Origin: an uncultured Bacteroidota bacterium
GTDB taxonomy: Bacteria > Bacteroidota > Bacteroidia > Bacteroidales > P3
Reading direction: 5' to 3'
DNA: 64,000 nt
Assembly (NCBI GenBank): GCA_902790215.1
Contig: CADAQX010000002.1
Coordinates: 124,001-188,000, forward strand
Under the pieces are notes generated by a model. It was not told the origin of the DNA. It searched no databases and was given only the letters and a program-made list of their open reading frames with translations. This document shows, piece by piece, positions 1-64,000 of this stretch. Each line of letters starts with the position of its first letter. Positions within the stretch are counted from its first letter, which is position 1. Position numbers and translations under genes: made by a program.

Positions 1-71
1 GGATTTGACCTATTTTGCCGTAGTTCCAGAACAATAGCACACTGGTTGAACCTTTACAATAAATAACTACA

Positions 72-938
72 ATGAACAAATTGACATTCACTTCTGTCGC
101 AGCAATACTGCTGCTTGTTGCCTGCCACCAGCCAACTCCCCAGGGAGAATCTTTTCAGCCGTTGCCCATCCACATGCTCAAAGGTAAAAGCTGTTTCGAA
201 ATCAAAGCCCTCGAAACGATTCCCCTGCTTGATGATGTGTACCTCGACGTGGAAAACCAATTCACCCTTGCCTGGCCCGACATCAGCGGTTTCTCACCAC
301 AAGTCCGTGCCGAGCTCAGTCAGATGGCTTTTGGCGACAGTACCTCCACCTCTTTGCAGGAAGCAGGTAGGCATTTCCTTTCCCGTACATGGGTGGAAGA
401 TGACGATCTCTTTCCTCAAGGCTCTGCGATCCAACGTCGCAAACTTGATTCAGTGCGGTTTTTCCCTCATAACTATGCTACAGTCAATGGCGAAGTGCGG
501 CAGGACCGCAACCTGCTGCATTTCTCGGTAAACGATGAGCATAATGTGGCCTATGCCGCACACGGCACCTATGGCTACCGCACGTTGATTGTGGATCGTG
601 CCACCGACCGCATTGTTCGTTTGTGTGACCTGATGGACACCACCGGCCTCGGCATGTTGATGCTTCGTGCGCTCAACGAGGTGCCGTCAAATCGAGAGAA
701 CGGCAACACAGCAGAATGTATCGACGGCGAATATCAACATCGTCTGCCGCCGCCCGACGGCTTCACCATCGACAGCAATCGAACCACCATCACTGCCTTT
801 TACAACATCTACAGTGTGCAGTGCTATGCTTGTGGCATGCTTTTTGTCGAAATGCCCGTTGCTTGGCTTGATGCTAATGCCACCCTCACCCCATACGGCA
901 AAGAAATCTTTGCGGAAGCACTCTCCCGCAAACAGTGA
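72..938 (+). CDS. DUF3298/RsiV-like lipoprotein
   Basis: The 288-residue product starts with a lipoprotein signal peptide: a hydrophobic stretch followed by LLVAC, so Cys18 would be lipidated and the protein anchored in the envelope. The C-terminal part (about residues 235-270) has the pattern YNIYSVQCYACG followed by an amphipathic strand and PVAWL, which resembles the end of DUF3298/RsiV-like domains, where a YxPYExAPYAxG motif precedes a final strand. Function is unknown; in RsiV this domain senses lysozyme, but nothing here shows such a role. The gene stands alone, converging on the hydrolase gene at 1047-1952 with a terminator between. The start at 72 is the only one that keeps the signal peptide. 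Confidence 0.7.
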   Translation: MNKLTFTSVAAILLLVACHQPTPQGESFQPLPIHMLKGKSCFEIKALETIPLLDDVYLDVENQFTLAWPDISGFSPQVRAELSQMAFGDSTSTSLQEAGRHFLSRTWVEDDDLFPQGSAIQRRKLDSVRFFPHNYATVNGEVRQDRNLLHFSVNDEHNVAYAAHGTYGYRTLIVDRATDRIVRLCDLMDTTGLGMLMLRALNEVPSNRENGNTAECIDGEYQHRLPPPDGFTIDSNRTTITAFYNIYSVQCYACGMLFVEMPVAWLDANATLTPYGKEIFAEALSRKQ

Positions 939-963
939 CGCATAGTGGAACAGGAATAAACCC

Positions 964-997
964 AAAGCCCGGATGAGAAGATCTCGCCCGGGCTTTT
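964..997 (+). terminator. Rho-independent terminator, probably bidirectional
   Basis: AAAGCCCGG and CCCGGGCTTT form a strong stem around a short AT-rich loop, followed by T residues on the plus strand and preceded by A residues that would serve the opposite strand. It lies between the convergent genes ending at 938 and 1047. Confidence 0.8.
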
Positions 998-1046
998 GAC
1001 GTTCTTCTGCTGTAGTTCTTTTACTCCGAGTTAAGTGGAGGTGGGT

Positions 1047-1952
1047 TTATATCTGGATAAAGTGGTCGTAGCAGTGGGCGTCGCAGAACAGGAGTCTGTT
1101 GGTGGATGCGTATTGTAGAATTTCTTTTCTTGTCTTGACGGCAGCGGCGGGGTCGTTGTCGTATCTGGCGCAGAAGTCGGGGTGCTGAAGCTGGAGGTCT
1201 TCGGAGTGGATGATGTCGCCGGCAATGAGGCAGTTGCCTACTTGATAGACCGTATGGCCGGGTGTGTGGCCGGGAGCCGGGATGGTTGCAACTATGCCAT
1301 TGATGATGGTTTCGCGGTCGGCAAAGGTCTTGATGCGTCCCTTGTAAGCCGACTGCACCTGTTTCCATAAATCGTTCTGTTTGGACATGGAGCCCTGGTC
1401 GCTCCAGGAGTCAAACTCTTTCTGCGAGAGGTATAGGGTCGCTTTGGGGAAGGTGGCTTTGCCACCAGTGAGCAGTCCGCCTATGTGGTCGCCGTGGAGG
1501 TGGGTGAGGCATACGGCGTCGATGTCGGAGGGTTTTATGCCGAGTGTGTCCAGTTTGTCCATTAGTGTTCCTCCTGTCTGGGTGCCGAGTCCTGCGTCGA
1601 AGAGGATATTATGCTGTAGGCTGCTAAACAGGAAGACATTGATGGCTGACTTTGATTTTCCTTCGGGGAGTAGGGTTTGAAGAAGGCTGTCGTTGAAGGA
1701 GCCTTTGAACAGGTCGATAGACATCTCGCTGGCGCGGTCTTGTAAGCCTATGATTACATCGCCATCAATGGTGAGTTCTCCATTGAGATAGTATTTTGAT
1801 ATGCCGTCTTCAACTGTAACGCCTTCAATTTTGGCGGTGAAGTTCTGCTCGGCACCTGTGTCGGCTGGTTCGGTTTGGCTGCTGCTTGGGCCGCAGGCGG
1901 CACAGAATAATGACAGGATGGCAGCGGTGGCTTTGATAATGTTTCTTTTCAT
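1047..1952 (-). CDS. MBL-fold metallohydrolase, predicted lipoprotein
   Basis: A 301-residue metallo-beta-lactamase-fold hydrolase. The zinc-binding motif HLHGDHIGG is at residues 151-159, the third metal-site histidine lies in APGHTPGH (226-233), the bridging aspartate in GDIIHS (245-250) and the last histidine in DAHCYDH (291-297). All expected ligands of the two-zinc site are present, so it should be active. The arrangement resembles AHL-lactonase-like and related secreted MBL hydrolases, but the substrate cannot be told from sequence. The N-terminus (LFCAAC, Cys20) is a lipoprotein signal, so the enzyme acts in the envelope. It follows the YdeI-like gene by 13 nt and may share its transcript. 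Confidence 0.85.
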   Translation of the reverse strand: MKRNIIKATAAILSLFCAACGPSSSQTEPADTGAEQNFTAKIEGVTVEDGISKYYLNGELTIDGDVIIGLQDRASEMSIDLFKGSFNDSLLQTLLPEGKSKSAINVFLFSSLQHNILFDAGLGTQTGGTLMDKLDTLGIKPSDIDAVCLTHLHGDHIGGLLTGGKATFPKATLYLSQKEFDSWSDQGSMSKQNDLWKQVQSAYKGRIKTFADRETIINGIVATIPAPGHTPGHTVYQVGNCLIAGDIIHSEDLQLQHPDFCARYDNDPAAAVKTRKEILQYASTNRLLFCDAHCYDHFIQI

Positions 1953-1965
1953 AGTATTGTTGATT

Positions 1966-2313
1966 TTAATTGTTTTTGTTCCAGGCAGCGGCTTGTATCC
2001 CGGCAGGGGTCATCAGGCCGCGTTGCTCGAGGTCGCGGACCCGGGCGAGGTTCCGTTCTGTCCAATGGCTGTTCTTCCTTCTTGGGGAGATGCGCTGCGC
2101 CAGTCGTCCGTCGGGCAGCCGCTTGAGGGTGGAATCAATCCAGCCGAAACAGAGACACTCCTCTACAACAACGAGGTAAGGCAGTGCGTTGGGCATAGGT
2201 TTTTTGCCCCGATAAACGGCCACCCAGCAGTGATGCGCCGTAGAGTGGTTCTCCTCCAGCCATCGCCGCAGCTGCTCCCGGTCACAATATTCCAAAAGGT
2301 TGTCTATCTCCAT
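1966..2313 (-). CDS. YdeI/OmpD-associated family protein, short version
   Basis: The 115 residues match the first part of the YdeI/OmpD-associated (bacteriocin-protection-like) family: the stretches EENHSTAHHCWVAVYRG, CFGWIDS, RRKNSHWTERN and GLMTPAGIQAA are typical of it. Family members are usually about 180-200 residues, so this copy stops early, right after the TPAG segment, with a tail of WNKNN. It may be a C-terminal truncation. The role of the family is poorly defined. A 5' fragment of a paralogue, with the same divergent promoter region, occurs at 5438-5570. A minus-strand promoter box lies at 2345-2352. Confidence 0.7.
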   Translation of the reverse strand: MEIDNLLEYCDREQLRRWLEENHSTAHHCWVAVYRGKKPMPNALPYLVVVEECLCFGWIDSTLKRLPDGRLAQRISPRRKNSHWTERNLARVRDLEQRGLMTPAGIQAAAWNKNN

Positions 2314-2344
2314 TATCGGCGGGATTCAATGTCAAAATATGCTG

Positions 2345-2413
2345 CAAAGATACGACTTTTTTACCGATTCAAGAGAGATTTTTTACTTATATGAGAAAAA
2401 AGTTGTATCTTTG
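2345..2413. promoter_or_regulatory. Divergent promoter pair (YdeI-like gene and leader RNA)
   Basis: The Bacteroidota -7 box TAnnTTTG is present on both strands: CAAAGATA at 2345-2352 (TATCTTTG on the minus strand) and TATCTTTG at 2406-2413 on the plus strand. The region between is almost pure A/T. Nearly the same segment is repeated at 5602-5669. Confidence 0.75.
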
Positions 2414-2715
2414 CAGTCGCTTACATGAGTAAAGTAAGCGGTAAGCAAGAAAAGCATTGCTATATTGTCCTTACGTTAAAGTTCGCCAAATTTTAAGAAG
2501 GAGGACGGAGCATTAGTGCTTTCGCTTGGATGTGTATGCTATGTTTTTAGCATATCGTCAGGCGTGAGAGAAGTTCCATATCCAGTTCCTTCAAGGTGTT
2601 TGGCGATACCTAACGTAAACGGACATGAGTACGTAACCTCATGCCTTTTCTTATTGTTTACGTTTAATATACCGTTGGAGGGTCGGGACGATGAAGTTGC
2701 GCACGGCACGAATTA
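2414..2715 (+). ncRNA. Structured leader RNA, copy D
   Basis: About 300 nt between a strong promoter and the first codon of the following operon, with no coding gene. Pairings read from the sequence: a 5' hairpin CGCTTAC/GTAAGCG (2418-2424 with 2434-2440); a collinear three-part long-range helix, GTCC/GGAC (2467-2470 with 2621-2624), TTACGTTA/TAACGTAA (2471-2478 with 2611-2618) and TCGCCAAA/TTTGGCGA (2483-2490 with 2599-2606); an inner hairpin TATGCTA/TAGCATA (2535-2541 with 2548-2554); and GGCGTGAG (2561-2568) with CTCATGCC (2638-2645), which crosses the long helix as a pseudoknot. The 3' end (GTTGCGCACGGCACGAATTA) matches the ends of copies A and C. The class is not one I recognise; a cis-regulatory role is inferred from position. 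Confidence 0.65.
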
Positions 2716-3009
2716 GTGTATGGAGAATTGGTTGAAACATTTCCACAGGAAGCTATGGGAGTTATCAGAATGATGAATCCCGAGTTTACATCTCATGATT
2801 TTATTAGAACCTATATCATGCGTTATACCAGTTCATATCTTTTTGGCCTATATGAATATCATGATGTTCAAGAGCTTCATGCAGTAATAGGCAAATGGCT
2901 GTCAAATCATGCAGAAGATAATGATATTAGAATTCGCTATGTTGAGCATCGTGATAGTATGAATATTTTTGGTAAGCTTGACAAAATAGCAGTTTGGCAG
3001 AAGCTATAG
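2716..3009 (+). CDS. Hypothetical protein, first gene of zinc-ribbon operon
   Basis: A 97-residue soluble protein of mixed alpha/beta character that I do not recognise. It has no signal peptide or membrane segment. The start is uncertain: the frame is open only from 2695, with a GTG at 2716 placed exactly where the conserved leader RNA ends, and an in-frame ATG at 2755 (MGVIRMMNPEF) that would give 84 residues. A 17-codon ORF in another frame begins at ATG 2720. The gene is followed after 23 nt by the two zinc-ribbon genes on the same strand, so the leader RNA probably controls all three. Confidence 0.5.
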   Translation: MYGELVETFPQEAMGVIRMMNPEFTSHDFIRTYIMRYTSSYLFGLYEYHDVQELHAVIGKWLSNHAEDNDIRIRYVEHRDSMNIFGKLDKIAVWQKL

Positions 3010-3032
3010 AATCTTGTAAAGCAGTATTTGTT

Positions 3033-3515
3033 ATGGAAACAGATAATACAACACAAGCATGTCCTTATTGTGGGGAACACATTAAAGTAGGTGCAAAAAA
3101 GTGCCGTTATTGCAATGAGTGGTTAGAAGAACCATCATTTGGATTCCGAATGTCGCATTATGGTGTCACCCATTCGCAGACTCATTCTTTGGTAAATCCT
3201 CAGATGGATTCTTCTCCAGTTGCACAAAAAAACAATGGCATCCCAAGCCAACAGGGCAATTCAACAACAATCATTAACCAAGCAGCTCCATCTAACGGTG
3301 CTGGATTGGCTGGTTTTGTATTGTCTCTTATTTCTTTGTGTTTATCTTGGATACCAGGTATTGGCTGGATTGTTTGGTTTCTCGGAGCTATTCTATCTTT
3401 TATTGGGATGTTTAAACGTCCGCGAGGTCTTGCAGTCGTTGGATTTATTGTCAGTTTCATTGATGTTATCATCTTGGTTGTAGGTATTGGTTTTTTACTT
3501 AGTATTTTTAGTTAA
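3033..3515 (+). CDS. Zinc-ribbon membrane protein, DUF4190-like
   Basis: A 160-residue protein. An N-terminal zinc ribbon, CPYCGEH then CRYCNEW (about residues 10-32), provides four cysteines in the CxxC...CxxC form. A polar linker rich in N, Q and S follows, then two hydrophobic hairpins (about residues 87-118 and 128-158) separated by the basic turn FKRPRG, as in DUF4190-type membrane proteins. The ATG at 3033 is preferred over upstream starts because they would overlap the preceding gene and add no conserved sequence. The same zinc-ribbon plus membrane layout occurs in the next gene. No function is known; regulatory or protein-binding roles are typical for such ribbons. Confidence 0.7.
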   Translation: METDNTTQACPYCGEHIKVGAKKCRYCNEWLEEPSFGFRMSHYGVTHSQTHSLVNPQMDSSPVAQKNNGIPSQQGNSTTIINQAAPSNGAGLAGFVLSLISLCLSWIPGIGWIVWFLGAILSFIGMFKRPRGLAVVGFIVSFIDVIILVVGIGFLLSIFS

Positions 3516-3522
3516 ATAAGAA

Positions 3523-3924
3523 ATGGAAGAGACTAAACAGTGCCCCTATTGTGGCAAAACCATTTTGGCAGTAGCCAATAAGTGTAAACATTGCAATCAA
3601 TGGATTGAAGGTGTAGAAATGGAAATCTGTCCTGTATGCCATGAGTTAATCCCAAGAAATCAGGATATCTGTCCATATTGTAAAGAAGATATTAAAAAGT
3701 TTCTTGTTGAATCACGGAAAAAAACGGATTCTATTCGGGTATTGGATAAGAAACAAGCCGAATCACATGATGATAGTAATAAAACGTCCAATTATCATTT
3801 GTTTAAGAATGATTCTCGTGACTATATTATTGAATCTGTATGGGTTATATCTATATTATTAATAACAATAATCCTATTCAAAATCGTTCTAAGGGTCATT
3901 TTGCATGCTGGGCCAGATCTCTAA
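3523..3924 (+). CDS. Double zinc-ribbon protein with C-terminal membrane helix
   Basis: A 133-residue protein with two zinc ribbons in tandem: CPYCGKT with CKHCNQW (about residues 7-27) and CPVCHEL with CPYCKED (about 35-60). A charged linker follows, then one transmembrane helix near residues 105-125 with a short tail. It lies 7 nt behind the other zinc-ribbon gene and is surely co-transcribed with it. The ribbons resemble each other and those of the neighbour, suggesting local duplication. No enzymatic motif is visible. Confidence 0.7.
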   Translation: MEETKQCPYCGKTILAVANKCKHCNQWIEGVEMEICPVCHELIPRNQDICPYCKEDIKKFLVESRKKTDSIRVLDKKQAESHDDSNKTSNYHLFKNDSRDYIIESVWVISILLITIILFKIVLRVILHAGPDL

Positions 3925-3982
3925 CTAATATATTACCTACAAAAAAGTAGTAGGCAAAGAACCATCTCCGTTGGGAAGATAA

Positions 3983-4069
3983 GGGAAATACGATGCAAAA
4001 ATCTTGCCTATTGAAAAAAAATGCGTATTTTTGCAAAAAAATTCAGTAGGATATGTACGAGGTATCAAG
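3983..4069. repeat. Direct repeat, left copy (flanks the ATPase gene)
   Basis: This segment, containing the promoter and first codons of the ATPase gene at 4053, is repeated with small changes at 5356-5437, just after the end of that gene. Shared landmarks are GGGAAATACGATGCA, CTATTGAAAAAA, ATGCGTATT and TATGTACGAGGTAT. The right copy has a stop in place of the second tyrosine-region codon and no gene behind it. Confidence 0.75.
4026..4033 (+). promoter_or_regulatory. Promoter -7 box of ATPase gene
   Basis: TATTTTTG matches the Bacteroidota TAnnTTTG consensus and lies 19 nt before the start codon at 4053, giving a very short leader. Confidence 0.7.
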
Positions 4070-5309
4070 GACAGACTATATCGATTGGCTGGATCGTAAG
4101 CAAGGTAATGGTTTAATAAAGATTGTCACAGGTGTTCGCCGTTGTGGCAAATCATATCTGCTTTTTACACTTTTTCGTAGACATCTGTTAGAGAAAGGTG
4201 TGCAGGATGACCACATTGTGGCATTGGCATTGGATGATTATGACAATAGACAGTATCTTGAAGCAGATGAGTTGTACAGGTATATTCGTTCCAAAGTGAA
4301 TGATAGTGGACACTATTTTATTCTGTTGGATGAAATACAACTTGTAAAAGGTTTCGAAGCCGTACTGAATGGTTTTCTTCACTGGGAGAATGTTGATGTG
4401 TATGTGACGGGGAGCAATTCGCGCTTTTTGTCGTCGGACATTGTTACGGAGTTTAGGGGGCGTGGAGATGAGATAAGGGTGTATCCGTTTAGTTTCGCGG
4501 AGGTGTATAGTATATATGAAGGGGAGAAGCAACGTGTTTGGCCAGCCTATTGTCGTTATGGCGGGATGCCTCTTGTATGGTCGGCAGAAAGGAATGACGA
4601 CAGGGAAGAGTATTTAAAGAATCTGTTTGAGCAGGTTTATTTGGCAGACATCATAGGACGTTATGACCTGCGTGGGAAGGCGGAAATCGGCGATTTGGTC
4701 AACATCCTTGCTTCGTCGGTGGGTTCGTTGACAAATCCACTGCGACTGACCAACACATTCAAATCTGAATTGGGCAAGGTTATATCGCAAAACACGGTGA
4801 ATGCATATATCGAGTATCTTGTGGATTCATTTCTTGTGTCACGAGCCAACCGTTATGATGTGAAAGGGTTGAAATACATTTCGTCACCCTTAAAATATTA
4901 CTTTACTGACATCGGACTACGCAATGCCCGGATTAATTTCAGGCAACAAGATGAATCTCATATTATGGAGAACATTATCTACAATGAACTTCTACGCCGT
5001 AGGTATAGTGTGGATGTGGGTAGTGTGACAACAAATGCAAAAAACGCTGAAGGGAAAATGGTCCGCAAAAATCTTGAAGTGGATTTTATCGCCAATAAAG
5101 GGGATAAGCGCTATTATATCCAGTCGGCTCTTGAACTATCTACAGAGGAGAAATGGAAACAAGAAGAGCGGTCTCTGCTTTCCATCTCTGACTCCTTCAA
5201 GAAAATAGTAATACAACGTCAGATGGTTGAGCCGTGGTACAACAATCACGGGGTTCTGTGTATAAGTGTGGAAGACTTCCTGTTGAATCAGGATAGTTTA
5301 GATTGGTAA
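4053..5309 (+). CDS. AAA ATPase with DUF4143 domain
   Basis: A 418-residue ATPase of the AAA_14/DUF4143 family, common and often multi-copy in Bacteroidales. The Walker A motif GVRRCGKS is at residues 27-34 and the Walker B motif LLDEIQ at 91-96; the sensor-like TGSNS follows. The C-terminal DUF4143 part contains the KYYFTDIGLRNA segment and a nuclease-like core with LEVDFIANKG. The biological role of these ATPases is not established. The gene is monocistronic with its own promoter, and is bracketed by direct repeats of its promoter region, which suggests recent duplication or recombination. A distant paralogue lies at 8662-9879. Confidence 0.9.
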   Translation: MYEVSRTDYIDWLDRKQGNGLIKIVTGVRRCGKSYLLFTLFRRHLLEKGVQDDHIVALALDDYDNRQYLEADELYRYIRSKVNDSGHYFILLDEIQLVKGFEAVLNGFLHWENVDVYVTGSNSRFLSSDIVTEFRGRGDEIRVYPFSFAEVYSIYEGEKQRVWPAYCRYGGMPLVWSAERNDDREEYLKNLFEQVYLADIIGRYDLRGKAEIGDLVNILASSVGSLTNPLRLTNTFKSELGKVISQNTVNAYIEYLVDSFLVSRANRYDVKGLKYISSPLKYYFTDIGLRNARINFRQQDESHIMENIIYNELLRRRYSVDVGSVTTNAKNAEGKMVRKNLEVDFIANKGDKRYYIQSALELSTEEKWKQEERSLLSISDSFKKIVIQRQMVEPWYNNHGVLCISVEDFLLNQDSLDW

Positions 5310-5355
5310 TAATCTATAAAGAACGCGCAAAAAGCCATCGTAGTTGGCTGTAGTT

Positions 5356-5437
5356 GGGGAATACGATGCAAGATGCATGTCTATTGAAAAAATGCGTATT
5401 GTTGCAATAATTATCAGTAGAATATGTAAGAGGTATG
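5356..5437. repeat. Direct repeat, right copy (orphan ATPase promoter)
   Basis: A decayed copy of 3983-4069. The -7 box has become TATTGTTG and the start region reads ATGTAAGAGG, giving an immediate stop. It is fused at about 5438 to the 5' fragment of a YdeI-like gene on the opposite strand. Confidence 0.75.
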
Positions 5438-5570
5438 ATAGAGCATTAGACATAGGGGTTTTGCCCCGATGAGTAGCCATCCAGCAGTGATGCGCTGTAG
5501 AGTGGTTCTCCTCCAGCCACTGACGTAGCTGAGTACGGTCACTGTATTCCAAAAGAATGTCAATCTCCAT
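5438..5570 (-). pseudogene. YdeI-like gene, 5' fragment
   Basis: Reading on the minus strand from 5570, the first 45 or so codons (MEIDILLEYSDRTQLRQW, then EENHSTAHHCWMA and HRGKTPMSNALSYL) closely match the start of the YdeI-like gene at 1966-2313. The similarity ends near 5440, where the orphan ATPase promoter copy begins; the frame then runs into unrelated sequence. The fragment keeps its promoter box (CAAAAATA, 5602-5609) and could still be transcribed. Confidence 0.8.
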
Positions 5571-5601
5571 TATTGGCGGGATTCAATTTCAAAATATGCT
5601 G

Positions 5602-5669
5602 CAAAAATACAACTTTTTGCCGATATGAGAGAGATTTTTTACTTATTTGAGAAAAAAGTCGTATCTTTG
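5602..5669. promoter_or_regulatory. Divergent promoter pair, second copy
   Basis: CAAAAATA at 5602-5609 (TATTTTTG on minus) faces the YdeI fragment and TATCTTTG at 5662-5669 faces leader RNA copy A. The intervening sequence, including GAGAGATTTTTTACTTAT and TGAGAAAAAAGT, is a near copy of 2345-2413. Confidence 0.75.
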
Positions 5670-5950
5670 CAATTGGTTTGAGAGAAATATCTCATGCCGA
5701 AAGATTTTTTAATAGAAGCGTTATGCTTCCTTGTACTTGAGAACGTCGGAACTTTTCAAGTGAAATAACCAAGGTTGGATAATGGCTTCACGCGTTAGCG
5801 TGGGCTGTTTTTTACATTTGGTTATTCAGGTTTCCGACGACCTTCAAGTACAATGTGAGACATACAGACCCACGCTTCTTTTGTATAATGCTGTTGCGGG
5901 TCGGACAGCATAGAGGTTGTACCCGACACGTATTAGGGAATTTGTTAATT
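5670..5950 (+). ncRNA. Structured leader RNA, copy A
   Basis: About 280 nt of leader with clear pairings: 5' hairpin TGAGA/TCTCA (5679-5683 with 5690-5694); hairpin GAAGC-GTTAT-GCTTC (5715-5729); a long nested arm made of TTGTACTTGA/TCAAGTACAA (5731-5740 with 5844-5853), CGTCGGA/TCCGACG (5744-5750 with 5833-5839) and AATAACC/GGTTATT (5764-5770 with 5820-5826); inner hairpin CACGC-GTTA-GCGTG (5789-5802); and ATGCTGT/ACAGCAT (5888-5894 with 5905-5911). AGCGTGGG (5797-5804) is also perfectly complementary to CCCACGCT (5869-5876), which would break the inner hairpin. The end, GTTGTACCCGACACG then TATTAGGG, matches copies C and D. It runs into the start codon at 5951. Confidence 0.7.
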
Positions 5951-7810
5951 ATGAGAAAACTAAAACACATGTTGTTGATCTCTTTTCTTATAGTAATCAG
6001 TTCTCAAACGGTGGCACAGGATATCTATAAATTAGAGACATTATATGAAAAAAAGCGCAAAGAAATTGCGGTCGATGCGGTATATGCTATTATTAATAAT
6101 GACATTCGAATGGCTTTTGGAGTGGCTGCAGGGTTGGCAAGTCTGAAAGAAAGTGAAGATTATAGTGAGTGGAAGGAATTGGAGTTTTATGAAAATATAT
6201 TAGCAGTTAGTTGGGGCGTAATTAATTGGTTAGAACCTGAGACATACAGTGATTTCCGAATGTTCCAGAGGATGGGGCCAATTTGTGAGGAGTATGCTCG
6301 CAAACGTACGGCATTAGAAAAGAAGAAAACACTACTTGACATTGATCGAGAACAAAAACGTAACTATGTGCCACCAATAGGGGCTTTAAGTACGATAATG
6401 ATGAAAACGGGGAGTGATTTTACTAAACAGATGAAGAAGGGTGAATATGAAAAACAGGTACAATTTCGGAAGCGTATTGCTGAAACTGGACCACATATTT
6501 TTGATAGTATAGCCCGTTCTTATTGTATTAATCAAGCATTGTATGGCACAAGCAAGAATGAAAGAACCGACAGGGATAAAATGATAACATTCTATTCGTT
6601 TAGCATTGATCAAGCAATGGATGGCACAAGAATAGGATACGATGTGGAAAGCGAAACTGATACCATATATATGTGGCATCAGAGCGAGAATAAAGTCATT
6701 GCCACCTGTCATATTAGTCCCGAAACAAAACAGAGAATTGCTAATTTAGACAGAACCATTCAGATTGATAGTCTTGAACTCTGTGTAGTGAATGGTGATG
6801 TGCTTCCGTATAAGATGGCGTTGACCACAAACAAGAATGAACAATGGTTGTATTCATTCCATCCATTAGCAAAGAATGCAAAGATAGACACAAATGTTGT
6901 CTTTCCTGTGTACAAGACAGGTATTACAGACACTAATATTCTTCAGGTAATGGGCAATCATGTGTTTGACTATAATAAAATTATGTATCAAAGAAGGCTT
7001 GAACTAAAAAAAGAGCAAGAAAAGATTGCTGCACAAAAGGCAGAGATTGCAGCACAAGAGGCGCGTGAAAAACTTGAAGAGGAACTCACAATTAAACTCA
7101 GCAATATTATATACAAATACAAGGTGAATAATCAAGGTTCTATGGCAGATTATAATTATAACTATTATAGTAGTTTGTCATCTTCGTTTGTAAAAGATGC
7201 ATTTTCTGCAGTTTACTATACATTTGAAGCGACTTTGGACTCAAACATTATTAAAATCAGACAATTGAGTTATAGTGGGGTGAAAGAATATATTAAAGAA
7301 AACCACCTAACTGAAGATGATATAGAAAGAATAGAAAGTCAATTTTTAACTTTTATTTCTCAAGAAGAATCATATAGAAATGATTTAAAAAGATTAACTC
7401 AAGTAATGAAAATATTGGATGGATTGATGGTTGATGCAACTTACAATAGTGGTTCGCCATCACCCATTGGAATAGGATTAATAGATGTTTTGATTTCAGC
7501 AACGTCATATGCCCAATCAACAGCTCCAGCTTCATCTGAATTGTCCAAACTGCAATTGAAAAAGGGAAGGAAGAGTATTTTGATCAATAATGACTATGAT
7601 ACACGCTCATCACTTGAAGTGTTAATAACAGGAATGGATGATTTGAAAAACGGAAAATATACAGCCATGGCTTATTATTTGCTTTCAGAGTTTATAGTTA
7701 ATGAGAATAAAGGTGCTGCAAAGGAATGGGAAAAACGTAAGGACAAATACAGTGATATTGTGGAATTCTATGAACACTATATTTCGGAAGACTATAAACC
7801 AAGAAAATAA
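5951..7810 (+). CDS. Secreted coiled-coil protein of unknown function
   Basis: A 619-residue protein with a clean signal peptide (MRKLKHMLLISFLIVISS, cleavage after TVAQ). I do not recognise its family. The first 340 residues are mixed, with no cysteine-rich or catalytic motif that I can identify; residues about 345-385 form a charged coiled coil rich in K, E, Q and A; the rest is mainly helical. The frame is open further upstream to 5855, but that part lies in the leader RNA, and the ATG at 5951 gives the signal peptide. It is AT-rich like its neighbours. The next gene follows after 16 nt. Confidence 0.75.
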   Translation: MRKLKHMLLISFLIVISSQTVAQDIYKLETLYEKKRKEIAVDAVYAIINNDIRMAFGVAAGLASLKESEDYSEWKELEFYENILAVSWGVINWLEPETYSDFRMFQRMGPICEEYARKRTALEKKKTLLDIDREQKRNYVPPIGALSTIMMKTGSDFTKQMKKGEYEKQVQFRKRIAETGPHIFDSIARSYCINQALYGTSKNERTDRDKMITFYSFSIDQAMDGTRIGYDVESETDTIYMWHQSENKVIATCHISPETKQRIANLDRTIQIDSLELCVVNGDVLPYKMALTTNKNEQWLYSFHPLAKNAKIDTNVVFPVYKTGITDTNILQVMGNHVFDYNKIMYQRRLELKKEQEKIAAQKAEIAAQEAREKLEEELTIKLSNIIYKYKVNNQGSMADYNYNYYSSLSSSFVKDAFSAVYYTFEATLDSNIIKIRQLSYSGVKEYIKENHLTEDDIERIESQFLTFISQEESYRNDLKRLTQVMKILDGLMVDATYNSGSPSPIGIGLIDVLISATSYAQSTAPASSELSKLQLKKGRKSILINNDYDTRSSLEVLITGMDDLKNGKYTAMAYYLLSEFIVNENKGAAKEWEKRKDKYSDIVEFYEHYISEDYKPRK

Positions 7811-7826
7811 ATCAAATTCAATTACA

Positions 7827-8438
7827 ATGAAAAAGCAAGAATTAGAAAAAGAAATTAATGCATTAATTGAACGTACTTTTTGTACTATCACAAATTTGTA
7901 TGAGGGAAAAGATGGTAAGACACGACTATCGTTTCCCCATCATACACATGGTGTTGATAAAGATAAACAGCGAGTGAGCGAACAGGAACTTCGACAATTG
8001 TTCATTGAAGAATTGAATAGATATGCTGATGAGAAACGACTAAGTTTGAAATATTCAATAGAGGTGCCGACAAGAATGAAGTATCGTTTCCCTAAGGATG
8101 GCGATCCAAAGGTCTGTGAAGATGGTGTATCTGGTCGTTTTGACTTGACAATATGGTTGGACGGCAAGATGGTATCTATCATTGAGTTTAAAGAGGGTAA
8201 CGCAACGTGTAATAGTTACAAGAAGGATTTGTGTAAATTGATGAATGAAGACGAAGGAGAGGAAGATACTCTGCGTTACTTCGTCAATATTCTAGAAGAT
8301 TCAAATAAGAAGACAGTGGAAAGTATAGATGGTAAGTTTCGTGATTACATCAAGGGACGAAAAACAATTCATCTATGGATTCTTTCAATGGGTATTCATA
8401 GACAAAGAAATAGATTTGTAAAACAAATCGTTTATTAA
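7827..8438 (+). CDS. PD-(D/E)XK-like protein, putative nuclease
   Basis: A 203-residue soluble protein. Residues about 105-130 read GRFDLTIWLDG then MVSIIEFKEGN, an Asp followed by a strand and an ExK motif, which is the core of PD-(D/E)XK nuclease folds (as in restriction-like and helicase-associated nucleases). No DNA-binding domain is visible. The ATG at 7827 is chosen because upstream codons overlap the preceding gene. It is co-transcribed with the secreted coiled-coil gene, an odd pairing for a nuclease, so it could instead be an inactive or non-nucleolytic member. The fold is inferred from the motif only. Confidence 0.6.
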   Translation: MKKQELEKEINALIERTFCTITNLYEGKDGKTRLSFPHHTHGVDKDKQRVSEQELRQLFIEELNRYADEKRLSLKYSIEVPTRMKYRFPKDGDPKVCEDGVSGRFDLTIWLDGKMVSIIEFKEGNATCNSYKKDLCKLMNEDEGEEDTLRYFVNILEDSNKKTVESIDGKFRDYIKGRKTIHLWILSMGIHRQRNRFVKQIVY

Positions 8439-8568
8439 AATAAGGAGAGTACTCTGTCTTATTGTTTATTATCCTCTTTTATTGGTCTTTCATACTGTGG
8501 TGGAATAATGAGACTTAGTCGAGTCTTGTTTATAGTAGGATTTAGTCTATTGTTGGGTGACTGCGTGA

Positions 8569-8612
8569 GTTTTAATTGCTAATTAAAAGAAGTTTTAATT
8601 AGCAATTAAAAC
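8569..8612. repeat. Perfect 20-bp inverted repeat
   Basis: GTTTTAATTGCTAATTAAAA (8569-8588), a 4-nt spacer, and its exact reverse complement (8593-8612), followed by TTTT. It may end the upstream transcript or act as an operator for the ATPase promoter 26 nt downstream. Its stem is almost all A/T, which is weak for a terminator. Confidence 0.8.
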
Positions 8613-8637
8613 TTTTGTCGGTATGGATTATTATTTG

Positions 8638-8645
8638 TATCTTTG
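8638..8645 (+). promoter_or_regulatory. Promoter -7 box of second ATPase gene
   Basis: TATCTTTG, 16 nt before the start at 8662, gives a nearly leaderless transcript. The perfect inverted repeat lies just upstream at the -33 side. Confidence 0.7.
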
Positions 8646-8661
8646 CAAAAAAATGTAAGAT

Positions 8662-9879
8662 ATGATAAAACGGCAGGATATAGCGCAAATTGTTCAGAGT
8701 CAGAGGGAAAATGTATTATCCAATACAGATACTTTTCCACGGCAATTGCTTGGGAATATTGATCTGCAGCATCCGCAATATGCTGATATCATCACTGGCA
8801 TACGACGTTGCGGAAAGAGTACGTTGGTGGAACAATTGATGCAACAGTATGCGGAGGACTCGTTTTATTTGAATTTCGACACCCCTGCTTTGTTTGGTTT
8901 TACGATAGAGGATTTTCGGACACTTGACGACGAGATAAAGCAGTCGGGTGCACACTATCTATTCTTTGATGAGATTCAGGTGGTGACAGGTTGGGAGTCG
9001 TACGTAAGGAGCAGGATTGACGCACACAATAAGATTGTGGTGACAGGTTCTAATGCTTCGATGTTGAGTCGCGAGTTGGGGACAAGGATGACGGGCAGGC
9101 ATATTAGCCACAGGTTGATGCCATTTTCATATCCCGAATTTCTTGGATACAAGAAGTTGCAGGCTGGAGAAGATAGTTTGAACCAGTATATGCAACTGGG
9201 AGGCTTCCCAGCCTATTTGCAGACCGAAAGAAAAGAACTGCTTTCGGATTTGGCAGTGGATGTGCTATATAGAGATATCCTTGTCCGCTATGGCCTAAGA
9301 GATGAGCAGTCGTTGAAGAATCTGATGACGTTTCTGATGGGGAATGTAGGTAATCTGATTACCGGCAACAAGCTGACTCAGACTATCCGCGTTAAGTCGG
9401 CCAAGACGGTGTTGGATTATATGGCGTATATGGAGAATGCGTATCTGCTTTTTTCAATACCAAGGTTCTCTTTCTCCTATCGTTCGCAGTTGGTGAATCC
9501 GAAGAAGGTGTATTGCGTGGATTTGGGACTTCAGTCCATTCTTTCCCCGTCCTTTTCTGAGAACAGAGGTCATCGGTTGGAGAATCTGGTTTTTGTTGAA
9601 CTATACCGCCAAGGACGTGAGATTTATTACTACAACAATAATGGGCATGAATGTGATTTTGTCGTGTGTGATAATCAGAAGCCGGTACTATTGATTCAGG
9701 TTTGTGAGGAGGTGGTGACAGACAATCAAGACCGTGAATATGGTGGACTTGTTGCCGCTATGAAGGAATTGAAAGTAGATAAGGGGGTAATTCTTACGAT
9801 GAATCAGAGCGATATGGCCTGTGTTGACGGGTATTCAATAGAGACAATACCCGTTTGGAAGTGGATAAATAAGATGTAA
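8662..9879 (+). CDS. AAA ATPase with DUF4143 domain (second copy)
   Basis: A 405-residue ATPase of the same AAA_14/DUF4143 family as the gene at 4053 but only distantly similar. Walker A is GIRRCGKS (46-53), Walker B LFFDEIQ (100-106), sensor TGSNAS follows, and the C-terminal half has KVYCVDLGLQS and a nuclease-like NNGHECDFVV segment. Both ATPases share the layout of N-terminal NTPase and C-terminal DUF4143. Its own promoter sits immediately upstream. It marks the right edge of the AT-rich island; GC content rises sharply in the genes that follow. Confidence 0.9.
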   Translation: MIKRQDIAQIVQSQRENVLSNTDTFPRQLLGNIDLQHPQYADIITGIRRCGKSTLVEQLMQQYAEDSFYLNFDTPALFGFTIEDFRTLDDEIKQSGAHYLFFDEIQVVTGWESYVRSRIDAHNKIVVTGSNASMLSRELGTRMTGRHISHRLMPFSYPEFLGYKKLQAGEDSLNQYMQLGGFPAYLQTERKELLSDLAVDVLYRDILVRYGLRDEQSLKNLMTFLMGNVGNLITGNKLTQTIRVKSAKTVLDYMAYMENAYLLFSIPRFSFSYRSQLVNPKKVYCVDLGLQSILSPSFSENRGHRLENLVFVELYRQGREIYYYNNNGHECDFVVCDNQKPVLLIQVCEEVVTDNQDREYGGLVAAMKELKVDKGVILTMNQSDMACVDGYSIETIPVWKWINKM

Positions 9880-10005
9880 GAACTAAGAAGTAAGAACTAC
9901 GAGATTTGTGTGGTTGGCAGTTCTTACTTCTCAGTTCTTAGTTCTCAATTTTATTGCAGGTTGGCAGTTCTTACTTCTCAGTTCTTAGTTCTCAATTTTA
10001 TTGCA
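9880..10005. repeat. Word-built hairpin with 47-bp perfect tandem duplication
   Basis: Sequence between the convergent ATPase and lipoprotein genes is made of GAACTAAGAAGTAAGAAC on the left and its inverse (AGTTCTTACTTCTCAGTTC) on the right. The right arm is part of a 47-bp unit present twice without mismatch (9912-9958 and 9959-10005). The second unit contains the stop codon (9998-10000) of the lipoprotein gene. Confidence 0.85.
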
Positions 10006-10609
10006 GCGGCAGGGGAACAGCGGGCCAGCCGGAATCTTGCAGCATGGTGACAGGGAGTTTGTGTTCCTGCACGTAATAGGCTACCTGTTTGAGGCGCATA
10101 GAGTCGCGATGTTCCTGACTGCTGTTCACTTTGTGGAAGGCTTCATAGTATTCGCCGAAGATGCGCTTGGCGCTGGGCAGGTAGCGTGAGCCGTCTTCCA
10201 CTTGGTCGAAGGAGGTTACAATCCATTCGTGGGTATCGTTTTGTTTAAGGTACATCAGGCCGGGATGGCTACCCCCGGAGACGCACTTGAGGGTGTCGCC
10301 CACAATGTTGTAGTTAAAAACCCACCAGTCGCCCCACACACGAGTGTAGTCGGTATCACTATCGTTGATGGCAACGACGGTATAGCTCGGAATGCATACT
10401 TCGCCAGGAGTATATTGACTGCCAATTGTCCTAAGATAGGTTTCGATGGCGGCCAGATACTCGTCATGGTCCTGTTCTATCATGGGAAGCGTATCGGCGG
10501 TTGCCTCGGCCTGCTGATTGTCGGAAGCTTTGTTTTTGCAACTTGTTGTCATGCACACACCAAGGAGAATAAGGACGGCGAGGGCGAATAATAATCTTGT
10601 GTTTTTCAT
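9998..10609 (-). CDS. Hypothetical lipoprotein
   Basis: A 203-residue lipoprotein when started at ATG 10609: MKNTRLLFALAVLIL, then VCMTTSC with the lipidated Cys. This start overlaps the stop of the upstream gene in the ATGA form, which supports it over the ATG ten codons earlier. The mature part has a strand-rich region with YTRVWGDWWVFNYN and a polar C-terminus, somewhat like NTF2-like or DUF-type snoaL folds, but no confident family. The last codons and stop lie in a repeated unit. It forms an operon with the membrane-anchored gene upstream. Confidence 0.7.
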   Translation of the reverse strand: MKNTRLLFALAVLILLGVCMTTSCKNKASDNQQAEATADTLPMIEQDHDEYLAAIETYLRTIGSQYTPGEVCIPSYTVVAINDSDTDYTRVWGDWWVFNYNIVGDTLKCVSGGSHPGLMYLKQNDTHEWIVTSFDQVEDGSRYLPSAKRIFGEYYEAFHKVNSSQEHRDSMRLKQVAYYVQEHKLPVTMLQDSGWPAVPLPLQ

Positions 10610-11178
10610 TGTGTTTCTTGTGTTTTTGGATTTGGACATGGACGATAACTTTCGCTACCGCCGGAGATCGGTTTCAGGTTGTTGAAGATGGCGAAGGGCT
10701 GAAGGTAGTGGTTGCCGTCGGGGGTGACGAAAGAGATGTTGTCGTGTTCAGTGTCGTCTTTATCGACATACATCATGACGGTTTGGTTGCTAAAAGGCTG
10801 CTTCTCGCCTTTGATTTCCACTTCGCCGAAGGGGTACCAGCCATAGACGGAGTAGCGTTTCTGCTTCTCTTCGTCAGAATAGACGAGGTAGTTGACCCAG
10901 TAGCAGAAAGCTATGTAGTCGGTTTCGGGGGTGAATGTCAGGCGGAAGCCATTATCTTCGGGTTCGATGGAGGTGACTTCCTGTTCGCTGATGTCGGAGA
11001 AGCGGTCGTAGGCTTCTTTTAGTGTCTCTTTGTCGATGTCGTGGATTAGTATGACGGGCTGGGCGGGTGACTTGGTCAGCTCTTTGAAGGTTCCGGAACT
11101 GCTGTTCTTTTTCCGTCGTGCAAAAAATAAACACACTACGGCAATGACCGCCAGTATTATCAGGTAACCGGTATCCAT
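10606..11178 (-). CDS. Hypothetical membrane-anchored protein
   Basis: A 190-residue protein starting at ATG 11178 (MDTGYLIILAVIAVVCLF), with one N-terminal transmembrane helix followed by a basic anchor FARRKK. The remainder is cytoplasmic or periplasmic and strand-rich, with no motif I recognise. The frame is open upstream to 11247, but that part is translated from a word-built repeat (NSQFSTLNSKF) and is rejected. It is translationally coupled to the lipoprotein downstream by an ATGA overlap. Confidence 0.65.
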   Translation of the reverse strand: MDTGYLIILAVIAVVCLFFARRKKNSSSGTFKELTKSPAQPVILIHDIDKETLKEAYDRFSDISEQEVTSIEPEDNGFRLTFTPETDYIAFCYWVNYLVYSDEEKQKRYSVYGWYPFGEVEIKGEKQPFSNQTVMMYVDKDDTEHDNISFVTPDGNHYLQPFAIFNNLKPISGGSESYRPCPNPKTQETQ

Positions 11179-11187
11179 GGGGAATTT

Positions 11188-11271
11188 GGAATTGAGAGTT
11201 GAGAATTGAGAATTGAGAATTGGCTGCCGCACCCGGATAATTCTCAATTCTCAATTCTCCATTCTCAATTC
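11188..11271. repeat. Word-built hairpin with conserved loop
   Basis: Left arm: repeats of TTGAGAA; right arm: repeats of TTCTCAA; the loop reads GGCTGCCGCACCCGGATAA. It lies between two minus-strand genes, 5 nt after the stop of the DUF1015 gene. An inverted copy with the same loop is at 12667-12740 and a variant at 35088-35176. Confidence 0.85.
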
Positions 11272-11276
11272 AGTTT

Positions 11277-12542
11277 TTAGCAGAGTTCGTGGATGACGAG
11301 GCCGGAGCGGAGCTTGGGCTCGAACCAGGTGGTCTTCGGGGGCATGATGTTGCCGGTGTCGGCAATGTCGATGATCTGCTTCATGCTGACGGGATAGAGG
11401 GCGAAGGCGACCTTCATCTCGCCGTTGTCAACGCGGCGTTTCAGCTCGCCGAGGCCACGGATGCCGCCTACGAAGTCGATGCGCTTGTCGGTGCGGAGGT
11501 CTTTGATGCCAAGAACCTTGTCCAGCACGAGGTTGGAGAGGATGGTGACGTCGAGCACTCCGATGGGGTCGTTGTCGTTGTAGGTGCCGGGCTTGGCGGT
11601 CATCTTGTACCAGTGGCCGTCGAGGTACATGCTGTGCTCGTGCAACTTGGCGGGCTTGTAGATTTCGGTGCCCATGTCCTGCAGGTCGTAGCTCTCGCCG
11701 ACAGCGGCGATGAACTGCTCTTTGGTGAGACCGTTGAGGTCTTTGACCACGCGGTTGTAGTCGATGACGTTGAGTTGATTGTCGGGGAAGATGACGGTCA
11801 TGAAGTAGTTGTACTCTTCCTTGCCGGTGTGTTTGGGGTTCTGCTCCTTCTTCTCCTGTCCCACGAGGGCGGCGGCGGCACTGCGGTGGTGACCGTCGGC
11901 GATGTACATGGCGGGAACCTGCTTGTCGAAGATGTCAACGAGCTCGGCGATGGTGGCTTTGTCGTCGATGACCCAGAAGCGGTGGCCGAAGCCGTCTTCC
12001 TTGGCGATGAAGTCATAGATAGGCTTCTTGGCGGTGACACCAGCCACAATTTCGTCGATGCGTGCGATGGCGGGATAGGCGAAGAAGACGGGCTCAACGT
12101 TGGCGTTGGTGATGCGGACGTGTTTCATGCGGTCCTCTTCCTTGTCCTTGCGGGTGAGCTCGTGTTTCTTGATGACCTTGTTGACGTAGTCCTCGCTGTA
12201 GGCGCAGGCGACGATGCCGTACTGCCATTTGGCGTCGGGAGCGGTGGGATTCATGCTCTGGGCGTAGATGTAGAGTTTCTCTTCCTCATCCTTGACCAGC
12301 CAGCCGAGGTCTTTGAACAGGTTGTAGTTCTTCACCACCTGGAGATAGACTTCGGGAGAGTGTTCGTCGGTGCCTTTGGGGAGGTCGATTTCAGCCTTGG
12401 TGACGTGGAGCAGGCTGTAGGGGTTGCCCTCGCATTCAACGCGGGCTTCTTCGGAATTCAATACGTCGTAGGGACGTGAGGCCAGTTTCTCGACAATGTC
12501 GACGGGCGGGCGAAAGCCTTTGAAGGGTTTGATGATGCTCAT
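11277..12542 (-). CDS. DUF1015 family protein
   Basis: A 421-residue DUF1015 protein of full length. Characteristic parts are the start MSIIKPFKGFRP, the segment SRPYDVLN (22-29), and YIADGHHRSAAA near 213-224, the most conserved motif of the family. In many Bacteroidales a DUF1015 gene follows serC and serA; here it stands alone between two hairpin repeats, so that link is not preserved. The biochemical role is not established. A promoter box (TATCTTTG on minus) is at 12589-12596. Confidence 0.9.
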   Translation of the reverse strand: MSIIKPFKGFRPPVDIVEKLASRPYDVLNSEEARVECEGNPYSLLHVTKAEIDLPKGTDEHSPEVYLQVVKNYNLFKDLGWLVKDEEEKLYIYAQSMNPTAPDAKWQYGIVACAYSEDYVNKVIKKHELTRKDKEEDRMKHVRITNANVEPVFFAYPAIARIDEIVAGVTAKKPIYDFIAKEDGFGHRFWVIDDKATIAELVDIFDKQVPAMYIADGHHRSAAAALVGQEKKEQNPKHTGKEEYNYFMTVIFPDNQLNVIDYNRVVKDLNGLTKEQFIAAVGESYDLQDMGTEIYKPAKLHEHSMYLDGHWYKMTAKPGTYNDNDPIGVLDVTILSNLVLDKVLGIKDLRTDKRIDFVGGIRGLGELKRRVDNGEMKVAFALYPVSMKQIIDIADTGNIMPPKTTWFEPKLRSGLVIHELC

Positions 12543-12588
12543 AATGTGTCTATTTTAGATATTGGATTTCCCAAATTATTTTGAACTG

Positions 12589-12596
12589 CAAAGATA
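12589..12596 (-). promoter_or_regulatory. Promoter -7 box of DUF1015 gene
   Basis: CAAAGATA on the plus strand reads TATCTTTG on the minus strand, 47 nt before the start codon at 12542. Confidence 0.7.
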
Positions 12597-12666
12597 CGAA
12601 TTATTTTTAATAAAATGAAAAATGAAGGTTGAATGTTGGAAAAAATTAACTAAAGAAGGGGTTAGT

Positions 12667-12740
12667 AATTGAGATTTGAGAATGGAGAATTATCCGGGTG
12701 CGGAAGCCAATTCTCAATTCTCAATTCTCAACTCTCAATT
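12667..12740. repeat. Word-built hairpin overlapping the rSAM gene end
   Basis: Inverted version of the repeat at 11188-11271 with the loop ATCCGGGTGCGGAAGCC. The right arm (TTCTCAATTCTCAACTCTC) extends into the radical-SAM gene and encodes its last residues (LRVEN) and stop codon. Confidence 0.85.
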
Positions 12741-13791
12741 TGTTATAGTGGCAGTTGATGGGTGATGTGCAGTCGCCGTGCCAGTTGTGCATACCGTTGC
12801 CGAGGCACATATTGAAGGCTTTGCAGTCGTGGCAGATGCCTTGTCGTGCCCATTGCCGGTTGCGGAATGGCTCGAAACGGGTCTGCCAGACATCCCAGAG
12901 GTTGTCGGTGTAGATATTGCCTTGGGCGAAACGTGTACGGTCGATGTTGGGACAGGCGCAGATGGTGCCGTCAATCAGTACGGAGGCAATGTTTATCCCT
13001 GCATGGCAGAAATAGGGAGTCTGCCGCACCTTGCACTCGTAGCGACCGAGATAACCCTCGCAGCTGAAGGTGACATTCATTGGCGTGGGGTGGGTGGCGC
13101 GTTTCTCTGCAATGAAGTCCATGAGCTGTACAAACTGGCTGTCAGTCAGGTGCAGTTCGGGATTGTTCAGGGCACGGCCGATAGGTATGATGGTGAAGAT
13201 GCGCCATTGCCCGACACCAATTTGTGCCAGTTGGTCGTGGATGGCTTGCAGATGAGGGAGGTTGCGTTGGTTGACACAAGTGACCACATCGAAGTTGAGC
13301 CGGGGCTGCTTTGCCGCAATGGCTATGGCATTGAGGGCACGGACGTAACTCCCTTCGCGGCCTCGCATCCAGTCGTGGTCTTCCTGCAGCCCGTCGAGGC
13401 TGATGGTGAGCGATCCCATCCCCGCTGCCATCAGCCGGTGGTGCATGGCTTCGTCGTAGAGCCAGCCGTTGCTCACGAGACCCCATCCCACTCCGCGCTG
13501 GCGTATGGCTTTACCGATTGCCGGAAGGTCTTCGCGCAGAAGGGGCTCGCCACCCGTGATGACCACCGTGAAGGGTAGTTGACGGCTTTGGGTGGGGATA
13601 GTGTCGAACGCACGGAGGAAATCCTCCGCAGGCATGTCCTTCTCGCCCCCGCAGTCCTTGCAGTCGCTCCCGCAATGGCGGCAGTGGAGATTGCAGCGCG
13701 TGGTGCATTCCCAGAACAGGTAGTTCAACTCGTGCACACGTGTTTCGTTTGCCCTGAAGAGGCGGAAGAGGGCATTGGTGACTGGATTCAT
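12721..13791 (-). CDS. Radical SAM/SPASM enzyme of the rSAM/lipoprotein system
   Basis: A 356-residue radical SAM protein. The cluster motif CNLHCRHC (Cys33, 37 and 40) is complete; a GGEPLL motif follows near residue 80; the C-terminal SPASM region (about 255-345) supplies further cysteines (YFCHAG, CACPN, CHDCKAFNMC) for auxiliary clusters. With the lipoprotein gene 7 nt upstream it matches the Bacteroidota-specific rSAM/lipoprotein pair (I believe TIGR04133 with TIGR04134), in which the enzyme is thought to modify the small lipoprotein. The modification is unknown. The C-terminal residues come from a repeat arm, so the tail is probably dispensable. Confidence 0.88.
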   Translation of the reverse strand: MNPVTNALFRLFRANETRVHELNYLFWECTTRCNLHCRHCGSDCKDCGGEKDMPAEDFLRAFDTIPTQSRQLPFTVVITGGEPLLREDLPAIGKAIRQRGVGWGLVSNGWLYDEAMHHRLMAAGMGSLTISLDGLQEDHDWMRGREGSYVRALNAIAIAAKQPRLNFDVVTCVNQRNLPHLQAIHDQLAQIGVGQWRIFTIIPIGRALNNPELHLTDSQFVQLMDFIAEKRATHPTPMNVTFSCEGYLGRYECKVRQTPYFCHAGINIASVLIDGTICACPNIDRTRFAQGNIYTDNLWDVWQTRFEPFRNRQWARQGICHDCKAFNMCLGNGMHNWHGDCTSPINCHYNKLRVEN

Positions 13792-13798
13792 ATCTGGG

Positions 13799-14176
13799 TT
13801 AGATGGACTTTTTCAGCACAATGTCGATGGTGTCGGCCTTCATGGGATTGACTATCGTGTCCGTTGGGATGTATATCGAGTCTCTGTCGATGAAGGAATA
13901 TTGTTTCAAACCAAGCTCTTCCCAAATGGTTGCCATACCGTTTTTGTCAGTATAGTCAGCGACATAACGGGGATTCCCATTTGCATTGGAATCGCTTGTG
14001 TTCAGACTTTGTGCCCATATGGCGACCCCTTGGATGGGTTCGCCCGTATCATTCGACACCACGCGAAAGGTTACCTTGGTGCTGTAATAGTCTTCCCTTG
14101 GGCCGTAACATGCCTGGAATACAAACATGGCGGCGGTGAGCGAGATGCCTTTCAGGGCTTTTCTAATCCATTTCAT
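13799..14176 (-). CDS. Lipoprotein partner of the rSAM/lipoprotein system
   Basis: A 125-residue lipoprotein: hydrophobic signal then VFQACYG, Cys23 being lipidated. The CYG start of the mature protein and the following beta-rich domain (TKVTFRVVSNDTGEPIQGV) fit the partner lipoprotein family of the radical SAM enzyme encoded 7 nt downstream. The mature domain looks like a carboxypeptidase-regulatory or CNA-B-like fold (TDKNGMATI), usual for Bacteroidota cell-surface proteins. It is presumably the substrate of the radical SAM enzyme, but which residue is changed cannot be seen. Confidence 0.85.
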   Translation of the reverse strand: MKWIRKALKGISLTAAMFVFQACYGPREDYYSTKVTFRVVSNDTGEPIQGVAIWAQSLNTSDSNANGNPRYVADYTDKNGMATIWEELGLKQYSFIDRDSIYIPTDTIVNPMKADTIDIVLKKSI

Positions 14177-14279
14177 AGTGCGTCTTTTTCTTTATATAAA
14201 CGCTAAAAGCCCCTCTTTTCTTACACTGGGAATGAAATTTAACATTTTCCCGTCTTCTTTTAACCCAAACAGTCGTTAG

Positions 14280-14353
14280 GTTATTGCTTGATTGTCTGAT
14301 TGCTTGATTGTCTGAGTGACTGGCGCAGTCAAATTACTCAAGCAATTACACAT
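14280..14353. repeat. Word-built hairpin (GCTTGATTGTCT words)
   Basis: Left arm repeats ATTGCTTGATTGTCTG; the right arm holds the inverse words CTCAAGCAATTACAC. It is the first part of a 620-bp gene-free stretch upstream of the rSAM lipoprotein operon; similar words recur at 28420-28568. Confidence 0.7.
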
Positions 14354-14462
14354 TGACTCACTTTATTAACTTATTTCAGCGGTGTTCGCGGCCTTCGGCT
14401 CATGCATTCAAGCAATATCTCTGTGGCATACAATCCTGGTTCTTATCTCTAACTTCGCTTTC

Positions 14463-14707
14463 TGCCGTTTCGCGCGGAATTTACTTTTTATTCTGTGAGG
14501 GATTGCGCCTTTTTGCGCCAACTTTCGTCAGTGTTCCGATAGTGTCAGATATTTGTCCCCAACGTTGCTCTATGCGCCTTCCGGGCTCGATGTTGTGTCG
14601 TTCTTTATCCTATCGTTTTTCGATATGTTTCCCTCATTTTTCCCTTTGTGAAAGGGAAAACGAGTGGAAAACGATCGAATAACGAGCGAATAAATGACGA
14701 CGCTTGA
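14463..14707. repeat. 245-bp dispersed repeat, copy 1
   Basis: Starts TGCCGTTTCGCGCGGAA and ends AATGACGACGCTTGA. The same length and order of blocks occur at 35203-35447, and the last third occurs inverted at 59511-59628. It contains a short A/T-rich hairpin TTTTTCCCTTTGTGAAAGGG. No long ORF supports coding. It could be a non-autonomous mobile element or an untranslated RNA gene. Confidence 0.8.
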
Positions 14708-14714
14708 GAGACAT

Positions 14715-14804
14715 TGCATGAATGCTTGAATGTGTTTTGTTGATATGTTGATACGTTGATATGTTGATATGATGCGAGCCGTATAAACTTATCAACTTAT
14801 CAAC
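14715..14804. repeat. Word-built hairpin (GTTGATATG words) at nhaC end
   Basis: Left arm: four tandem copies of GTTGATATG-like words; right arm: AACTTATCAACTTATCAAC. The right arm supplies the stop codon of the NhaC gene (14800-14802). Confidence 0.75.
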
Positions 14805-16248
14805 GGACAACGTATTTGTCTGTATGTCGGAATATCTTATATCCCAGCATGGCGATGAAGATGGACATCAGCGGCGAGACGATGTTGAAGAAACAGTAGG
14901 GAAGGTACTCGATGGTGGGGACTTTCAGCACCAGGGACTGGGTCATGCCGCAGGTGTTCCACGGTACGAGCACGGAGGTGACGGTGGCGGAATCCTCGGT
15001 GGAGCGGCTGAGCAATCGACCTTCGAAGCCCTTTTCTTTGTACAGTTTCTTATAGATGTTGCCGGTGAGCACGATGCTGAGGTATTGGTCGCCGGTGGCC
15101 ATGTTGGCAAACAGTCCGGTGGCCACAGTGGTTGAGACGAGCGAGCGGCGGCCGCTGATGCCTTTGGCCAGTGCCGAGGTGATGCTTTGTATCATGCCCG
15201 CACCCGCGAGGGCTCCGCCGAAGGCCGCCGCGCAGAAGATGAGAAACACGGTGCTGAGCATTCCCCGCATGCCGCGGGTCTGCACCAGGCTGGTGAGGGT
15301 TTCGTTGCCGGTGTCTATCGAGGTGCTGCTGCAGTAGGTAAGCATCAGTCCGCGGAAACTGTTGCCTTCGCCGATTTGTGCCACGATGTCCGGCTGGGCG
15401 ATGAGCATTGTCACGCCTGCTGTGAGGGCGGAAAGGAACAGCACGATGGCGGCGGGCATGCGCAGAGCAATAAGAACACCTGTGACCACCGGCACAATCA
15501 GCAGCCAGGGGCTGATGACAAACACGCGCTGCAGGCCGTCGGCAAAGAGTTCGGTCTGCAGGCCGCTGTCGGTGGTGTGGCAGAGGCTTGCCACCAAGAA
15601 TATAGTCAAGGCAATGGTGAACGAGGGTACGGTGGTGATGAGCATGTAGCGGATGTGCTTGAAGATCGGCACTTCGCCGACCGACGAGGCCAGCACGGTG
15701 GTGTCGGAGAGAGGGGAGATTTTGTCGCCGAAATATGCACCCGAGATGATGGCTCCAGCCGTCCAGCCTACAGAATAGCCGTGGGCTGTGCCGATGCCCA
15801 TCAGGGCGATGCCGATGGTGGCGACGGTGGTCCACGAGCTGCCTGTGACCAGCGACACCAGTGCGCTGATGAGGCAGGCGACGAAGAGGAATACAGAGGG
15901 CGAGACAATCTGCATGCCGTAGTAAATCATCGTCGGCACCACGCCGCTCATCATCCAGCTGCCCGACACGGCTCCAATGAAGAAGAGGATGAGGATGGCA
16001 GGACCAATGGTCTTTATATTCTGTCCAATGGCGCTGTCGATGCTGCCCCAGGGAACCTTGTAGAATATCATCCCCATGGCCACCGCCACCGCCGCAGCAA
16101 AGAGCAGCGCCGTCTGGCTTGCCCCGTCCAGCGCATCGGAGCCGAACTCGCGTATCACGACCACCTGCAGCGCAATAAGTACCACCAGGGGTATCAGCGC
16201 CACCGTCCAGTGGATGCGGGGAGAGGGAGTGGGGGAGGATATTTCCAT
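14800..16248 (-). CDS. nhaC: NhaC-family Na+/H+ antiporter
   Basis: A 482-residue inner-membrane protein with about 11-12 hydrophobic segments. The central segment VTGSSWTTVATIGIALMGIG, followed by GAYFGDKISPLSDTTVLAS, is diagnostic of NhaC antiporters; the second half carries an equivalent SIDTGNETL and FANMATGDQYLSIVLTGN. It would exchange protons for sodium across the cytoplasmic membrane. Length is normal. The gene follows the small 16258 gene by 9 nt on the same strand and may be read through from the promoter at 16942-16949. Its stop codon lies in a hairpin repeat. Confidence 0.9.
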   Translation of the reverse strand: MEISSPTPSPRIHWTVALIPLVVLIALQVVVIREFGSDALDGASQTALLFAAAVAVAMGMIFYKVPWGSIDSAIGQNIKTIGPAILILFFIGAVSGSWMMSGVVPTMIYYGMQIVSPSVFLFVACLISALVSLVTGSSWTTVATIGIALMGIGTAHGYSVGWTAGAIISGAYFGDKISPLSDTTVLASSVGEVPIFKHIRYMLITTVPSFTIALTIFLVASLCHTTDSGLQTELFADGLQRVFVISPWLLIVPVVTGVLIALRMPAAIVLFLSALTAGVTMLIAQPDIVAQIGEGNSFRGLMLTYCSSTSIDTGNETLTSLVQTRGMRGMLSTVFLIFCAAAFGGALAGAGMIQSITSALAKGISGRRSLVSTTVATGLFANMATGDQYLSIVLTGNIYKKLYKEKGFEGRLLSRSTEDSATVTSVLVPWNTCGMTQSLVLKVPTIEYLPYCFFNIVSPLMSIFIAMLGYKIFRHTDKYVVR

Positions 16249-16257
16249 ACGACAGAG

Positions 16258-16581
16258 TTATCTTGTGGCGTAAAAGATGTCGAAACTGTGTTGTAGTTTG
16301 GAGGGGTCGGTTTGGTAGATGTTGTCGCCATAGTAGCAGTCGGCCAGTACCTCATAAAGGCGGCAGAACTCACCGAGGTCATGTTTGCCTCGTTGTGCAT
16401 CAATAGTGAGCGAAAGCAATTCCAAAGCCCGGTCGGCGGCACGGTGGCATTGTTCCATGTTGCCCTTCTTCTTCCATCGGTTGGCTCGCGACACCTCGCT
16501 GCCGATGTTCAGCATCTGCTCTGCAAGCGTCATTTCTGCCCAGCGTCCAGCGGCCAATTCTGTATGTTGGTACTCACTCAT
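16258..16581 (-). CDS. Hypothetical helical protein
   Basis: A 107-residue, helix-rich soluble protein (TELAAGRWAEMTLAEQML at the start, then WKKKGNMEQCHRAADRALEL). I cannot assign a family; the four-helix look recalls HEPN-like or substrate-binding helical bundles, but the RX4-6H motif is missing. It overlaps the stop of the DUF5674 gene by 4 nt, so the two are translationally coupled and likely work together. Confidence 0.65.
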   Translation of the reverse strand: MSEYQHTELAAGRWAEMTLAEQMLNIGSEVSRANRWKKKGNMEQCHRAADRALELLSLTIDAQRGKHDLGEFCRLYEVLADCYYGDNIYQTDPSKLQHSFDIFYATR

Positions 16582-16916
16582 ATAATCAAAGAGTTTACAA
16601 TGTCAACTATTTGTTTCCGAACAATAGGGTCTAACACGTCGCGACTTCGGTTTCCTTGGAAAGGACGGATATTGATGAGAGAGTCGAACTCAATAAAATC
16701 ATCTTCATCCATTTCGGGATACAAATTGATACCCCACAAATCCGTCTGTATCGAACCTTGCGACAGCATCTCTTTTTCTATATCGGCATGCAGTTCGGCA
16801 TCAAGGCCGAGGATGCCCTTCCTCACATCTACAACAGCCTTAATCATGTCACCGAAATAGCCTGGCAACATTCCATTCAGTTCGCTGTGTTTAATAGGTT
16901 GCGAAATGATTATCAT
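16578..16916 (-). CDS. DUF5674 family protein
   Basis: A 112-residue protein that fits DUF5674 from end to end: MIIISQPIKHSEL at the start, FGDMIKAVVDVRKG, LDAELHADIEKEML, DLWGINLYPE and the most conserved INIRPFQGNRSRDV. Function is unknown. In many genomes it is found beside small helical proteins, as here. A promoter box (TATTTTTG on minus) is at 16942-16949, divergent from the promoter of leader RNA copy B. Confidence 0.8.
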   Translation of the reverse strand: MIIISQPIKHSELNGMLPGYFGDMIKAVVDVRKGILGLDAELHADIEKEMLSQGSIQTDLWGINLYPEMDEDDFIEFDSLINIRPFQGNRSRDVLDPIVRKQIVDIVNSLII

Positions 16917-16941
16917 ATTAAAGATTGTTATTTATTGATTG

Positions 16942-17010
16942 CAAAAATACGAACTTTTTGCGACATGAGGAAAAATAATTTGGCTGAATGGGAAAAACTT
17001 CGTAATTTTG
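16942..17010. promoter_or_regulatory. Divergent promoter pair (DUF5674 operon and leader RNA B)
   Basis: CAAAAATA at 16942-16949 (minus TATTTTTG) and TAATTTTG at 17003-17010 (plus). As at 2345-2413 and 5602-5669, a leader RNA copy is born from a divergent promoter. Confidence 0.7.
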
Positions 17011-17189
17011 CAACCGATTTCAACGATGAAATCACGAAGCGTTATGCTCATTCTGCGGATAGGAACCTAGGAAATTCCATAGCATTGCAGAATATGTGTA
17101 ATAGCTGCGCTGTTCAGCGTGGGCTAACTCCATCTTCTCAATGCAAGGTCGGGGTGCGGGAGAGCACAAAATTTAGAGTACATAATAAA
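17011..17189 (+). ncRNA. Structured leader RNA, shorter copy B
   Basis: About 180 nt. It opens with CGATTTC, a short loop and GAAATC as copy C does, then GAAGCGTTATGCT (hairpin AGC-GTTAT-GCT). Other pairings: ATTCTGC/GCAGAAT (17050-17056 with 17087-17093) and the central hairpin GCGCT-GTTC-AGCGT within TAGC/GCTA. The blocks ATTGCAG-ATA-GTGT, TTCAGCGTGG-CT and TCTTCTCAAT match copy C. The downstream strand that pairs with AGCGTGG in the other copies is absent, so this copy lacks the proposed switch. It leads into the start codon at 17190. Confidence 0.55.
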
Positions 17190-17753
17190 ATGAGAAAGAT
17201 TACCATTCTTTTGACAGCAGTTATTCTTTCGATGACTGTAAATGCACAAAACACCGGATATGAGAAATCAGTTTCATTCTTCGGAAACTTCGGTGTAGGG
17301 AAATATGCCAATTCAACATATGGTTTTAACATGGTGAATGGGTATAGATTTAATCAGTATTTCTACTTGGGTTTTGGTGTTGGTATAGGATACTCTTCAG
17401 AACTTAGTTCCGTGACAGAGTATGTGTACCTTGGTACAAAAGAGCGTCGACAAGACAGGTACCCCATTCCGCTCTACCTGCAGGCAAAGTTTAATTTGAC
17501 CAATGGCGCTGTGAGTCCATTTATTTTAGTTAATGCGGGATACACACTGGACATAAAAGAGTATTTAAAAGATGCACCTGGTTTAATGCTGAACCCTGCT
17601 CTGGGTGTTGAGATTCCTGTGGGTGAGAAACAGGCAATACTGGTTTCTGCTGGATTTAAACTTCAGCATGGCACAATGTTTGAAAGCGGTGCATATACGC
17701 GTTCATCATTAATGTTTAAATCTATTTCAGCGGAAATCGGTTTCAAGTTTTAA
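17190..17753 (+). CDS. Outer-membrane beta-barrel-like protein
   Basis: A 187-residue secreted protein: MRKITILLTAVILS signal with cleavage after VNAQ, then alternating strands (FFGNFGVGKY, NQYFYLGFGVGIGYSS, IPLYLQAKFNL, VSPFILVNAGYTL) and a terminal aromatic residue in ISAEIGFKF. This fits an eight-strand OmpA/PorT-like barrel of the outer membrane. The open frame extends far upstream, but through the leader RNA; ATG 17190 gives the signal peptide and the ATGAGAAAG start shared by genes behind this leader. No partner genes are evident. Confidence 0.8.
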   Translation: MRKITILLTAVILSMTVNAQNTGYEKSVSFFGNFGVGKYANSTYGFNMVNGYRFNQYFYLGFGVGIGYSSELSSVTEYVYLGTKERRQDRYPIPLYLQAKFNLTNGAVSPFILVNAGYTLDIKEYLKDAPGLMLNPALGVEIPVGEKQAILVSAGFKLQHGTMFESGAYTRSSLMFKSISAEIGFKF

Positions 17754-17852
17754 CATTATACGGAAAAAGAGATTTATCAAACCAAAAAAATTGAATCATG
17801 GATGAAGGTGCCCCGTTGTGGCGGATTTGCAATCTGCCACAGCTATAAACAA

Positions 17853-17891
17853 AAGAGGCTTGCAACAATATTGTGTGCAAGCCTCTTTTTT
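17853..17891 (+). terminator. Rho-independent terminator
   Basis: AAGAGGCTTGCA and TGCAAGCCTCTT pair around an 11-nt loop, followed by TTTTTT. A second hairpin, TGTGGC/GCCACA, lies just upstream at about 17817-17842. It terminates the barrel gene. Confidence 0.9.
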
Positions 17892-17904
17892 GATGTTTCA
17901 TTTG

Positions 17905-18222
17905 TTACACTGCAATTCCCGTCCGCATAACATCGTCGTAGAGCGGTGATGGGTGGTCTTTGGAAATCAGAACCGGCTCAATGAGAAGACTCACGTCGTC
18001 GACATCGCGCCATAGAGCTTTAGACAATTCCAGTTTACGGTCACCATAGGTTGAAACTACAACTGCTACGTCTATGTCGCTGAATTGGTTTGCATTGCCT
18101 TTGGAATAAGACCCATATATCAGCACTTGCGGCTCTTCTGCAAAATGCCTCGCAATAATATGCTTGTACTGACGTACTAAGTCTATTGCCTCGTCGCGGC
18201 TGAGAGCTGTTCCTTTATCCAT
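17905..18222 (-). CDS. MNT-type nucleotidyltransferase (antitoxin)
   Basis: A 105-residue minimal nucleotidyltransferase starting at ATG 18222. The motif GSYSKGNANQFSDIDVAVV holds the GSxxxG and paired aspartates of the polymerase-beta superfamily. In HEPN/MNT modules the transferase modifies and silences the HEPN RNase partner. It overlaps the 3' end of the HEPN gene by 40 nt, so the HEPN gene is first, as is typical of this arrangement. The frame is open upstream to 18261 but those codons add nothing conserved. Confidence 0.85.
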   Translation of the reverse strand: MDKGTALSRDEAIDLVRQYKHIIARHFAEEPQVLIYGSYSKGNANQFSDIDVAVVVSTYGDRKLELSKALWRDVDDVSLLIEPVLISKDHPSPLYDDVMRTGIAV

Positions 18223-18593
18223 GTTTGCAATGTTTTTGTGTTGTCGATAATAAAGCGACATGCATCCTTGTCAAGTTTTCGCGAAAGCGCATCCTTGCTC
18301 TCGGGATAGCGTGCCTCGATATTGTATGTCGTGACGGTATTGAGAAAGTCTTTTTGCTCCATACTCATCCTGGAATATAATCCGCAACCATCGGCAAGGC
18401 GCTTGTGATTGTGGATATATGGCGGCTCGTCCTCCTGCGTGGCGCACCAATAGGCCTTAAGTGTCTTCTCAATGACTTGATGACACATAAATGCCACATA
18501 CAGCCAGCGTCCAGTGGAGTACATTGCCTCGGCCGTATCAAGGTCGTAGTCGGCAATGTCGAGCCAGTATTCGACTTTCTCTGCAGTGTTCAT
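18183..18593 (-). CDS. HEPN domain protein (toxin)
   Basis: A 136-residue HEPN-domain protein: WLDIADYDLDTAEAMY at the start, then LYVAFMCHQVIEKTLKAYWC and IEARYPESK, which are conserved positions of the HEPN family. These proteins are typically RNases or RNase-derived, paired with a nucleotidyltransferase. The MNT partner is encoded directly behind, overlapping by 40 nt. I see no clear RX4-6H active-site motif, so catalysis is uncertain. The pair lies next to gcvT, with a terminator between. Confidence 0.85.
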   Translation of the reverse strand: MNTAEKVEYWLDIADYDLDTAEAMYSTGRWLYVAFMCHQVIEKTLKAYWCATQEDEPPYIHNHKRLADGCGLYSRMSMEQKDFLNTVTTYNIEARYPESKDALSRKLDKDACRFIIDNTKTLQTWIKEQLSAATRQ

Positions 18594-18626
18594 TCTTAAC
18601 GGGTTTTGTTCTCCGCTTCGCTATCA

Positions 18627-18647
18627 AAAAGAGCCACTGGCTCTTTT
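18627..18647 (-). terminator. Terminator of gcvT
   Basis: AAAAGAGCC-AGT-GGCTCTTTTT on the minus strand begins 2 nt after the gcvT stop codon. Confidence 0.85.
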
Positions 18648-18649
18648 CT

Positions 18650-19756
18650 TCATCCCTCGTAGAAGGGCATCTTGACGGTGACGGCTTTGAGGAGTTTCTC
18701 GCGGACTTTGATGTAGATTTCGGTGCCGGTCTTGGCATAGGCGGCCTCGATGAGGGCGGTGCCGATGTTCTTGCCGGTGCTGGGGCTGGGGGAGCCGCTG
18801 CGCACCTCACCGATCTTCTTGCCTTCGGCGTTGCAGACTTCGTAGCCATTGCGGGCGATACCGCGGTCGATCATCTCGAAGCCGGCCACTTTGCGCTTGA
18901 AGCCAGCGGCTTTCTGGGCGAGCAGGAGCTCCTTGTTGATGAAGTTGTTGTTTTCGGCTTTCAGCTTGACGATGAATGCCAGAGGGGCCTCGAGGGGGCT
19001 GACGGTGTCGTCCATCTCGTGGCCGTAGAGGGCGAAGCCTTTCTCCAGACGGAGGGTGTCGCGGCAGCCAAGGCCTGCGGGCATGATGCCGTATTCCTTA
19101 CCAGCCTCGAAGACGGCGTCCCACACCTCGATGGCTTTCTCTTTGGGTATGTAGATTTCGCATCCGCCTGCGCCGGTGTAGCCGGTGGTGGAGAGGATGA
19201 TGTCGGGGATACCTGCGAAGGTGAGGATCTTGAAAGTGTAGTACTCCATATCAACGATGTTCTCGTCGGTCAGCTTCTGCATGGCCTTAAGGGCGTTGGG
19301 TCCCTGCACGGCGAGCTGTGCCCACTGTTCGCTCTCGTTGACGAAGTCTTTGCCAAGCTCCATGCCCATCTTGTCGGCAATCTGGCTCATCCAAGCCCAG
19401 TCTTTGTCGATGTTGGCAGCATTGGGCACCATGAAGTATTCGTCGTCATGTACGCGGTAGACGAGCATGTCGTCGACCACGCCGCCCTGACCGTTGGGGA
19501 GGCAGGTGTACTGCACTTTGCCGTCGAAGAGGTCCTCGACGTTGTTGGTGGTGACATACTGCATGAAATGTTTGGCAATGGGGCCTTTGGCGCGGAACTC
19601 GCCCATGTGGCTCACGTCGAACACACCGACATTGTTGCGGACGTTGTTGTGTTCCTCAACCAGTCCGGTGTACTGGATAGGCATGTTGTAGCCTGCAAAT
19701 TCGGCCATCTTGGCTCCAAGCTTGATGTGGAGGTCTGTGTACGGAGTTGTTTTCAT
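18650..19756 (-). CDS. gcvT: Aminomethyltransferase, glycine cleavage T protein
   Basis: A 368-residue T protein of the glycine cleavage system, which transfers the aminomethyl carbon from the H protein to tetrahydrofolate, releasing ammonia. Recognisable parts are MPIQYTGLVEEHNNVR, GVFDVSHMGEF with the conserved serine-histidine, LQVQGPNA-like AVQGPNALKAM, STTGYTGAGGCEIYIP, and the C-terminal EVRSGSPSPSTGKNIGTAL. The length is normal. gcvH and gcvP are not in this window; the gene has its own promoter and terminator and acts as a single-gene unit. Confidence 0.97.
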   Translation of the reverse strand: MKTTPYTDLHIKLGAKMAEFAGYNMPIQYTGLVEEHNNVRNNVGVFDVSHMGEFRAKGPIAKHFMQYVTTNNVEDLFDGKVQYTCLPNGQGGVVDDMLVYRVHDDEYFMVPNAANIDKDWAWMSQIADKMGMELGKDFVNESEQWAQLAVQGPNALKAMQKLTDENIVDMEYYTFKILTFAGIPDIILSTTGYTGAGGCEIYIPKEKAIEVWDAVFEAGKEYGIMPAGLGCRDTLRLEKGFALYGHEMDDTVSPLEAPLAFIVKLKAENNNFINKELLLAQKAAGFKRKVAGFEMIDRGIARNGYEVCNAEGKKIGEVRSGSPSPSTGKNIGTALIEAAYAKTGTEIYIKVREKLLKAVTVKMPFYEG

Positions 19757-19815
19757 TATATTAAATATTTGATTTATTATTATTTATAATTTATTTCGTC
19801 AAAACAATGAATTTA

Positions 19816-19823
19816 CAAATATA
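19816..19823 (-). promoter_or_regulatory. Promoter -7 box of gcvT
   Basis: CAAATATA reads TATATTTG on the minus strand, 60 nt before the gcvT start. Confidence 0.65.
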
Positions 19824-19849
19824 CGAAATTTTTCACAATTGTTGAAAAT

Positions 19850-22702
19850 TTATTGGACGAAGAGTTTGACAGGCTTTTCGTTGCCTATGCGGACGATGTA
19901 GACACCACGGCCGGGCAGCTGGAACGAAACGCTGGCGGCATGGTGACGGTCGGCTGAGGCGATGCGGCGGCCGAGGAGGTCGTAGACGACAACGGCTTGG
20001 TTGTCGGCTCCCTGGACGGTGATGCGTTGATGTTGCGAAAGGATGACGTACCCGCCTTGCTCGTCGGTGGGCTCAATGCCGAGGGGCGAGGTGAAATAGG
20101 CCACGAAGACGGTGTCGCTGGTGACAAGTACGTTTCTGGGGTTGTCGGTGTTGCCGTCGTGCCACATCTTGAACCGATAGCCGGTCTTGGGGTAGGCGTG
20201 GATGCTGATGTCCTCGTTGTGGCTGTAGTAGCCTTCGCCGCTGACGGTGCCGAAGTCTTCGTTGTCGGAGATGATGCACACGTAGTAGTTGCCGCTATTG
20301 AAGGGGCATCCGTTGAATTTGATGTTGTTGCGGAACCATTGTCGTTGGCGTGTGCCTTGGATGCTGTCGGCGTCGGCGGGGTCGGGGTTGTAGGTGGAGC
20401 TGTGGTAGACGATAGCTTGGACAGAAGAGGTGTTGTGGATATAGAATTTGTCGCCGGCATAGGTCGCCGTGCCGGAGTTGTCGTCGATTGCAACGAGCAG
20501 GTTGTCGGTACCATTGTAGATGAATGCGGAGTCGAGCGCTATCTCGTTCCAGCCTTGATGGAAGGTGAGGTCGCCGCAGAACACTTGTGTCAATTGTTCG
20601 AGGGGCATCATGGCAAAGGTGTCGCTGAACTGCGACTGGTTAGTGTTGGCGAGATAGATGGTGCAGTTGTTTTTGGTGATGGGCTGGCTGTAGGCATAGT
20701 GGAGGCTGATGGAGTTGATGTGTTTGGGGCCGTCAAGCTCTTCGGCCAGGAAAATCTGCTGGGAGTAGTTGTATTTTTCTGAGCTGACAAAAGGCATTCC
20801 AGTCCGCTGTTCGGTGCTGAAGTAGTCGACCAAGGCGGTTGAGGAATTGTTGCAGATTTCGGTGTGGAAAGTGGCGGTATTCGGCAATTGGGTGCTGTCG
20901 GCATATGAGTCGCCTTGAGGGTCGAAGTAGCCGCGAACCGTCCATTCATAATATGAGTTCTTTTCAAGACCAGTGATTGTGGCGTGTGGAGAATATACAA
21001 TCCGTTGGAGGAAAGGGCTGTTGCTTCCCACCTGGCGGTAGTAAATCTTGTATGCATTGGCATTTCCGCGCCAGGAGAGGGTGGCGGTGGTGGTGGTTAC
21101 GCGCTCCGTCTCGAGGTAGGCGGGTTTGGCATGGTTGGAGTAGTGGAAGCTGATGGTGTTGCCGGGAGTTGAGACGTTTGTGATTGAAAATGTAAAGTCG
21201 GGGGTACCGTCGGATAAGTAGGGGTAGTAGCTGGTGGAGGGTGAGAATTCCGTGCGGCGCCTGTTGGGGGCGAAGTAGGCTTCGCTCAGTTGTCCGGCCT
21301 CTTCGCTGCTGTTGGAGCCTGGGCGGAAGATCCATATCTCGTCGAAGTTGTCGTAGCCGTTGTAGCCTGCGTTGCCGTTGAAACGTGTGTCAACGCGGTA
21401 GATGAGCAATCCTTTGCCGGGCAATTGACCTTCGAATGTCTCGGATTTGTCGCGGTATTCCACTACGTAGAACTGGTCGGGGTCGGCACTGGGGAAGCGG
21501 TAGGCAATGTTTTCGGGCGTACTGTCGGCCACAGAGTTGAGGGTGTAGGTGCCTGGAGTGGTGATGAGGGGTATGCTGTCGAGCCAGTTTCCGTATTTGT
21601 ATTTCATGTAGGCACTCATGTGCTGGGGAGGACGAGAATTGGTGGCCATGAGATCCCAGGGGCCTACGGGTGAGATGTCGTCGCCAGAGTTGTAGCGGTA
21701 GAGGTCAGGGGCTCCGAGCGAGTGGAACATTTCGTGGCAGAATGTGCTGGCGCCGAAATAACTTTCGCCAGAGCCTTCGAGGGCGAGGTTGAAGGTGCTG
21801 ACTTGTTTGCCGTTGATGAAAACATCGTGTCCGTAGAGGTTCCATTTGTGCGGCCACAGGAGGTCGTTCCAGCCTGCTGCAGCACCTTTGACTACGAAGT
21901 TGACATTGTCGATAAATCCGTCGCCGTCGCAGTCGAGGTTGTAGGCGGAGGGAATGGGTGCCGAGTCGTTGATGTAGTTGACTGCACTGACGAAAAGGTC
22001 GAATTCGCGCTCGGTACGATCACGGTAGTTGGTGTAGCCGATTGGGTTGGCTTGGGTGTATGGCATGTAGTAGTTGCGGGGATGTACATCCTTGTAGGAT
22101 ACGATTTGGTCGCCTTGTGGCTCGGGTGCATAGTAGGTGCGGACGAACAGCTTGTTGTAAGAGGCGTGTTTGAAGTAATTATATACTGACACCGTGCTTT
22201 CTCTCGACGAATCGCTGAACATGTGGTCGACATTGGAGAAGGGTCGGGTATAGACCGTATCATCGGCAAAGCGGATAAAGATGACCAGGTTGCAGAAGTC
22301 GCCGTGGTTGCGTCCGCTGGTTTTGGGCGTGGCGATGCGGTATTGTTCGGGTATGACCCATGCTTGGCGGCGTATTTGCCATTCCTGACGGGAGATGGTA
22401 AGTCCCGGAGTGATGCCCAATGTGGCGGGGTTGACGGTTCCTGCGCGGTGCGAGGAGGGCTTCAGCCCCTTCTCGTTGTCAGCCTCGGCATATACCCACC
22501 AGCCCGACGGGGCTTGCACTATAGTGTAGTTGTTGCTGTCGTGGAAACGGTGATAGCATTCGTCGCCCGTGGCAAACATGTGCACCGTGTCGCCATTGGG
22601 TTGGAACTGGATGACGGGCATGTTTTGGACATACACAGCCTGTGCCGAGTGGCAGCAAAAGAGCATTGCTGCAATAAGTGTCAGTTTGAAAAGACGTTTC
22701 AT
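19850..22702 (-). CDS. M6-family metalloprotease with T9SS sorting tail
   Basis: A 950-residue secreted protease. After a signal peptide (LFCCHSAQA) there is an M6 (immune inhibitor A-like) catalytic domain with the zinc motif HEMFHSLGAPD near residue 320-330, preceded by the long NYYMPYTQANP region typical of the family. A fibronectin type III domain follows (about 540-600), then a jelly-roll-like domain, a repeat of the GNTDNPRNVLVTSDTVFVAYF type, and a C-terminal T9SS type-A signal with VVVYDLLGRRIASADRHH and GVYIVRIGNEKPVKLFVQ. It should be exported by the type IX system to the cell surface. It is monocistronic. Confidence 0.93.
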   Translation of the reverse strand: MKRLFKLTLIAAMLFCCHSAQAVYVQNMPVIQFQPNGDTVHMFATGDECYHRFHDSNNYTIVQAPSGWWVYAEADNEKGLKPSSHRAGTVNPATLGITPGLTISRQEWQIRRQAWVIPEQYRIATPKTSGRNHGDFCNLVIFIRFADDTVYTRPFSNVDHMFSDSSRESTVSVYNYFKHASYNKLFVRTYYAPEPQGDQIVSYKDVHPRNYYMPYTQANPIGYTNYRDRTEREFDLFVSAVNYINDSAPIPSAYNLDCDGDGFIDNVNFVVKGAAAGWNDLLWPHKWNLYGHDVFINGKQVSTFNLALEGSGESYFGASTFCHEMFHSLGAPDLYRYNSGDDISPVGPWDLMATNSRPPQHMSAYMKYKYGNWLDSIPLITTPGTYTLNSVADSTPENIAYRFPSADPDQFYVVEYRDKSETFEGQLPGKGLLIYRVDTRFNGNAGYNGYDNFDEIWIFRPGSNSSEEAGQLSEAYFAPNRRRTEFSPSTSYYPYLSDGTPDFTFSITNVSTPGNTISFHYSNHAKPAYLETERVTTTTATLSWRGNANAYKIYYRQVGSNSPFLQRIVYSPHATITGLEKNSYYEWTVRGYFDPQGDSYADSTQLPNTATFHTEICNNSSTALVDYFSTEQRTGMPFVSSEKYNYSQQIFLAEELDGPKHINSISLHYAYSQPITKNNCTIYLANTNQSQFSDTFAMMPLEQLTQVFCGDLTFHQGWNEIALDSAFIYNGTDNLLVAIDDNSGTATYAGDKFYIHNTSSVQAIVYHSSTYNPDPADADSIQGTRQRQWFRNNIKFNGCPFNSGNYYVCIISDNEDFGTVSGEGYYSHNEDISIHAYPKTGYRFKMWHDGNTDNPRNVLVTSDTVFVAYFTSPLGIEPTDEQGGYVILSQHQRITVQGADNQAVVVYDLLGRRIASADRHHAASVSFQLPGRGVYIVRIGNEKPVKLFVQ

Positions 22703-22740
22703 ATTGTGTTTAGATTTTTTTGATATGTTTTTGTTGTTAT

Positions 22741-22880
22741 GACGTTTAAGGGTTTAAGGGTTTGAGGGTTTAAGGGTTTGAGGGTTAAAGGGTCTAAAGG
22801 TTTAAGGGGTTGATACATTAAAACCATAAAACCTTCCTCCCTTATAACCATAAAACCTTAAAACCTTTCAACTTATTAAT
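22741..22880. repeat. Word-built hairpin (GGGTTTAAG words)
   Basis: Seven or so tandem words of the type GGGTTTAAG/GGGTTTGAG on the left, and the inverse AACCTTAAAACC/CCATAAAACC on the right, filling the gap between the M6 protease and MATE genes, both on the minus strand. A second copy is at 24262-24404. Confidence 0.85.
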
Positions 22881-22896
22881 GGATAACGATAATATA

Positions 22897-24243
22897 TTAA
22901 CATTTGTTGTATACTGATTTTTTTAGATAGAGAGCCTGTAGTATGCCACGCAGGGCAAGATATACCATAAAGGCGGCCCATAAAGTGTTGTTCCAGCTCT
23001 GCTGGCTGAGCTGCCCGTTGTGGACAAGTATCTGTTTTGTGCCGAAGTAGACGGCAAAGAAAAAGATTGATGCAATGAACATGCTGTTGCGCATGGTGCG
23101 CGAGGCCGTGGCGCCGACGAAGATCCCATCGAAGAGAAACGCCGCAAAGCCGCACACGGGTATGACGAGGGTCCAGAACAGGTAGGGGTCGGCACCCGAG
23201 ATCACTTCGGGTTTGTCGCTGAAGATTCTCAAGAACATGTCGCCTCCAACGGCGTAGAGTCCGGTGAACACAATGGTGAGGATAAGCCCCCACATCATGA
23301 GTAGTCTGACGGCATGGCGGAGCGAACCTCTGTCCCGTGCCCCGATATATCGTCCCACGAGTGATTCACCGGCATAGGCAAAGCCGTCCATGATGTAGCT
23401 GAAGAGAGTGAAAAACTGCATCAGGAGGGCGTCGACGGCCAGAATTTCAGGGCTGATGCGGCCCGACGCGGCTGTGATGAAAGTGAAAACTGTGGCCAGG
23501 CACACGGTGCGGAGAAAAATGTCGCCATTGACTTTGAAGAACCGTTTCATCTCCTGCCAGTGGAGGGAATCGCCCAGCAGAGTTCGAAAAGAGTGGCTGT
23601 AGTCGGTGTGGTGCCTGATGCGGCGCAACTCCCTGGCAAGAAAGAAAAGTCCGACAGCCAGGCCGCTGTATTGCGCAATGACTGTGCCCAAGGCCACGCC
23701 GCGAATGTCCCAGTGCAGCACCAGGACGAACACAAGGCTGCACACAATGTTGACGCAGTTGAGAAAAATGGCAATCCACATGGGCAAACGGGAGTTCTGC
23801 ATGCCGATAAACCACCCCTTGATGGCATAAAGTCCCAGCGTGGCGGGGGCTGCCCATATCCGTACAAAGAAATAGGCGAGCGCAAGCTGGACGACATGGG
23901 GGCTGCTCTGGAAAATGAGCAGTGAGAGACGGCTCAACGGCCACTGCAGCAAGATGAGCGCAAAGGCTATGGCCACGGCAATGGTGACAGCTCTCACGAG
24001 GATGCGCATGGCTTCGTTGAAGTTGTTGGCACCGTAGGCCTGCGCGGTGAAGCCGCTGGTGCCCATGCGCAGGAATCCGAAATTCCAGTAGATGAGGTTG
24101 AAGATCTGTGTGCCGATTGCAATTGCACCTATGTGGTCTGTGCTTAGTCTGCCCACTATAGCCATATCCACCATACCCAGCAGGGGCACGGTGATATTGG
24201 TGATGATGTTGGGCAGTGCAAGTCCTAAGATGCGCTTGTTCAT
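22897..24243 (-). CDS. MATE-family efflux transporter
   Basis: A 448-residue inner-membrane protein with 12 hydrophobic segments. The start LGLALPNIITNITVPLLG, the MVDMAIVGRLS segment and FGFLRMGTSGFTAQAYGA are typical of MATE transporters of the DinF subgroup. It would export a cationic or drug-like substrate using a sodium or proton gradient; specificity cannot be predicted. It is flanked by word-built repeats on both sides and has no operon partner. Confidence 0.93.
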   Translation of the reverse strand: MNKRILGLALPNIITNITVPLLGMVDMAIVGRLSTDHIGAIAIGTQIFNLIYWNFGFLRMGTSGFTAQAYGANNFNEAMRILVRAVTIAVAIAFALILLQWPLSRLSLLIFQSSPHVVQLALAYFFVRIWAAPATLGLYAIKGWFIGMQNSRLPMWIAIFLNCVNIVCSLVFVLVLHWDIRGVALGTVIAQYSGLAVGLFFLARELRRIRHHTDYSHSFRTLLGDSLHWQEMKRFFKVNGDIFLRTVCLATVFTFITAASGRISPEILAVDALLMQFFTLFSYIMDGFAYAGESLVGRYIGARDRGSLRHAVRLLMMWGLILTIVFTGLYAVGGDMFLRIFSDKPEVISGADPYLFWTLVIPVCGFAAFLFDGIFVGATASRTMRNSMFIASIFFFAVYFGTKQILVHNGQLSQQSWNNTLWAAFMVYLALRGILQALYLKKSVYNKC

Positions 24244-24261
24244 CGGATTTTGAAGTGTTTG

Positions 24262-24404
24262 ATGTTGATATGTTTTTTGTTGATATGTTGTTTAAGGGTT
24301 TAAGGGTTTGAGGGATTAAAGGTTTGAGGGGTTGAGGGATTAACACATTATAACCTTAAAACTATAAAACCTTCCTCCCCTAAAACCTTTCAACTTATCA
24401 ACGA
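24262..24404. repeat. Word-built hairpin, second GGGTTTAAG type
   Basis: Contains GTTGATATG words and GGGTTTAAGGGTTTGAGG on the left and CCTTCCTCCCCTAAAACC then CAACTTATCAAC on the right. It closely resembles 22741-22880 and lies between the MATE gene and the Omp28-like gene. Confidence 0.85.
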
Positions 24405-25259
24405 TTAACGCACAACGGGAGCCTCTGCGCTGTTGATGATTTGGCGTGAGCCCTGGTAGGAGACGAAAGCCACAACATGGCAGTTCCTTGGATTGCAGTT
24501 CTTCGGCAGGTTATAGAGGAGTCGTATCATCGCTTTCTTGCCTGCGGTCTTGTCCCACTCCACGGGCAGTCCCCAAAGGTTGGTGACAAAGGTACGGAGA
24601 ACGTGGTTCTGCTCATAGTTTTCAACTTCGCCTTCACCCGCTTTGCTTTGGTGAGTGTAGATTTTATCCTCGGTGACGAGTACGGTGAGTGTGAGTTCCT
24701 CGGTGAAGTTTTCCAAGAACTCGATATGTACATCGGAGTTGAGGGCGTAGCTTTCTTCGGTCATGGTGTTCTGGACCATTATGGCAATGGGGGGAGTGTT
24801 GCGGATGACAGAGTTGATGCGGTCGTCGAAGTTGGATGTCGGAGTGAAGATGTCCCAAGCATTGCCTGTGCGTGCGCGGTTAATCATTGCTGCAGGCTGT
24901 GCATTGATGCCGAAATAGTCATACCAGGTGTCCCCGTCTTCGGTGCACAGGGAGGGGTCGCCCGAAAGAGGACGGCCAAAGCCGTTGGAGCGTGCATGAA
25001 TGGCCACTGTGACGAGTGAATCGCCGTATCTCTCGGCGGCAGCGTGGATGGTTTCGTCGGCTTTGGGGCAGTTGACACAGCGTACACCCGTATACTTTTC
25101 GACAAAAGCGCGTTGTACATGGGGGATGTCGGCAGTGCTCTCATACCAAGTTCCGCTGGCTCCGGCAAAGATCAGGTATTTGTCTTCATCGATTTTGTCG
25201 CAGGAGGTAAATGCCATAAGTCCGGCTGCGAGAAGAAGAAGGGATGCTATATGTTTCAT
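24405..25259 (-). CDS. Omp28-like lipoprotein
   Basis: A 284-residue lipoprotein (LMAFTSC, Cys20) of the Omp28-related family of Bacteroidota. EKYTGVRCVNCPKA (residues 55-67) carries a CxxC in a thioredoxin-like N-terminal domain, and the C-terminal half is strand-rich (SEESYALNSDVHIEFLEN). These proteins sit in the outer membrane; Porphyromonas Omp28 is the named example. A role in thiol chemistry at the surface is possible from the CxxC but not shown. The next gene upstream (25320) encodes a barrel protein and then a TlpA thioredoxin, so the three may form one redox-related operon. Confidence 0.85.
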   Translation of the reverse strand: MKHIASLLLLAAGLMAFTSCDKIDEDKYLIFAGASGTWYESTADIPHVQRAFVEKYTGVRCVNCPKADETIHAAAERYGDSLVTVAIHARSNGFGRPLSGDPSLCTEDGDTWYDYFGINAQPAAMINRARTGNAWDIFTPTSNFDDRINSVIRNTPPIAIMVQNTMTEESYALNSDVHIEFLENFTEELTLTVLVTEDKIYTHQSKAGEGEVENYEQNHVLRTFVTNLWGLPVEWDKTAGKKAMIRLLYNLPKNCNPRNCHVVAFVSYQGSRQIINSAEAPVVR

Positions 25260-25267
25260 GTTTTTTT

Positions 25268-25312
25268 AATTTTGTGTTGATATGTTGCAAGTCGGATAAA
25301 CTTATCAACGAA
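25268..25312. repeat. Short word-built hairpin
   Basis: TTGTGTTGATATGTTG and AAACTTATCAACG are complementary words in the gap between two minus-strand genes. Confidence 0.55.
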
Positions 25313-25319
25313 ATCGTTT

Positions 25320-26975
25320 TTAGAATGATGTTGTAAGGCTAAAGGTGAGGCCGTTGCTGGCAGGCACTTGGCGGCAGACACCGCCGATACAAAGGAGGCC
25401 TTCGCGCTGTTTGCCATAGCCCAGTTGCAGACGGGTGGCGCCATGTGTGTAGCCCATACTGACGTTGTAGTAGTTGCCGATGCCGTCGTGATAGGCGTAT
25501 TGGTCACTTACAGAGACAAACCAGGCACTGGTGAAGTTGTATTCCACCAAGCCCATAATCCAGTCGCCACAGCGTCTGTCACCAACGTTTCGGTCGAATT
25601 TGCTGTCGCTGCCCATCCATTCGGCTTCGAAGCGAAGAACATTCTTCTTGTTCACTTTCCATGTAAGGTCGGCCACGACGACGTGGTTGTGGTGGAGGTC
25701 GCCGGGATGTCCTTCTACGATGGGGTTGAAGATTTGGTAGCCGTAGGTGCAGGTGAGTTTGGCGTCTTTGCTCAGTTTCTTGGCAATTTCAATGGATGCA
25801 TCGGCATAGTAGAGTTCGCCGGTCTTGAACCAGTCGGACTCGTAGCCAAAGCCGGGTTTGTCTATCTGGGTGGTGTCAATGGCGGTGATGATTGAGGCGT
25901 TCAGATGGATGTCGGTGCCATATTTTCCACCGAGGAGAGTCTCTTTTTTAATCTTGTATATCATGTCGCCCTGCAGCCCCATTTCGCCGGTGGTCTGTGT
26001 GGCATAGGGGTACATGCTCAGGAAGGCATAGGTATGCTGCTTGTTGATGGCGGGGATGTAGTTGATGTAGAGCATCTCGCCGGTTTCCATGCGTTCGGAT
26101 TTGAAACACATGTTGTCTACCCGCTTAGCCTGGATGTTGGCGCTGAAGCCCTTCTGGGAATATGTTGCATTGACCATCAAGGCTTCGCCATTGCGGTAGA
26201 TGAAATTATTCATGATGCTGGGGTCTTGTCCTTTTCTGGCATATTCAGCCTGGAGTCCCCAGTTGCCGTAGGATAAGTCCATGCGAACAGCGCCGGCGCC
26301 TATGTTGAGGGGCAGATTGTATCTGTAGCTTGGGTTGAAGAGTACAGTCTGGTCGTCCTCGTATTTGCTGACGAATCCGGCACCCAGGGTGGCACGCAGC
26401 TTGCTTTCGGCCATGGGTCGGATGATGCTGTTGAGGTTCACCTCGCCATCGATACCGCGCACAATGCTGTTGCTGTAGATCCAGTAGAAGCGTTGTTTTC
26501 CGGCCAGAGCTTTGATGGTGACGCCGTCGAAAGGCCGAAACGCGATGTTGAGACCACGCAGGGAGTTGTCGAGTCCAAGGTATCGGTCTTCATAGGCGCG
26601 CAATATCATTCCGCTGCCGAACTGTTCATAGAAGTTACCGGCAGTGACGCTGATGTGTTCGCCTTTGTAGCTGACGAAGTAGTTGGCAATGCCCTCGCCT
26701 GCATATCGCCTGTCAAAACCCAGGAGTGGGTTATGGTAAGTTTCGAAACGTATGCCTGCACTGAAGTCACCGTTGGTGTAGAGAATATCGGCACGTGCAT
26801 TCATGAGCAGTTTTTCGGGCACATCGCCAGCGCCTATGACCGTGTCGGCATGTGATATTTGACCGTCAAGTTGAATGTTGCCGGTGACATGTCCGCCCAA
26901 GATGCCTTGGGAATAGGCCCGGCCGCTTACCCCGAGTATCAGGATAAGTATCGGTAAATATTTTACTATTTTCAT
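25320..26975 (-). CDS. DUF6029-like outer-membrane protein
   Basis: A 551-residue secreted protein with a signal peptide (VSGRAYSQ) and many amphipathic strands, such as GNFYEQFGSGMILRAYEDRY, SLRGLNIAFRPF, consistent with a large outer-membrane barrel. It appears to belong to a Bacteroidota family I know as DUF6029, of unknown function, often encoded next to Omp28-like and TlpA-like proteins. It sits 19 nt after the TlpA gene and 60 nt before the Omp28-like gene, so these are probably one transcript. Confidence 0.75.
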   Translation of the reverse strand: MKIVKYLPILILILGVSGRAYSQGILGGHVTGNIQLDGQISHADTVIGAGDVPEKLLMNARADILYTNGDFSAGIRFETYHNPLLGFDRRYAGEGIANYFVSYKGEHISVTAGNFYEQFGSGMILRAYEDRYLGLDNSLRGLNIAFRPFDGVTIKALAGKQRFYWIYSNSIVRGIDGEVNLNSIIRPMAESKLRATLGAGFVSKYEDDQTVLFNPSYRYNLPLNIGAGAVRMDLSYGNWGLQAEYARKGQDPSIMNNFIYRNGEALMVNATYSQKGFSANIQAKRVDNMCFKSERMETGEMLYINYIPAINKQHTYAFLSMYPYATQTTGEMGLQGDMIYKIKKETLLGGKYGTDIHLNASIITAIDTTQIDKPGFGYESDWFKTGELYYADASIEIAKKLSKDAKLTCTYGYQIFNPIVEGHPGDLHHNHVVVADLTWKVNKKNVLRFEAEWMGSDSKFDRNVGDRRCGDWIMGLVEYNFTSAWFVSVSDQYAYHDGIGNYYNVSMGYTHGATRLQLGYGKQREGLLCIGGVCRQVPASNGLTFSLTTSF

Positions 26976-26994
26976 GAGTCAGTGGCTTTATGTA

Positions 26995-27504
26995 TTATTC
27001 TGCCTTGCTTTCGGCGGCGACTTTTCTCACTACTTCCAGCAGCTCTTCTTCGCTGCCTTCCACAAAGGATGTGTGTTGCCACACAATCTCCCCTTTACCG
27101 TTGAGGACAAAGGTGTGGGGTACGTTCACGACATTCATGGCACGTTTCAGGTCTTGGTTCTGGTCCAGATATACCTCATATTCCCAGTCGTTGCCGTCCA
27201 CGTGGGGTTTGACACGGGCTGCACTGCGTGCATCGTCGATGGATATGGCCACCAGTTTTACACCGGTTTCTTTCTGCCATTCCTCATACACTTCTTTAAT
27301 GGTGTTGAGTTCGCGGTTGCAGGGTTTGCACCATGTGGCCCAGAAACTGAGGATTATGGGCTTGCCGTTGTTCTGGATGGCGGAAGTCTGTACCGATGTG
27401 CCATCAAGGGATTTGATGGTGATGTTCTGCGGTAATGTTGCATTCTGAGCCATGGCTATGCCGGCCAATGCAATACAAATTAAGGAAAGAAATACCTTTT
27501 TCAT
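26995..27504 (-). CDS. TlpA-type thiol-disulfide oxidoreductase
   Basis: A 169-residue periplasmic thioredoxin-like protein: signal peptide ending IAMAQ, then SFWATWCKPCNREL with the redox pair Cys59-Cys62, and VPHTFVLNGKGEIVWQH with the conserved cis-proline. It probably reduces disulfides in exported proteins. First gene of the likely operon with the barrel and Omp28-like genes. Length is normal for a single-domain TlpA/ResA. Confidence 0.93.
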   Translation of the reverse strand: MKKVFLSLICIALAGIAMAQNATLPQNITIKSLDGTSVQTSAIQNNGKPIILSFWATWCKPCNRELNTIKEVYEEWQKETGVKLVAISIDDARSAARVKPHVDGNDWEYEVYLDQNQDLKRAMNVVNVPHTFVLNGKGEIVWQHTSFVEGSEEELLEVVRKVAAESKAE

Positions 27505-27567
27505 TGTTCGTGTTTTTATATTTTATATTTAGTATCGTTAAAGTTCTTTTTCTTGTATGGGTATGTA

Positions 27568-28389
27568 TTATGTGTTGTCGGGACTTGGTGCCGAGGGCAT
27601 GAGCAGTTTGCCAAGGGCATCTTTTGCAGGCGAGGATGGAATCGCCTCCAGTGCCTGCATCGCTAAGTCTCTGTGCTTTTCAATCATGCTTTCGGCATTG
27701 AAGTCTTTAGGAAAGCCGATGTCGTGAGGCGAGAGGGTGTCGTTCACGTCGTCGCGTATTTGGAACACCAGCCCATAGTGGTATCCAAAGTCATGCATGG
27801 CTTTGCGATAGTCATGCCCTTTGTGGTCGGACAATGGCATGGCTCCCAATTCGCAGCATAGCGACATTAGCGAGGCGGTTTTGCTGCCTATAATGTCGAT
27901 ATATTCATCCAGTGTGATTTCTTTCTTGGTTGTCAGGCTCAGCTGTTTCAGCTCACCCTGGCTCATTGTTGCCACGGTGTGTGCAATCAGGTTGGAGGCA
28001 TCGGCACTGCCTACTTCATGCAGGATGGACATGACCTGCGAGAGGTAATAGTCGCCGCAAAGAACAGCCACTTGGTTGCTCCAGCGGTGCCGTACCGATT
28101 CGTGGCCTCGGCGGGTGTCCGACTCATCGACCACATCGTCGTGCATCAGCGTGGCATTGTGGAGAAGTTCTATGGCTGTCGCCAGCAGTATATGGGAATG
28201 GGTCAATGTGTTGCATGCTTTTGCAGAAAGTAGCAGTATCAGTGGCCGCAACTGCTTTCCGGGAATTTGTGCGAGGTATTCCTCAACGTCATGCAGCAGA
28301 GGCGCGACACTGTGGGTGTAACGTCGGTATTCGTCCCGGAAGTCGTTGAACGGGAGTCGGACAGGTTCTTGTAGTTCTTCGGCAGTCAT
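27568..28389 (-). CDS. Polyprenyl diphosphate synthase, short
   Basis: A 273-residue trans-prenyl synthase. GKQLRP (44-49), the first aspartate motif DDVVD (84-88, in LMHDDVVDESDTRRG) and the second, DDVND (213-217), are all present, so it should condense isopentenyl units, probably for quinone or undecaprenyl-type side chains. Family members are usually 300-330 residues, and the usual GKPxGxD after the second motif is replaced by GFPKDFN, so chain length or activity may be unusual. It stands alone between the TlpA gene and a word-built repeat. Confidence 0.85.
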   Translation of the reverse strand: MTAEELQEPVRLPFNDFRDEYRRYTHSVAPLLHDVEEYLAQIPGKQLRPLILLLSAKACNTLTHSHILLATAIELLHNATLMHDDVVDESDTRRGHESVRHRWSNQVAVLCGDYYLSQVMSILHEVGSADASNLIAHTVATMSQGELKQLSLTTKKEITLDEYIDIIGSKTASLMSLCCELGAMPLSDHKGHDYRKAMHDFGYHYGLVFQIRDDVNDTLSPHDIGFPKDFNAESMIEKHRDLAMQALEAIPSSPAKDALGKLLMPSAPSPDNT

Positions 28390-28419
28390 GAGTGTTTTAT
28401 CGTTGTCGGTTTATTGAAT

Positions 28420-28568
28420 GATTTCTGATGGCTTGATTGTTTGAGTGATTATTGATTGCTTGATTGTCTGATTGTTTAATTGTTTGAGTATTTTATCACT
28501 CAAGCATTTACACATTCAAGCATTCAGGCAATAATTCAAGCATTAACACAATTAAGCATTCAAACAAT
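28420..28568. repeat. Word-built hairpin (GCTTGATTG words)
   Basis: Left: GCTTGATTGTTTGAGTGATT and similar words; right: their inverse, ACTCAAGCATTTACACATTC and AAGCATTCAAACAATTG. It ends at the stop of the thioesterase gene. Related words are at 14280-14353. Confidence 0.85.
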
Positions 28569-28982
28569 TGATACTCTTCGTCCTTCGGTGGTCACGATAG
28601 ATATAAGAGTCTGGTTCCCATCGTATAGATTAATGTTAAAAATGCATAAGTTTCGGCCAGTCTTGATGCTTTGTGTTTCGGCTGTGAGTGTGTTGCCCTT
28701 GGGCTGTGAGAGGTAGTGTATGCTGCTGTTGGTTGATACCCAGGAGAGGGATTCCCCGGCCGCGATATTCCGGCTGTTGGAAGCGGCGGCGAAAGCAAGG
28801 TCCGCCAACGTGAACAGAACACCGCCCATCACCCCGCCCATGGCATTGCGGTGTATGGGTTGAATGTCCAGTGTGCACTTGGCATAGTCTTCTCCAACCT
28901 CCACAAATCTTACACCCGTTGCCTGGGTGGCATACAGGTCGTTTGCAAAAACTTCGGCGGCTTTATGCGTTAAATTCATCAT
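28560..28982 (-). CDS. PaaI-family hotdog thioesterase
   Basis: A 140-residue hotdog-fold acyl-CoA thioesterase of the PaaI/YdiI group: HRNAMGGVMGGVLFTLADLAFAAASN is the usual active-site helix region, with a conserved aspartate and the GG motif. It would hydrolyse aromatic or medium-chain acyl-CoA esters; the substrate is not predictable. Its start at 28982 lies within the last codons of dapA (20-nt overlap), indicating translational coupling with dapA. The stop region is inside a word-built repeat. Confidence 0.85.
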   Translation of the reverse strand: MMNLTHKAAEVFANDLYATQATGVRFVEVGEDYAKCTLDIQPIHRNAMGGVMGGVLFTLADLAFAAASNSRNIAAGESLSWVSTNSSIHYLSQPKGNTLTAETQSIKTGRNLCIFNINLYDGNQTLISIVTTEGRRVSIV

Positions 28983-29853
28983 AGAGCGATGATAACTTGT
29001 TGTAGAGACCCTTGCTTACCTTGACCAAAGGCATGCGCAGCGTGTTGCCTATCAGACCCTCTATTTCGAGCAACGCCTTTATGCCCGAAGGGTTGCCCTC
29101 TTCGAATATGGCATTCATCAATGGCAGCATACGGTAGTGTAACGGCAGGGCTTTCTTGATGTCCCCTTTCATTGCATAGCGAACCATCGACGACATCTCT
29201 TTTGGAAGCGCATTGGCCATGACCGAGATTACTCCCGATGCCCCCAGTGTAATCATGGGGTAGGTGAGGGCATCGTCGCCCGATATTACGGCAAAGTTAG
29301 CCGGTTTGCTGCGCAATATCTGCATTACTTGGCCGATATTGCCCGAAGCCTCCTTGATACCGATGATATTGGGGCATTCTGTGGCCAGCTGCAGTGTTGT
29401 CTCGGCCATGATGTTGACACCGGTGCGGCCGGGGACATTGTAGATGATTACCGGCACGGGCGATGCATCGGCGATTTGTTTGAAATGCTGCGCCAGACCC
29501 CGTTGGTTGGGCTTATTGTAATATGGAGCCACAGAAAGGATGCCGCTAATGCCGTCAAAGTTGGTATTGGCGATTGCATCTGTCACGGCAAGGGTATTGT
29601 TGCCGCCCAAGCCCAGCATGACGGGACAGCGGCCACCTACACTCTCTACGATGAAATCCTGCAGGGCATGGCGCTCGGTCTCGGTCATTGTCGCCGCTTC
29701 GCTGGTGGTGCCCAGGGCCACGATGTAGTCGGCACCTTCGGCCAGGATGTGGTTGATAAGGCTTTCGAGTTTGCTGAAGTCGATGGTTTCCTGTTTTCTG
29801 AACGGGGTGACTAGTGCAACGCCTGTTCCTGTGAATGGGTTTTTGTTGGCCAT
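28963..29853 (-). CDS. dapA: 4-hydroxy-tetrahydrodipicolinate synthase
   Basis: A 296-residue DapA, first committed enzyme of lysine and diaminopimelate synthesis, joining pyruvate and aspartate semialdehyde. The GTTSE motif (48-52), YNVPGRT (138-144) with the catalytic tyrosine, and GIKEASG (165-171) with the Schiff-base lysine Lys167 are complete. Length and motifs are normal. The thioesterase gene overlaps its end. No other dap genes are in the window. Confidence 0.97.
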   Translation of the reverse strand: MANKNPFTGTGVALVTPFRKQETIDFSKLESLINHILAEGADYIVALGTTSEAATMTETERHALQDFIVESVGGRCPVMLGLGGNNTLAVTDAIANTNFDGISGILSVAPYYNKPNQRGLAQHFKQIADASPVPVIIYNVPGRTGVNIMAETTLQLATECPNIIGIKEASGNIGQVMQILRSKPANFAVISGDDALTYPMITLGASGVISVMANALPKEMSSMVRYAMKGDIKKALPLHYRMLPLMNAIFEEGNPSGIKALLEIEGLIGNTLRMPLVKVSKGLYNKLSSLYDEFNA

Positions 29854-29907
29854 GAGTATTTCGTATTTTGTGATTAGTGAATGGACGTTTTATTTATTGA
29901 TTTTTGA

Positions 29908-30441
29908 TTATTTTCTGATTTGGGTAATGTAGTGCAGAATGTTGGGTAGGTAGGTCGCAAGGTCAAGTGGCTCTTTGCCGATGATGAGCAGGTCGTAGAT
30001 TTGGCTGTAGGGCTTGTCGCCGGTAACATTGTTGATGTAACCTACTCGCAGATTGGAGGAGGTGCTGAGGGTTACGTATGGCCCGAAGAGACCGTCGTCA
30101 GTGGTGGCGTCGATGAGCATGTCGTAGTGGTATTTTGTAAAAGAGAGCAGATAGTCGGGACGGGGTAGCCCGAATTTGTCTGTCATCTCTTGGCTGGCGG
30201 GGTGTTCGATTATCCTCAGTAGGATGCCTCTCTTTTTCAACATTGTGTTGAACTGGCTAATGGTGATGCGGTCTTTGTCTGACTCGTTTGCGATGTCGGG
30301 GGTGGCGTTGAGACGCTGGACTATAAGCCCGATACTGCCGATGTCGTTGAGGTTCACGATGCGTTTCCTGTGCGGCTTGGCCGCCAGGGTCTGCATAATG
30401 TTATCTATATGCTGGGTGCGTATTTTGTCTGCCAGTGCCAT
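29908..30441 (-). CDS. Hypothetical Bacteroidota protein (DUF6913-like)
   Basis: A 177-residue soluble protein. The segment KRGILLRIIEHPASQEMTDK, then KYHYDMLIDATTDDG and DLLIIGKEPLDL, suggests a nucleotide- or mixed-fold domain; I believe it is the family DUF6913 but am not certain. It lies 9 nt downstream of rnhB, on the same strand, and ends the run of minus-strand genes from 34866. The role is unknown. Confidence 0.65.
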   Translation of the reverse strand: MALADKIRTQHIDNIMQTLAAKPHRKRIVNLNDIGSIGLIVQRLNATPDIANESDKDRITISQFNTMLKKRGILLRIIEHPASQEMTDKFGLPRPDYLLSFTKYHYDMLIDATTDDGLFGPYVTLSTSSNLRVGYINNVTGDKPYSQIYDLLIIGKEPLDLATYLPNILHYITQIRK

Positions 30442-30450
30442 TCTGTGTTG

Positions 30451-31035
30451 TCAGTTGTTGATTTTTAGTTTGAAGGAGGTTCTGTGCAGGGGTGTGGCGC
30501 CGTGGCGTTTCAGTGCAGAGTAATGTGCTGCCGTGGGGTAGCCTTTGTTCTTGTCCCAGCCGTATTGCGGATACTGGAGTGCAAGGTCGTTCATGTAGTC
30601 GTCGCGGTAGGTCTTTGCCAGCACGGAGGCGGCTGCGATGGAGAGGTATTTGCCGTCGCCTTTCACGATGGTGCAATAGGGTATCAGGCTTTCGTTGTAG
30701 AATCGGTTTCCGTCGATGAGCAGCAGTTGGGGTGCAACTGTCAGTTGTGCGACAGCAAGGTTCATGGCATGGATGGCAGCCCGAAGGATGTTGGTTTGGT
30801 CTATCTCTTGCGGCGATACGGAGGATACAGCCCAGGCAACGGCGTCTTTTTCTATCTGGTCCCGCAGCAGGTAGCGCTGTTTCTCGCTCAGCTGCTTGGA
30901 GTCGTTGAGTGTTTCGTTTTGATAGTCTTTGGGCAGGATGACTGCCGCTGCGAACACTGCACCCGCCAGGCAGCCGCGACCGGCTTCGTCGCAACCGCAT
31001 TCTATCAAATCGGGGGTGTAATGGGACAGCAGCAT
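30451..31035 (-). CDS. rnhB: Ribonuclease HII
   Basis: A 194-residue RNase HII, which nicks RNA:DNA hybrids and removes single ribonucleotides. The start [16 protein letters not shown] holds the catalytic Asp16-Glu17 pair; [10 protein letters not shown] and LLIDGNRF follow as expected. It is encoded 3 nt behind the DUF6427-like membrane gene and is likely co-transcribed. Confidence 0.96.
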
Positions 31036-31038
31036 GTT

Positions 31039-31998
31039 CTATATCAGATTAAAGACTACAAAGAGTAATACGGCAAGTATGAAGATTGCATTCGGCACCA
31101 GCTCTTTCCTGCCCGGCTCGATGAAGAGGAAGGTGCTGCAGCATGCAAAGGGAATGGCATAGCATTGTGTCGCCACTGGGATGATGCTGGTGTATATGCT
31201 GAGTGCAATACTGCCGAGTGTGAACAGTAGAAGTGTTGTGATGTTCTTGTTGAAATTGATGCTCCGGTTCTGGCTCCCGCCGATGGCGGTACCCATTCCG
31301 ATGACAATCATGACAAGGAATACAATGCTGACGGCCCATTGCATGAAATTGCCGCCGACATGGAGGTGGAAATCAGTAATGTTGTACAGGAGAAGGTAGT
31401 TGCGATAAAACAGTTCGTCGCACACAAAATAGTATGTCTCAAGTATTATGAATGGGGAGAGAAATCCCAGGACAAGCATGGTGTTGTCGCGCCACGAGTA
31501 GAGACTGTAGTTGAACATGCTTGCCACCAGTGGAATGACAAATACCACCATGACTGGGCAGAACAAGGTGGAAAGAGCGATGCAGGCCGAGGCTCCGAAC
31601 ACTTTGTCAAGCCCTACCGAGAGCAGGGTGCTGGTGAGCAGCAGCTGGTCGATGCCGATGAGCAGGAAGAGGCTGCCCATGATGACGGGGCTTAGTGTGG
31701 GATGCCCGACACTCATGGCGATGACGTAAAACAGCATGGGCAGCAAAGAACTCTGGGTAATCATCTTGTGCCGGTAGAGTATGCTGTTGAACAACACCCC
31801 CTCGGCAAGTACCAGAATGAATGCCACGATTGTGGCAACAGCAGGTTTCATGCTGCCAGTGATCCAGAAGTACAATTCTCCACCGCATTCGGTGGCGGCA
31901 CTTAGCGGGTGGACAAAACTTTTCATCCACATCAGTGCCGCCACCACTAATATGATGGCAATCTGCACCGGAATATTGGTTCGGAATGTCTTCAGCAT
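31039..31998 (-). CDS. Polytopic membrane protein (DUF6427-like)
   Basis: A 319-residue membrane protein with about 8-9 hydrophobic segments, starting FRTNIPVQIAIILVVAALMW. It resembles a Bacteroidota family I know as DUF6427, of unknown function. No transporter or enzyme motif is visible. Its neighbours (subtilase upstream, rnhB downstream) give no clue. Confidence 0.7.
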   Translation of the reverse strand: MLKTFRTNIPVQIAIILVVAALMWMKSFVHPLSAATECGGELYFWITGSMKPAVATIVAFILVLAEGVLFNSILYRHKMITQSSLLPMLFYVIAMSVGHPTLSPVIMGSLFLLIGIDQLLLTSTLLSVGLDKVFGASACIALSTLFCPVMVVFVIPLVASMFNYSLYSWRDNTMLVLGFLSPFIILETYYFVCDELFYRNYLLLYNITDFHLHVGGNFMQWAVSIVFLVMIVIGMGTAIGGSQNRSINFNKNITTLLLFTLGSIALSIYTSIIPVATQCYAIPFACCSTFLFIEPGRKELVPNAIFILAVLLFVVFNLI

Positions 31999-32038
31999 TG
32001 CTGTCGGGTATGTGATGTGGCTATGACATCATGACTGG

Positions 32039-34186
32039 TTACTTGATCAGCCTGGTGTTGCGGGCGCCGCATTTAACGATATATACTCCGTGGGGCAATC
32101 CTGAAATATCGATTGTCGATTCCATCACCACTTGCTGTGAAAGCACAAGGGTGCCGTTTATGGCGTAGATCATGACGGTTTCAGGGGTGTGGCGGCCGGT
32201 CAGCACTGTCACCTGCGAGGTTGCGGGATTGGGATAGACTTGCAGGGATTTGGCAAACCACTCCTCGTCGGCCTCTTGGATGTCGACATGTGCTAACGCC
32301 TCGTTGACGGCAGCCAGGGCGTTCACTTTGCCCCATCCCCAAATATCGCTGATGCTGTCGTTCTCATGCAGCGGGCCGGTCTGGCTGTCGTTGCGGGTGG
32401 TGGCGCACAATATTTCGCGTACTTGGCGGGGCGATAGTCCGGGATTGGCTTCCAGCATTAGGGCTACAATACCCGTCACGGCAGGACCTGACATCGAGGT
32501 GCCCGACATTCTGGCCCATATATAGTCGCGTCCGGCATAGTTGTAGGTCATTATTGCTGTGTAGTGCTCCTCGGTATATGAACTGAGTGAGGATATGACA
32601 TTGATGCCGGGAGCCGACACGTCGGGTTTTCTCCGTCCGTCGATAAGGGGGCCGTGGCTCGAAAAAGAGGCTATCACGCCGGGCTCTATTTCCCCGTTGG
32701 GCTTTTTGCTGTCGGCATTGTGCGCGGCCACGGCGATGCAGTTCTCTGCGCAGGCGGGCTCACCGATGCCGCTGGCGTTGTCACCTTTGGTGTAGTTGGG
32801 GTAGTAGCTCTTGGAGAACTCGGCGCCCATATTGCCGGCACCGTTGGCCAAGTCGGCTATGTTCCACACGTGTATGGTGCCTTCGTTGGCGGTGACGGCA
32901 AGATGAATTTCATAGTTGGCGTTCTTATACACGGTGAGGAGTACATGCGGACGGCTGTTGAAGATGTTGGCGCTCTCTACAGTCATGCGGAAACGGATGG
33001 TGTCGGTTCCTGCCACCAGTGCGCTGTCGAGGGTGTAGCTGTAGCCATTTCCGCCAGGGGTGGCCATCGTCATGTATTGCCAGGGCAGGCACACCGAGTC
33101 ACCGTTGCCCACCATGGCAAAGGAGACACTGAACAGGTTGCCGGGCTCGCCCCAGATGACGATGTCCTGGCCGATTTCTGTATAGTTGTAATATTTTGCT
33201 ATGGAGCGCAATGTGTCGGGCTGTCCAGCGACGAAAGTCTTCGACAGGTGGAACAAGTCGTCGCCGCAGTTGCCGCCGCTGGTGACGAAGACGATACCGC
33301 TGTCCGAAAGGTTGTTGATGGCTTGGCTGGCCAAAGAAGTGCCGTCGATGGGGCCGAGGGTGTACATGCCCCAGCTGTTATTGATGACCAGGCGCTTGCC
33401 CTCTTCCTTGGCTACGTTTTTCATCCAGTCAACCGCATCAAGCCACGATGCAAGGTCGAGACGGAACGAGGCGAACAGGAGGTTGGCGTAGGGGGCCTGA
33501 CCCACATAGTTGCCGTCGATGCCGCGTCCGGCACAGATACCGGCCACATGTGTGCCGTGGGTGGCGTAGCCGTAGAGTCCGGAGGTGTCGCCACCCGCCT
33601 GCAGTAGGTCGTGACGGCCTACAATCTCAGTGCCGTAGTCAAAGCCCTGAGGGGCGGGACCTTTCAGGCGGAACTGGTCCCAGGCACGCAGCAGGCGGCG
33701 GTTGTCCTGTCCGTTATTGTTGAAATTCGGGTGCTTGTAGTCGAATCCCCAGTCGGTGATGCCGATAATGACATCCTTGCCCGTATAGGCCTGGGGCACT
33801 CCAAGGCCAGCCTGCACACTGTCCGTGCGGGTGTCCACGCGGGTGCGGTTCATCGTCGGGAAAATGGTCTGGGAGATTGTGTATTGCAGGATTTCAGGAC
33901 AATTCTCCAGAACATTGATTTTTGATATGGGGACGCGCAGGGTGACAATGTCGCCCGCTTTGGCACCAGTCACAATGCCGTATGCCTTTAATTTATCAGC
34001 ATTGTATTGTGCCGATACCTTTGCCAGAAGTCGCACCTCGCTGGCTCCGGACTTCTGTTGTGCGAGTTGGTCCAGTTTCACCTGCGACACGGCATCGCTC
34101 TTGCCGTTTGCAACCAGGTTGATACGCTGGCCATACACTTGTGTGGTTAGCAGCAACGCTACTGCAAATAATACTTTTCGACTCAT
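32039..34186 (-). CDS. S8 subtilisin-like protease with T9SS sorting tail
   Basis: A 715-residue secreted serine protease. Catalytic residues are in GITDWGFDYKHP (Asp145), ATHGTHVAGICAG (His210) and SGTSMSGPAVTG (Ser near 562). A propeptide-like region precedes the domain (residues 21-130), and the C-terminus has YPNPATSQVTVLTG then GVYIVKCGARNTRLIK, a T9SS type-A signal. It is exported to the cell surface, probably for protein breakdown. Its start overlaps the end of the MORN gene by 4 nt, so the two are co-translated. Confidence 0.95.
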   Translation of the reverse strand: MSRKVLFAVALLLTTQVYGQRINLVANGKSDAVSQVKLDQLAQQKSGASEVRLLAKVSAQYNADKLKAYGIVTGAKAGDIVTLRVPISKINVLENCPEILQYTISQTIFPTMNRTRVDTRTDSVQAGLGVPQAYTGKDVIIGITDWGFDYKHPNFNNNGQDNRRLLRAWDQFRLKGPAPQGFDYGTEIVGRHDLLQAGGDTSGLYGYATHGTHVAGICAGRGIDGNYVGQAPYANLLFASFRLDLASWLDAVDWMKNVAKEEGKRLVINNSWGMYTLGPIDGTSLASQAINNLSDSGIVFVTSGGNCGDDLFHLSKTFVAGQPDTLRSIAKYYNYTEIGQDIVIWGEPGNLFSVSFAMVGNGDSVCLPWQYMTMATPGGNGYSYTLDSALVAGTDTIRFRMTVESANIFNSRPHVLLTVYKNANYEIHLAVTANEGTIHVWNIADLANGAGNMGAEFSKSYYPNYTKGDNASGIGEPACAENCIAVAAHNADSKKPNGEIEPGVIASFSSHGPLIDGRRKPDVSAPGINVISSLSSYTEEHYTAIMTYNYAGRDYIWARMSGTSMSGPAVTGIVALMLEANPGLSPRQVREILCATTRNDSQTGPLHENDSISDIWGWGKVNALAAVNEALAHVDIQEADEEWFAKSLQVYPNPATSQVTVLTGRHTPETVMIYAINGTLVLSQQVVMESTIDISGLPHGVYIVKCGARNTRLIK

Positions 34187-34866
34187 TGTTCTGTTTTTTG
34201 CTCTGGTTTGTTTTCAGGTTGATCTTCTATTTTCTTCTCCACCTTGCCGTCTTTGTAAATGGCATGCGTGACGTTGCCACGGCTGTCGGTGTAGGTGCCT
34301 TCTCCATTCTGTTTTCCGTTGACCCATTGGCCTGAATAGCGGGCGCCGTTCTCAAACACATATTCGCCCGTGCCGTTCATCTTGCCTTGGTGCCATTCGC
34401 CTGTGTATTTGGCACCGTTGGGCCACACACGGGTGCCAGTGCCTTCGGGTTCCCCTTCAACCAGGTCGCCCTCGTAGTAGCCGCCCGTGGCATAGGTGAA
34501 CTTGCCGTTGCCTGTTTGGCTGGCACCATCGGTAAACTCAGCTTCAATCACATCTCCGTTGGGATAGTAGACAAAGCCTTTGCCTACCATTTTGCCCTTT
34601 TCCCACGTGCCCTCGCAACGGCCACCGGTAGCGTAGGTGTATATGCCTTTACCGTGGTACATGCCTTTTTGCCATTCGCCGTCGTAGCGGTCGCCGTTTG
34701 CAAACTGCATCGTGCCGTAGCCCGAAGGACGTGTGGCTTCGTCGAGATTTCCATTGTAAACATTCCCGTTTTTGTATTTAATGGGACGGGAGACCTGTGC
34801 TGCAGCAAACTGGCTGAACAGCAGAGTCGTTAGAATTAGGCTGACAATTAGTTTAGTTGTTTTCAT
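34183..34866 (-). CDS. MORN-repeat protein
   Basis: A 227-residue secreted protein with a signal peptide (FSQFAAAQ) and about eight MORN repeats of the type YxGxWxxGxxxGxGxY, e.g. GDRYDGEWQKGMYHGKGIY and GAKYTGEWHQGKMNGTGEY, spanning residues 35-200, then an acidic/lysine-rich tail. MORN repeats form flat sheets that bind proteins or lipids. It is coupled to the S8 protease by a 4-nt overlap. A promoter box is at 34884-34891. Confidence 0.92.
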   Translation of the reverse strand: MKTTKLIVSLILTTLLFSQFAAAQVSRPIKYKNGNVYNGNLDEATRPSGYGTMQFANGDRYDGEWQKGMYHGKGIYTYATGGRCEGTWEKGKMVGKGFVYYPNGDVIEAEFTDGASQTGNGKFTYATGGYYEGDLVEGEPEGTGTRVWPNGAKYTGEWHQGKMNGTGEYVFENGARYSGQWVNGKQNGEGTYTDSRGNVTHAIYKDGKVEKKIEDQPENKPEQKTEQ

Positions 34867-34883
34867 GAGTGCATATTTTTTTG

Positions 34884-34891
34884 CAAAAGTA
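34884..34891 (-). promoter_or_regulatory. Promoter -7 box of MORN-protease operon
   Basis: CAAAAGTA reads TACTTTTG on the minus strand, 18 nt before the start at 34866. Confidence 0.65.
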
Positions 34892-35087
34892 CAAAAAAAA
34901 AGACATCCGTGGCTTTTTTTTATTCAAAAATCAACTAAGTGATTAATTGATAGAGTTATGTATTGCTTTTGTATCTACGCATCCTTATCCTCTTTCCCCA
35001 TCGGTCATACTCTTTCTTTTGGTGTTATCTTTGTCGGTGCTAAAGTTTGGCAAGTTTCACCCTTTCTTCCGTCATCGTTGTCCGTTG

Positions 35088-35176
35088 AAAAAAGTTGAAA
35101 GTTGAAAGTTGAAAATTGAAAATTGCTGCCGCACCTGAATAGTTCTCAACTCTCAACTTTCAACTCACAACTTTCA
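35088..35176. repeat. Word-built hairpin with conserved loop (variant)
   Basis: Left: GTTGAAAGTTGAAAGTTGAA; loop: GCTGCCGCACCTGAATAG; right: TCTCAACTCTCAACTTTCAA. The loop is nearly that of the repeats at 11188 and 12667, but the arm words differ. It lies in the 790-bp gap between divergent MORN and korA genes. Confidence 0.8.
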
Positions 35177-35202
35177 TCATAGCAACAATTCAGTGAGACG
35201 CT

Positions 35203-35447
35203 TGCCGTTTCGCGCGGAAGTTACGTTTTATTCTGCGATGGATTACGCCACCTTTCGCCAACTTACTCCACAGTTCCGATAGTTTCGCATATTTGTCCCC
35301 AACGTTCCTCTGTGCGCCTTCCGGACTCGATGTTGCGTCGTTCTTCATTTTATCGTTTTCCGATATGTTTCCCTCATTTTTCCCCTTCTGAAAGGGAAAA
35401 AGAGTGGAAAACGATCGAATAACGAGCGAATAAATGACGACGCTTGA
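35203..35447. repeat. 245-bp dispersed repeat, copy 2
   Basis: Same length as 14463-14707, with the same start (TGCCGTTTCGCGCGGAA) and end (AATGACGACGCTTGA) and small changes in between. It precedes the korA promoter by about 160 bp. The rest of this gap, 35448-35604, is A/T-rich and holds only the promoter. Confidence 0.8.
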
Positions 35448-35604
35448 TGGTTGCTTCAACGACTGATTTGGGTTGATAAGTCACACCCTTTACAAGAATT
35501 ATTTTCAACATTATAAATATTTGGTATAATGTGTGTTGTGTCGGTATCAACAATTTATTTCTGTTTCTTTTTTTATTTAAATTAAATATGTTGGCAAAAT
35601 TTCG

Positions 35605-35612
35605 TATCTTTG
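35605..35612 (+). promoter_or_regulatory. Promoter -7 box of korAB
   Basis: TATCTTTG, 43 nt before the korA start codon at 35656. Confidence 0.7.
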
Positions 35613-35655
35613 CATTTTAAACTTAAAACGCATTTATAATTTAATACATTTCAAA

Positions 35656-37494
35656 ATGTCAAAAGAACAGATAGTTAATAAAGATGACCTCGTCGTCCGT
35701 TTTGCCGGTGACTCCGGCGACGGCATGCAGTTGTCGGGAACCCTTTTCTCCGACGCCTCTGCATTGACGGGTAACGACATCGCCACCTTCCCGGACTATC
35801 CCGCCGAGATTCGTGCTCCCCACAACACAATTGCAGGCGTTTCGGGTTATCAGGTACATGTGGGTAACCATATTTACAGCTCGGGCGACAAGTGCGATAT
35901 CCTCGTGGCTATGAACCCCGCTTCCTTCAAGTCGAACCTGAAGTGGGCGAAAAAGGGCGCATCGGTGATTGTCGATATCGACACGTTCACCGACGAGGCT
36001 ATGGAAAAGGCCGGTTACAAGGAGAATCCGTTCACCGACGAGATGGAGCGTGCCTACACCATCATCAAGGCTCCTATCTCTTCCTTCACCGCTCGCATCG
36101 GTCAGGAGCAGGGCGCCGACAAGAAGACCGCCGACAAGTGCCGCAACATGTTTGCGCTGGGCATCATCTTCTTCATGACGCACAAGAAGCTCGACCAGAC
36201 TTTTGCCTATCTGGAGCGCAAGTTTGCCAAGAAACCCGATGTCATCAAGCTGAACAAGGCTGTTTTGAGCGAGGGTTACGAATATGCCGACAAACTGGAG
36301 GTTATCCACTCCCATATTTTCGAGGTGGCTCACGCCGAGATGCCCAAGGGCCGTTACCGCAACATCACCGGTAATGTCGCTACCGCTTGGGGTCTGTTGG
36401 CAGCTTCGGAGCGCAGCGGACGCCGTCTGTTCCTCGGCAGTTATCCTATCACCCCCGCCACGGATGTGATGGTTGAGCTGTCCAAACACAAAGGCTTGGG
36501 CGCACGCGTGTTCCAGGCTGAAGACGAGATTGCAGGTGTCTGCTCCGCCATCGGCGCCAGCTATGCAGGTGCTTTGGCCTGCACCAGCACTTCCGGCCCC
36601 GGCCTGTCGCTGAAGAGCGAGGCACTGGGTCTGGCCGTGATGACCGAGCTTCCCTTGGTTGTTGTCGATGTGCAGCGCGGCGGTCCCTCCACCGGTCTGC
36701 CCACCAAGACCGAGCAGAGCGACCTGAACCAGGCTCTCTACGGCCGCAACGGCGAGGCTCCCCTCATTGTTGTTGCCGCCTCCAGCAGTGCCAACTGCTT
36801 CTATTGGGCCTACACCGCAGCCAAGCTGGCTTTGGAGCACATGACCCCCGTCATCCTGCTCACCGACGGCTATCTGGGCAACGGCTCGCAGCTGTTCCGC
36901 ATTCCGAAGGTTGCCGACCTGCCGAGCATCACGCCTCGTCTGGCCAAGCCCAACGACCCGGACTATCGTCCGTTCCGTCGCGACCCCGAGACCTTTGCAC
37001 GCGAATGGGCTCTGCCCGGCATGGAAGGTCTGCGCCACCGTGTAGGCGGTCTTGAGAAGTGCCCTGACGGTCCTCTCAGCACCGACCCCGAGAACCACGC
37101 TCTGATGACCTACAACCGTCAGGAGAAGGTGAACCGCGTGGCCAACTACATCCCCGAACAGGAGGTGACCGGCAATCCCGACGCTGACCTGCTCGTTGTC
37201 GGCTGGGGCGGCACCGCAGGTGCCATCACCTTGGCTGTGGAAGAGCTGAACAACGAAGGCAAGAAGGTGGCTTACACCCACTTCAACTATATCTGCCCGC
37301 TGCCTAAGAACACTGGCGACATCTTGCGCAAGTACAAAAAGATTGTGGTGTGCGAATTGAACAACGGCCAGTTTGCCGGATACCTGCGCACCCAGTTCCC
37401 GGAGTGCCCCATGCAGCAGTACAACAAGATTATGGGTCTGCCCTTCGAGGTTGGCGAGCTTAAAGAATGTTTCACCAAAATTTTAGGAGAATAA
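35656..37494 (+). CDS. korA: 2-oxoacid:acceptor oxidoreductase, subunit alpha
   Basis: A 612-residue fused gamma-alpha subunit of a 2-oxoglutarate-type ferredoxin oxidoreductase, which converts 2-oxoglutarate and CoA to succinyl-CoA with low-potential electrons. The N-terminal gamma domain begins VVRFAGDSGDGMQLSG; the alpha domain (from about 215) has SYPITPATDVMVEL, the GLSLKSEALGLAVM stretch and VDVQRGGPSTGLPTKTEQSD. It is followed 3 nt later by the beta subunit. Length is normal. Codons are markedly G/C-ending, unlike the AT-rich islands, which fits a highly expressed core gene. The 2-oxoglutarate assignment rests on family resemblance. Confidence 0.92.
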   Translation: MSKEQIVNKDDLVVRFAGDSGDGMQLSGTLFSDASALTGNDIATFPDYPAEIRAPHNTIAGVSGYQVHVGNHIYSSGDKCDILVAMNPASFKSNLKWAKKGASVIVDIDTFTDEAMEKAGYKENPFTDEMERAYTIIKAPISSFTARIGQEQGADKKTADKCRNMFALGIIFFMTHKKLDQTFAYLERKFAKKPDVIKLNKAVLSEGYEYADKLEVIHSHIFEVAHAEMPKGRYRNITGNVATAWGLLAASERSGRRLFLGSYPITPATDVMVELSKHKGLGARVFQAEDEIAGVCSAIGASYAGALACTSTSGPGLSLKSEALGLAVMTELPLVVVDVQRGGPSTGLPTKTEQSDLNQALYGRNGEAPLIVVAASSSANCFYWAYTAAKLALEHMTPVILLTDGYLGNGSQLFRIPKVADLPSITPRLAKPNDPDYRPFRRDPETFAREWALPGMEGLRHRVGGLEKCPDGPLSTDPENHALMTYNRQEKVNRVANYIPEQEVTGNPDADLLVVGWGGTAGAITLAVEELNNEGKKVAYTHFNYICPLPKNTGDILRKYKKIVVCELNNGQFAGYLRTQFPECPMQQYNKIMGLPFEVGELKECFTKILGE

Positions 37495-37497
37495 GTC

Positions 37498-38529
37498 ATG
37501 GCAAAGAGACATTTCGTTCCCAAAGCGGGAGTTGAATATACAAAGGCTGATTTCACCAGCGACCAGATGGTAAAATGGTGCCCCGGATGCGGCGACCATG
37601 CCATCCTTTCCTCTCTGTTGAGCACCTTCCCCAAGACCGGCCACAAGAAGGAGAATATCTGCATGGTGTCCGGTATCGGATGCTCCTCGCGTATTCCTTA
37701 TTATGTGGACACCTATGGTTTCCACAGCATCCACGGCCGCGCTTGCGCCATTGCAACCGGTGTGAAACTGGCTAACCCCGAGCTGAGCGTCTGGGTGAAT
37801 ATGGGCGACGGCGACTCGATGGCTATCGGTGGCAACCACCTTATCCATGCTGTCCGCCGCAACCAGGATTTCAACATCACCATCTTCAACAACGAGATTT
37901 ACGGCTTGACCAAGGGTCAGTACAGCCCCACTACCAAGTTCGGCCAGGTGACCAAGACTTCACCCTTCGGCACCATCGACTATCCCTTCAATCCCGGTGA
38001 ACTGGTGATGGGTGCCCAGGGCACTTTCTTCGCCCGCTCTCTCGACTGTGTGCCCGCCCTCACCAGCCAGGTGATGGAGGCTGCTGCCAAGCACGATGGC
38101 ACCAGCGTTGTAGAGGTGCTGCAGAACTGCATGATCTTTAACGACAAGACTCACGCTGCCATTACCGACCGCGCCGTGCGCGACGACCGCACCATTGTGC
38201 TGGAGAATGGCAAACCCATGATTTTCGGCAAGGAGAAGAACAAGGGTATCCGTTTCAATGGCCGTTGCCTCGAGGCCGTTACCATCGGCGAGAATGGCAT
38301 CACCATGGACGATATCATGATTCACCACGAGGACACCGAGGACACCGGCATCCACATGATGCTGGCCCGCATGAGCGGCGACCTGCCCGTGGCTCTCGGC
38401 GTCATCCGCAATGTCGAGAAGCCCTCGTACACCGAGTTGTATGAGAACCAGATGGATGAGTGCAAGGCCAACTGCAAGTACAAATGCGTGGATGACCTGC
38501 TCAACTCTGGCGACACCTGGGAAGTCTGA
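37498..38529 (+). CDS. korB: 2-oxoacid:acceptor oxidoreductase, subunit beta
   Basis: A 343-residue beta subunit that binds thiamine diphosphate and an iron-sulfur cluster. WCPGCGDHAILSSLL and GIGCSSRIPYY give cluster cysteines, and GDGDSMAIGGNHLIHA followed by NNEIYGLTKGQYSPT is the thiamine-diphosphate/metal motif. The C-terminal 60 residues add a cysteine-poor tail. It partners with KorA. No separate delta or ferredoxin subunit is encoded nearby. Confidence 0.93.
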   Translation: MAKRHFVPKAGVEYTKADFTSDQMVKWCPGCGDHAILSSLLSTFPKTGHKKENICMVSGIGCSSRIPYYVDTYGFHSIHGRACAIATGVKLANPELSVWVNMGDGDSMAIGGNHLIHAVRRNQDFNITIFNNEIYGLTKGQYSPTTKFGQVTKTSPFGTIDYPFNPGELVMGAQGTFFARSLDCVPALTSQVMEAAAKHDGTSVVEVLQNCMIFNDKTHAAITDRAVRDDRTIVLENGKPMIFGKEKNKGIRFNGRCLEAVTIGENGITMDDIMIHHEDTEDTGIHMMLARMSGDLPVALGVIRNVEKPSYTELYENQMDECKANCKYKCVDDLLNSGDTWEV

Positions 38530-38541
38530 GCCTTAGTATGA

Positions 38542-38600
38542 TGAGAGAACTAAGAATTAAGAAGTCGGACAAGTCCCTCTTTTTAATTCTTAGTTCTTAA
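38542..38600. repeat. Word-built hairpin between korB and valS
   Basis: AGAACTAAGAATTAAGAAG pairs with TTAATTCTTAGTTCTTAAT around a GTCGGACAAGTCCC loop with its own small stem. T residues after the loop could support termination of korAB. Confidence 0.75.
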
Positions 38601-38640
38601 TTTGAATTGTGTTTTAATACTTAATACCTTAATAATTACA

Positions 38641-41340
38641 ATGTCACTTGCCCCCAAGTATGACCCCAGTATCGTGGAGGAAAAATGGTACTCCTTCTGG
38701 GTAGAAAAGAAACTCTTTCATTCCGAACCTGACAACCGCAAGGCTTACACCATCGTGATTCCGCCGCCCAATGTGACGGGTGTGCTGCACATGGGCCACA
38801 TGCTCAACAACACCATTCAGGATGTGCTGATACGCCGTGCCCGTATGCTCGGCTTTAATGCCTGCTGGGTTCCCGGCACCGACCACGCCTCCATTTCCAC
38901 CGAGGCAAAGGTGGTGGCCATGCTCAAAGAACGCGGCATCGACAAGCGCAGCCTGTCGCGCGACCAGTTCCTCGAGTACGCATGGGAGTGGAAAGAGAAA
39001 TACGGAGGCATTATCCTCAAGCAGCTGCGCAAGCTGGGCGCCTCGTGCGACTGGGACCGCACCGCCTTCACCATGGACGACATTCGGTATGAGAGCGTCA
39101 TCCGTGTGTTTGTTGACCTGTATAACAAGGGTCTTATCTACCGCGGTGTGCGTATGGTGAACTGGGACCCCCAAGCCCTGACAGCCGTCAGCGACGAGGA
39201 GGTTATCTACAAGGAGAGCCACGGCAAGCTGTACTACTTGAGATATTATCTGGATTCCGAATTATCTGAATATTCAGAAGATTCCGAGGAGTCCGGCATC
39301 AAGCAGAATGAGAAAGGCCAGTACATCGTGGTGGCCACCACGCGTCCTGAGACTATCCTCGGCGATACCGCCGTGTGTGTCCATCCTGAAGACCCGCGCT
39401 ACTCCGCCCTCAAGGGCAAGCAGGTGATTGTACCCGGTGTGGGCCGTAGTGTGAAGATTATCATGGACGAGTATGTGGACCGCGAGTTCGGCACGGGTGC
39501 CTTGAAGATTACCCCTGCCCACGACATCAACGACTACAACCTCGGCATGAAGTATGGCCTTGAGACCATCGACATCTTCAATGACAACGGCACCCTCAAC
39601 GACAAGGGCATGCAGTATGCCGGCATGGACCGCTTTGCCTGCCGCAAGCAGATTGTCAAAGACTTCGAGGAGGCCGGTCTGATTGAGAAAATCGAGGATT
39701 ACACCAACAAGGTGGGCCATTCCGAGCGCACCGATGCTGTTATCGAGCCAAAACTCTCGGCACAGTGGTTTGTGCGTATGTCCGGCTTGGCAAAGAAGGC
39801 TCTCGAAGTGGTGGAGGACGACACCATCCAGTTCCACCCCGCTAAGTTCAAAAACACTTATCGCCACTGGCTGGAGAACATCAAGGACTGGTGCATCAGC
39901 CGTCAGCTGTGGTGGGGTCACCGCATCCCTGCCTATTACTACGAGGTGGACGGCAAGCCCGAAGTCGTCGTGGCTGTCAACCGCGAGGAGGCTTTCCGTC
40001 TGGCATGCGAGAAGCATCCCGGTGCAGTAAAGGCTGCCGAAGACCTGCGTCAGGACGAGGACGCCCTCGACACTTGGTTCAGCAGCTGGCTGTGGCCCAT
40101 CAGTCTGTTCGACGGCATCCGCAACCCCGACAACGACGAGATAAAGTATTACTATCCCACCGACACCCTTATCACTGCCCCCGACATCATCTTCTTCTGG
40201 GTGGCACGAATGATTATGGCCGGCGAGGAGTACCGTCAGGAGGTGCCTTTCCGCCATGTCTATTTCACGGGTATCGTGCGTGACAAGCTCGGCCGCAAGA
40301 TGTCCAAGAGCCTTGGCAACAGTCCCGACCCGATAGGTCTGATTGAGAAATACGGTGCCGACGGTGTGCGTATGGGCATGCTGCTCACCGCTCCCGCAGG
40401 CAATGACATTCCCTTCGACGAGAGCATCTGTGAGCAAGGCCGTAATTTCTCCAACAAGATATGGAACGCCCTCCGCTTAGTCAAAGGCTGGGAAGTAAGC
40501 GACGGCTCCGACCAGTCCGACAAGACCGACACCCTCTACAATAACAACGTCAGCGTCCAGTGGATGGAAATGCGCATGGCGCAAGTGCTGGAGGAAATCG
40601 AGAAGGACTTTGACGAGTTCCGCCTGAGCGAGGCCCTTATGAAGAGCTATAAGCTTGTCTGGGACGACTTCTGCTCTTGGTACCTCGAAATGATCAAGCC
40701 CGCCTATGGCACACCCATTGACCGCGAGACCTACGAGGCCACCCTCGGCATCTTCGACCGCCTCATGCGCATGCTGCACCCCTTCATGCCCTTCGTCACT
40801 GAAGAGATTTGGCATGCTTTGGCCGAGCGCCCCGAAGGTGCCAGCATCATGGTGCAGCACATGCCCCACAGCGTGTTCTACGACCAGCGCATGCTCGACG
40901 ACTTCGAGATGGCACGCGAGATTATCGCCGGTGTCCGCAACTTGCGCAACAGCAAAGGCCTTTCTCCCAAGGAGGTGCTTGACCTCTACGTCAAGGGCAA
41001 CTGCCCCGCCATGTACAACGGCATCATCTGCAAGTTGGGCAGTGTGGGCAAGATAGAGTCCGTCACCGATAAGGTGGAAGGTGCGCTGAGCTTCATGGTG
41101 GGCACCACCGAGTGCTTTGTGCCCGTCAGCCAGAACATCGACAAAGAGGCCGAACTGAAAAAGCTCAACGAAGAGCTGAAGTATGCCGAAGGCTTCCTCG
41201 CCTCGGTCATGAAGAAACTCAGCAATGAGAAGTTCGTCAACGGAGCCCCCGAGAAGGTGGTCGCCGTCGAGCGTCAGAAGAAAGCCGACGCCGAAAGCAA
41301 GATAGCCGCCCTCAAAGCCCAGATAGAGGCCTTGGGTTGA
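38641..41340 (+). CDS. valS: Valyl-tRNA synthetase
   Basis: An 899-residue class I synthetase charging tRNA-Val. The HIGH motif is HMGH (50-53, in [12 protein letters not shown]), KMSKS is present near residue 552-556 ([13 protein letters not shown]), and a C-terminal coiled coil ([13 protein letters not shown] onward) is typical of ValRS. Start ATG 38641 ([16 protein letters not shown]) is chosen over the upstream frame. Two low-complexity acidic inserts stand out: [14 protein letters not shown] (about 206-221), within the editing-domain side, and [12 protein letters not shown] (about 620-632). Both are encoded by repeated short words. Confidence 0.97.
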
Positions 41341-41386
41341 GGATTATCCAATTGCGTCTGCAATGTGGTCGCAATTTAAGATGTAG

Positions 41387-41418
41387 ATTGGGCACGCACG
41401 CGTGCCCAATTTTTTTTT
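41387..41418 (+). terminator. Terminator of valS
   Basis: ATTGGGCACGC-AC-GCGTGCCCAAT followed by nine T residues. Confidence 0.92.
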
Positions 41419-41426
41419 GTGTACAT

Positions 41427-41509
41427 TCGTCCTGAAAAATGTAGTTTTTATCCCGTTGGTCGTCCGAAAAAATGTAGTTTTTGATGCTTTCATCGTCCGG
41501 AAAAATGTA
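41427..41509. repeat. Three tandem 33-bp-spaced repeats, possible transposon end
   Basis: TCGTCC(T/G)(G/A)AAAAATGTAG(T)n occurs at 41427-41449, 41460-41482 and, shortened, 41493-41509. Multiple terminal repeats ending in ACATTTTT...GGACGA are a feature I associate with IS21-type element ends, but no transposase gene is present. The remaining gap to 41744 is A/T-rich with nothing recognised. Confidence 0.55.
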
Positions 41510-41744
41510 TAATTGTCCATTAAGTGACTTGCGTCCAGTGGTTTAAGTATTATAATCTTATTTCTTATATAAATGTACAGTTTCTATAGCTGTTATTATT
41601 TTCTATACTCAGATTAGGCCATTAGGACTGACCATAGTAATTAATATAGGACAAAAGATAATGTACGAATGCTTCTTTAGGTTCTATGCCTATAATGTTT
41701 TTTGCATTTGCAAATTTTTTTTAGCCTATGTCAGAAATAATTTG

Positions 41745-41752
41745 TATTTTTG
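41745..41752 (+). promoter_or_regulatory. Promoter -7 box of leader RNA C
   Basis: TATTTTTG, followed directly by CAAACGATTTC, the first stem strand of the RNA. Confidence 0.7.
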
Positions 41753-42011
41753 CAAACGATTTCGACAGGAAATCTTGAAGCGTTATACGATTTCTGTATG
41801 TGAAAATGTGAGAAGTTTTCTTAGGATTGCAGGATAAGTGTGACGGTTCACGTTTCAGCGTGGACTGCATGCAACTTCTCAATTCGAGGTATTCTCACAA
41901 CCGTCACATAGGAAGTGGTATTCGGTACCACGCTTTCTATTTGTATTACATGCTCAAATTGGTACTATTCGAGCAAAAAAGTTGCACCCGGCACAAATAA
42001 GGGTCTTTAAA
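41753..42011 (+). ncRNA. Structured leader RNA, copy C
   Basis: About 260 nt. 5' hairpin GATTTC/GAAATC (about 41758-41774), then GAAGCGTTATACG. TGTGACGGTT (41839-41848) pairs perfectly with AACCGTCACA (41899-41908) around hairpin CACG/CGTG (41849-41852 with 41859-41862). GAGAAGTT (41810-41817) is complementary to AACTTCTC (41873-41880), crossing that helix. AGCGTGG (41857-41863) is complementary to CCACGCT (41928-41934), whose strand can alternatively fold into GTGGTA/TACCAC (41915-41931). TGCTC/GAGCA (41951-41955 with 41971-41975) precedes GTTGCACCCGGCAC and TAAGGG, the end shared with copies A and D. The gene at 42012 follows at once. Confidence 0.7.
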
Positions 42012-42773
42012 ATGAGGAAAATATTGTCTTTCATTATGTTTGTTGTAATGGGCTTGATGTATTGCACTGCCCAAATCTCCCCAATCACAACCCTCCCGCG
42101 GTATGTATATTATTCAGGTTTAGATGCAAATAAATATTATCCGATGATTCCTGACGGGAATGTGATTTATATATACAACTGGAATGGCTCCTTATATAAA
42201 ACTGTTTCGGTTGTCCCCCCATCAGGATACTCTGTTTATGCTATTTCATGCTTGAGCAAAAAGTTTATAAACAATGATGATAAGTTGGAAATGTGTGTTA
42301 CTTTAATGGCAACATCTCATTCAGGAGATAATTTAAATGAAAAGATGTGGTTAATAAATGAAGATGGAACTAAATTGAACGATTTTGGAAATGGGTATTC
42401 ATTTTCTGCATCATTTGCCTCATACAATGGAGAAACACATCTCACTATATTAAAAACCACTATTAATCCCACAGCATACTCAACAACAATTTATCGCTGT
42501 AGTGGATCTGGTGTTGTTAACATAGCCCAACCAGATGAAAATGTAATAGGTTTAGCTTATCCCAATCCTGCAATTAATGTAATTACATTGCCTTATCAAC
42601 TAAAGGATAAATTGACATCACATATACATATCTACAATGAGAGTGGACATCTTGTCTCAACCATACCTGTCGGAGCACATTTCAATGAAATAAAAGTAGA
42701 TGTGTCAAGTTATTCCTCAGGGATTTACTTTTATGAATGTGAAGGGAAAACAAATAGTTTTATTGTTCAATAA
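42012..42773 (+). CDS. Small secreted protein with T9SS sorting tail
   Basis: A 253-residue secreted protein: signal MRKILSFIMFVVMGLMY ending CTAQ, a strand-rich middle with no known domain, and a C-terminal T9SS type-A signal (AYPNPAINVITLP, then IYNESGHLVSTIPV and GIYFYECEGKTNSFIVQ). It should be delivered to the cell surface through the type IX system. ATG 42012 is chosen over 41982, which lies inside the leader RNA. Coding is AT-rich compared with valS upstream. No partner is recognised. Confidence 0.8.
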   Translation: MRKILSFIMFVVMGLMYCTAQISPITTLPRYVYYSGLDANKYYPMIPDGNVIYIYNWNGSLYKTVSVVPPSGYSVYAISCLSKKFINNDDKLEMCVTLMATSHSGDNLNEKMWLINEDGTKLNDFGNGYSFSASFASYNGETHLTILKTTINPTAYSTTIYRCSGSGVVNIAQPDENVIGLAYPNPAINVITLPYQLKDKLTSHIHIYNESGHLVSTIPVGAHFNEIKVDVSSYSSGIYFYECEGKTNSFIVQ

Positions 42774-42801
42774 TACGTGTAATTAACTCAAATAAACAGA
42801 T

Positions 42802-43371
42802 ATGACAACGTTGTTCTCACTTTTGACAGTGCTGTTACCCATTGCAGCATGCGTTTTTGTCCCGAAATGGATGAAGAAAAATGGGAAAGGGAAAAATGCA
42901 GTCATTCGTATATTAGCAGGCATTGGGTGCGCTATAGCTCTTTTAATTGTTTTCGCATTATTATCTACTATTACGATGAATGATAATTCAAAAACAATAG
43001 ATGAAAGAACTGACACCAATGTAGTAGAACAGACCAATCAAGTTAAATATCCACTCTCCCCAGAATTTGAAGAGTTTGCTTACTTTAAACGCGACAAAAA
43101 AGGAGATTTCAACTATCGCATTTTTGTTTTCATAACTGATGCTTCACCTAAAGACATGGAAAAACATGCTAAAAAACAAATGTGGTCAAAACAAGGAACC
43201 ACAATGGTGTGCTATTTCCGTAGTAGTGAGGGATTGGATTCTGATGCTATTACTCTTGCAAAAGATGTTGATGCAGCTATCGGTGAGGTGTGGAAACCTA
43301 CATTGGTGGCACGTTATATGCATTGGCCTTCAGGAAAAGAAGAATTTACTGAAAACCCTTATGTGGAATAA
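42802..43371 (+). CDS. Hypothetical membrane protein
   Basis: A 189-residue protein with two N-terminal transmembrane helices (about residues 4-20 and 35-57) separated by a basic loop WMKKNGKGKN, then an extracytoplasmic domain with FNYRIFVFITDASPKDMEKH and MVCYFRSSEGL. I do not recognise the family. It follows the T9SS protein by 28 nt and may be in its transcript. The composition is AT-rich. Confidence 0.65.
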   Translation: MTTLFSLLTVLLPIAACVFVPKWMKKNGKGKNAVIRILAGIGCAIALLIVFALLSTITMNDNSKTIDERTDTNVVEQTNQVKYPLSPEFEEFAYFKRDKKGDFNYRIFVFITDASPKDMEKHAKKQMWSKQGTTMVCYFRSSEGLDSDAITLAKDVDAAIGEVWKPTLVARYMHWPSGKEEFTENPYVE

Positions 43372-43612
43372 TACATTTATATTCGCCAACAACGCTGTTG
43401 AATGATTTATGGGTTTCTAGATTGTATCTATATCCCATTTTCAAGAGCGTCATTGCTGTATTTAGGGGACTTCTTTAAATCGCCTCGAAGGTGAGACTAT
43501 TAATAACACGGTACAAGCGGAAGTCGCAGTGCCGTGACACTCAGAAATCAGGGAACTGCGTCCCGACGGGACGCGACATTGAAAACAAACTAATAGAACA
43601 CACCTTTAATAT
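43372..43612. other. Gene-free gap with hairpins upstream of hipBST
   Basis: No credible ORF. Contains CACGGTA/TGCCGTG (43508-43514 with about 43532-43538) and the palindrome GCGTCCC-GAC-GGGACGC near 43558-43574. No gene, IS or tRNA is recognised. Confidence 0.5.
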
Positions 43613-43684
43613 AAAATCGCAACATGTTGCGATTTTATTTTGCTAAATGGAAAAAAAGTTGTACTTTTGCAGCGGAAATCGCAA
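43613..43684. promoter_or_regulatory. hipBST promoter with palindromic operator
   Basis: AAAATCGCAACATGTT then GCGATTTT (43613-43636) is a perfect 24-bp palindrome. The half-site AAATCGCAA recurs at 43676-43684, after the -7 box TACTTTTG (43662-43669). Sites on both sides of the promoter suggest autorepression by the HipB-like protein encoded next. Confidence 0.75.
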
Positions 43685-43696
43685 TATATTGGTATT

Positions 43697-43918
43697 ATGG
43701 ACTTGAAGGAAATTGGACAGATTATCAGGGAGCGGCGGGCGGTGCTGGGGGTGAACCAGCGCACCGTTTCGGAGCTTTCGGGGGTTGCAGTTAACACCCT
43801 TGTGGCCATTGAACGCGGTGAAGGGAACCCTCAGATTACCACTTTGCTGGATATTTTGGAGACTATCGGGCTACAATTTGATGTGAAACCTAAAGTGATG
43901 GAGTATGAGACAAGGTAA
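43697..43918 (+). CDS. hipB: HipB-like antitoxin, HTH (Xre family)
   Basis: A 73-residue DNA-binding protein starting at ATG 43697. It has a complete Xre helix-turn-helix: IIRERRAVLGVNQRTVSELS then VNTLVAIERGEGNPQITTLL. In hipBST operons HipB represses its own promoter and supports the antitoxin complex. The upstream extension to 43640 would lie across the promoter, so it is rejected. The gene overlaps the start of hipS by 14 nt. The palindrome at 43613-43636 is the likely operator. Confidence 0.9.
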   Translation: MDLKEIGQIIRERRAVLGVNQRTVSELSGVAVNTLVAIERGEGNPQITTLLDILETIGLQFDVKPKVMEYETR

Positions 43919-44216
43919 TGTATATGTAAACGGCACAGAAGCTGGCATCCTTCAGGAGGATGACAGCGGACAGTACACGTTCTCATACAAAGACGACTAT
44001 CAGGGCAGACCTGTATGCCTCACCATGCCAATACGGAATGAGGAATACAAGTCCGATTACCTGTTTCCGTTTTTTTTCAATATGCTCTCGGAGGGTGCCA
44101 ACCGCAAGATGCAGTCGCAACTGTTGCACATCGACGAGAATGACGATTTCGGCATCTTGCTGGCCACAGCACAGACTGATACTATCGGAGCCGTAACCAT
44201 TAAACCAATTGCATGA
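43905..44216 (+). CDS. hipS: HipS-like protein (HipA N-terminal subdomain)
   Basis: A 103-residue protein matching the N-terminal subdomain of HipA: VNGTEAGILQEDDSGQYTF, then YQGRPVCLTMPIRNEEY and FPFFFNMLSEGANRK. In the tripartite system this piece is a separate gene, and in E. coli HipS is the actual antitoxin against the kinase. It overlaps hipB (14 nt) and hipT (4 nt), so the three are translationally coupled. Length is as expected. Confidence 0.88.
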   Translation: MRQGNVYVNGTEAGILQEDDSGQYTFSYKDDYQGRPVCLTMPIRNEEYKSDYLFPFFFNMLSEGANRKMQSQLLHIDENDDFGILLATAQTDTIGAVTIKPIA

Positions 44217-45214
44217 TGGAAGAATTGAAATTTTGTCCCTCTACACTAAAGGAAGGCTATAACACATATTCCACCGAAGCCTGTCGCAATTTGTTTGGAG
44301 GGAAACAAGTGTCGCATATACTGGATTTTGACAGTCCAAATAACGATAGTGCCGATTCCACCGACTATGCTGAGCATATCGGTCGCATCTCGCTCTCGGG
44401 TGTGCAGCCCAAAGGGTCGCTCGTGTTAAGAGACGGCTCGTTAATGAAACCCAAGGAAGGTGAAAGGGGAGAGTATATCCTGAAACCCGCGCCGGTGTCA
44501 TACGCATTGCTGGAACGCAAATACTGTCCGGCCAACGAACACCTCACCATGCAGATGGCGGCACAAGCATACGGGATTGAGACCGCCGCCAATGCGCTGT
44601 GTTTTTTTCGCGACGGCGAGGCTGCCTATATTACCAAACGGTTCGACGTCGCCCCCGACGGCTCGAAATACCCGCAAGAGGACTTTGCCTCACTGGCAGG
44701 GCTAACGAAAGCCAACGGAGGCACCAACTACAAGTACGGCGTATTGAGTTATGAAGACTGTGCCGACATTATACGGCGCTATGTACGGGCTGCCCAGGTG
44801 GATCTGCTGCGATTCTTCCGTGTGGTGCTTTTCAACTACATCACACTGAACGACGATGCACACTTGAAGAACTTCTCCCTGATAGACCGAGGAAACGGCG
44901 ACTACCGCCTTGCTCCAGCCTATGACCTCATCAATACAAGCCTACATCTGCATACCCCTCAAATCTTCGCGTTGGAGAAAGGCCTGTTCAAGGAAGGCAT
45001 GAAGATGACCGACATCCATACCGTTGACCGAAACGATTTTGAGGAATTCGGCAGAAGAATCGGCTTGCCCGAAAGAATGGTCAAGCGTGAGATTGACACC
45101 TTTGCAGAGGAATCGCCTAGTGCCTTGGAGTTGATTGAACACTCATTTCTGTCGGAGGAGTTAAAAAAGAGTTACAAACAGTCTTATCAATATCGTTGTT
45201 TTACTATAAGATGA
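44213..45214 (+). CDS. hipT: HipT-like serine/threonine kinase toxin
   Basis: A 333-residue kinase toxin corresponding to the rest of HipA. The glycine-rich/P-loop-like SLSGVQPKGSLVL region (about 60-75), ILKPAP for ATP contact, the catalytic loop NDDAHLKNFSLI (about 218-229) with Asp and Asn, and YDLINT with the metal-binding aspartate are all present. In HipT of E. coli the target is tryptophanyl-tRNA synthetase and in HipA glutamyl-tRNA synthetase; the target here is unknown. The serines of the SLSGVQPK loop are where autophosphorylation occurs in the family. It overlaps hipS by 4 nt. Confidence 0.9.
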   Translation: MMEELKFCPSTLKEGYNTYSTEACRNLFGGKQVSHILDFDSPNNDSADSTDYAEHIGRISLSGVQPKGSLVLRDGSLMKPKEGERGEYILKPAPVSYALLERKYCPANEHLTMQMAAQAYGIETAANALCFFRDGEAAYITKRFDVAPDGSKYPQEDFASLAGLTKANGGTNYKYGVLSYEDCADIIRRYVRAAQVDLLRFFRVVLFNYITLNDDAHLKNFSLIDRGNGDYRLAPAYDLINTSLHLHTPQIFALEKGLFKEGMKMTDIHTVDRNDFEEFGRRIGLPERMVKREIDTFAEESPSALELIEHSFLSEELKKSYKQSYQYRCFTIR

Positions 45215-45221
45215 TTCAAGT

Positions 45222-46064
45222 ATGAAAGAACTAAAAACATTTGTTATTACTTGTTTGTTGTTGCTGCCTGTGATAGGGTGGGGGCAGAGCGAGTTTACTC
45301 GGCGGGTTAGTGCTGAGGAGATGGGGTATCGGGGTAAGGTGCAGGCGGTGCAGCGCACGGAGTTTTGCACTGACGAGGACAACAAGTTCTTCGTTACCAC
45401 GGCGGAGGCGTATAACGAGCAGGGTCTGCGGACTGATATGTCCATTATTGACAACATCTATCAGACCAACTACCACTATGAGTATGACGGCAGCGGACAG
45501 CTGGTCTATTATGTGGCAACCTTCTCCGATGGAGAGAAGGACAGCATTGTGTTCCACTACAATAATGACGGATGTCTGTCTGGGTATGAAGAATATATGC
45601 TCAGCGCTGACCCAACGGAAGGGAATAGTGTGACGGACTTCATAGTGACCTGCGACACCCAGTGCCGGGTGCTGATGTGCGCCTCGGTGTGGTATGACAC
45701 CATGAGGTATGATTATGACAGTACGGGCAGGATACTCTCCATGACAGGACACGGACTTCCAGACAAAATAAAGACTTTCCATTACGATAAGAATGGACGG
45801 CTGGAAAGAGTCAGAATGGGTGCGCAATATTACGAAGATGCCCACTACCGCTATAATGTACAGGGTGACACCATAGAGACATGGCAAACTAACTGGGAAC
45901 GCTTCGAGAAAGAGAAAGGCGCCCACGAGGTGGGCGAACACAAGTATTTCTCCTACACCGAATATGACGACCACGGCAACTGGAAGAAGGCCGATGTACG
46001 GGTGGTGGAGAACAGGAAGCCGTATGTCTATCATGTCGTCAGGACTATTACGTATTACGAGTAG
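45222..46064 (+). CDS. Secreted protein with YD/RHS-like repeats
   Basis: A 280-residue secreted protein with signal LPVIGWGQ, then several short motifs such as YEYDGSGQLVYY, YDSTGRILSMTG and YDKNGRLERVRM that resemble YD/RHS-type repeats found in many Bacteroidota surface proteins. It appears too short for a toxin-delivery RHS protein. It follows hipT by 7 nt, which is probably chance, as its codon use is closer to the GC-rich background. No function assigned. Confidence 0.7.
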   Translation: MKELKTFVITCLLLLPVIGWGQSEFTRRVSAEEMGYRGKVQAVQRTEFCTDEDNKFFVTTAEAYNEQGLRTDMSIIDNIYQTNYHYEYDGSGQLVYYVATFSDGEKDSIVFHYNNDGCLSGYEEYMLSADPTEGNSVTDFIVTCDTQCRVLMCASVWYDTMRYDYDSTGRILSMTGHGLPDKIKTFHYDKNGRLERVRMGAQYYEDAHYRYNVQGDTIETWQTNWERFEKEKGAHEVGEHKYFSYTEYDDHGNWKKADVRVVENRKPYVYHVVRTITYYE

Positions 46065-46195
46065 GGCTGAGCAACTGGACAGGTCGGGAGAATAATCGCC
46101 CTGTGTTGCGGGACATGAAGGCGGTGGTATCAGTCTTTCTGTCGCGATGTGTAGGTCTGCGTGGCAGGTTTTCTTTGTCATGTCGTTTTTTTTAT

Positions 46196-46203
46196 GTATT
46201 TTT
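46196..46203 (+). promoter_or_regulatory. Promoter -7 box of YjbH-like pair
   Basis: TATTTTTG, 28 nt before the start at 46231. Confidence 0.65.
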
Positions 46204-46230
46204 GCACTCAGTGTTTAATACGATAATAGT

Positions 46231-47139
46231 ATGAGTTTGAAAAGGCAAGTTATTCAAATACATCGTTTTTTACGTCGATGTGTGCTTGCGGGGCTGTTGT
46301 TGGGGGCTGTGCTGTCGGAGGCTTCGGGGCAGAGCATTGACATTTTCAGCGGTGTGGAGCTGCATTTTAAGGACCTTGATTTCAAGCGTCAGTACGATGT
46401 GCTCATCAACCTCACGCCCGGATTCAAGTGGGACATGGGCAATCACTGGCAACTGTCAGGACAGGTTATTGTCCCCGTATTCAACCAGTATGGGGAGGAT
46501 TTCAGTGGCATCCGCCCCAATAATCTTGCGGTGAGCAAGCAGCTGAAGACCGGCCCGTTTTACTGGAAGGCTACTGCGGGATTGTTTTCGCACAATAGAT
46601 ACGGCATCGATTTGAAGACTTTTGTGCCGGTGACCGAGTGGCTAGCCTTCGAGGCGCAGGCGGGCTATCTGGGACAGCTGTTCACCTGGCCGTTCTGGTA
46701 TATAGGCAAGCCCGACCGGTTTGCGGGCACCGTGGGCGGCGACATCTACCTAAAACGGTGGAACGCCCAGCTGCGCGGTGTCGCAGGGTGGTATCTCTAT
46801 CAGGACTACGGCTTCGAAGCTGAGGCAATGAGGCATTTCAACCACACTACGGTGTCGGTCTATGCTAACTGGAACAACTTAACCCGTTTTGACGCAGGCT
46901 TCCGCGTGGTGGTGATGATTCCACCGTATCACCGCAAGGCGAGGGTGGTGAATTTCCGTCCGGCATCTAACTTCCGCCTGTCATACACGGTGATGTTCCA
47001 TCCATATTCCAACGTAATGTATAAGACCGACCCGGAGGAGAACGAGCGCGACGGGTGGTTCGACCGCGACTTGCTGGAGTGGGGAAGCCACACAATGGCA
47101 CCAGACTTCATTATTGAAGGAAAGGAGGTTGAAGAATGA
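46231..47139 (+). CDS. YjbH-like outer-membrane protein, first of two
   Basis: A 302-residue secreted protein: signal region ending EASGQ, then a strand-rich barrel-like sequence with FSGVELHFKDLDFKRQYDV and WDMGNHWQLSGQVIVPV. These fit the second half of YjbH-type outer-membrane proteins linked to exopolysaccharide export. The next gene overlaps by 4 nt and resembles the first half. YjbH proteins are normally about 700 residues, so the pair may be a split and reordered version. Assignment is from pattern only. Confidence 0.6.
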   Translation: MSLKRQVIQIHRFLRRCVLAGLLLGAVLSEASGQSIDIFSGVELHFKDLDFKRQYDVLINLTPGFKWDMGNHWQLSGQVIVPVFNQYGEDFSGIRPNNLAVSKQLKTGPFYWKATAGLFSHNRYGIDLKTFVPVTEWLAFEAQAGYLGQLFTWPFWYIGKPDRFAGTVGGDIYLKRWNAQLRGVAGWYLYQDYGFEAEAMRHFNHTTVSVYANWNNLTRFDAGFRVVVMIPPYHRKARVVNFRPASNFRLSYTVMFHPYSNVMYKTDPEENERDGWFDRDLLEWGSHTMAPDFIIEGKEVEE

Positions 47140-47900
47140 AACGCATCGCTTTAGTATTGGCCATCGCCACAGTGTTGTCGATTCCTGCGGCAGGGCGTGC
47201 ACAACAGTATATGGGCACTTCGGGCCTGCTGCATGTGCCGTCGGCTGAGATGCACCACGAGGGCGATGCCTTTATGGGCATCCATTATCTCGACAAACAC
47301 ATGACCCCCGACACGGGGTTCCTCTATGCGGGTGAGAAGTACAACACGTTTGACTATTACGTTGCCTTGACACCATTCAAGTGGATAGAGGTGAGCTATG
47401 TGTGCACGGAGCGCATACACGCCAAGCAGGGCGACGAGATTACCAAATGGGGCAAAGACCGCTCGGCCTCCATCAAGCTGCGCCCGTTGGAGGAGGGTGT
47501 GTACTGGCCGGCTGTGGCCATAGGCTGCAACGACTTCGCCACTTCGGTCTTTAAAAAGGACAGGACGGATGTCCAGCTGTATTTCATGAATGTGTACCTT
47601 GCGGCCACGAAGCACTTCAGTTTTGGAGGCAATGAGGTCGGTGTCACGCTGGCCTACCGCCATTACCTGCGCGGCTATAATGCCAAGTGGAACGGACTGG
47701 TGGGCGGTGTCACGTTCAGGCCTGCCTTTTTCCCGCAGGCGCGTGTTGTGGCGGAGTACACGGGCAATGAGTTCCTGCTGGGCATGGATGTGCTGCTATG
47801 GCGTCACCTGAGGCTGCAGGCGGGTGTGAAAGACTTCAAGTATATGCATGCCGGACTGGCGCTCCAGTTCAACCTGCTGGGGCAGAAATACCGCTATTGA
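47136..47900 (+). CDS. YjbH-like outer-membrane protein, second of two
   Basis: A 254-residue secreted protein with signal peptide (IPAAGRAQ) and the start YMGTSGLLHVPSAEMHHEG, which is the usual beginning of YjbH/porin-like exopolysaccharide proteins, then FDYYVALTPFKWIEVSYV and GVTLAYRHYLRGYNAKW strands. It is coupled to the preceding gene by a 4-nt overlap, so both products are made together. No polysaccharide gene cluster is nearby. Confidence 0.7.
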   Translation: MKRIALVLAIATVLSIPAAGRAQQYMGTSGLLHVPSAEMHHEGDAFMGIHYLDKHMTPDTGFLYAGEKYNTFDYYVALTPFKWIEVSYVCTERIHAKQGDEITKWGKDRSASIKLRPLEEGVYWPAVAIGCNDFATSVFKKDRTDVQLYFMNVYLAATKHFSFGGNEVGVTLAYRHYLRGYNAKWNGLVGGVTFRPAFFPQARVVAEYTGNEFLLGMDVLLWRHLRLQAGVKDFKYMHAGLALQFNLLGQKYRY

Positions 47901-47990
47901 CACGGGCGTATGTGGGTGCCCGTTGTGGTTTTTAACTTTGTCCTGTGAAAAAAAATGAATAAAAATAGCTTGTATGTGAAAAATTATATA

Positions 47991-47998
47991 TATCTTTG
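47991..47998 (+). promoter_or_regulatory. Promoter -7 box of 48108 gene
   Basis: TATCTTTG; the 105-nt leader behind it has TTGAATA/TATTCAA (48003-48009 with 48050-48056) and a GCATGCAATCTTGC region. It does not match the leader RNA family. Confidence 0.65.
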
Positions 47999-48107
47999 CA
48001 TTGTTGAATAAGCGTGTCCAAAGCATGCAATCTTGCTAGAAGATGCGGGTATTCAATATATTAAGTGTAAATAAACAGGAAAATAAAAACATTAAAAACA
48101 TAAAAAA

Positions 48108-48443
48108 ATGACGAAAAAGAGATTTCTTTTGTTGACTATGGTGGCAAGTTTCGTGCTCTTTGCCTCCTTTGGATTCACCTCCTGCAACAAAAACGACAAT
48201 GACGGAGTCCCCACCGTTGAAGAGTGGGCAAAGCCCGATCCTAAGGGTCCGTTTGTCATCTGCCGCCACTGCGGTGGTCACATCAACCAGGGCGAGACTC
48301 ATATCCATTATTTCCTCCCCTCAGAGACTTGTGTTGACGGTGTGGGATGTGCATGGTATGGCAAATACCACAGACATGTTGTCCATTATGAGGGCAGCAC
48401 CGTTACTGAGAACAATGAGCACCTGGGCGGCGGTTCTATTTAA
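48108..48443 (+). CDS. Small lipoprotein, Cys/His-rich
   Basis: A 111-residue lipoprotein (FGFTSC, Cys near residue 26). The mature part has CRHCGGH, HIHYF, two further cysteines (ETCVDGVGC) and HRHVVHY, which suggests metal binding or disulfides. No family is recognised. It is followed by a strong terminator and has its own promoter, so it is a single-gene unit. Confidence 0.65.
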   Translation: MTKKRFLLLTMVASFVLFASFGFTSCNKNDNDGVPTVEEWAKPDPKGPFVICRHCGGHINQGETHIHYFLPSETCVDGVGCAWYGKYHRHVVHYEGSTVTENNEHLGGGSI

Positions 48444-48468
48444 TAGACAGCACATAGTTCCAAATCCT

Positions 48469-48499
48469 AATAGCCACATTTCGATGTGGCTATTTTTTT
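48469..48499 (+). terminator. Terminator of 48108 gene
   Basis: AATAGCCACAT-TTCG-ATGTGGCTATT followed by T residues; a UUCG tetraloop closes the stem. Confidence 0.92.
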
Positions 48500-48570
48500 A
48501 TGTCCCCGTTTCTATGGCCTTTTTGTATGCATGGTTGAAAAATATTTCTCTCTGTTACGATTATTTTTTG

Positions 48571-48578
48571 TAACTTTG
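48571..48578 (+). promoter_or_regulatory. Promoter -7 box of dnaB
   Basis: TAACTTTG. With a start point expected a few nt downstream, the ATG at 48583 would be leaderless or outside the transcript; this favours ATG 48625 as the start. Confidence 0.6.
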
Positions 48579-48624
48579 TAACATGGAAATTATGCCCCAT
48601 ACTAATACAAGACGCAAGGAAAGA

Positions 48625-50157
48625 ATGTCTTACGAACAGGTCTTTTCTATCAACGGTGGCAACAGACCCCCACAGGCCCCCGAGTTGGAGGAGAATGTGC
48701 TGGGTGCGCTGATGCTGGATGCCAATGCGCTCAATACGGCGATTGAAATGCTACACGAGGAGTATTTCTATAAGCCGGAGCACCAGGTCATCTTCCGCGC
48801 CATCCACAAGTTGTTTGAGATGAACCAGCCGGTGGATATGCTGACGGTGACAAACCAGCTGCGCCAGACGGGCGAGCTGGAGGCTGCCGGGGGGGCGTTC
48901 CATATCGGTGAGCTGACCAGCCACATCGTCAGCGCGGCACATATTGAGTATTACGCCCGCGTGCTCAGCGAGAAATATATATCGCGCGAGTTGATACGGG
49001 TTTCGACCGAGACGATAACCAACGCCTATGACGAGACCACCGACGTGGTGGACCTGCTTGACAAGACTGAGGGGCGGCTGATGGACATCAACGACAAGAA
49101 CTTCCGCACAGACTTCCACCCCGTGGGCGACTTGGTTCATGCTGCCACAGTGCAGATTGAGGAGGCCTCGAAGAGCGAGGACGGTCTGGCGGGCATACCC
49201 ACTGGATTTGTTGACCTTGACCGCATGACTGCGGGTTTCCATCCCGGCACCCTGATTATTCTGGCTGCCCGTCCGGCCATGGGTAAAACAGCCTTTGCGC
49301 TGACCATTGCCCGCAATATGGCCATTGACCATAAAAAACCGGTGGCATTCTTCTCGCTCGAAATGACGGGCGTGGAGCTGGCCATGCGCTTGATTTCGGG
49401 CGAGGCACAGATTCCCGGCGACAAGCTGAAGAAGGGCGAGCTGCAGCCATACGAGCGGGTGCAGCTGGAGCAGCGCACACAGGTGTTGAACGAGGCGAAG
49501 ATATTCATTGACGACACCCCCCAGCTTACCATCTACGAACTGCGCGCCAAGTGCCGCCGACTGAAGCAGCATCACGACATCCAGATGGTGTTCATTGACT
49601 ATCTGCAGCTAATGAATGCGGGCAGCGATGCCATGTCGCGCAACGGCAACCGCGAGCAGGAGATTAGCACCATAAGCCGTCAGCTGAAGGCGTTATCGAA
49701 AGAACTGAATATCCCGGTGCTGGCCATGTCGCAGCTGAGTCGTGCTGTGGAGACCCGTGGCGGCTCGAAAGAGCCCATGCTGAGCGACCTGCGTGAGTCA
49801 GGTGCCATTGAGCAGGACGCCGACATCGTGATGTTTATCTACCGTCCGGACTATTACGGTATTATGGAATATGGTGACGGCTCCAGCACGGCGGGCATGG
49901 CCGACATTATCCTTGCCAAGCACCGCAGCGGCGGCACAGGCAGGGTGCATCTGCGCTTTGTGGGTCAGTACGCCCGTTTTGAGAACAAGGAGTTTGTCTC
50001 CAACGACGAGATGTCGAAGGTCATGATGCCGCAGAACACCAATTTCGACTCATCGGGAGCACCGACAATCTTGGTCGACTCGAAGATTAACAAGCGCGAC
50101 GAGAACCAGGACTTCGCGACCGGGCTGCCCGGCGACGGCGAAGAGGTGCCATTTTAA
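48625..50157 (+). CDS. dnaB: Replicative DNA helicase
   Basis: A 510-residue DnaB, the hexameric helicase of the replication fork. N-terminal domain APELEENVLGALMLD; RecA-like core with Walker A ARPAMGKTAFA (about 214-224), SLEMTGVELAMRLISGEA, Walker B MVFIDYLQLM, and the DLRESGAIEQDADIVMFIYR region. The start at 48625 (MSYEQVFS, after AAGGAAAGA) is preferred to 48583, which lies too close to the promoter box. The length is normal. It is followed by the DHS-like gene after 39 nt. Confidence 0.95.
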   Translation: MSYEQVFSINGGNRPPQAPELEENVLGALMLDANALNTAIEMLHEEYFYKPEHQVIFRAIHKLFEMNQPVDMLTVTNQLRQTGELEAAGGAFHIGELTSHIVSAAHIEYYARVLSEKYISRELIRVSTETITNAYDETTDVVDLLDKTEGRLMDINDKNFRTDFHPVGDLVHAATVQIEEASKSEDGLAGIPTGFVDLDRMTAGFHPGTLIILAARPAMGKTAFALTIARNMAIDHKKPVAFFSLEMTGVELAMRLISGEAQIPGDKLKKGELQPYERVQLEQRTQVLNEAKIFIDDTPQLTIYELRAKCRRLKQHHDIQMVFIDYLQLMNAGSDAMSRNGNREQEISTISRQLKALSKELNIPVLAMSQLSRAVETRGGSKEPMLSDLRESGAIEQDADIVMFIYRPDYYGIMEYGDGSSTAGMADIILAKHRSGGTGRVHLRFVGQYARFENKEFVSNDEMSKVMMPQNTNFDSSGAPTILVDSKINKRDENQDFATGLPGDGEEVPF

Positions 50158-50196
50158 TCTGTCACTTATAACAACGAAAATAATAATTAATACACA

Positions 50197-51252
50197 ATGG
50201 AAAATATTGAAAATCTGACCAAGCAGGATCTCTTGAAAGAGACCGTCAAGCACATTGACATCAAGAAGTACGACTCGACGGAGTTGATTGACGCCATGCG
50301 CAGCATGTCGTTTACCAGCCGCGACACCGCCCGTGCCGCCGACATCCTCACCATGATGTGCAAAGAGAAGACTTGCACCAACATCCTCACCATTGCCGGC
50401 TCCACCAGTGCGGCTGGATGCATGCAGGTGTATGTGGACATGGTGCGCAACAAGATGATTGACGTGGTTGTCTCCACGGGTGCCTCGATTATCGACATGG
50501 ACTTGTTCGAGGCTTTGGGATTCAAGCACTACATCGGAACCAAGGAGAACATCATCCCCGACACCAAGCTCCGCGAGCTTTATATCGACCGTATCTATGA
50601 CACCTTTATCGACGAGGAAGAACTCCAGGCATGCGACAACGCCACCTACGAGCTGGCCAATATGCTCGAGGCTCGCCCCTACAGCTCGCGTGAGTTCATC
50701 TACGAGCTGGGCAAGTGGCTGCACAACGGTCGCAGCGTGAAAAAGGACAGCCTTATCCAGACCTGCTATGAATGCGGTGTGCCAATCTTCTGTCCGGCAT
50801 TCAGCGACAGCTCGGCAGGCTTCGGCATCGGCAAGCACCAGTGGGAGCGTGCACAGAAAGGCGAGAAGTATCTGAGCATCGACTCAGTATGCGACTTCGT
50901 CGAGCTTACCCGTATCAAGATGGCCTGCCCCGAATCAGGTCTCTTCATGGTGGGTGGCGGCACTCCCAAGAATTTTGCCCAGGATACCGTAGTGTGCGCA
51001 GAAATCCTTGGATACGAAGTACCCATGCACAAGTATGCCATCCAGATTACCGTGGCCGACGTGCGCGACGGAGCCTGCAGCTCGTCCACATTGTTGGAGG
51101 CAGGCAGCTGGGGCAAGGTGAGCGAGGAACTGCAGCAGATGGTCTATGCCGAAGGCACCACTGTCATCCCCGCCATTGTCTCCTACGCCTATCACAACGG
51201 CTGCTGGAAAGACCGTGAGTATAAAAACTGGCAGAAAATCTTTGAGAAATAG
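50197..51252 (+). CDS. Deoxyhypusine synthase-like protein
   Basis: A 351-residue member of the deoxyhypusine synthase family. In eukaryotes and archaea the enzyme transfers aminobutyl from spermidine to a lysine of eIF5A; bacteria lack that substrate, and bacterial members act in polyamine metabolism (homospermidine-synthase-like). The NAD site TIAGSTSAAGCMQ, the IVSTGASIIDMDLFEALG-like region and LEAGSWGKVSEEL with the catalytic lysine (about 307) are present, so it should be active on a polyamine. It lies between dnaB and the desulfidase gene; a hairpin terminator follows. Confidence 0.85.
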   Translation: MENIENLTKQDLLKETVKHIDIKKYDSTELIDAMRSMSFTSRDTARAADILTMMCKEKTCTNILTIAGSTSAAGCMQVYVDMVRNKMIDVVVSTGASIIDMDLFEALGFKHYIGTKENIIPDTKLRELYIDRIYDTFIDEEELQACDNATYELANMLEARPYSSREFIYELGKWLHNGRSVKKDSLIQTCYECGVPIFCPAFSDSSAGFGIGKHQWERAQKGEKYLSIDSVCDFVELTRIKMACPESGLFMVGGGTPKNFAQDTVVCAEILGYEVPMHKYAIQITVADVRDGACSSSTLLEAGSWGKVSEELQQMVYAEGTTVIPAIVSYAYHNGCWKDREYKNWQKIFEK

Positions 51253-51268
51253 TGTTTCATAATCATAT

Positions 51269-51320
51269 AGGATAAGTTGATGCGCAGGGCGATGCCTCAT
51301 GCAGCATCAGCTTATCCTTG
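51269..51320 (+). terminator. Terminator after DHS-like gene
   Basis: AGGATAAG with CTTATCCT (51269-51276 with 51311-51318) and TGATGC with GCATCA (51278-51283 with 51304-51309) form a long stem, followed by TTGTTTG. Confidence 0.7.
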
Positions 51321-51398
51321 TTTGAAATGTGAGGGGTGATTGGAAAGTGGCGTTTGGATTACAGTAACAGTCATTATTCATTAAACAACCTATATCCG

Positions 51399-52688
51399 AT
51401 GGAAGAATCAATCCGCAAGCAGTTAAAAGCGTTGATTATGCAGGAAGTGGTGCTGGCTACGGGATGCACAGAACCCGGTGCCGTGGCCCTTTGTGTAAGC
51501 AAGGCGTGCGAGACATTAGGCAAAGAGCCGGAAAAGATAGAAATCCTGCTCAGCAAGAATGTGTTCAAGAATGCCATGGGTGTCGGTATTCCCGGCACGG
51601 GCATGATAGGCCTCCCCATAGCGGTGGCATTGGCTGTGGTCGCGGGCGATTCGCGGCGGGGGCTTGAGGTGTTGACACTCCCCGCCGATAAAGTGGAGAA
51701 AGGCAAGGCATGGCTTGCCAACAATGCCTCGCGTATTGCCATCGGTGTGAAAGACCCGTGCGACAAGCTCTACATCGAGTGCATCTGCACGGCCGGCAAC
51801 GACACCTCTGTCGCCATCATAAGCCAGCGCCACACTCATTTCATTTACATTGCCTTGAATGACAAGGTTATTTTCGACGGGAGGGATACCTCGCCGCTGA
51901 ACGAAGGACCTGTGCACGAAGGCGAAGATTGTCCCGACGAGCTCCCCTTGACGGCACGTCTGGTATACGACTACGCCACCACCGCACCCATTGAAGAACT
52001 TCAGTTCATCAATGAGACTGTAAAATACAACGACGCTGCCGCCACCGAAGGTCTGAAGGGCTACGGCCTGAAGACGGGCAAAATCCTGATGGAAAACGCC
52101 GCCGGCGACATCGTCCATACCGTTGTGGCACGCACTGTGGCAGCCTCCGATGCCCGTATGGACGGCTGCACCCTGTCGGTCTACAGCAACAGCGGAAGCG
52201 GCAACCAGGGCATTGCCTGCACGCTGCCTGTTTACAACTATGGCAAAGCCAAGGGCTGCAGCGAGGAGCAGATAACCCGGGCTCTGGTGCTCAACCATCT
52301 TATGTCAATTTATATCAAACGCGGCATAGGCCGTCTGAGTGCCCTGTGCGGCATTGTCAATGCCAGCATCGGTGTCTCGTGCGGTATTGTATACCTACAT
52401 GGCGGCACATTTGAACAGATGTGCTACGCCATAAAGAACATGATTAATACCATTGCAGGCATGGTCTGCGACGGCGCCAAGCCCAGTTGTGCACTGAAGA
52501 TGAGCACGGGTCTGTACAGCGCCTTTGTCAGTGCCGAGCTGGCATACCACGACTGCGTGGTGGATGCCACCGACGGACTGAGCGAAAGCGATGTGGACTG
52601 CTCCATCCACAACCTTGGCAGACTCGGCCACGACGGCATGGACCAAGTGGACGACACTGTCCTTGACATCATGACGCACAAGCAGTAA
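51399..52688 (+). CDS. cyuA: L-cysteine desulfidase, UPF0597/CyuA family
   Basis: A 429-residue iron-sulfur dehydratase-like protein. The start EVVLATGCTEPGAVALCVSK (Cys23) is diagnostic of UPF0597/CyuA proteins, which release sulfide, ammonia and pyruvate from cysteine; later cysteines (MDGCTLSVYSNSGSGNQG, LSALCGIVNAS, MVCDGAKPSCALK) fit the cluster ligands. Start ATG 51399 is preferred since upstream codons are not conserved. It has no operon partner here; a transporter often accompanies it in other bacteria, but not in this window. Confidence 0.88.
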   Translation: MEESIRKQLKALIMQEVVLATGCTEPGAVALCVSKACETLGKEPEKIEILLSKNVFKNAMGVGIPGTGMIGLPIAVALAVVAGDSRRGLEVLTLPADKVEKGKAWLANNASRIAIGVKDPCDKLYIECICTAGNDTSVAIISQRHTHFIYIALNDKVIFDGRDTSPLNEGPVHEGEDCPDELPLTARLVYDYATTAPIEELQFINETVKYNDAAATEGLKGYGLKTGKILMENAAGDIVHTVVARTVAASDARMDGCTLSVYSNSGSGNQGIACTLPVYNYGKAKGCSEEQITRALVLNHLMSIYIKRGIGRLSALCGIVNASIGVSCGIVYLHGGTFEQMCYAIKNMINTIAGMVCDGAKPSCALKMSTGLYSAFVSAELAYHDCVVDATDGLSESDVDCSIHNLGRLGHDGMDQVDDTVLDIMTHKQ

Positions 52689-52790
52689 CATTGTCTTTGC
52701 CACAGCGTGGCACCGTGGCGGAAACGCCGCTAAACATTCCCTTGTTGATAACTTTCCGCAACGAGGTACTGTTGATTGGAAATTATTATA

Positions 52791-52798
52791 TACTTTTG
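52791..52798 (+). promoter_or_regulatory. Promoter -7 box of DUF3276 gene
   Basis: TACTTTTG, 27 nt before the start at 52826, within the 137-nt gap after cyuA. Confidence 0.65.
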
Positions 52799-52825
52799 CA
52801 TTCGGAAATAATAACGCTTTATAAC

Positions 52826-53203
52826 ATGGAACACAGAAAAGAAGAATTGTATTCGCAAGCCATTCCGGCAGGTAAACGCCGCTATTTCTTTGACGTAAAG
52901 GAAACCCGTGGAGGTGACAAATTCATCACGATAGCAGAGAGCCGTCGCATATTCGACAATAATACAGGTGAGTTCTATATTGACAAAACCAAGATTTTCC
53001 TCTATAAAGAGGACTTCGAGAAATTCCAGAAAGGCCTTGCCAATGCTCTTTCTTTCATAGAAACCGGCATCGAACCCGAACCTGTGGTGCCGCTCGACAG
53101 CGACTTCCGCAGCAACGATGGCAACGACAGTGCCTCCAGCTTCCTTGGCAACGAGACGGAGAATCCCTCCTACACCATTGATGACATTGACTTCAAATAC
53201 TAA
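52826..53203 (+). CDS. DUF3276/PUR-alpha-like nucleic-acid-binding protein
   Basis: A 125-residue protein of the DUF3276 family, the bacterial relatives of eukaryotic PUR-alpha (BpuR in Borrelia), which bind single-stranded DNA and RNA. The domain covers residues 5-78: AGKRRYFFDVKETRGGDKF, then TIAESRR and KIFLYKEDFEKF. An acidic, disordered tail follows. Start ATG 52826 lies behind a promoter box. It precedes parA by 8 nt, and may be in the parAB transcript. Confidence 0.88.
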   Translation: MEHRKEELYSQAIPAGKRRYFFDVKETRGGDKFITIAESRRIFDNNTGEFYIDKTKIFLYKEDFEKFQKGLANALSFIETGIEPEPVVPLDSDFRSNDGNDSASSFLGNETENPSYTIDDIDFKY

Positions 53204-53211
53204 CGCTGCAC

Positions 53212-53994
53212 ATGGGTAAAACCATCTCTATCGCCAACCAAAAGGGCGGTGTGGGCAAAACCACCACTGCCGTTAACCTCAGTGCCGCACTGGCGGTGAT
53301 GGAGTACAAGGTGCTGCTTGTCGATGCCGACCCGCAGGCCAATGCCTCCTCCGGTCTTGGAATCGACACTGACGATTTGGAAAAGAGCGCCTACGAGTGT
53401 TTCCTCGGGCATGCCGACATCCACGACTGCCTCATCGAAACCGACACCCCCAACCTCACTGTCCTCCCCACTCGCATCGACCTTGTCGGTGCCGAGGTGG
53501 AATTGGTCAATGAAAAGAACCGGGAGTATTTCATCAAGCGTGCGCTCGACCCGGTCAAGGACGACTACGACTTCATCATCATCGATTGCAGCCCCTCTCT
53601 GGGTCTTATCACGGTCAATGCCCTCACAGCTTCCGACTCGGTCATCATCCCTATCCAGAGCGAATACTTTGCCCTCGAAGGACTCGGCAAGCTCCTCAAC
53701 ACCGTGCGCATCGTCCAAACCCGCCTCAACCCGCAGCTGACCATCGAAGGTCTCCTCATCACCATGTACGACTCCCGTCTCCGTTTGGCGCGCCAGGTGG
53801 TAGAGGACGTGCGTGCCCATTTCAAGCGGCTGGTTTTCGACACACTTATTTACCGCAATACCAAACTGGCTGAGGCCCCCAGCTACGGCAAGTCTGTCAT
53901 CATGTACGACGCCACCTGTGCCGGTGCTGTCAACTATCTCAACCTCGCCAGCGAAATACTCAAACGAAACAAGCTCAAGCAAAGCACCAAATAA
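53212..53994 (+). CDS. parA: Chromosome-partitioning ATPase
   Basis: A 260-residue ParA/Soj. The deviant Walker A KGGVGKTTTA (residues 11-20), the DADPQANASSGLG switch region, and DYDFIIIDCSPSLG Walker B are complete. It binds DNA non-specifically and moves ParB-parS complexes during segregation. Length is that of chromosomal Soj proteins without an N-terminal HTH. The parB start codon immediately follows its stop. Confidence 0.96.
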   Translation: MGKTISIANQKGGVGKTTTAVNLSAALAVMEYKVLLVDADPQANASSGLGIDTDDLEKSAYECFLGHADIHDCLIETDTPNLTVLPTRIDLVGAEVELVNEKNREYFIKRALDPVKDDYDFIIIDCSPSLGLITVNALTASDSVIIPIQSEYFALEGLGKLLNTVRIVQTRLNPQLTIEGLLITMYDSRLRLARQVVEDVRAHFKRLVFDTLIYRNTKLAEAPSYGKSVIMYDATCAGAVNYLNLASEILKRNKLKQSTK

Positions 53995-54882
53995 ATGGCA
54001 AGCAAGAAACCTCTCGTCCCAGGCCGTGGACTCGATGCCATCTTAGGCAATCTCGATATTGACACCATCAGTGGCAGCCAGTCCGATGTCACCGCTGCTA
54101 TCAGCATGGTGGACATCAGCGACATTGAGGCCAACCCCTTCCAGCCCCGCAAGGAATTCGACGACACGGCTCTTCAGGAATTGGCCCAGTCTATTCGTGA
54201 GCAGGGTGTCATTACTCCCATCACCGTCCGTCGCATGCCCGACGGCAAATACCAGCTCATTGCCGGTGAGCGTCGTCTGCGTGCATCGCAGATTGCCGGG
54301 CTCACGCAACTCCCCGCCTACATACGCATCGCCACCGACGGCCAGATGATGGAAATGGCTCTCGTGGAGAATATTCAGCGCGAGAACCTCAATGCTATGG
54401 AGATAGCCCTGTCCTACAATGCTCTTATCGAAGAGTGCCAGCTTACCCATGAGCAACTCAGCCAGCGGGTGGGCAAGGACCGTTCCACCATCACCAACTA
54501 TCTGCGTCTGCTCAACCTCCCTGCCGAGACTCAGCTTGCCCTCAGTTCCGGACAGATAAGCATGGCCCATGCCCGCGCCCTCGTCAACGTCGAGGACCCT
54601 GAGCGCCACTTGGCCATCCTCCACGACATAGTCAACCGCCACCTCTCTGTCCACCAGACTGAGCAGATGGTCAAAGCCAACCGCCAGCCCGACAAACCCC
54701 GTGCCGCGGTCAAACCCGAACTGCCCAACGCCTATTGTGCAGCCCAGTCGCAACTGAGGCAGACCCTGCAATCCGATGTCGAAATCAAACGTTCCCGTCG
54801 TGGCAAGGGCACCCTTACCATCCACTTCAACAACGACGAGGACTTCGACCGTATCATGAAACTCCTCAATCACCATGAGTGA
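53995..54882 (+). CDS. parB: Chromosome-partitioning protein
   Basis: A 295-residue ParB/Spo0J. The CTP-binding motif GERRLRAS (91-98), ENIQRENLNAMEIA, and the HTH LTHEQLSQRVGKDRST are present. It binds parS and slides as a clamp; no canonical parS palindrome (core CACGTG) was seen near the operon. It abuts parA and overlaps the DUF5683 gene by 8 nt. Confidence 0.95.
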   Translation: MASKKPLVPGRGLDAILGNLDIDTISGSQSDVTAAISMVDISDIEANPFQPRKEFDDTALQELAQSIREQGVITPITVRRMPDGKYQLIAGERRLRASQIAGLTQLPAYIRIATDGQMMEMALVENIQRENLNAMEIALSYNALIEECQLTHEQLSQRVGKDRSTITNYLRLLNLPAETQLALSSGQISMAHARALVNVEDPERHLAILHDIVNRHLSVHQTEQMVKANRQPDKPRAAVKPELPNAYCAAQSQLRQTLQSDVEIKRSRRGKGTLTIHFNNDEDFDRIMKLLNHHE

Positions 54883-55495
54883 ACCACGGCATGACAACAA
54901 CCTGCGGGCATTCCCGTTTCTCAAACCCACCGGCTTCCTTGGCTGCCTGATACTTCTCGCATCCTTCTTCCTGCCCACAGCGAAGACCCAAGCCCAGATG
55001 GTTGTTGCCGATACCGTCTACACTGAAGTCATCCCCACTTTCAAGGCCCACAACCCCACCAAAGCCCTGCTGCTCTCCATCATTCCGGGTGCAGGGCAGA
55101 TTTATAACGGGCAGGCGTGGAAACTCCCTATCGTCTATGGTGCGCTGGGTGGCGTAGGCTATTTCACCTACACCTACTACAAGAGCATGAAATCTTTCAA
55201 GGATGAATACCTCAGCCGCCGTGCCGGCAACGACCCTCAATTGGAAGGATACACCAACTATCCGGTCAGCAGCATATATAATCTTTACCAGTCGAACAAT
55301 AAAAGTTTCCAAACCTTCGTTCTTATTACTGTGGCGGTTTACGGGCTCAACCTTATTGATGCCTACGTTTTCGGTCATCTCTACGACTTCCAGGTCTCCG
55401 ACGACCTCTCTCTCAACCTCTCACCCTCCCTCACTCCCGACCCCTACACTCCCTGGGGTTTTTCCCCGGCCATGCAAATGACACTCCGTTTTTGA
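54875..55495 (+). CDS. DUF5683 domain membrane protein
   Basis: A 206-residue membrane protein with an N-terminal hydrophobic segment ending TAKTQAQ and the DUF5683 core AHNPTKALLLSIIPGAGQIYNGQAWKLPIVYG, plus two more hydrophobic stretches. The family is found behind parAB in many Bacteroidota, as here, overlapping parB by 8 nt. Function is unknown; it may link segregation to the envelope. Confidence 0.85.
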   Translation: MSEPRHDNNLRAFPFLKPTGFLGCLILLASFFLPTAKTQAQMVVADTVYTEVIPTFKAHNPTKALLLSIIPGAGQIYNGQAWKLPIVYGALGGVGYFTYTYYKSMKSFKDEYLSRRAGNDPQLEGYTNYPVSSIYNLYQSNNKSFQTFVLITVAVYGLNLIDAYVFGHLYDFQVSDDLSLNLSPSLTPDPYTPWGFSPAMQMTLRF

Positions 55496-55531
55496 ATAAT
55501 AACAAAATAAAAAGATAAAAACCAACAACAC

Positions 55532-56239
55532 ATGAACCCATTACTGATGATTCAAGGCGACATGGCTGATGTACAGACCGTCGTCGACACTGCGGCTGCC
55601 GTTGCCGCCCCTGAACGTATCACCCTCTGGCAGATGGCTCTCAATGGAGGCTGGATTATGATAGTACTAGCCATACTCCTCGCCCTGGCCATCTACATCT
55701 CTGTCGAGCGCTACCTTGCACTCCGTCAGGCTCTCAATGCCGAGAACGACAACCTTTTCATGAACAGCATCAGGGAGTATATCCACAAAGGCGATGTCGA
55801 TGCCGCGCGCTCCCTTTCTAAAAAGACCAACTCTCCCTTGGCCCGCATGGTGGACAAAGGCCTCTCGCGTCTGGGCCGTCCCCTTTCCGACATACAGGCA
55901 ACCATCGAGAACGAAGGAAAACTCGAAGTGGCACGCCTTGAGAAACGTGTCTCCCTCGTAGCCACCGTTGCCTCCCTCGGCCCTATGATTGGCTTCCTTG
56001 GCACCGTCACCGGCATGGTCACCTGCTTCCAGGATATGGCCCATGCTGGCAACAACATCGAAATCAACACCCTCGCCACAGGTATGTACCAGGCCATGGT
56101 CACCACTATCGGCGGTCTTATCGTCGGCATCATCTGCTACTTCCTCTACAATGTGCTTGTCACCCGCATCAACAAAGTGGTGCTTGACATCGAAGTGCGT
56201 GCCACCGAGTTCATGGATCTCCTCCACGAACCCGCATAA
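55532..56239 (+). CDS. exbB: MotA/TolQ/ExbB proton channel protein
   Basis: A 235-residue ExbB-type proton-channel subunit: an N-terminal periplasmic segment, first helix WIMIVLAILLALAIYISVE (about 38-56), and the conserved block ATVASLGPMIGFLGTVTGMVTCFQDMA with a following helix ATGMYQAMVTTIGGLIVGIICYF. With ExbD it uses the proton gradient to energise TonB. First gene of a four-gene run with exbD, a tonB-like gene and an S4 gene. Confidence 0.93.
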   Translation: MNPLLMIQGDMADVQTVVDTAAAVAAPERITLWQMALNGGWIMIVLAILLALAIYISVERYLALRQALNAENDNLFMNSIREYIHKGDVDAARSLSKKTNSPLARMVDKGLSRLGRPLSDIQATIENEGKLEVARLEKRVSLVATVASLGPMIGFLGTVTGMVTCFQDMAHAGNNIEINTLATGMYQAMVTTIGGLIVGIICYFLYNVLVTRINKVVLDIEVRATEFMDLLHEPA

Positions 56240-56240
56240 T

Positions 56241-56283
56241 ATAACCTAGGAAAACTAGAATCACTAGAACTACTAGAACTCCA
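56241..56283. repeat. CTAG-word spacer before exbD
   Basis: Repeated words CTAGAA/ACTAGAACT: TAGGAAAACTAGAATCACTA and so on. CTAG is usually rare in bacterial genomes. Related words (ACTAGTTCAACTAGTAAGGC) fill the next gap at 56709-56746. Confidence 0.7.
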
Positions 56284-56288
56284 AGACC

Positions 56289-56702
56289 ATGATAGAGACA
56301 AGAAACAAACTCACCATCGAGAACAACAACTCGACCATGTCCGACCTGGTGTTCCTGCTGCTGGTCTTCTTCATGATGACCTCCACGCTCATCAGCCCCA
56401 ATGCTGTCAAACTCCTCCTTCCCGAGAGCGGCAGCAAGACCATGGCTAAGCAGAACGTCACAGTCTACATCGACGAGAATTACAACTTCCAGGTGAACAA
56501 CACCCCCACCGACATCGATGGGCTCCAGCCACTCATCTCCGCCGGCATTGAGCAGGGGGTGAGCGACGCCTGCGTCGTCCTCCGCTCCGACAAGAGTGTT
56601 CCCGTACAGTATGTAGTCAACGTCATCGATGCCGTCAATGCCATCAACGAGCAGAGCGGCACCAAGCACAAAGTCATCCTGGCCACCTCGCCAAAGAAAT
56701 AA
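56289..56702 (+). CDS. exbD: ExbD/TolR biopolymer transport protein
   Basis: A 137-residue ExbD. After a short cytoplasmic part, the transmembrane helix SDLVFLLLVFFMMTSTLISP carries the essential aspartate at its start, followed by the periplasmic ExbD domain with VYIDENYNFQVNNTPTDID and VLRSDKSVPVQYVV. It partners ExbB. The N-terminus is slightly short, which is common for Bacteroidota ExbD. The neighbours complete a Ton system. Confidence 0.92.
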   Translation: MIETRNKLTIENNNSTMSDLVFLLLVFFMMTSTLISPNAVKLLLPESGSKTMAKQNVTVYIDENYNFQVNNTPTDIDGLQPLISAGIEQGVSDACVVLRSDKSVPVQYVVNVIDAVNAINEQSGTKHKVILATSPKK

Positions 56703-56708
56703 TATAAA

Positions 56709-56746
56709 GTACTAGTTCAACTAGTAAGGCTAGTAAAACTATAACA
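56709..56746. repeat. CTAG-word spacer before tonB-like gene
   Basis: GTACTAGTTCAACTAGTAAG then GCTAGTAAAACTA; same kind of words as at 56241-56283, present in each gap of this operon but not before the S4 gene, where genes nearly abut. Confidence 0.65.
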
Positions 56747-56747
56747 A

Positions 56748-57524
56748 ATGAACCAAGAAGAGAAAAACAAAGCCATATCAGGGATTATAACAGCCCTCTG
56801 TCTGGCACTCGTTGTGGTCATCTGTTTGGCATTTGGCTACGACCCGCCCGACCCGCCAATCCCTGAGGAGGGAGTGGAAGTGAACCTCGGCAACAGCGAC
56901 TTCGGCCTGGGCAATAACCCCATGCCCGATGCCTCCGAGGCCAGCAGTGCCCCGCGTCCCCGTGCCGCCACCGAGAATGTCTCGACCCAGCGCACTGAGT
57001 CCACCACACCCATCAACACCTCCGACAATCCTTCCACCGCCAAACACGACAACCCTACACCCACCACCACCAAACCCGATCCGCCCAAAGAGCCTGAAAT
57101 CAATAAAAACGCGCTCTTCAACGGCAACCGCGGCAACAAGAACAAGAATGCCAACAGCGGCAGCGAAGGCAACACCTACGGCAGCGGAAATATGGGCAAG
57201 GAAGGCGGCGACCCCAACTCCAACCGCTATGACGGCACACCCGGTAACGGCGGCGTGGGCTTCTCGCTTGCCGGTCGCTCGGCCAAGGCTCTGCCTTCGC
57301 CCAACACCAGCACACAGAAACAGGGCAAAGTGGTCGTCAAGATATGGGTGGACCGCGCAGGCAATGTCACCCAGACCTCGGCTCCTGAAAAAGGCTCCAC
57401 CGTCACCGACGCTGCCCTTGTGCGTCAGGCCAAGGCTGCAGCCTTGAAGGCCAAGTTCAGTCCCAAAGACGATGCCCCCGAAGTGCAGACGGGTACCATC
57501 ACATATGTTTTCCGCACAAACTAA
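56748..57524 (+). CDS. TonB-like energy transducer
   Basis: A 258-residue TonB-type protein: one N-terminal transmembrane helix (about residues 9-28, IITALCLALVVVICLAFGY), a long Pro/Thr/Asn-rich periplasmic spacer with KPDPPKEPEINKN and glycine-asparagine stretches, and a C-terminal TonB domain (about 190-257) with GKVVVKIWVDRAGNV and YVFRTN. It transmits ExbBD energy to outer-membrane transporters. The usual YP motif is not clear, so the exact receptor class is open. Confidence 0.85.
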   Translation: MNQEEKNKAISGIITALCLALVVVICLAFGYDPPDPPIPEEGVEVNLGNSDFGLGNNPMPDASEASSAPRPRAATENVSTQRTESTTPINTSDNPSTAKHDNPTPTTTKPDPPKEPEINKNALFNGNRGNKNKNANSGSEGNTYGSGNMGKEGGDPNSNRYDGTPGNGGVGFSLAGRSAKALPSPNTSTQKQGKVVVKIWVDRAGNVTQTSAPEKGSTVTDAALVRQAKAAALKAKFSPKDDAPEVQTGTITYVFRTN

Positions 57525-57527
57525 GCC

Positions 57528-57905
57528 ATGGACGAGGCCATCCGAATAGACAAATACCTCTGGGCTGTGCGTCTCTACAAGACGCGCAGCCTGGCTACCG
57601 ATGCCTGCCGCTGCGGACACGTGCGCCTCAACGGCATCCCGGTCAAGCCCTCCCACGAAATCAAGACTGGCGAGGTCTACGAGCTTTCCATCGAGCAGCT
57701 GCACAAGGTTATCGAAGTGCGCCAGCCCTTGGCCAACAGGGTAGGGGCTAAGCTCGTAGAAAACTACATGATAGACCGCACTCCTCAGGAGGAATACGAG
57801 CGCATACAGATGGTTCGCCAATATGCATTCGAGCGCCGCGACCGCGGTGCCGGCCGTCCCACCAAGCGCGAAAGGCGCGACATTGAGGAATTCAAGTACA
57901 AGTAA
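57528..57905 (+). CDS. S4 domain RNA-binding protein (HslR-like)
   Basis: A 125-residue S4-domain protein: RIDKYLWAVRLYKTRSLATDACRCGHVRLNG is the S4 RNA-binding motif, and the C-terminal half is basic (ERRDRGAGRPTKRERRD). It resembles HslR/Hsp15, which rescues stalled 50S subunits by binding peptidyl-tRNA-loaded 23S rRNA. It lies 3 nt behind the tonB-like gene and ends the operon. Confidence 0.9.
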   Translation: MDEAIRIDKYLWAVRLYKTRSLATDACRCGHVRLNGIPVKPSHEIKTGEVYELSIEQLHKVIEVRQPLANRVGAKLVENYMIDRTPQEEYERIQMVRQYAFERRDRGAGRPTKRERRDIEEFKYK

Positions 57906-57993
57906 TCCCCCATTTTACGCCGTCGCCAGGGAAAAAAATACAGTACCCCTGCAATAAAAGCATAATAAAGAATACATAATAACAGATTCGACC

Positions 57994-58539
57994 ATGGACG
58001 AAGAAGAGGTAATCCGCGACATATTGTCCGGAAACGTAAACCGCTATGAAGATATAGTGAAAGCTTACCAGAGCAATGTCGCCAACCTCTGCTTCAAAAT
58101 GGGAGGCAACAGGGTCGATATACCTGAGATGACCCAACAGGTCTTCGTCGAGCTCTATATGGCTCTGCCGCGCTTCCAGTTCAAGTCGAAACTGAGCACT
58201 TTCATCTACCGTATCACTGTCAACGTCGTCTGCAAGGAACTCAAACACCAGAGCCGGATGATTGTCATGCCCGAGGACGCCCCGATGCCCGACCGCCCCA
58301 GCGACGAGCCCAACGCCGAGCAGTCCATCATCCGCGACGAGCGCATCAGGCAGGTGCGCAAAGCCATCGGCCTCCTGCATCCCGAACAACGCACCGCCTT
58401 GGTGCTATACACCTACAACGACTTCTCCTACAATGATATTGCAGACGTAATGCAGTGTACCACCGCCAAAGTCGAGTCTTTGATTTTCCGCGCCCGCAAA
58501 AACCTGAAGAAACTGCTGACCCTGAAAACCGGACACTGA
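57994..58539 (+). CDS. ECF-type RNA polymerase sigma factor
   Basis: A 181-residue sigma-70 family protein with region 2 (YEDIVKAYQSNVANLCFKM, then FVELYMALPRF) and region 4 (LLHPEQRTALVLYTYNDFSY, IADVMQCTTAKVESLIFRARK). It would direct transcription of an envelope-stress-type regulon. The next two genes, a small membrane protein and a Spy-like periplasmic protein, form a sigma/anti-sigma/chaperone set with it. Length is normal. Confidence 0.93.
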   Translation: MDEEEVIRDILSGNVNRYEDIVKAYQSNVANLCFKMGGNRVDIPEMTQQVFVELYMALPRFQFKSKLSTFIYRITVNVVCKELKHQSRMIVMPEDAPMPDRPSDEPNAEQSIIRDERIRQVRKAIGLLHPEQRTALVLYTYNDFSYNDIADVMQCTTAKVESLIFRARKNLKKLLTLKTGH

Positions 58540-58589
58540 CCCACCCCACTGCCCCGACCCTAAACAAAGTAGAAATCAATACCTCAACC

Positions 58590-58934
58590 GTGAAAGAAAA
58601 CTTACATATTACTGACGACGAAGCGCTGCAGACAATACGCGCCATGCACTATCCGGACGACATCGACGTGACCGATGCTGTCATGGCGCAGGTGCGCAAA
58701 ACCCCGCTTCTCATTCCCCAGAGACAGCGGCGCCAACGTTTCCAGCGCATTGCCACGGCGGTGGCGGCTTGTGCCGTCCTTGCGGTGGCGTTCAATGTGA
58801 CGATGCTCTACACCCGCAACTACAACGAAGCGCAGATCGGCAGTCTCATCGCCTCGGTCTACGACTACCACGCCGACTATGAGACCAACTCGCAGCTGAT
58901 TGAATCCGCTGCCTTCGATTACCTCTACGAATAA
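58590..58934 (+). CDS. Putative anti-sigma factor, small membrane protein
   Basis: A 114-residue protein if started at GTG 58590 (CTCAACC-GTG). It has a cytoplasmic N-terminus (NLHITDDEALQTIRAMHY), one transmembrane helix near residues 58-75 (IATAVAACAVLAVAFNVTML) and a short outside tail. Size, topology and position behind an ECF sigma factor fit an anti-sigma factor, but no ZAS/His-x3-Cys-x2-Cys motif is present, so this is inferred from context. There is no usable ATG between the sigma gene and the conserved part. Confidence 0.65.
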   Translation: MKENLHITDDEALQTIRAMHYPDDIDVTDAVMAQVRKTPLLIPQRQRRQRFQRIATAVAACAVLAVAFNVTMLYTRNYNEAQIGSLIASVYDYHADYETNSQLIESAAFDYLYE

Positions 58935-58956
58935 ACAATACTATAACACATACGTC

Positions 58957-59421
58957 ATGAAAAAACTTCTTTCAACCCTGTTTGCCATACTGCTGTGCAG
59001 CGCGTTGCTTGCCCAGTCCCCCGACGGCGGGCGGCACAAACGCCACAGCCGTCCCGAACCTCCCAAGATTGAGGAGATGGTCAGCAACCTCTCGGCTGTG
59101 CAGAAGAAGAAACTGGAAACCATCACCCAGAACTGCAAGGCTAAAACCGCCCAGCTGCAAAAAGAAATGGACAAGGTAAGAACCGAAATACGCAGCATGA
59201 TGGACAAGGAGGGCGACCAGTCCGACAAACTCTTCCCCCTCTTCGACCGCGAGGCCGCCCTGCAGGCGCAGATGTCCAAGGAGATGTATTCCGTCCGCAT
59301 ACAGATAGACCAAGTGCTCACCCAGGAGCAGCTTGCCGAGTTCCGCGCCCGCTGCAAGGCTGACCGGCAGAAATCGCCGAAACGCAACACCGAGTCCAAA
59401 AAGACGAAGAGCCGCAAATGA
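58957..59421 (+). CDS. Spy/CpxP-like periplasmic protein
   Basis: A 154-residue periplasmic protein: signal MKKLLSTLFAILLCSALL ending AQ, then a highly charged helical body with LSAVQKKKLETITQNCKAK and VLTQEQLAEFRAR, a pair of LTxxQ-like motifs. These features fit the Spy/CpxP family of ATP-independent chaperones or stress sensors. Start ATG 58957 gives the signal peptide. Co-transcribed with the ECF sigma gene, which suggests it is part of a feedback loop on that regulon. Confidence 0.8.
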   Translation: MKKLLSTLFAILLCSALLAQSPDGGRHKRHSRPEPPKIEEMVSNLSAVQKKKLETITQNCKAKTAQLQKEMDKVRTEIRSMMDKEGDQSDKLFPLFDREAALQAQMSKEMYSVRIQIDQVLTQEQLAEFRARCKADRQKSPKRNTESKKTKSRK

Positions 59422-59446
59422 ACGTTAGTTCATCTCCACATTCCAT

Positions 59447-59473
59447 GCCGCCCCCGACAGGCGGCTTTTCTTT
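59447..59473 (+). terminator. Terminator of the sigma operon
   Basis: GCCGCC-CCCGACA-GGCGGC followed by TTTTCTTTT. Confidence 0.88.
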
Positions 59474-59510
59474 TGCCGGCAGTAGGCACACACCTTTTGA
59501 ATCCGTAGTA

Positions 59511-59628
59511 GCGTCGTCATTTATTCGATCGTTATTCGCTCGTTTTCCCTTCTTTTTCCCTTTACAGAAGGGAAAACGATGGGAAAAGGATATGACACAA
59601 AGTGCATAAAGAACGGCACAACAACGAT
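59511..59628. repeat. Dispersed repeat, inverted part copy 3
   Basis: GCGTCGTCATTTATTCGATC, then GTTATTCGCTCGTTTTCCC and a run to AAGAACGGCACAACAACG, is the reverse complement of the last third of the 245-bp repeats at 14463 and 35203. The match fades beyond about 59628. It lies in the 627-bp gap after the sigma operon. Confidence 0.75.
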
Positions 59629-59788
59629 TTGGCAACAAAAGGCAATAGATGGACGAAATGCAGAGGGTGCGTGGAAAAACCTGAGTGCAAAAAGCCTGTA
59701 AAGTCGGTTTAACGTCCTTTATTGGTATTTTTACGAAAGTAGAGGCGGGGTTAAGGTAACTTAACGAGCCGGACAAAAACAAATTGAG

Positions 59789-59920
59789 TAATTTTGCAGC
59801 GGTTTTCAGCGATATCCCTGTCTCGCCGTAGTCCGCTACGGCTTTGCCAGCGATGCGGCCAATCTGCTCGAAACAAATACTAATCTGGCATAAACCCTAA
59901 TGACCGATTTGGGTTTAAAA
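59789..59920 (+). other. Possible small RNA gene or orphan promoter
   Basis: TAATTTTG (59789-59796) fits a -7 box, but no gene follows on this strand. Behind it are GCCGTAG-TCCG-CTACGGC (59825-59842) and AAACCC/GGGTTT (59892-59897 with 59911-59916). The latter stem lacks a T tract. A short RNA ending near 59920 is possible but unproven. Confidence 0.35.
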
Positions 59921-60048
59921 AAGGGGAAAGAACGACGTTGCCTTGTCCTTGCCTGGGTGTTTGGGTGGCCTGATTCCGCCGGCAGTAGGAGGGAGCCTAT
60001 GCCGTCGGGTTGGGAGAAAACGGTGGCGGGTGGCGGCGGCCGGGCTGG

Positions 60049-61191
60049 CTATTGCCTGTTGGCTTGGCTGAAGGACTGCAGCACGGCGGCGGTCATGCGG
60101 TTCCAGCCGTATTTCTGCTTCTCTTCGCGCACTCCGGCGGTGAAGGCCTCCTCTTTGTTCTCTTTGTAGTAGTTGACAAGTGCGTCGCTGATGGCTTGTG
60201 CATCGGGTTCGACCACATAGCCTATCTTGCCGTCGGGCACTATCTCGGCGAGGCCGCCGACGTTGGTGACGAGCATGGGTTTCTCGAAGTGGAAGGCTAC
60301 CTGCGTCACTCCGCTTTGGGTGGCGGTTTTGTAGGGCTGCGCCACAATGTCGGCGGCACAGAAGTAGAGGTTCACCCGGTCGTCGGGTATGTAGTCGTTG
60401 TGGAGCACCACGATGTCGTTGATGTCGAGAGCGCGGATGCGGTCGAGATAGGGTTTGGGGTCGCCGTAGAACTCGCCCGCCACGACGAGTTTCACGCCCA
60501 TGTCCTGCAGACGGAGGTCGCCGAAGGCGTCGATGAGCAGGTCGAGCCCTTTGTAGTCGCGGATGAATCCAAAGAAGAGAACATATCTGCCCTGTTCCTT
60601 CAGCCCCAGTTGTCGGCGGGCTTCGCCTTTGTCGATGAGTTTTCCGTAGTGGTCGTAGATGGGGTGTGGTGCCCAGGTCTTGGGTTTGCTGTGGCGGTCG
60701 AAGCGGTTGATGTCGGCAATGACGGCTTGCGAGAGGGTGGTGAAACCGTCCATGGCATTGACGAAGTAGGAGGGGAATAGCTTGTCGAGCAGGTTGGGCT
60801 CGTGTGGTATCATGTTGTGGATTAGTCCTATGCAGCGTGTGTGGCGGTTGCGGCTGATGCGGCGTGCCAGGGTGCCGAAGCAGGGTGCCATGAACGACAT
60901 CCAGTAGGCAAAGACCATGAGGTCGGGTTTCTTTTTGCGTATTTCGTTGCCGACGCTGAGCCAGTTGAAGGGGTTGCAGGAGTTGATGCGGCGCCGGATG
61001 GCGAGACCTTCGGGTGCGGGGCCGTCGGTGAACTGCGTCTTGCCGGGGAAGAGGAAGCTTGGGTACTGGAGTGTGAAGGTGTACATCTCTACTTGGTGCC
61101 CTTCGGCTTGGAACTGAAGGGCGAGACGCTCATTGAAAGCGGCGAGACCGCCGCGGTAGGGGTATGCTGTGCCGACGATGATGATGTGCAT
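60049..61191 (-). CDS. Glycosyltransferase, GT4-like
   Basis: A 380-residue glycosyltransferase of GT-B fold. The start MHIIIVGTAYPYRGGLAAF is the N-terminal Rossmann motif; the C-terminal nucleotide-sugar region has FFGFIRDYKGLDLLIDAF, VVAGEFYGD and FEKPMLVTNVGGLAEIV with the conserved Glu. It likely adds a sugar to a surface glycan or glycolipid; the acceptor is unknown. Start ATG 61191 is chosen over 61245 because the motif begins there. It stands alone. Confidence 0.9.
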   Translation of the reverse strand: MHIIIVGTAYPYRGGLAAFNERLALQFQAEGHQVEMYTFTLQYPSFLFPGKTQFTDGPAPEGLAIRRRINSCNPFNWLSVGNEIRKKKPDLMVFAYWMSFMAPCFGTLARRISRNRHTRCIGLIHNMIPHEPNLLDKLFPSYFVNAMDGFTTLSQAVIADINRFDRHSKPKTWAPHPIYDHYGKLIDKGEARRQLGLKEQGRYVLFFGFIRDYKGLDLLIDAFGDLRLQDMGVKLVVAGEFYGDPKPYLDRIRALDINDIVVLHNDYIPDDRVNLYFCAADIVAQPYKTATQSGVTQVAFHFEKPMLVTNVGGLAEIVPDGKIGYVVEPDAQAISDALVNYYKENKEEAFTAGVREEKQKYGWNRMTAAVLQSFSQANRQ

Positions 61192-61234
61192 GTTTAGTGA
61201 ATTAGTAATTAAAAAATAATAATCAAAAAACATG

Positions 61235-61242
61235 CAAAAATA
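61235..61242 (-). promoter_or_regulatory. Promoter -7 box of glycosyltransferase gene
   Basis: CAAAAATA reads TATTTTTG on the minus strand, 44 nt before ATG 61191. Confidence 0.65.
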
Positions 61243-61334
61243 CAAAAAATATTAAACATACAATAATTTCGTGCATATTTTGTTTTGATGTTTGAAAGTC
61301 GAACATAATTCAAAATATTAAATACTATACTATC

Positions 61335-62450
61335 ATGAAGAAACTTCTTTTTGTATTGACATTGGCTCTGATGGGCTGCCATTCGGGGCAGACGCAGCAG
61401 CAGGCTGAGGTGAACCGTGCGGTTTCGCTTCCGGCGGAAGGTGTGATGTATGCCGATTTCAGCAATGTGGCGGCTCAGACGATAGACGGCGTGGTGCATA
61501 TACGCACCGTGCAGACCCGTCTCACGCCGTTGTACCAGTCATTTTTCGGTTTTATCATTAATCAGGGAGTGCAGCGCAGGGAATACAGCGCCTACGGCTC
61601 GGGAGTGATTATCAGCGACGACGGCTATATTGTGACTAATAACCACGTTGTCCAGGATGCGGAGCGCATTTCTGTCACGCTGAACGACAAGCGTGTGCTG
61701 CCTGCCACACTGGTGGGCAATGACCCGGCCACGGATTTGGCAGTCATTAAGGTGGATGCCAAGGATTTGAAGGCTATCCCTTTCGGCAATTCGGACAGTG
61801 CGCGTGTCGGGCAGCCTGTTTTGGCTATCGGCAACCCGTTTAATCTCACATCCACCGTCACGGCGGGCATTATCAGTGCCAAGGCAAGGAATGTGGGCAT
61901 TATCGACAACAACCGTGGCATGGAGAGCCCGATAGAGTCGTTCATCCAGACCGACGCGGCGGTAAACCCCGGCAATTCGGGCGGTGCGCTGGTGGACGCA
62001 CAGGCGCGCTTGATAGGCATTGTCACGGCCATAGCTTCCGCCGACGGATATTATACGGGCTACAGTTTCGCCATTCCTGCCAATCTGGCGCAGAAGGTGA
62101 CCGATGACTTGAAGCGCTACGGGCATGTGCAGCGCGGATATCTGGGCGTGCAGGTGGTGGAGATGACTTCGGACATGGCCACGCAGATGGGGTTGAATGC
62201 GGTGAAGGGTGTGCTTGTAGCGCTTGTGGTGCCTGATGGTGCCGCTTCCAGGGCCGGTTTGCAGAAGGGCGACCTGCTGCTGTCGATTGCCGGTGTTCAG
62301 GTGAACAGCTTTGCCGAGATGATGGAGGAGGTGGGTCGTCATGCCCCCGGCGACCATGTAGATATCACATACTACCGCAACGGCAAGACCCATGCCACGA
62401 CAGTGACCCTTACCAACGCCCAGGGCACCACGGCAGTGATTCGTAGATAA
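61335..62450 (+). CDS. HtrA/Deg-type serine protease, lipoprotein
   Basis: A 371-residue S1C protease. The catalytic triad is His104 (YIVTNNHVVQDA), Asp134 (NDPATDLAVIKV) and Ser215 (VNPGNSGGALVDA), followed by one PDZ domain (about 265-355, GVLVALVVPDGAASRAGLQKGD). The N-terminus has a lipobox LMGC (Cys15), so it is a membrane-anchored lipoprotein rather than a free periplasmic enzyme. It would degrade or refold damaged envelope proteins. With a single PDZ it is nearer DegS than DegP in plan. A terminator follows. Confidence 0.95.
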   Translation: MKKLLFVLTLALMGCHSGQTQQQAEVNRAVSLPAEGVMYADFSNVAAQTIDGVVHIRTVQTRLTPLYQSFFGFIINQGVQRREYSAYGSGVIISDDGYIVTNNHVVQDAERISVTLNDKRVLPATLVGNDPATDLAVIKVDAKDLKAIPFGNSDSARVGQPVLAIGNPFNLTSTVTAGIISAKARNVGIIDNNRGMESPIESFIQTDAAVNPGNSGGALVDAQARLIGIVTAIASADGYYTGYSFAIPANLAQKVTDDLKRYGHVQRGYLGVQVVEMTSDMATQMGLNAVKGVLVALVVPDGAASRAGLQKGDLLLSIAGVQVNSFAEMMEEVGRHAPGDHVDITYYRNGKTHATTVTLTNAQGTTAVIRR

Positions 62451-62498
62451 TAGTGTTTGCGAGTATAAGCATTGTCTGGTTTGAAGACATAAAAGAGG

Positions 62499-62532
62499 CC
62501 CCGCAGTGCAGTGCATTGCGGGGTCGGTTTTT
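62499..62532 (+). terminator. Terminator of the HtrA-type gene
   Basis: CCCCGCA (62499-62505) pairs with TGCGGGG (62517-62523), followed by TCGGTTTTT. Confidence 0.85.
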
Positions 62533-62545
62533 GTCGGGATAAGGG

Positions 62546-63994
62546 TTAGTAGATGGTTAGCTTTTGGATAGAGGTGCCTTGTGGTGAGTAGAGTGTGACG
62601 AAGTATGTGCCGGCAGGATATTTGTCGAGGGGGATGGTGAATTGCGGTTGGTGGACTTTGAGTGTGAGGAGTTCGCGGCCAGAGGCATCGGTCATGGTAA
62701 TTGAGAATTGAGATTTGGGAATTGAGATTTGAGAGTTGATTGTTATGGTAACGGAGTTGTGTGCGGGGTTGGGGGTGAGGGTGAAGAGGGTGTTTTGGTT
62801 GTCGGGGGAGGAGATGCCTTCGGTATGCCAGTCGAAGTGGGCGGTGAAAGAGGAGTCTTGCGTGATGATGAATTGTCGGGGATTGGAGGTGTCGCCGTCG
62901 TTCCAACGGAGGAATCGGTAGGTGTTGTTAGGAATGGCGGTGAGGGTGACCGTATCGCCCTCGAAGTAGGTGCCGCTGCCGTCAACGTGTCCGCGGACGG
63001 GATAGTCGGGCTTTGCGGTGACGTGGTAGTAGTCTCTGTCGGAGAAGTAGGCGATGAAGGTAGTGTCCTGTGTGACGAAGACGGTGCGGGGGTTGGAGGT
63101 GTCGCCGTCGTTCCACCAGACGAATTTGTATCCTCTTGCAGGGGTGGCGTAAATTGTTTGGTTGATATGCATGGACAGTTCACAGTTGGGGTAGGCGGTG
63201 CCCATGGTGCTGTCGGCAGAGAGGGTGTGCACCATGGCGTAGTCGATCATGGGTTGGAAAAAGCCGAATTCTTTATCATGCCAAGGATTAATTATCCATA
63301 ATGAATCCTCTGGACGAAACCACGTAACGACTAAAGGATCGCCACATGCAAAGGAATTAATCACACATAGATCGGTGTAACAAGTCGGTTTTGAATTGTA
63401 CATAAACATGTCATCCACATCATTATTGTTAAAGGTGCCAGCCAGATAGAAGAGCGAGTCGACATAGATGGGGTTTTTTAGATGGGCTTCGTAGAGGAGG
63501 CAGTATTTGAATCCATAGGTGACGGTGTCGATGTTGTAAGGGATTTTGTATAGTTTTGGAGTGGCGGTGTCCCATCGGATGGAATCAAACAATAGAATAG
63601 TGTCGTTGACAGGTTTGAGGATGTTTATATATTCAGGTACGCGAGGATTGCCGTGGTTCGGCAAAGGATGGAAGGTTGGATCAAGGAAGGTGTCGGTCTG
63701 CCAAACACCGACACCGGTGATGGCAGCGGGATGGTTAACGTATTCGGGCCGAACCCACCAAATACTTCCGTGGGTACAATGTCTATGTAGAAATAATGCC
63801 CCATGCTCATACCAAGCAGGATAGTGGGAAGGTGAATAATTGGTGTCGAAATAGACATCGCACGTGTCGAACCATTCGGTGTAATGGTAGCCGGGAAGTC
63901 TGCCGTTCGGGCCAGTGACAGTGTCGTATGACTGTGCTCTGGCGTGGATGAACATGGCAAGCAGGACGATGGCGAAGGTTGCTATGTTTTTCAT
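62546..63994 (-). CDS. Secreted repeat protein with T9SS sorting tail
   Basis: A 482-residue secreted protein with signal peptide (MFIHARAQ), a long uncharacterised N-terminal region rich in W, Y and D (residues 20-265), two bacterial-repeat modules of the type KFVWWNDGDTSNPRTVFVTQ and RFLRWNDGDTSNPRQFIITQ (about 295-400), and a T9SS type-A tail (LTPNPAHNSVTITIN, then GTYFVTLYSPQGTSIQKLTIY). The repeats resemble those in the M6 protease at 19850. It should reach the cell surface. The segment NSQISIPKSQFSITMTD in the sorting domain is encoded by AATTGAGA-type words like the intergenic hairpins. The gene starts just inside the window end. Confidence 0.85.
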   Translation of the reverse strand: MKNIATFAIVLLAMFIHARAQSYDTVTGPNGRLPGYHYTEWFDTCDVYFDTNYSPSHYPAWYEHGALFLHRHCTHGSIWWVRPEYVNHPAAITGVGVWQTDTFLDPTFHPLPNHGNPRVPEYINILKPVNDTILLFDSIRWDTATPKLYKIPYNIDTVTYGFKYCLLYEAHLKNPIYVDSLFYLAGTFNNNDVDDMFMYNSKPTCYTDLCVINSFACGDPLVVTWFRPEDSLWIINPWHDKEFGFFQPMIDYAMVHTLSADSTMGTAYPNCELSMHINQTIYATPARGYKFVWWNDGDTSNPRTVFVTQDTTFIAYFSDRDYYHVTAKPDYPVRGHVDGSGTYFEGDTVTLTAIPNNTYRFLRWNDGDTSNPRQFIITQDSSFTAHFDWHTEGISSPDNQNTLFTLTPNPAHNSVTITINSQISIPKSQFSITMTDASGRELLTLKVHQPQFTIPLDKYPAGTYFVTLYSPQGTSIQKLTIY

Positions 63995-64000
63995 GTCTCT

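What the first reader, a model, noticed from the sequence alone, without database searches (positions are those of the whole stretch)
41753..42011. Unrecognised family of long structured leader RNAs at four loci
Segments 2414-2715, 5670-5950, 17011-17189 and 41753-42011 share a layout: TAnnTTTG promoter, a small hairpin at the very 5' end, a second hairpin around AGCGTTATGC, a central arm around (T)TCAGCGTGG, and a 3' block GTTGNRCNCGRCAC...ATTAGGG (A, C and D) close to the start codon. Primary sequence differs between copies while pairing is kept (for example CGTCGGA/TCCGACG in A, TGTGACGGTT/AACCGTCACA in C, TCGCCAAA/TTTGGCGA in D), which is compensatory change. I know of no named class with this plan. 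A cis-regulatory function is inferred from position.
Basis: partly seen in the sequence, partly recalled or inferred. Interest (0 to 1): 0.88.

Follow-up and report, generated by a model that had tools for sequence, protein, structure and literature searches.

The report
New widespread RNA leader family
Many bacteria of the Bacteroides group carry, in front of unrelated genes, several copies of one kind of intricately folded RNA that is missing from the public RNA library; it looks like a portable control module that is exchanged between genes.

Summary
Letters here: A 2414-2715, B 5670-5950, C 17011-17189, D 41753-42011. A, B and D are intact leaders without an Rfam 15 match; C is an internal-deletion derivative. 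B, C, D (type I) and A (type IV) share one architecture. Covariance models match 112 (type I), 93 (type II) and 97 (type IV) of 119 sampled genomes of the genus; type I matches 69 of 247 genomes of the order and 23 genomes of other orders of the class. Four genomes scored closely hold 12-20 matches. Covariation is strong; 202 of 219 copies have a perfect loop-loop complement of 7 nt or more, shuffled 0.6. A promoter box lies in front of 98 of 101 type I cores and an ORF behind 95. Near-identical leaders precede unrelated genes. One strand covaries with two competing partners, which suggests a conformational switch. Most likely a portable cis-acting control module; signal and effect are not shown.

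The parts
2406..2413 (+). promoter box TATCTTTG of copy A
   Evidence: such a box stands 29-59 nt before the core start in 98 of 101 type I copies, shuffled 2.0
2418..2440 (+). copy A, 5'-terminal hairpin
2443..2650 (+). copy A, type IV core (outer helix TTACGTTA/TAACGTAA, loop-loop helix TTCGCCAAA/TTTGGCGA, central GGCGTGAG, distal CTCATGCC)
2672..2686 (+). copy A, hairpin before the block
   Evidence: by eye
2696..2718 (+). copy A, 3' block; CAC..GTG instead of CCC..GGG
5662..5669 (+). promoter box of copy B
5673..5700 (+). copy B, 5'-terminal hairpin
5713..5881 (+). copy B, type I core
5888..5911 (+). copy B, hairpin before the block, loop GCGGGTCGG
5916..5938 (+). copy B, 3' block
5951..7810 (+). 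ORF behind copy B: 619 aa with signal-peptide-like N-terminus, function unknown
17003..17010 (+). promoter box of copy C
17034..17189 (+). copy C, type I deletion derivative: 5' half and central arm kept, about 73 nt of the 3' half missing, block degenerate
17190..17753 (+). ORF behind copy C: 187 aa, N-terminus MRKITILLTAVILSMTVNAQ
41745..41752 (+). promoter box of copy D
41758..41774 (+). copy D, 5'-terminal hairpin
41775..41939 (+). copy D, type I core
41951..41975 (+). copy D, hairpin before the block
41981..42003 (+). copy D, 3' block
42012..42773 (+). ORF behind copy D: 253 aa with signal-peptide-like N-terminus; C-terminus resembles a type IX secretion sorting domain (recalled, no search run)

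Best explanation
A family of modular 5' leader RNAs of the Bacteroidia. Transcription starts at a TAnnTTTG promoter; the mRNA begins with a hairpin, then a 165-215 nt core: a closing helix, an outer helix, two hairpins (GRAA..TTYC and AGGN..NCCT) whose loops are perfectly complementary to each other, a central arm and a distal strand; then a hairpin whose loop pairs with that distal strand, and in some genes a 23-nt block or a second small module right before the start codon. Shown by sequence: the helices and their covariation, the position, the copy number, and that the distal strand covaries with two mutually exclusive partners (5' strand and central arm) and with the pre-block region. Inferred: the transcription start, that the strand exchange is a switch which sets how much of the mRNA is translated, and that the module acts in cis on whatever gene lies behind it. 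Leaders and genes are reassorted by recombination, which puts new accessory genes under the same control. The signal is unknown.
For: Covariation: A2, a MAFFT alignment of 17 not fitted to a structure, 94.1% of cells paired, 104 double-changed cells against 33 shuffled, slid versions at most 48.0% paired; A3, 101 copies fitted to the model, 96.7% and 601 against 186, slides at most 51.4%; type IV, 31 copies, 97.0% and 125 against 31, slides at most 46.9%. A scan of all column pairs returned outer, inner and middle helix without being told them. Loop-loop complement of 7 nt or more in 202 of 219 copies; cross-type chimeras 2.6, shuffled 0.6; 18 of 20 class-level copies outside any model have 6 nt or more, 19 after one mis-cut copy was redone, shuffled 0.55. 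Distal strand against 5' strand and against central arm: 0 of 3000 permutations each, both in 45 order-level copies and in 120 copies of types I, IV and order-level; against the pre-block region 0 of 5000. Promoter box 98 of 101, shuffled 7.7. ORF of 40 aa or more behind 95 of 101 type I copies and 52 of 57 order-level copies. Reassortment.
Against: No expression, probing or mutant data. Permutation and shuffle controls do not keep phylogeny, and pooling of types favours own over permuted pairs. One measure, the number of further pair types, does not exceed the shuffles in type I (323 of 500, 59 of 500). The local hairpin with the U-rich tail, which would make the simplest transcription switch, is not supported in type I (473 of 5000 permutations as good). 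The second loop-closing stem AGGT/ACCT is nearly invariant in type I (900 of 5000; 4 double changes at one pair). The central-arm pairing hardly varies within type I (98.9% paired against 98.7% shuffled, 2 double-changed cells). Only 34 of 57 order-level copies have the promoter box within 80 nt. In type II, left out of the two-partner test, the closing helix is mismatched in 7 of the first 13 sequences (by eye). The block pair 9-21 is broken in 8 of 189 records. The downstream genes share no function, which argues against a metabolite riboswitch.
Confidence: 0.55

Rival explanations
1. The leader is mainly a recombination platform or a mobile repeat: a conserved stretch that lets genes be exchanged behind a fixed promoter; its fold serves mobility (as in structured single-stranded recombination sites) rather than gene control.
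For: Cores 99-100% identical before unrelated genes in different genomes (L175, L177, L251, L252; L167 and L168); L175 and L251 differ at 1 of 130 positions before the core and not in the core, then part; gene pairs with 42-55% protein identity but 92-97% leader identity; A and B have 84% identical flanks whose local alignment ends at the leader start (2173-2415 against 5430-5671) yet carry different leader types; 12-20 matches in four genomes picked for high counts.
Against: Promoter distance and distance to the start codon are kept, which a mobility function does not need; the same exchange is expected from homologous recombination in any repeated leader. Transposases and integrases were not searched for around the copies; none is among the 25 of 36 Pfam families shown for 84 downstream proteins.
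Confidence: 0.15
2. A constitutive structural 5' UTR: the fold protects the mRNA from decay or recruits a ribosome or RNA-binding protein without switching.
For: 5'-terminal hairpin right at the presumed start in the copies (by eye); leaders before functionally unrelated genes.
Against: Conserved competing pairings of the distal strand and of the outer 5' strand with two partners are not needed for a static stabiliser.
Confidence: 0.2
3. A metabolite-sensing riboswitch of a new class.
For: Complex pseudoknotted fold with alternative pairings in front of start codons.
Against: Across types only short motifs are common (by eye); downstream genes have no shared pathway.
Confidence: 0.1
4. The core is released as a separate RNA that acts in trans, the downstream gene being secondary.
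For: The distal strand is followed by a U-rich stretch, strong in several order-level copies.
Against: The terminator-like hairpin is not supported by covariation in type I; conserved elements continue towards the start codon (distal strand with pre-block region, block at fixed distance).
Confidence: 0.08

Closest known systems
Riboswitches and other cis-regulatory leaders of Rfam
   Same: Structured 5' UTR with mutually exclusive pairings before a start codon.
   Different: No covariance-model match at gathering threshold and only chance matches below it for B and D; many copies per genome before unrelated genes.
Bacteroidetes motifs of Weinberg 2010 (Bacteroid-trp, Bacteroidales-1, Bacteroides-1, Flavo-1; PMC2864571, passages of Table 1)
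   Same: Found by comparison in the same phylum.
   Different: Those with Rfam accessions should be in the library searched and did not match; Bacteroides-2 and GUCCY-hairpin carry no Rfam number in that table and could not be tested here.
ROOL, GOLLD, OLE (PMC12286853, search listing and start of abstract only)
   Same: Large bacterial RNAs of complex fold and unknown function.
   Different: Much larger and not short leaders with an ORF start right behind; Rfam families as far as I recall, and no match.
Kissing-loop riboswitch aptamers (purine, corrinoid; recalled)
   Same: Two hairpins joined by loop-loop pairing inside a closed domain.
   Different: Here the loop-loop helix is 6-10 nt in 210 of 219 copies, with 51 different strings, 34 of which contain no other.

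Membership tests
Any Rfam 15 family | covariance-model score at or above the gathering cut-off | tested here: not met
   0 matches in the window and in 20 loci of leaders and blocks
Structured leader RNA (general kind) | conserved base pairing supported by covariation | tested here: met
Structured leader RNA (general kind) | lies between promoter and start codon | tested here: met
   type I: box 98 of 101, ORF 95 of 101; order-level: box 34 of 57, ORF 52 of 57; transcription start itself not mapped
Metabolite riboswitch | genes of one pathway behind the copies | tested here: not met
   84 proteins, most frequent Pfam family in 4
Metabolite riboswitch | ligand-dependent structure | not testable with these tools
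   needs probing
Intrinsic-terminator attenuator | covarying hairpin followed by a U run | tested here: inconclusive
   473 of 5000 permutations as good in type I; helix 8 in type IV is 96.8% paired but nearly invariant
OMEGA/HEARO RNA | IscB or TnpB gene next to the RNA | tested here: inconclusive
   none among the 25 of 36 Pfam families shown for 84 downstream proteins; no dedicated search
Integron attC | GTTRRRY core, cassette array, integrase | tested here: inconclusive
   block reads GTTGYRC, which does not fit RRR (recalled consensus); integrase not searched

The most novel reading that the evidence does not exclude
A class-wide, undescribed kind of multi-pseudoknotted RNA switch that works as a plug-in: genomes keep up to a dozen or more divergent copies, with many different loop-loop sequences that would keep copies from cross-pairing, and reassort them by recombination in front of surface proteins, small membrane proteins and, in other orders, methyltransferases and TonB receptors, so that newly acquired genes come under one shared RNA-level signal.
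Probability: 0.3. Interest if true: 0.95.

Novelty: categorically new. Interest (0 to 1): 0.85.

Why it matters
If it holds, one RNA class absent from Rfam 15 controls a large set of unannotated accessory genes in Bacteroidales and reaches other orders of the class. It gives a concrete handle on how exchanged genes obtain regulation in bacteria that are known to make little use of Shine-Dalgarno signals (recalled), and the compensatory pairs listed here make the fold and its switch directly testable.

Tried and rejected
Rejected: a local terminator hairpin as the core of the mechanism (not supported). Rejected: one alignment of all four copies as proof; they are different types, and the MAFFT alignment A1 misplaces A and C. 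Rejected: restriction to one genus, suggested (62 of 148 genomes, all in the window's genus; reverse-read control 1 match); searches show a far wider spread. Rejected: the 3' block as part of the RNA; it is a separate module. Dropped rows: two order-level matches on the antisense strand (L195, L228; 59 to 57); one weak second match in L266, then copies reduced to 48 of 100 below 85% identity; two of these without CACG (46 used). Class-level L403 was cut at a wrong offset and counted as a miss; redone it has a 7-nt complement. Phylogeny-aware covariation (R-scape) was not available. Copies per genome are lower bounds, as 11-23 candidates per genome were scored; the four genomes were picked because they had many matches. 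Type III (L007, L024, L031, L148 by eye) was not modelled, models being capped at 3. Pfam was run on 84 of the 95 downstream proteins of type I (short ones and near-duplicates left out) and on 10 of the 20 class-level loci. The block records come mostly from pattern searches that fix most positions, so only the tolerated mismatches inform the pair counts. The share of signal-peptide-like N-termini (58 of 95) has no control. Novelty in print rests on the listings of searches (titles and starts of abstracts) and on passages of PMC8040213, PMC10994844, PMC7366714, PMC2864571, PMC11109978; supplements were not open, so an unnamed candidate in such a table cannot be excluded.

Full report
What was claimed and what is there. 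The finding names four segments with a shared layout. The sequences show the TAnnTTTG box, the 5' hairpin and the structured body at all four, and the 3' block at A, B and D. A, B and D fold better than all 200 shuffles (z -4.7, -6.9, -4.6), C does not (-1.6). Rfam 15 gives nothing at gathering threshold in the window, only chance matches for B and D with relaxed limits, and nothing in 20 related loci.

Homologues. A pattern search with the 3' block found it in 62 of 148 genomes, all in the window's genus, with 1 match for the reverse-read control. Of 166 distinct block records, 153 have an ORF of 40 aa or more whose ATG lies 7-13 nt behind the block, 86 of them at exactly 8 nt (the search looked at the first 20 nt). 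Many blocks have no long leader, so the block is a module of its own. Reading upstream sequences showed several sequence types of long leader. Type I (17 sequences, alignment A2) includes B and D; C aligns with it and then lacks about 73 nt. Type IV (5 sequences, A6) includes A. Type II has 13 (A4).

Distribution. Model R1 (type I) matches 112 of 119 genomes sampled from the genus, 69 of 247 from the order in 54 of 174 genera, and 27 of 198 from the class, 23 of these in other orders. R2 (type II) matches 93 of 119, R3 (type IV) 97 of 119. With 150 candidates scored, four genomes picked for high counts have 20, 18, 14 and 12 type I matches at E 0.01. The window's own genome has 7, 3 and 3 matches with R1, R2 and R3 at 13 different places, 10 of them below E 1e-7, plus a type III leader seen by eye.

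Structure. On A2, aligned without structure, the RNAalifold consensus of 43 pairs is 94.1% paired, with 24 pairs changed on both sides; shuffled 81.1% and 16.3, slides at most 48.0%. On 101 copies (A3, fitted to the model) 96.7% and 601 double-changed cells, shuffled 84.1% and 186. The number of further pair types does not exceed the shuffles in either. Among 48 copies below 85% identity, the outer helix pairs in 97.7% against 66.9% when 3' strands are permuted, the inner one in 99.7% against 86.2%, a middle one in 95.3% against 55.4%. A scan of all column pairs gives outer, inner and middle helix plus a further one near columns 26-27 with 68-69 that crosses them, so the fold is pseudoknotted or refolds. 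The inner helix joins two hairpin loops: the 5' hairpin GRAA..TTYC (pair 37-52: AU 46, GC 37, GU 11) and the 3' hairpin GGT/ACC, GGC/GCC, GGG/CCC. In 202 of 219 copies of types I, II, IV and order-level the loops share a perfect complement of 7 nt or more; cross-type chimeras give 2.6, shuffling 0.6. The 210 copies with 6 nt or more use 51 different strings, 34 of which contain no other. Of 20 class-level copies, none used for a model, 18 have 6 nt or more and a nineteenth after a cutting error was mended; shuffled 0.55.

A strand with several partners. The distal strand (CCACGCTTC in type I) can pair with the 5' strand GAAGCG and with the central arm AGCGTGG, not with both. In 45 order-level copies both pairings beat all 3000 permutations (z -4.0 and -4.6), and likewise in 120 copies of types I, IV and order-level (z -9.4 and -7.2); type II was left out, as its model does not reach the 5' strand. 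In type I alone the support is 4 and 19 of 5000; the central pairing there rests on two double-changed cells, L267 reading TCACGC against AGCGTGA. The letters just before it pair with the region of the pre-block hairpin (0 of 5000). This is the basis for calling it a switch. The alternative local hairpin is not supported in type I (473 of 5000). In the block, positions 8 and 22 change together: C-G 183, A-T 3, T-A 2, C-A 1 of 189, while pair 9-21 is broken in 8.

Position and genes. A TAnnTTTG box precedes 98 of 101 type I cores, 75 at 29-33 nt and 23 at 40-59 nt; shuffled flanks give 7.7 boxes in all and 2.0 at 29-59 nt. In order-level copies the box was seen in 34 of 57 and an ORF within 150 nt in 52 of 57. 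The block, allowing 3 mismatches, follows 35 of 101 type I cores. About ten others carry a second small module, CTGANGAGCC.ACAG....GGC, mostly 6-10 nt before ATG, most of the rest an A-rich spacer (by eye). Of 95 downstream proteins 58 have a hydrophobic or lipobox-like N-terminus by simple pattern, without a control; 84 scanned share no family, the most frequent being a zinc ribbon in 4. Among 20 class-level loci looked at, 10 were scanned: the RNA precedes methyltransferase genes directly in L398, L401, L404 and L405, and parts of TonB receptors that begin 220-270 nt behind the core in L392-L394.

Reassortment. Cores of L175, L177 and L251 are identical and L252 is 99% identical, in four genomes, before four genes that did not cluster with each other; L167 and L168 are identical but have different 3' modules. 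L175 and L251 differ at 1 of 130 positions upstream of the core (17 of 300) and part behind the core. Homologous genes with 42-55% protein identity can have leaders 92-97% identical (L183/L188, L254/L263, L191/L265, L173/L181), while other homologous pairs have leaders of 60-70%. In the window, the flanks of A and B align with 84% identity over 2173-2415 and 5430-5671, and the local alignment stops at the leader start, although A is type IV and B type I. So promoters, leaders and genes seem to recombine as units.

Reading. I consider an RNA family in 5' UTRs that Rfam does not hold as established by sequence analysis, cis control of the gene behind it as likely, and the strand-exchange switch as the best-supported mechanism but unproven. 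B. thetaiotaomicron 5' UTRs have a median of 32 nt and 13.5% exceed 100 nt (PMC7366714, passages), so leaders of roughly 230-330 nt are exceptional. No title or abstract start in the listings of searches describes it; the candidate tables of PMC8040213 could not be opened.

Noticed in passing
L013:763, L015:1501, L033, L039, L097, L140 and others: The 23-nt block GTTGYRCCCGRCACNNATNAGGG occurs without the long leader, also inside apparent operons, mostly 7-10 nt before ATG; a separate translation-start module of unknown role.
   Followed up: partly
L168:1707, L271, L277, L281, L299, L315, L319, L320: A second start-codon module CTGANGAGCC.ACAG.....GGC that could form a small H-type pseudoknot, in the same place as the block.
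   Followed up: partly
window 2173-2415 and 5430-5671: Duplicated promoter flank (84% identical), the second copy with a truncated version of the divergent gene at 1966-2313.
   Followed up: partly
L005:1501-1623 (own genome C27): A promoter box and a similar 5' hairpin precede a tRNA-Phe gene (ARAGORN), so the hairpin is a module used on other transcripts too.
   Followed up: partly
L398, L401, L404, L405: In other orders of the class the RNA stands directly in front of type II/III methyltransferase genes; L398 lies next to a DUF1016-like gene (recalled, not searched).
   Followed up: partly
L048, L081, L099, L110: Very small proteins of 44-45 aa (MY.LNFPNG.SQ.Y...) behind blocks in several genomes.
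   Followed up: no
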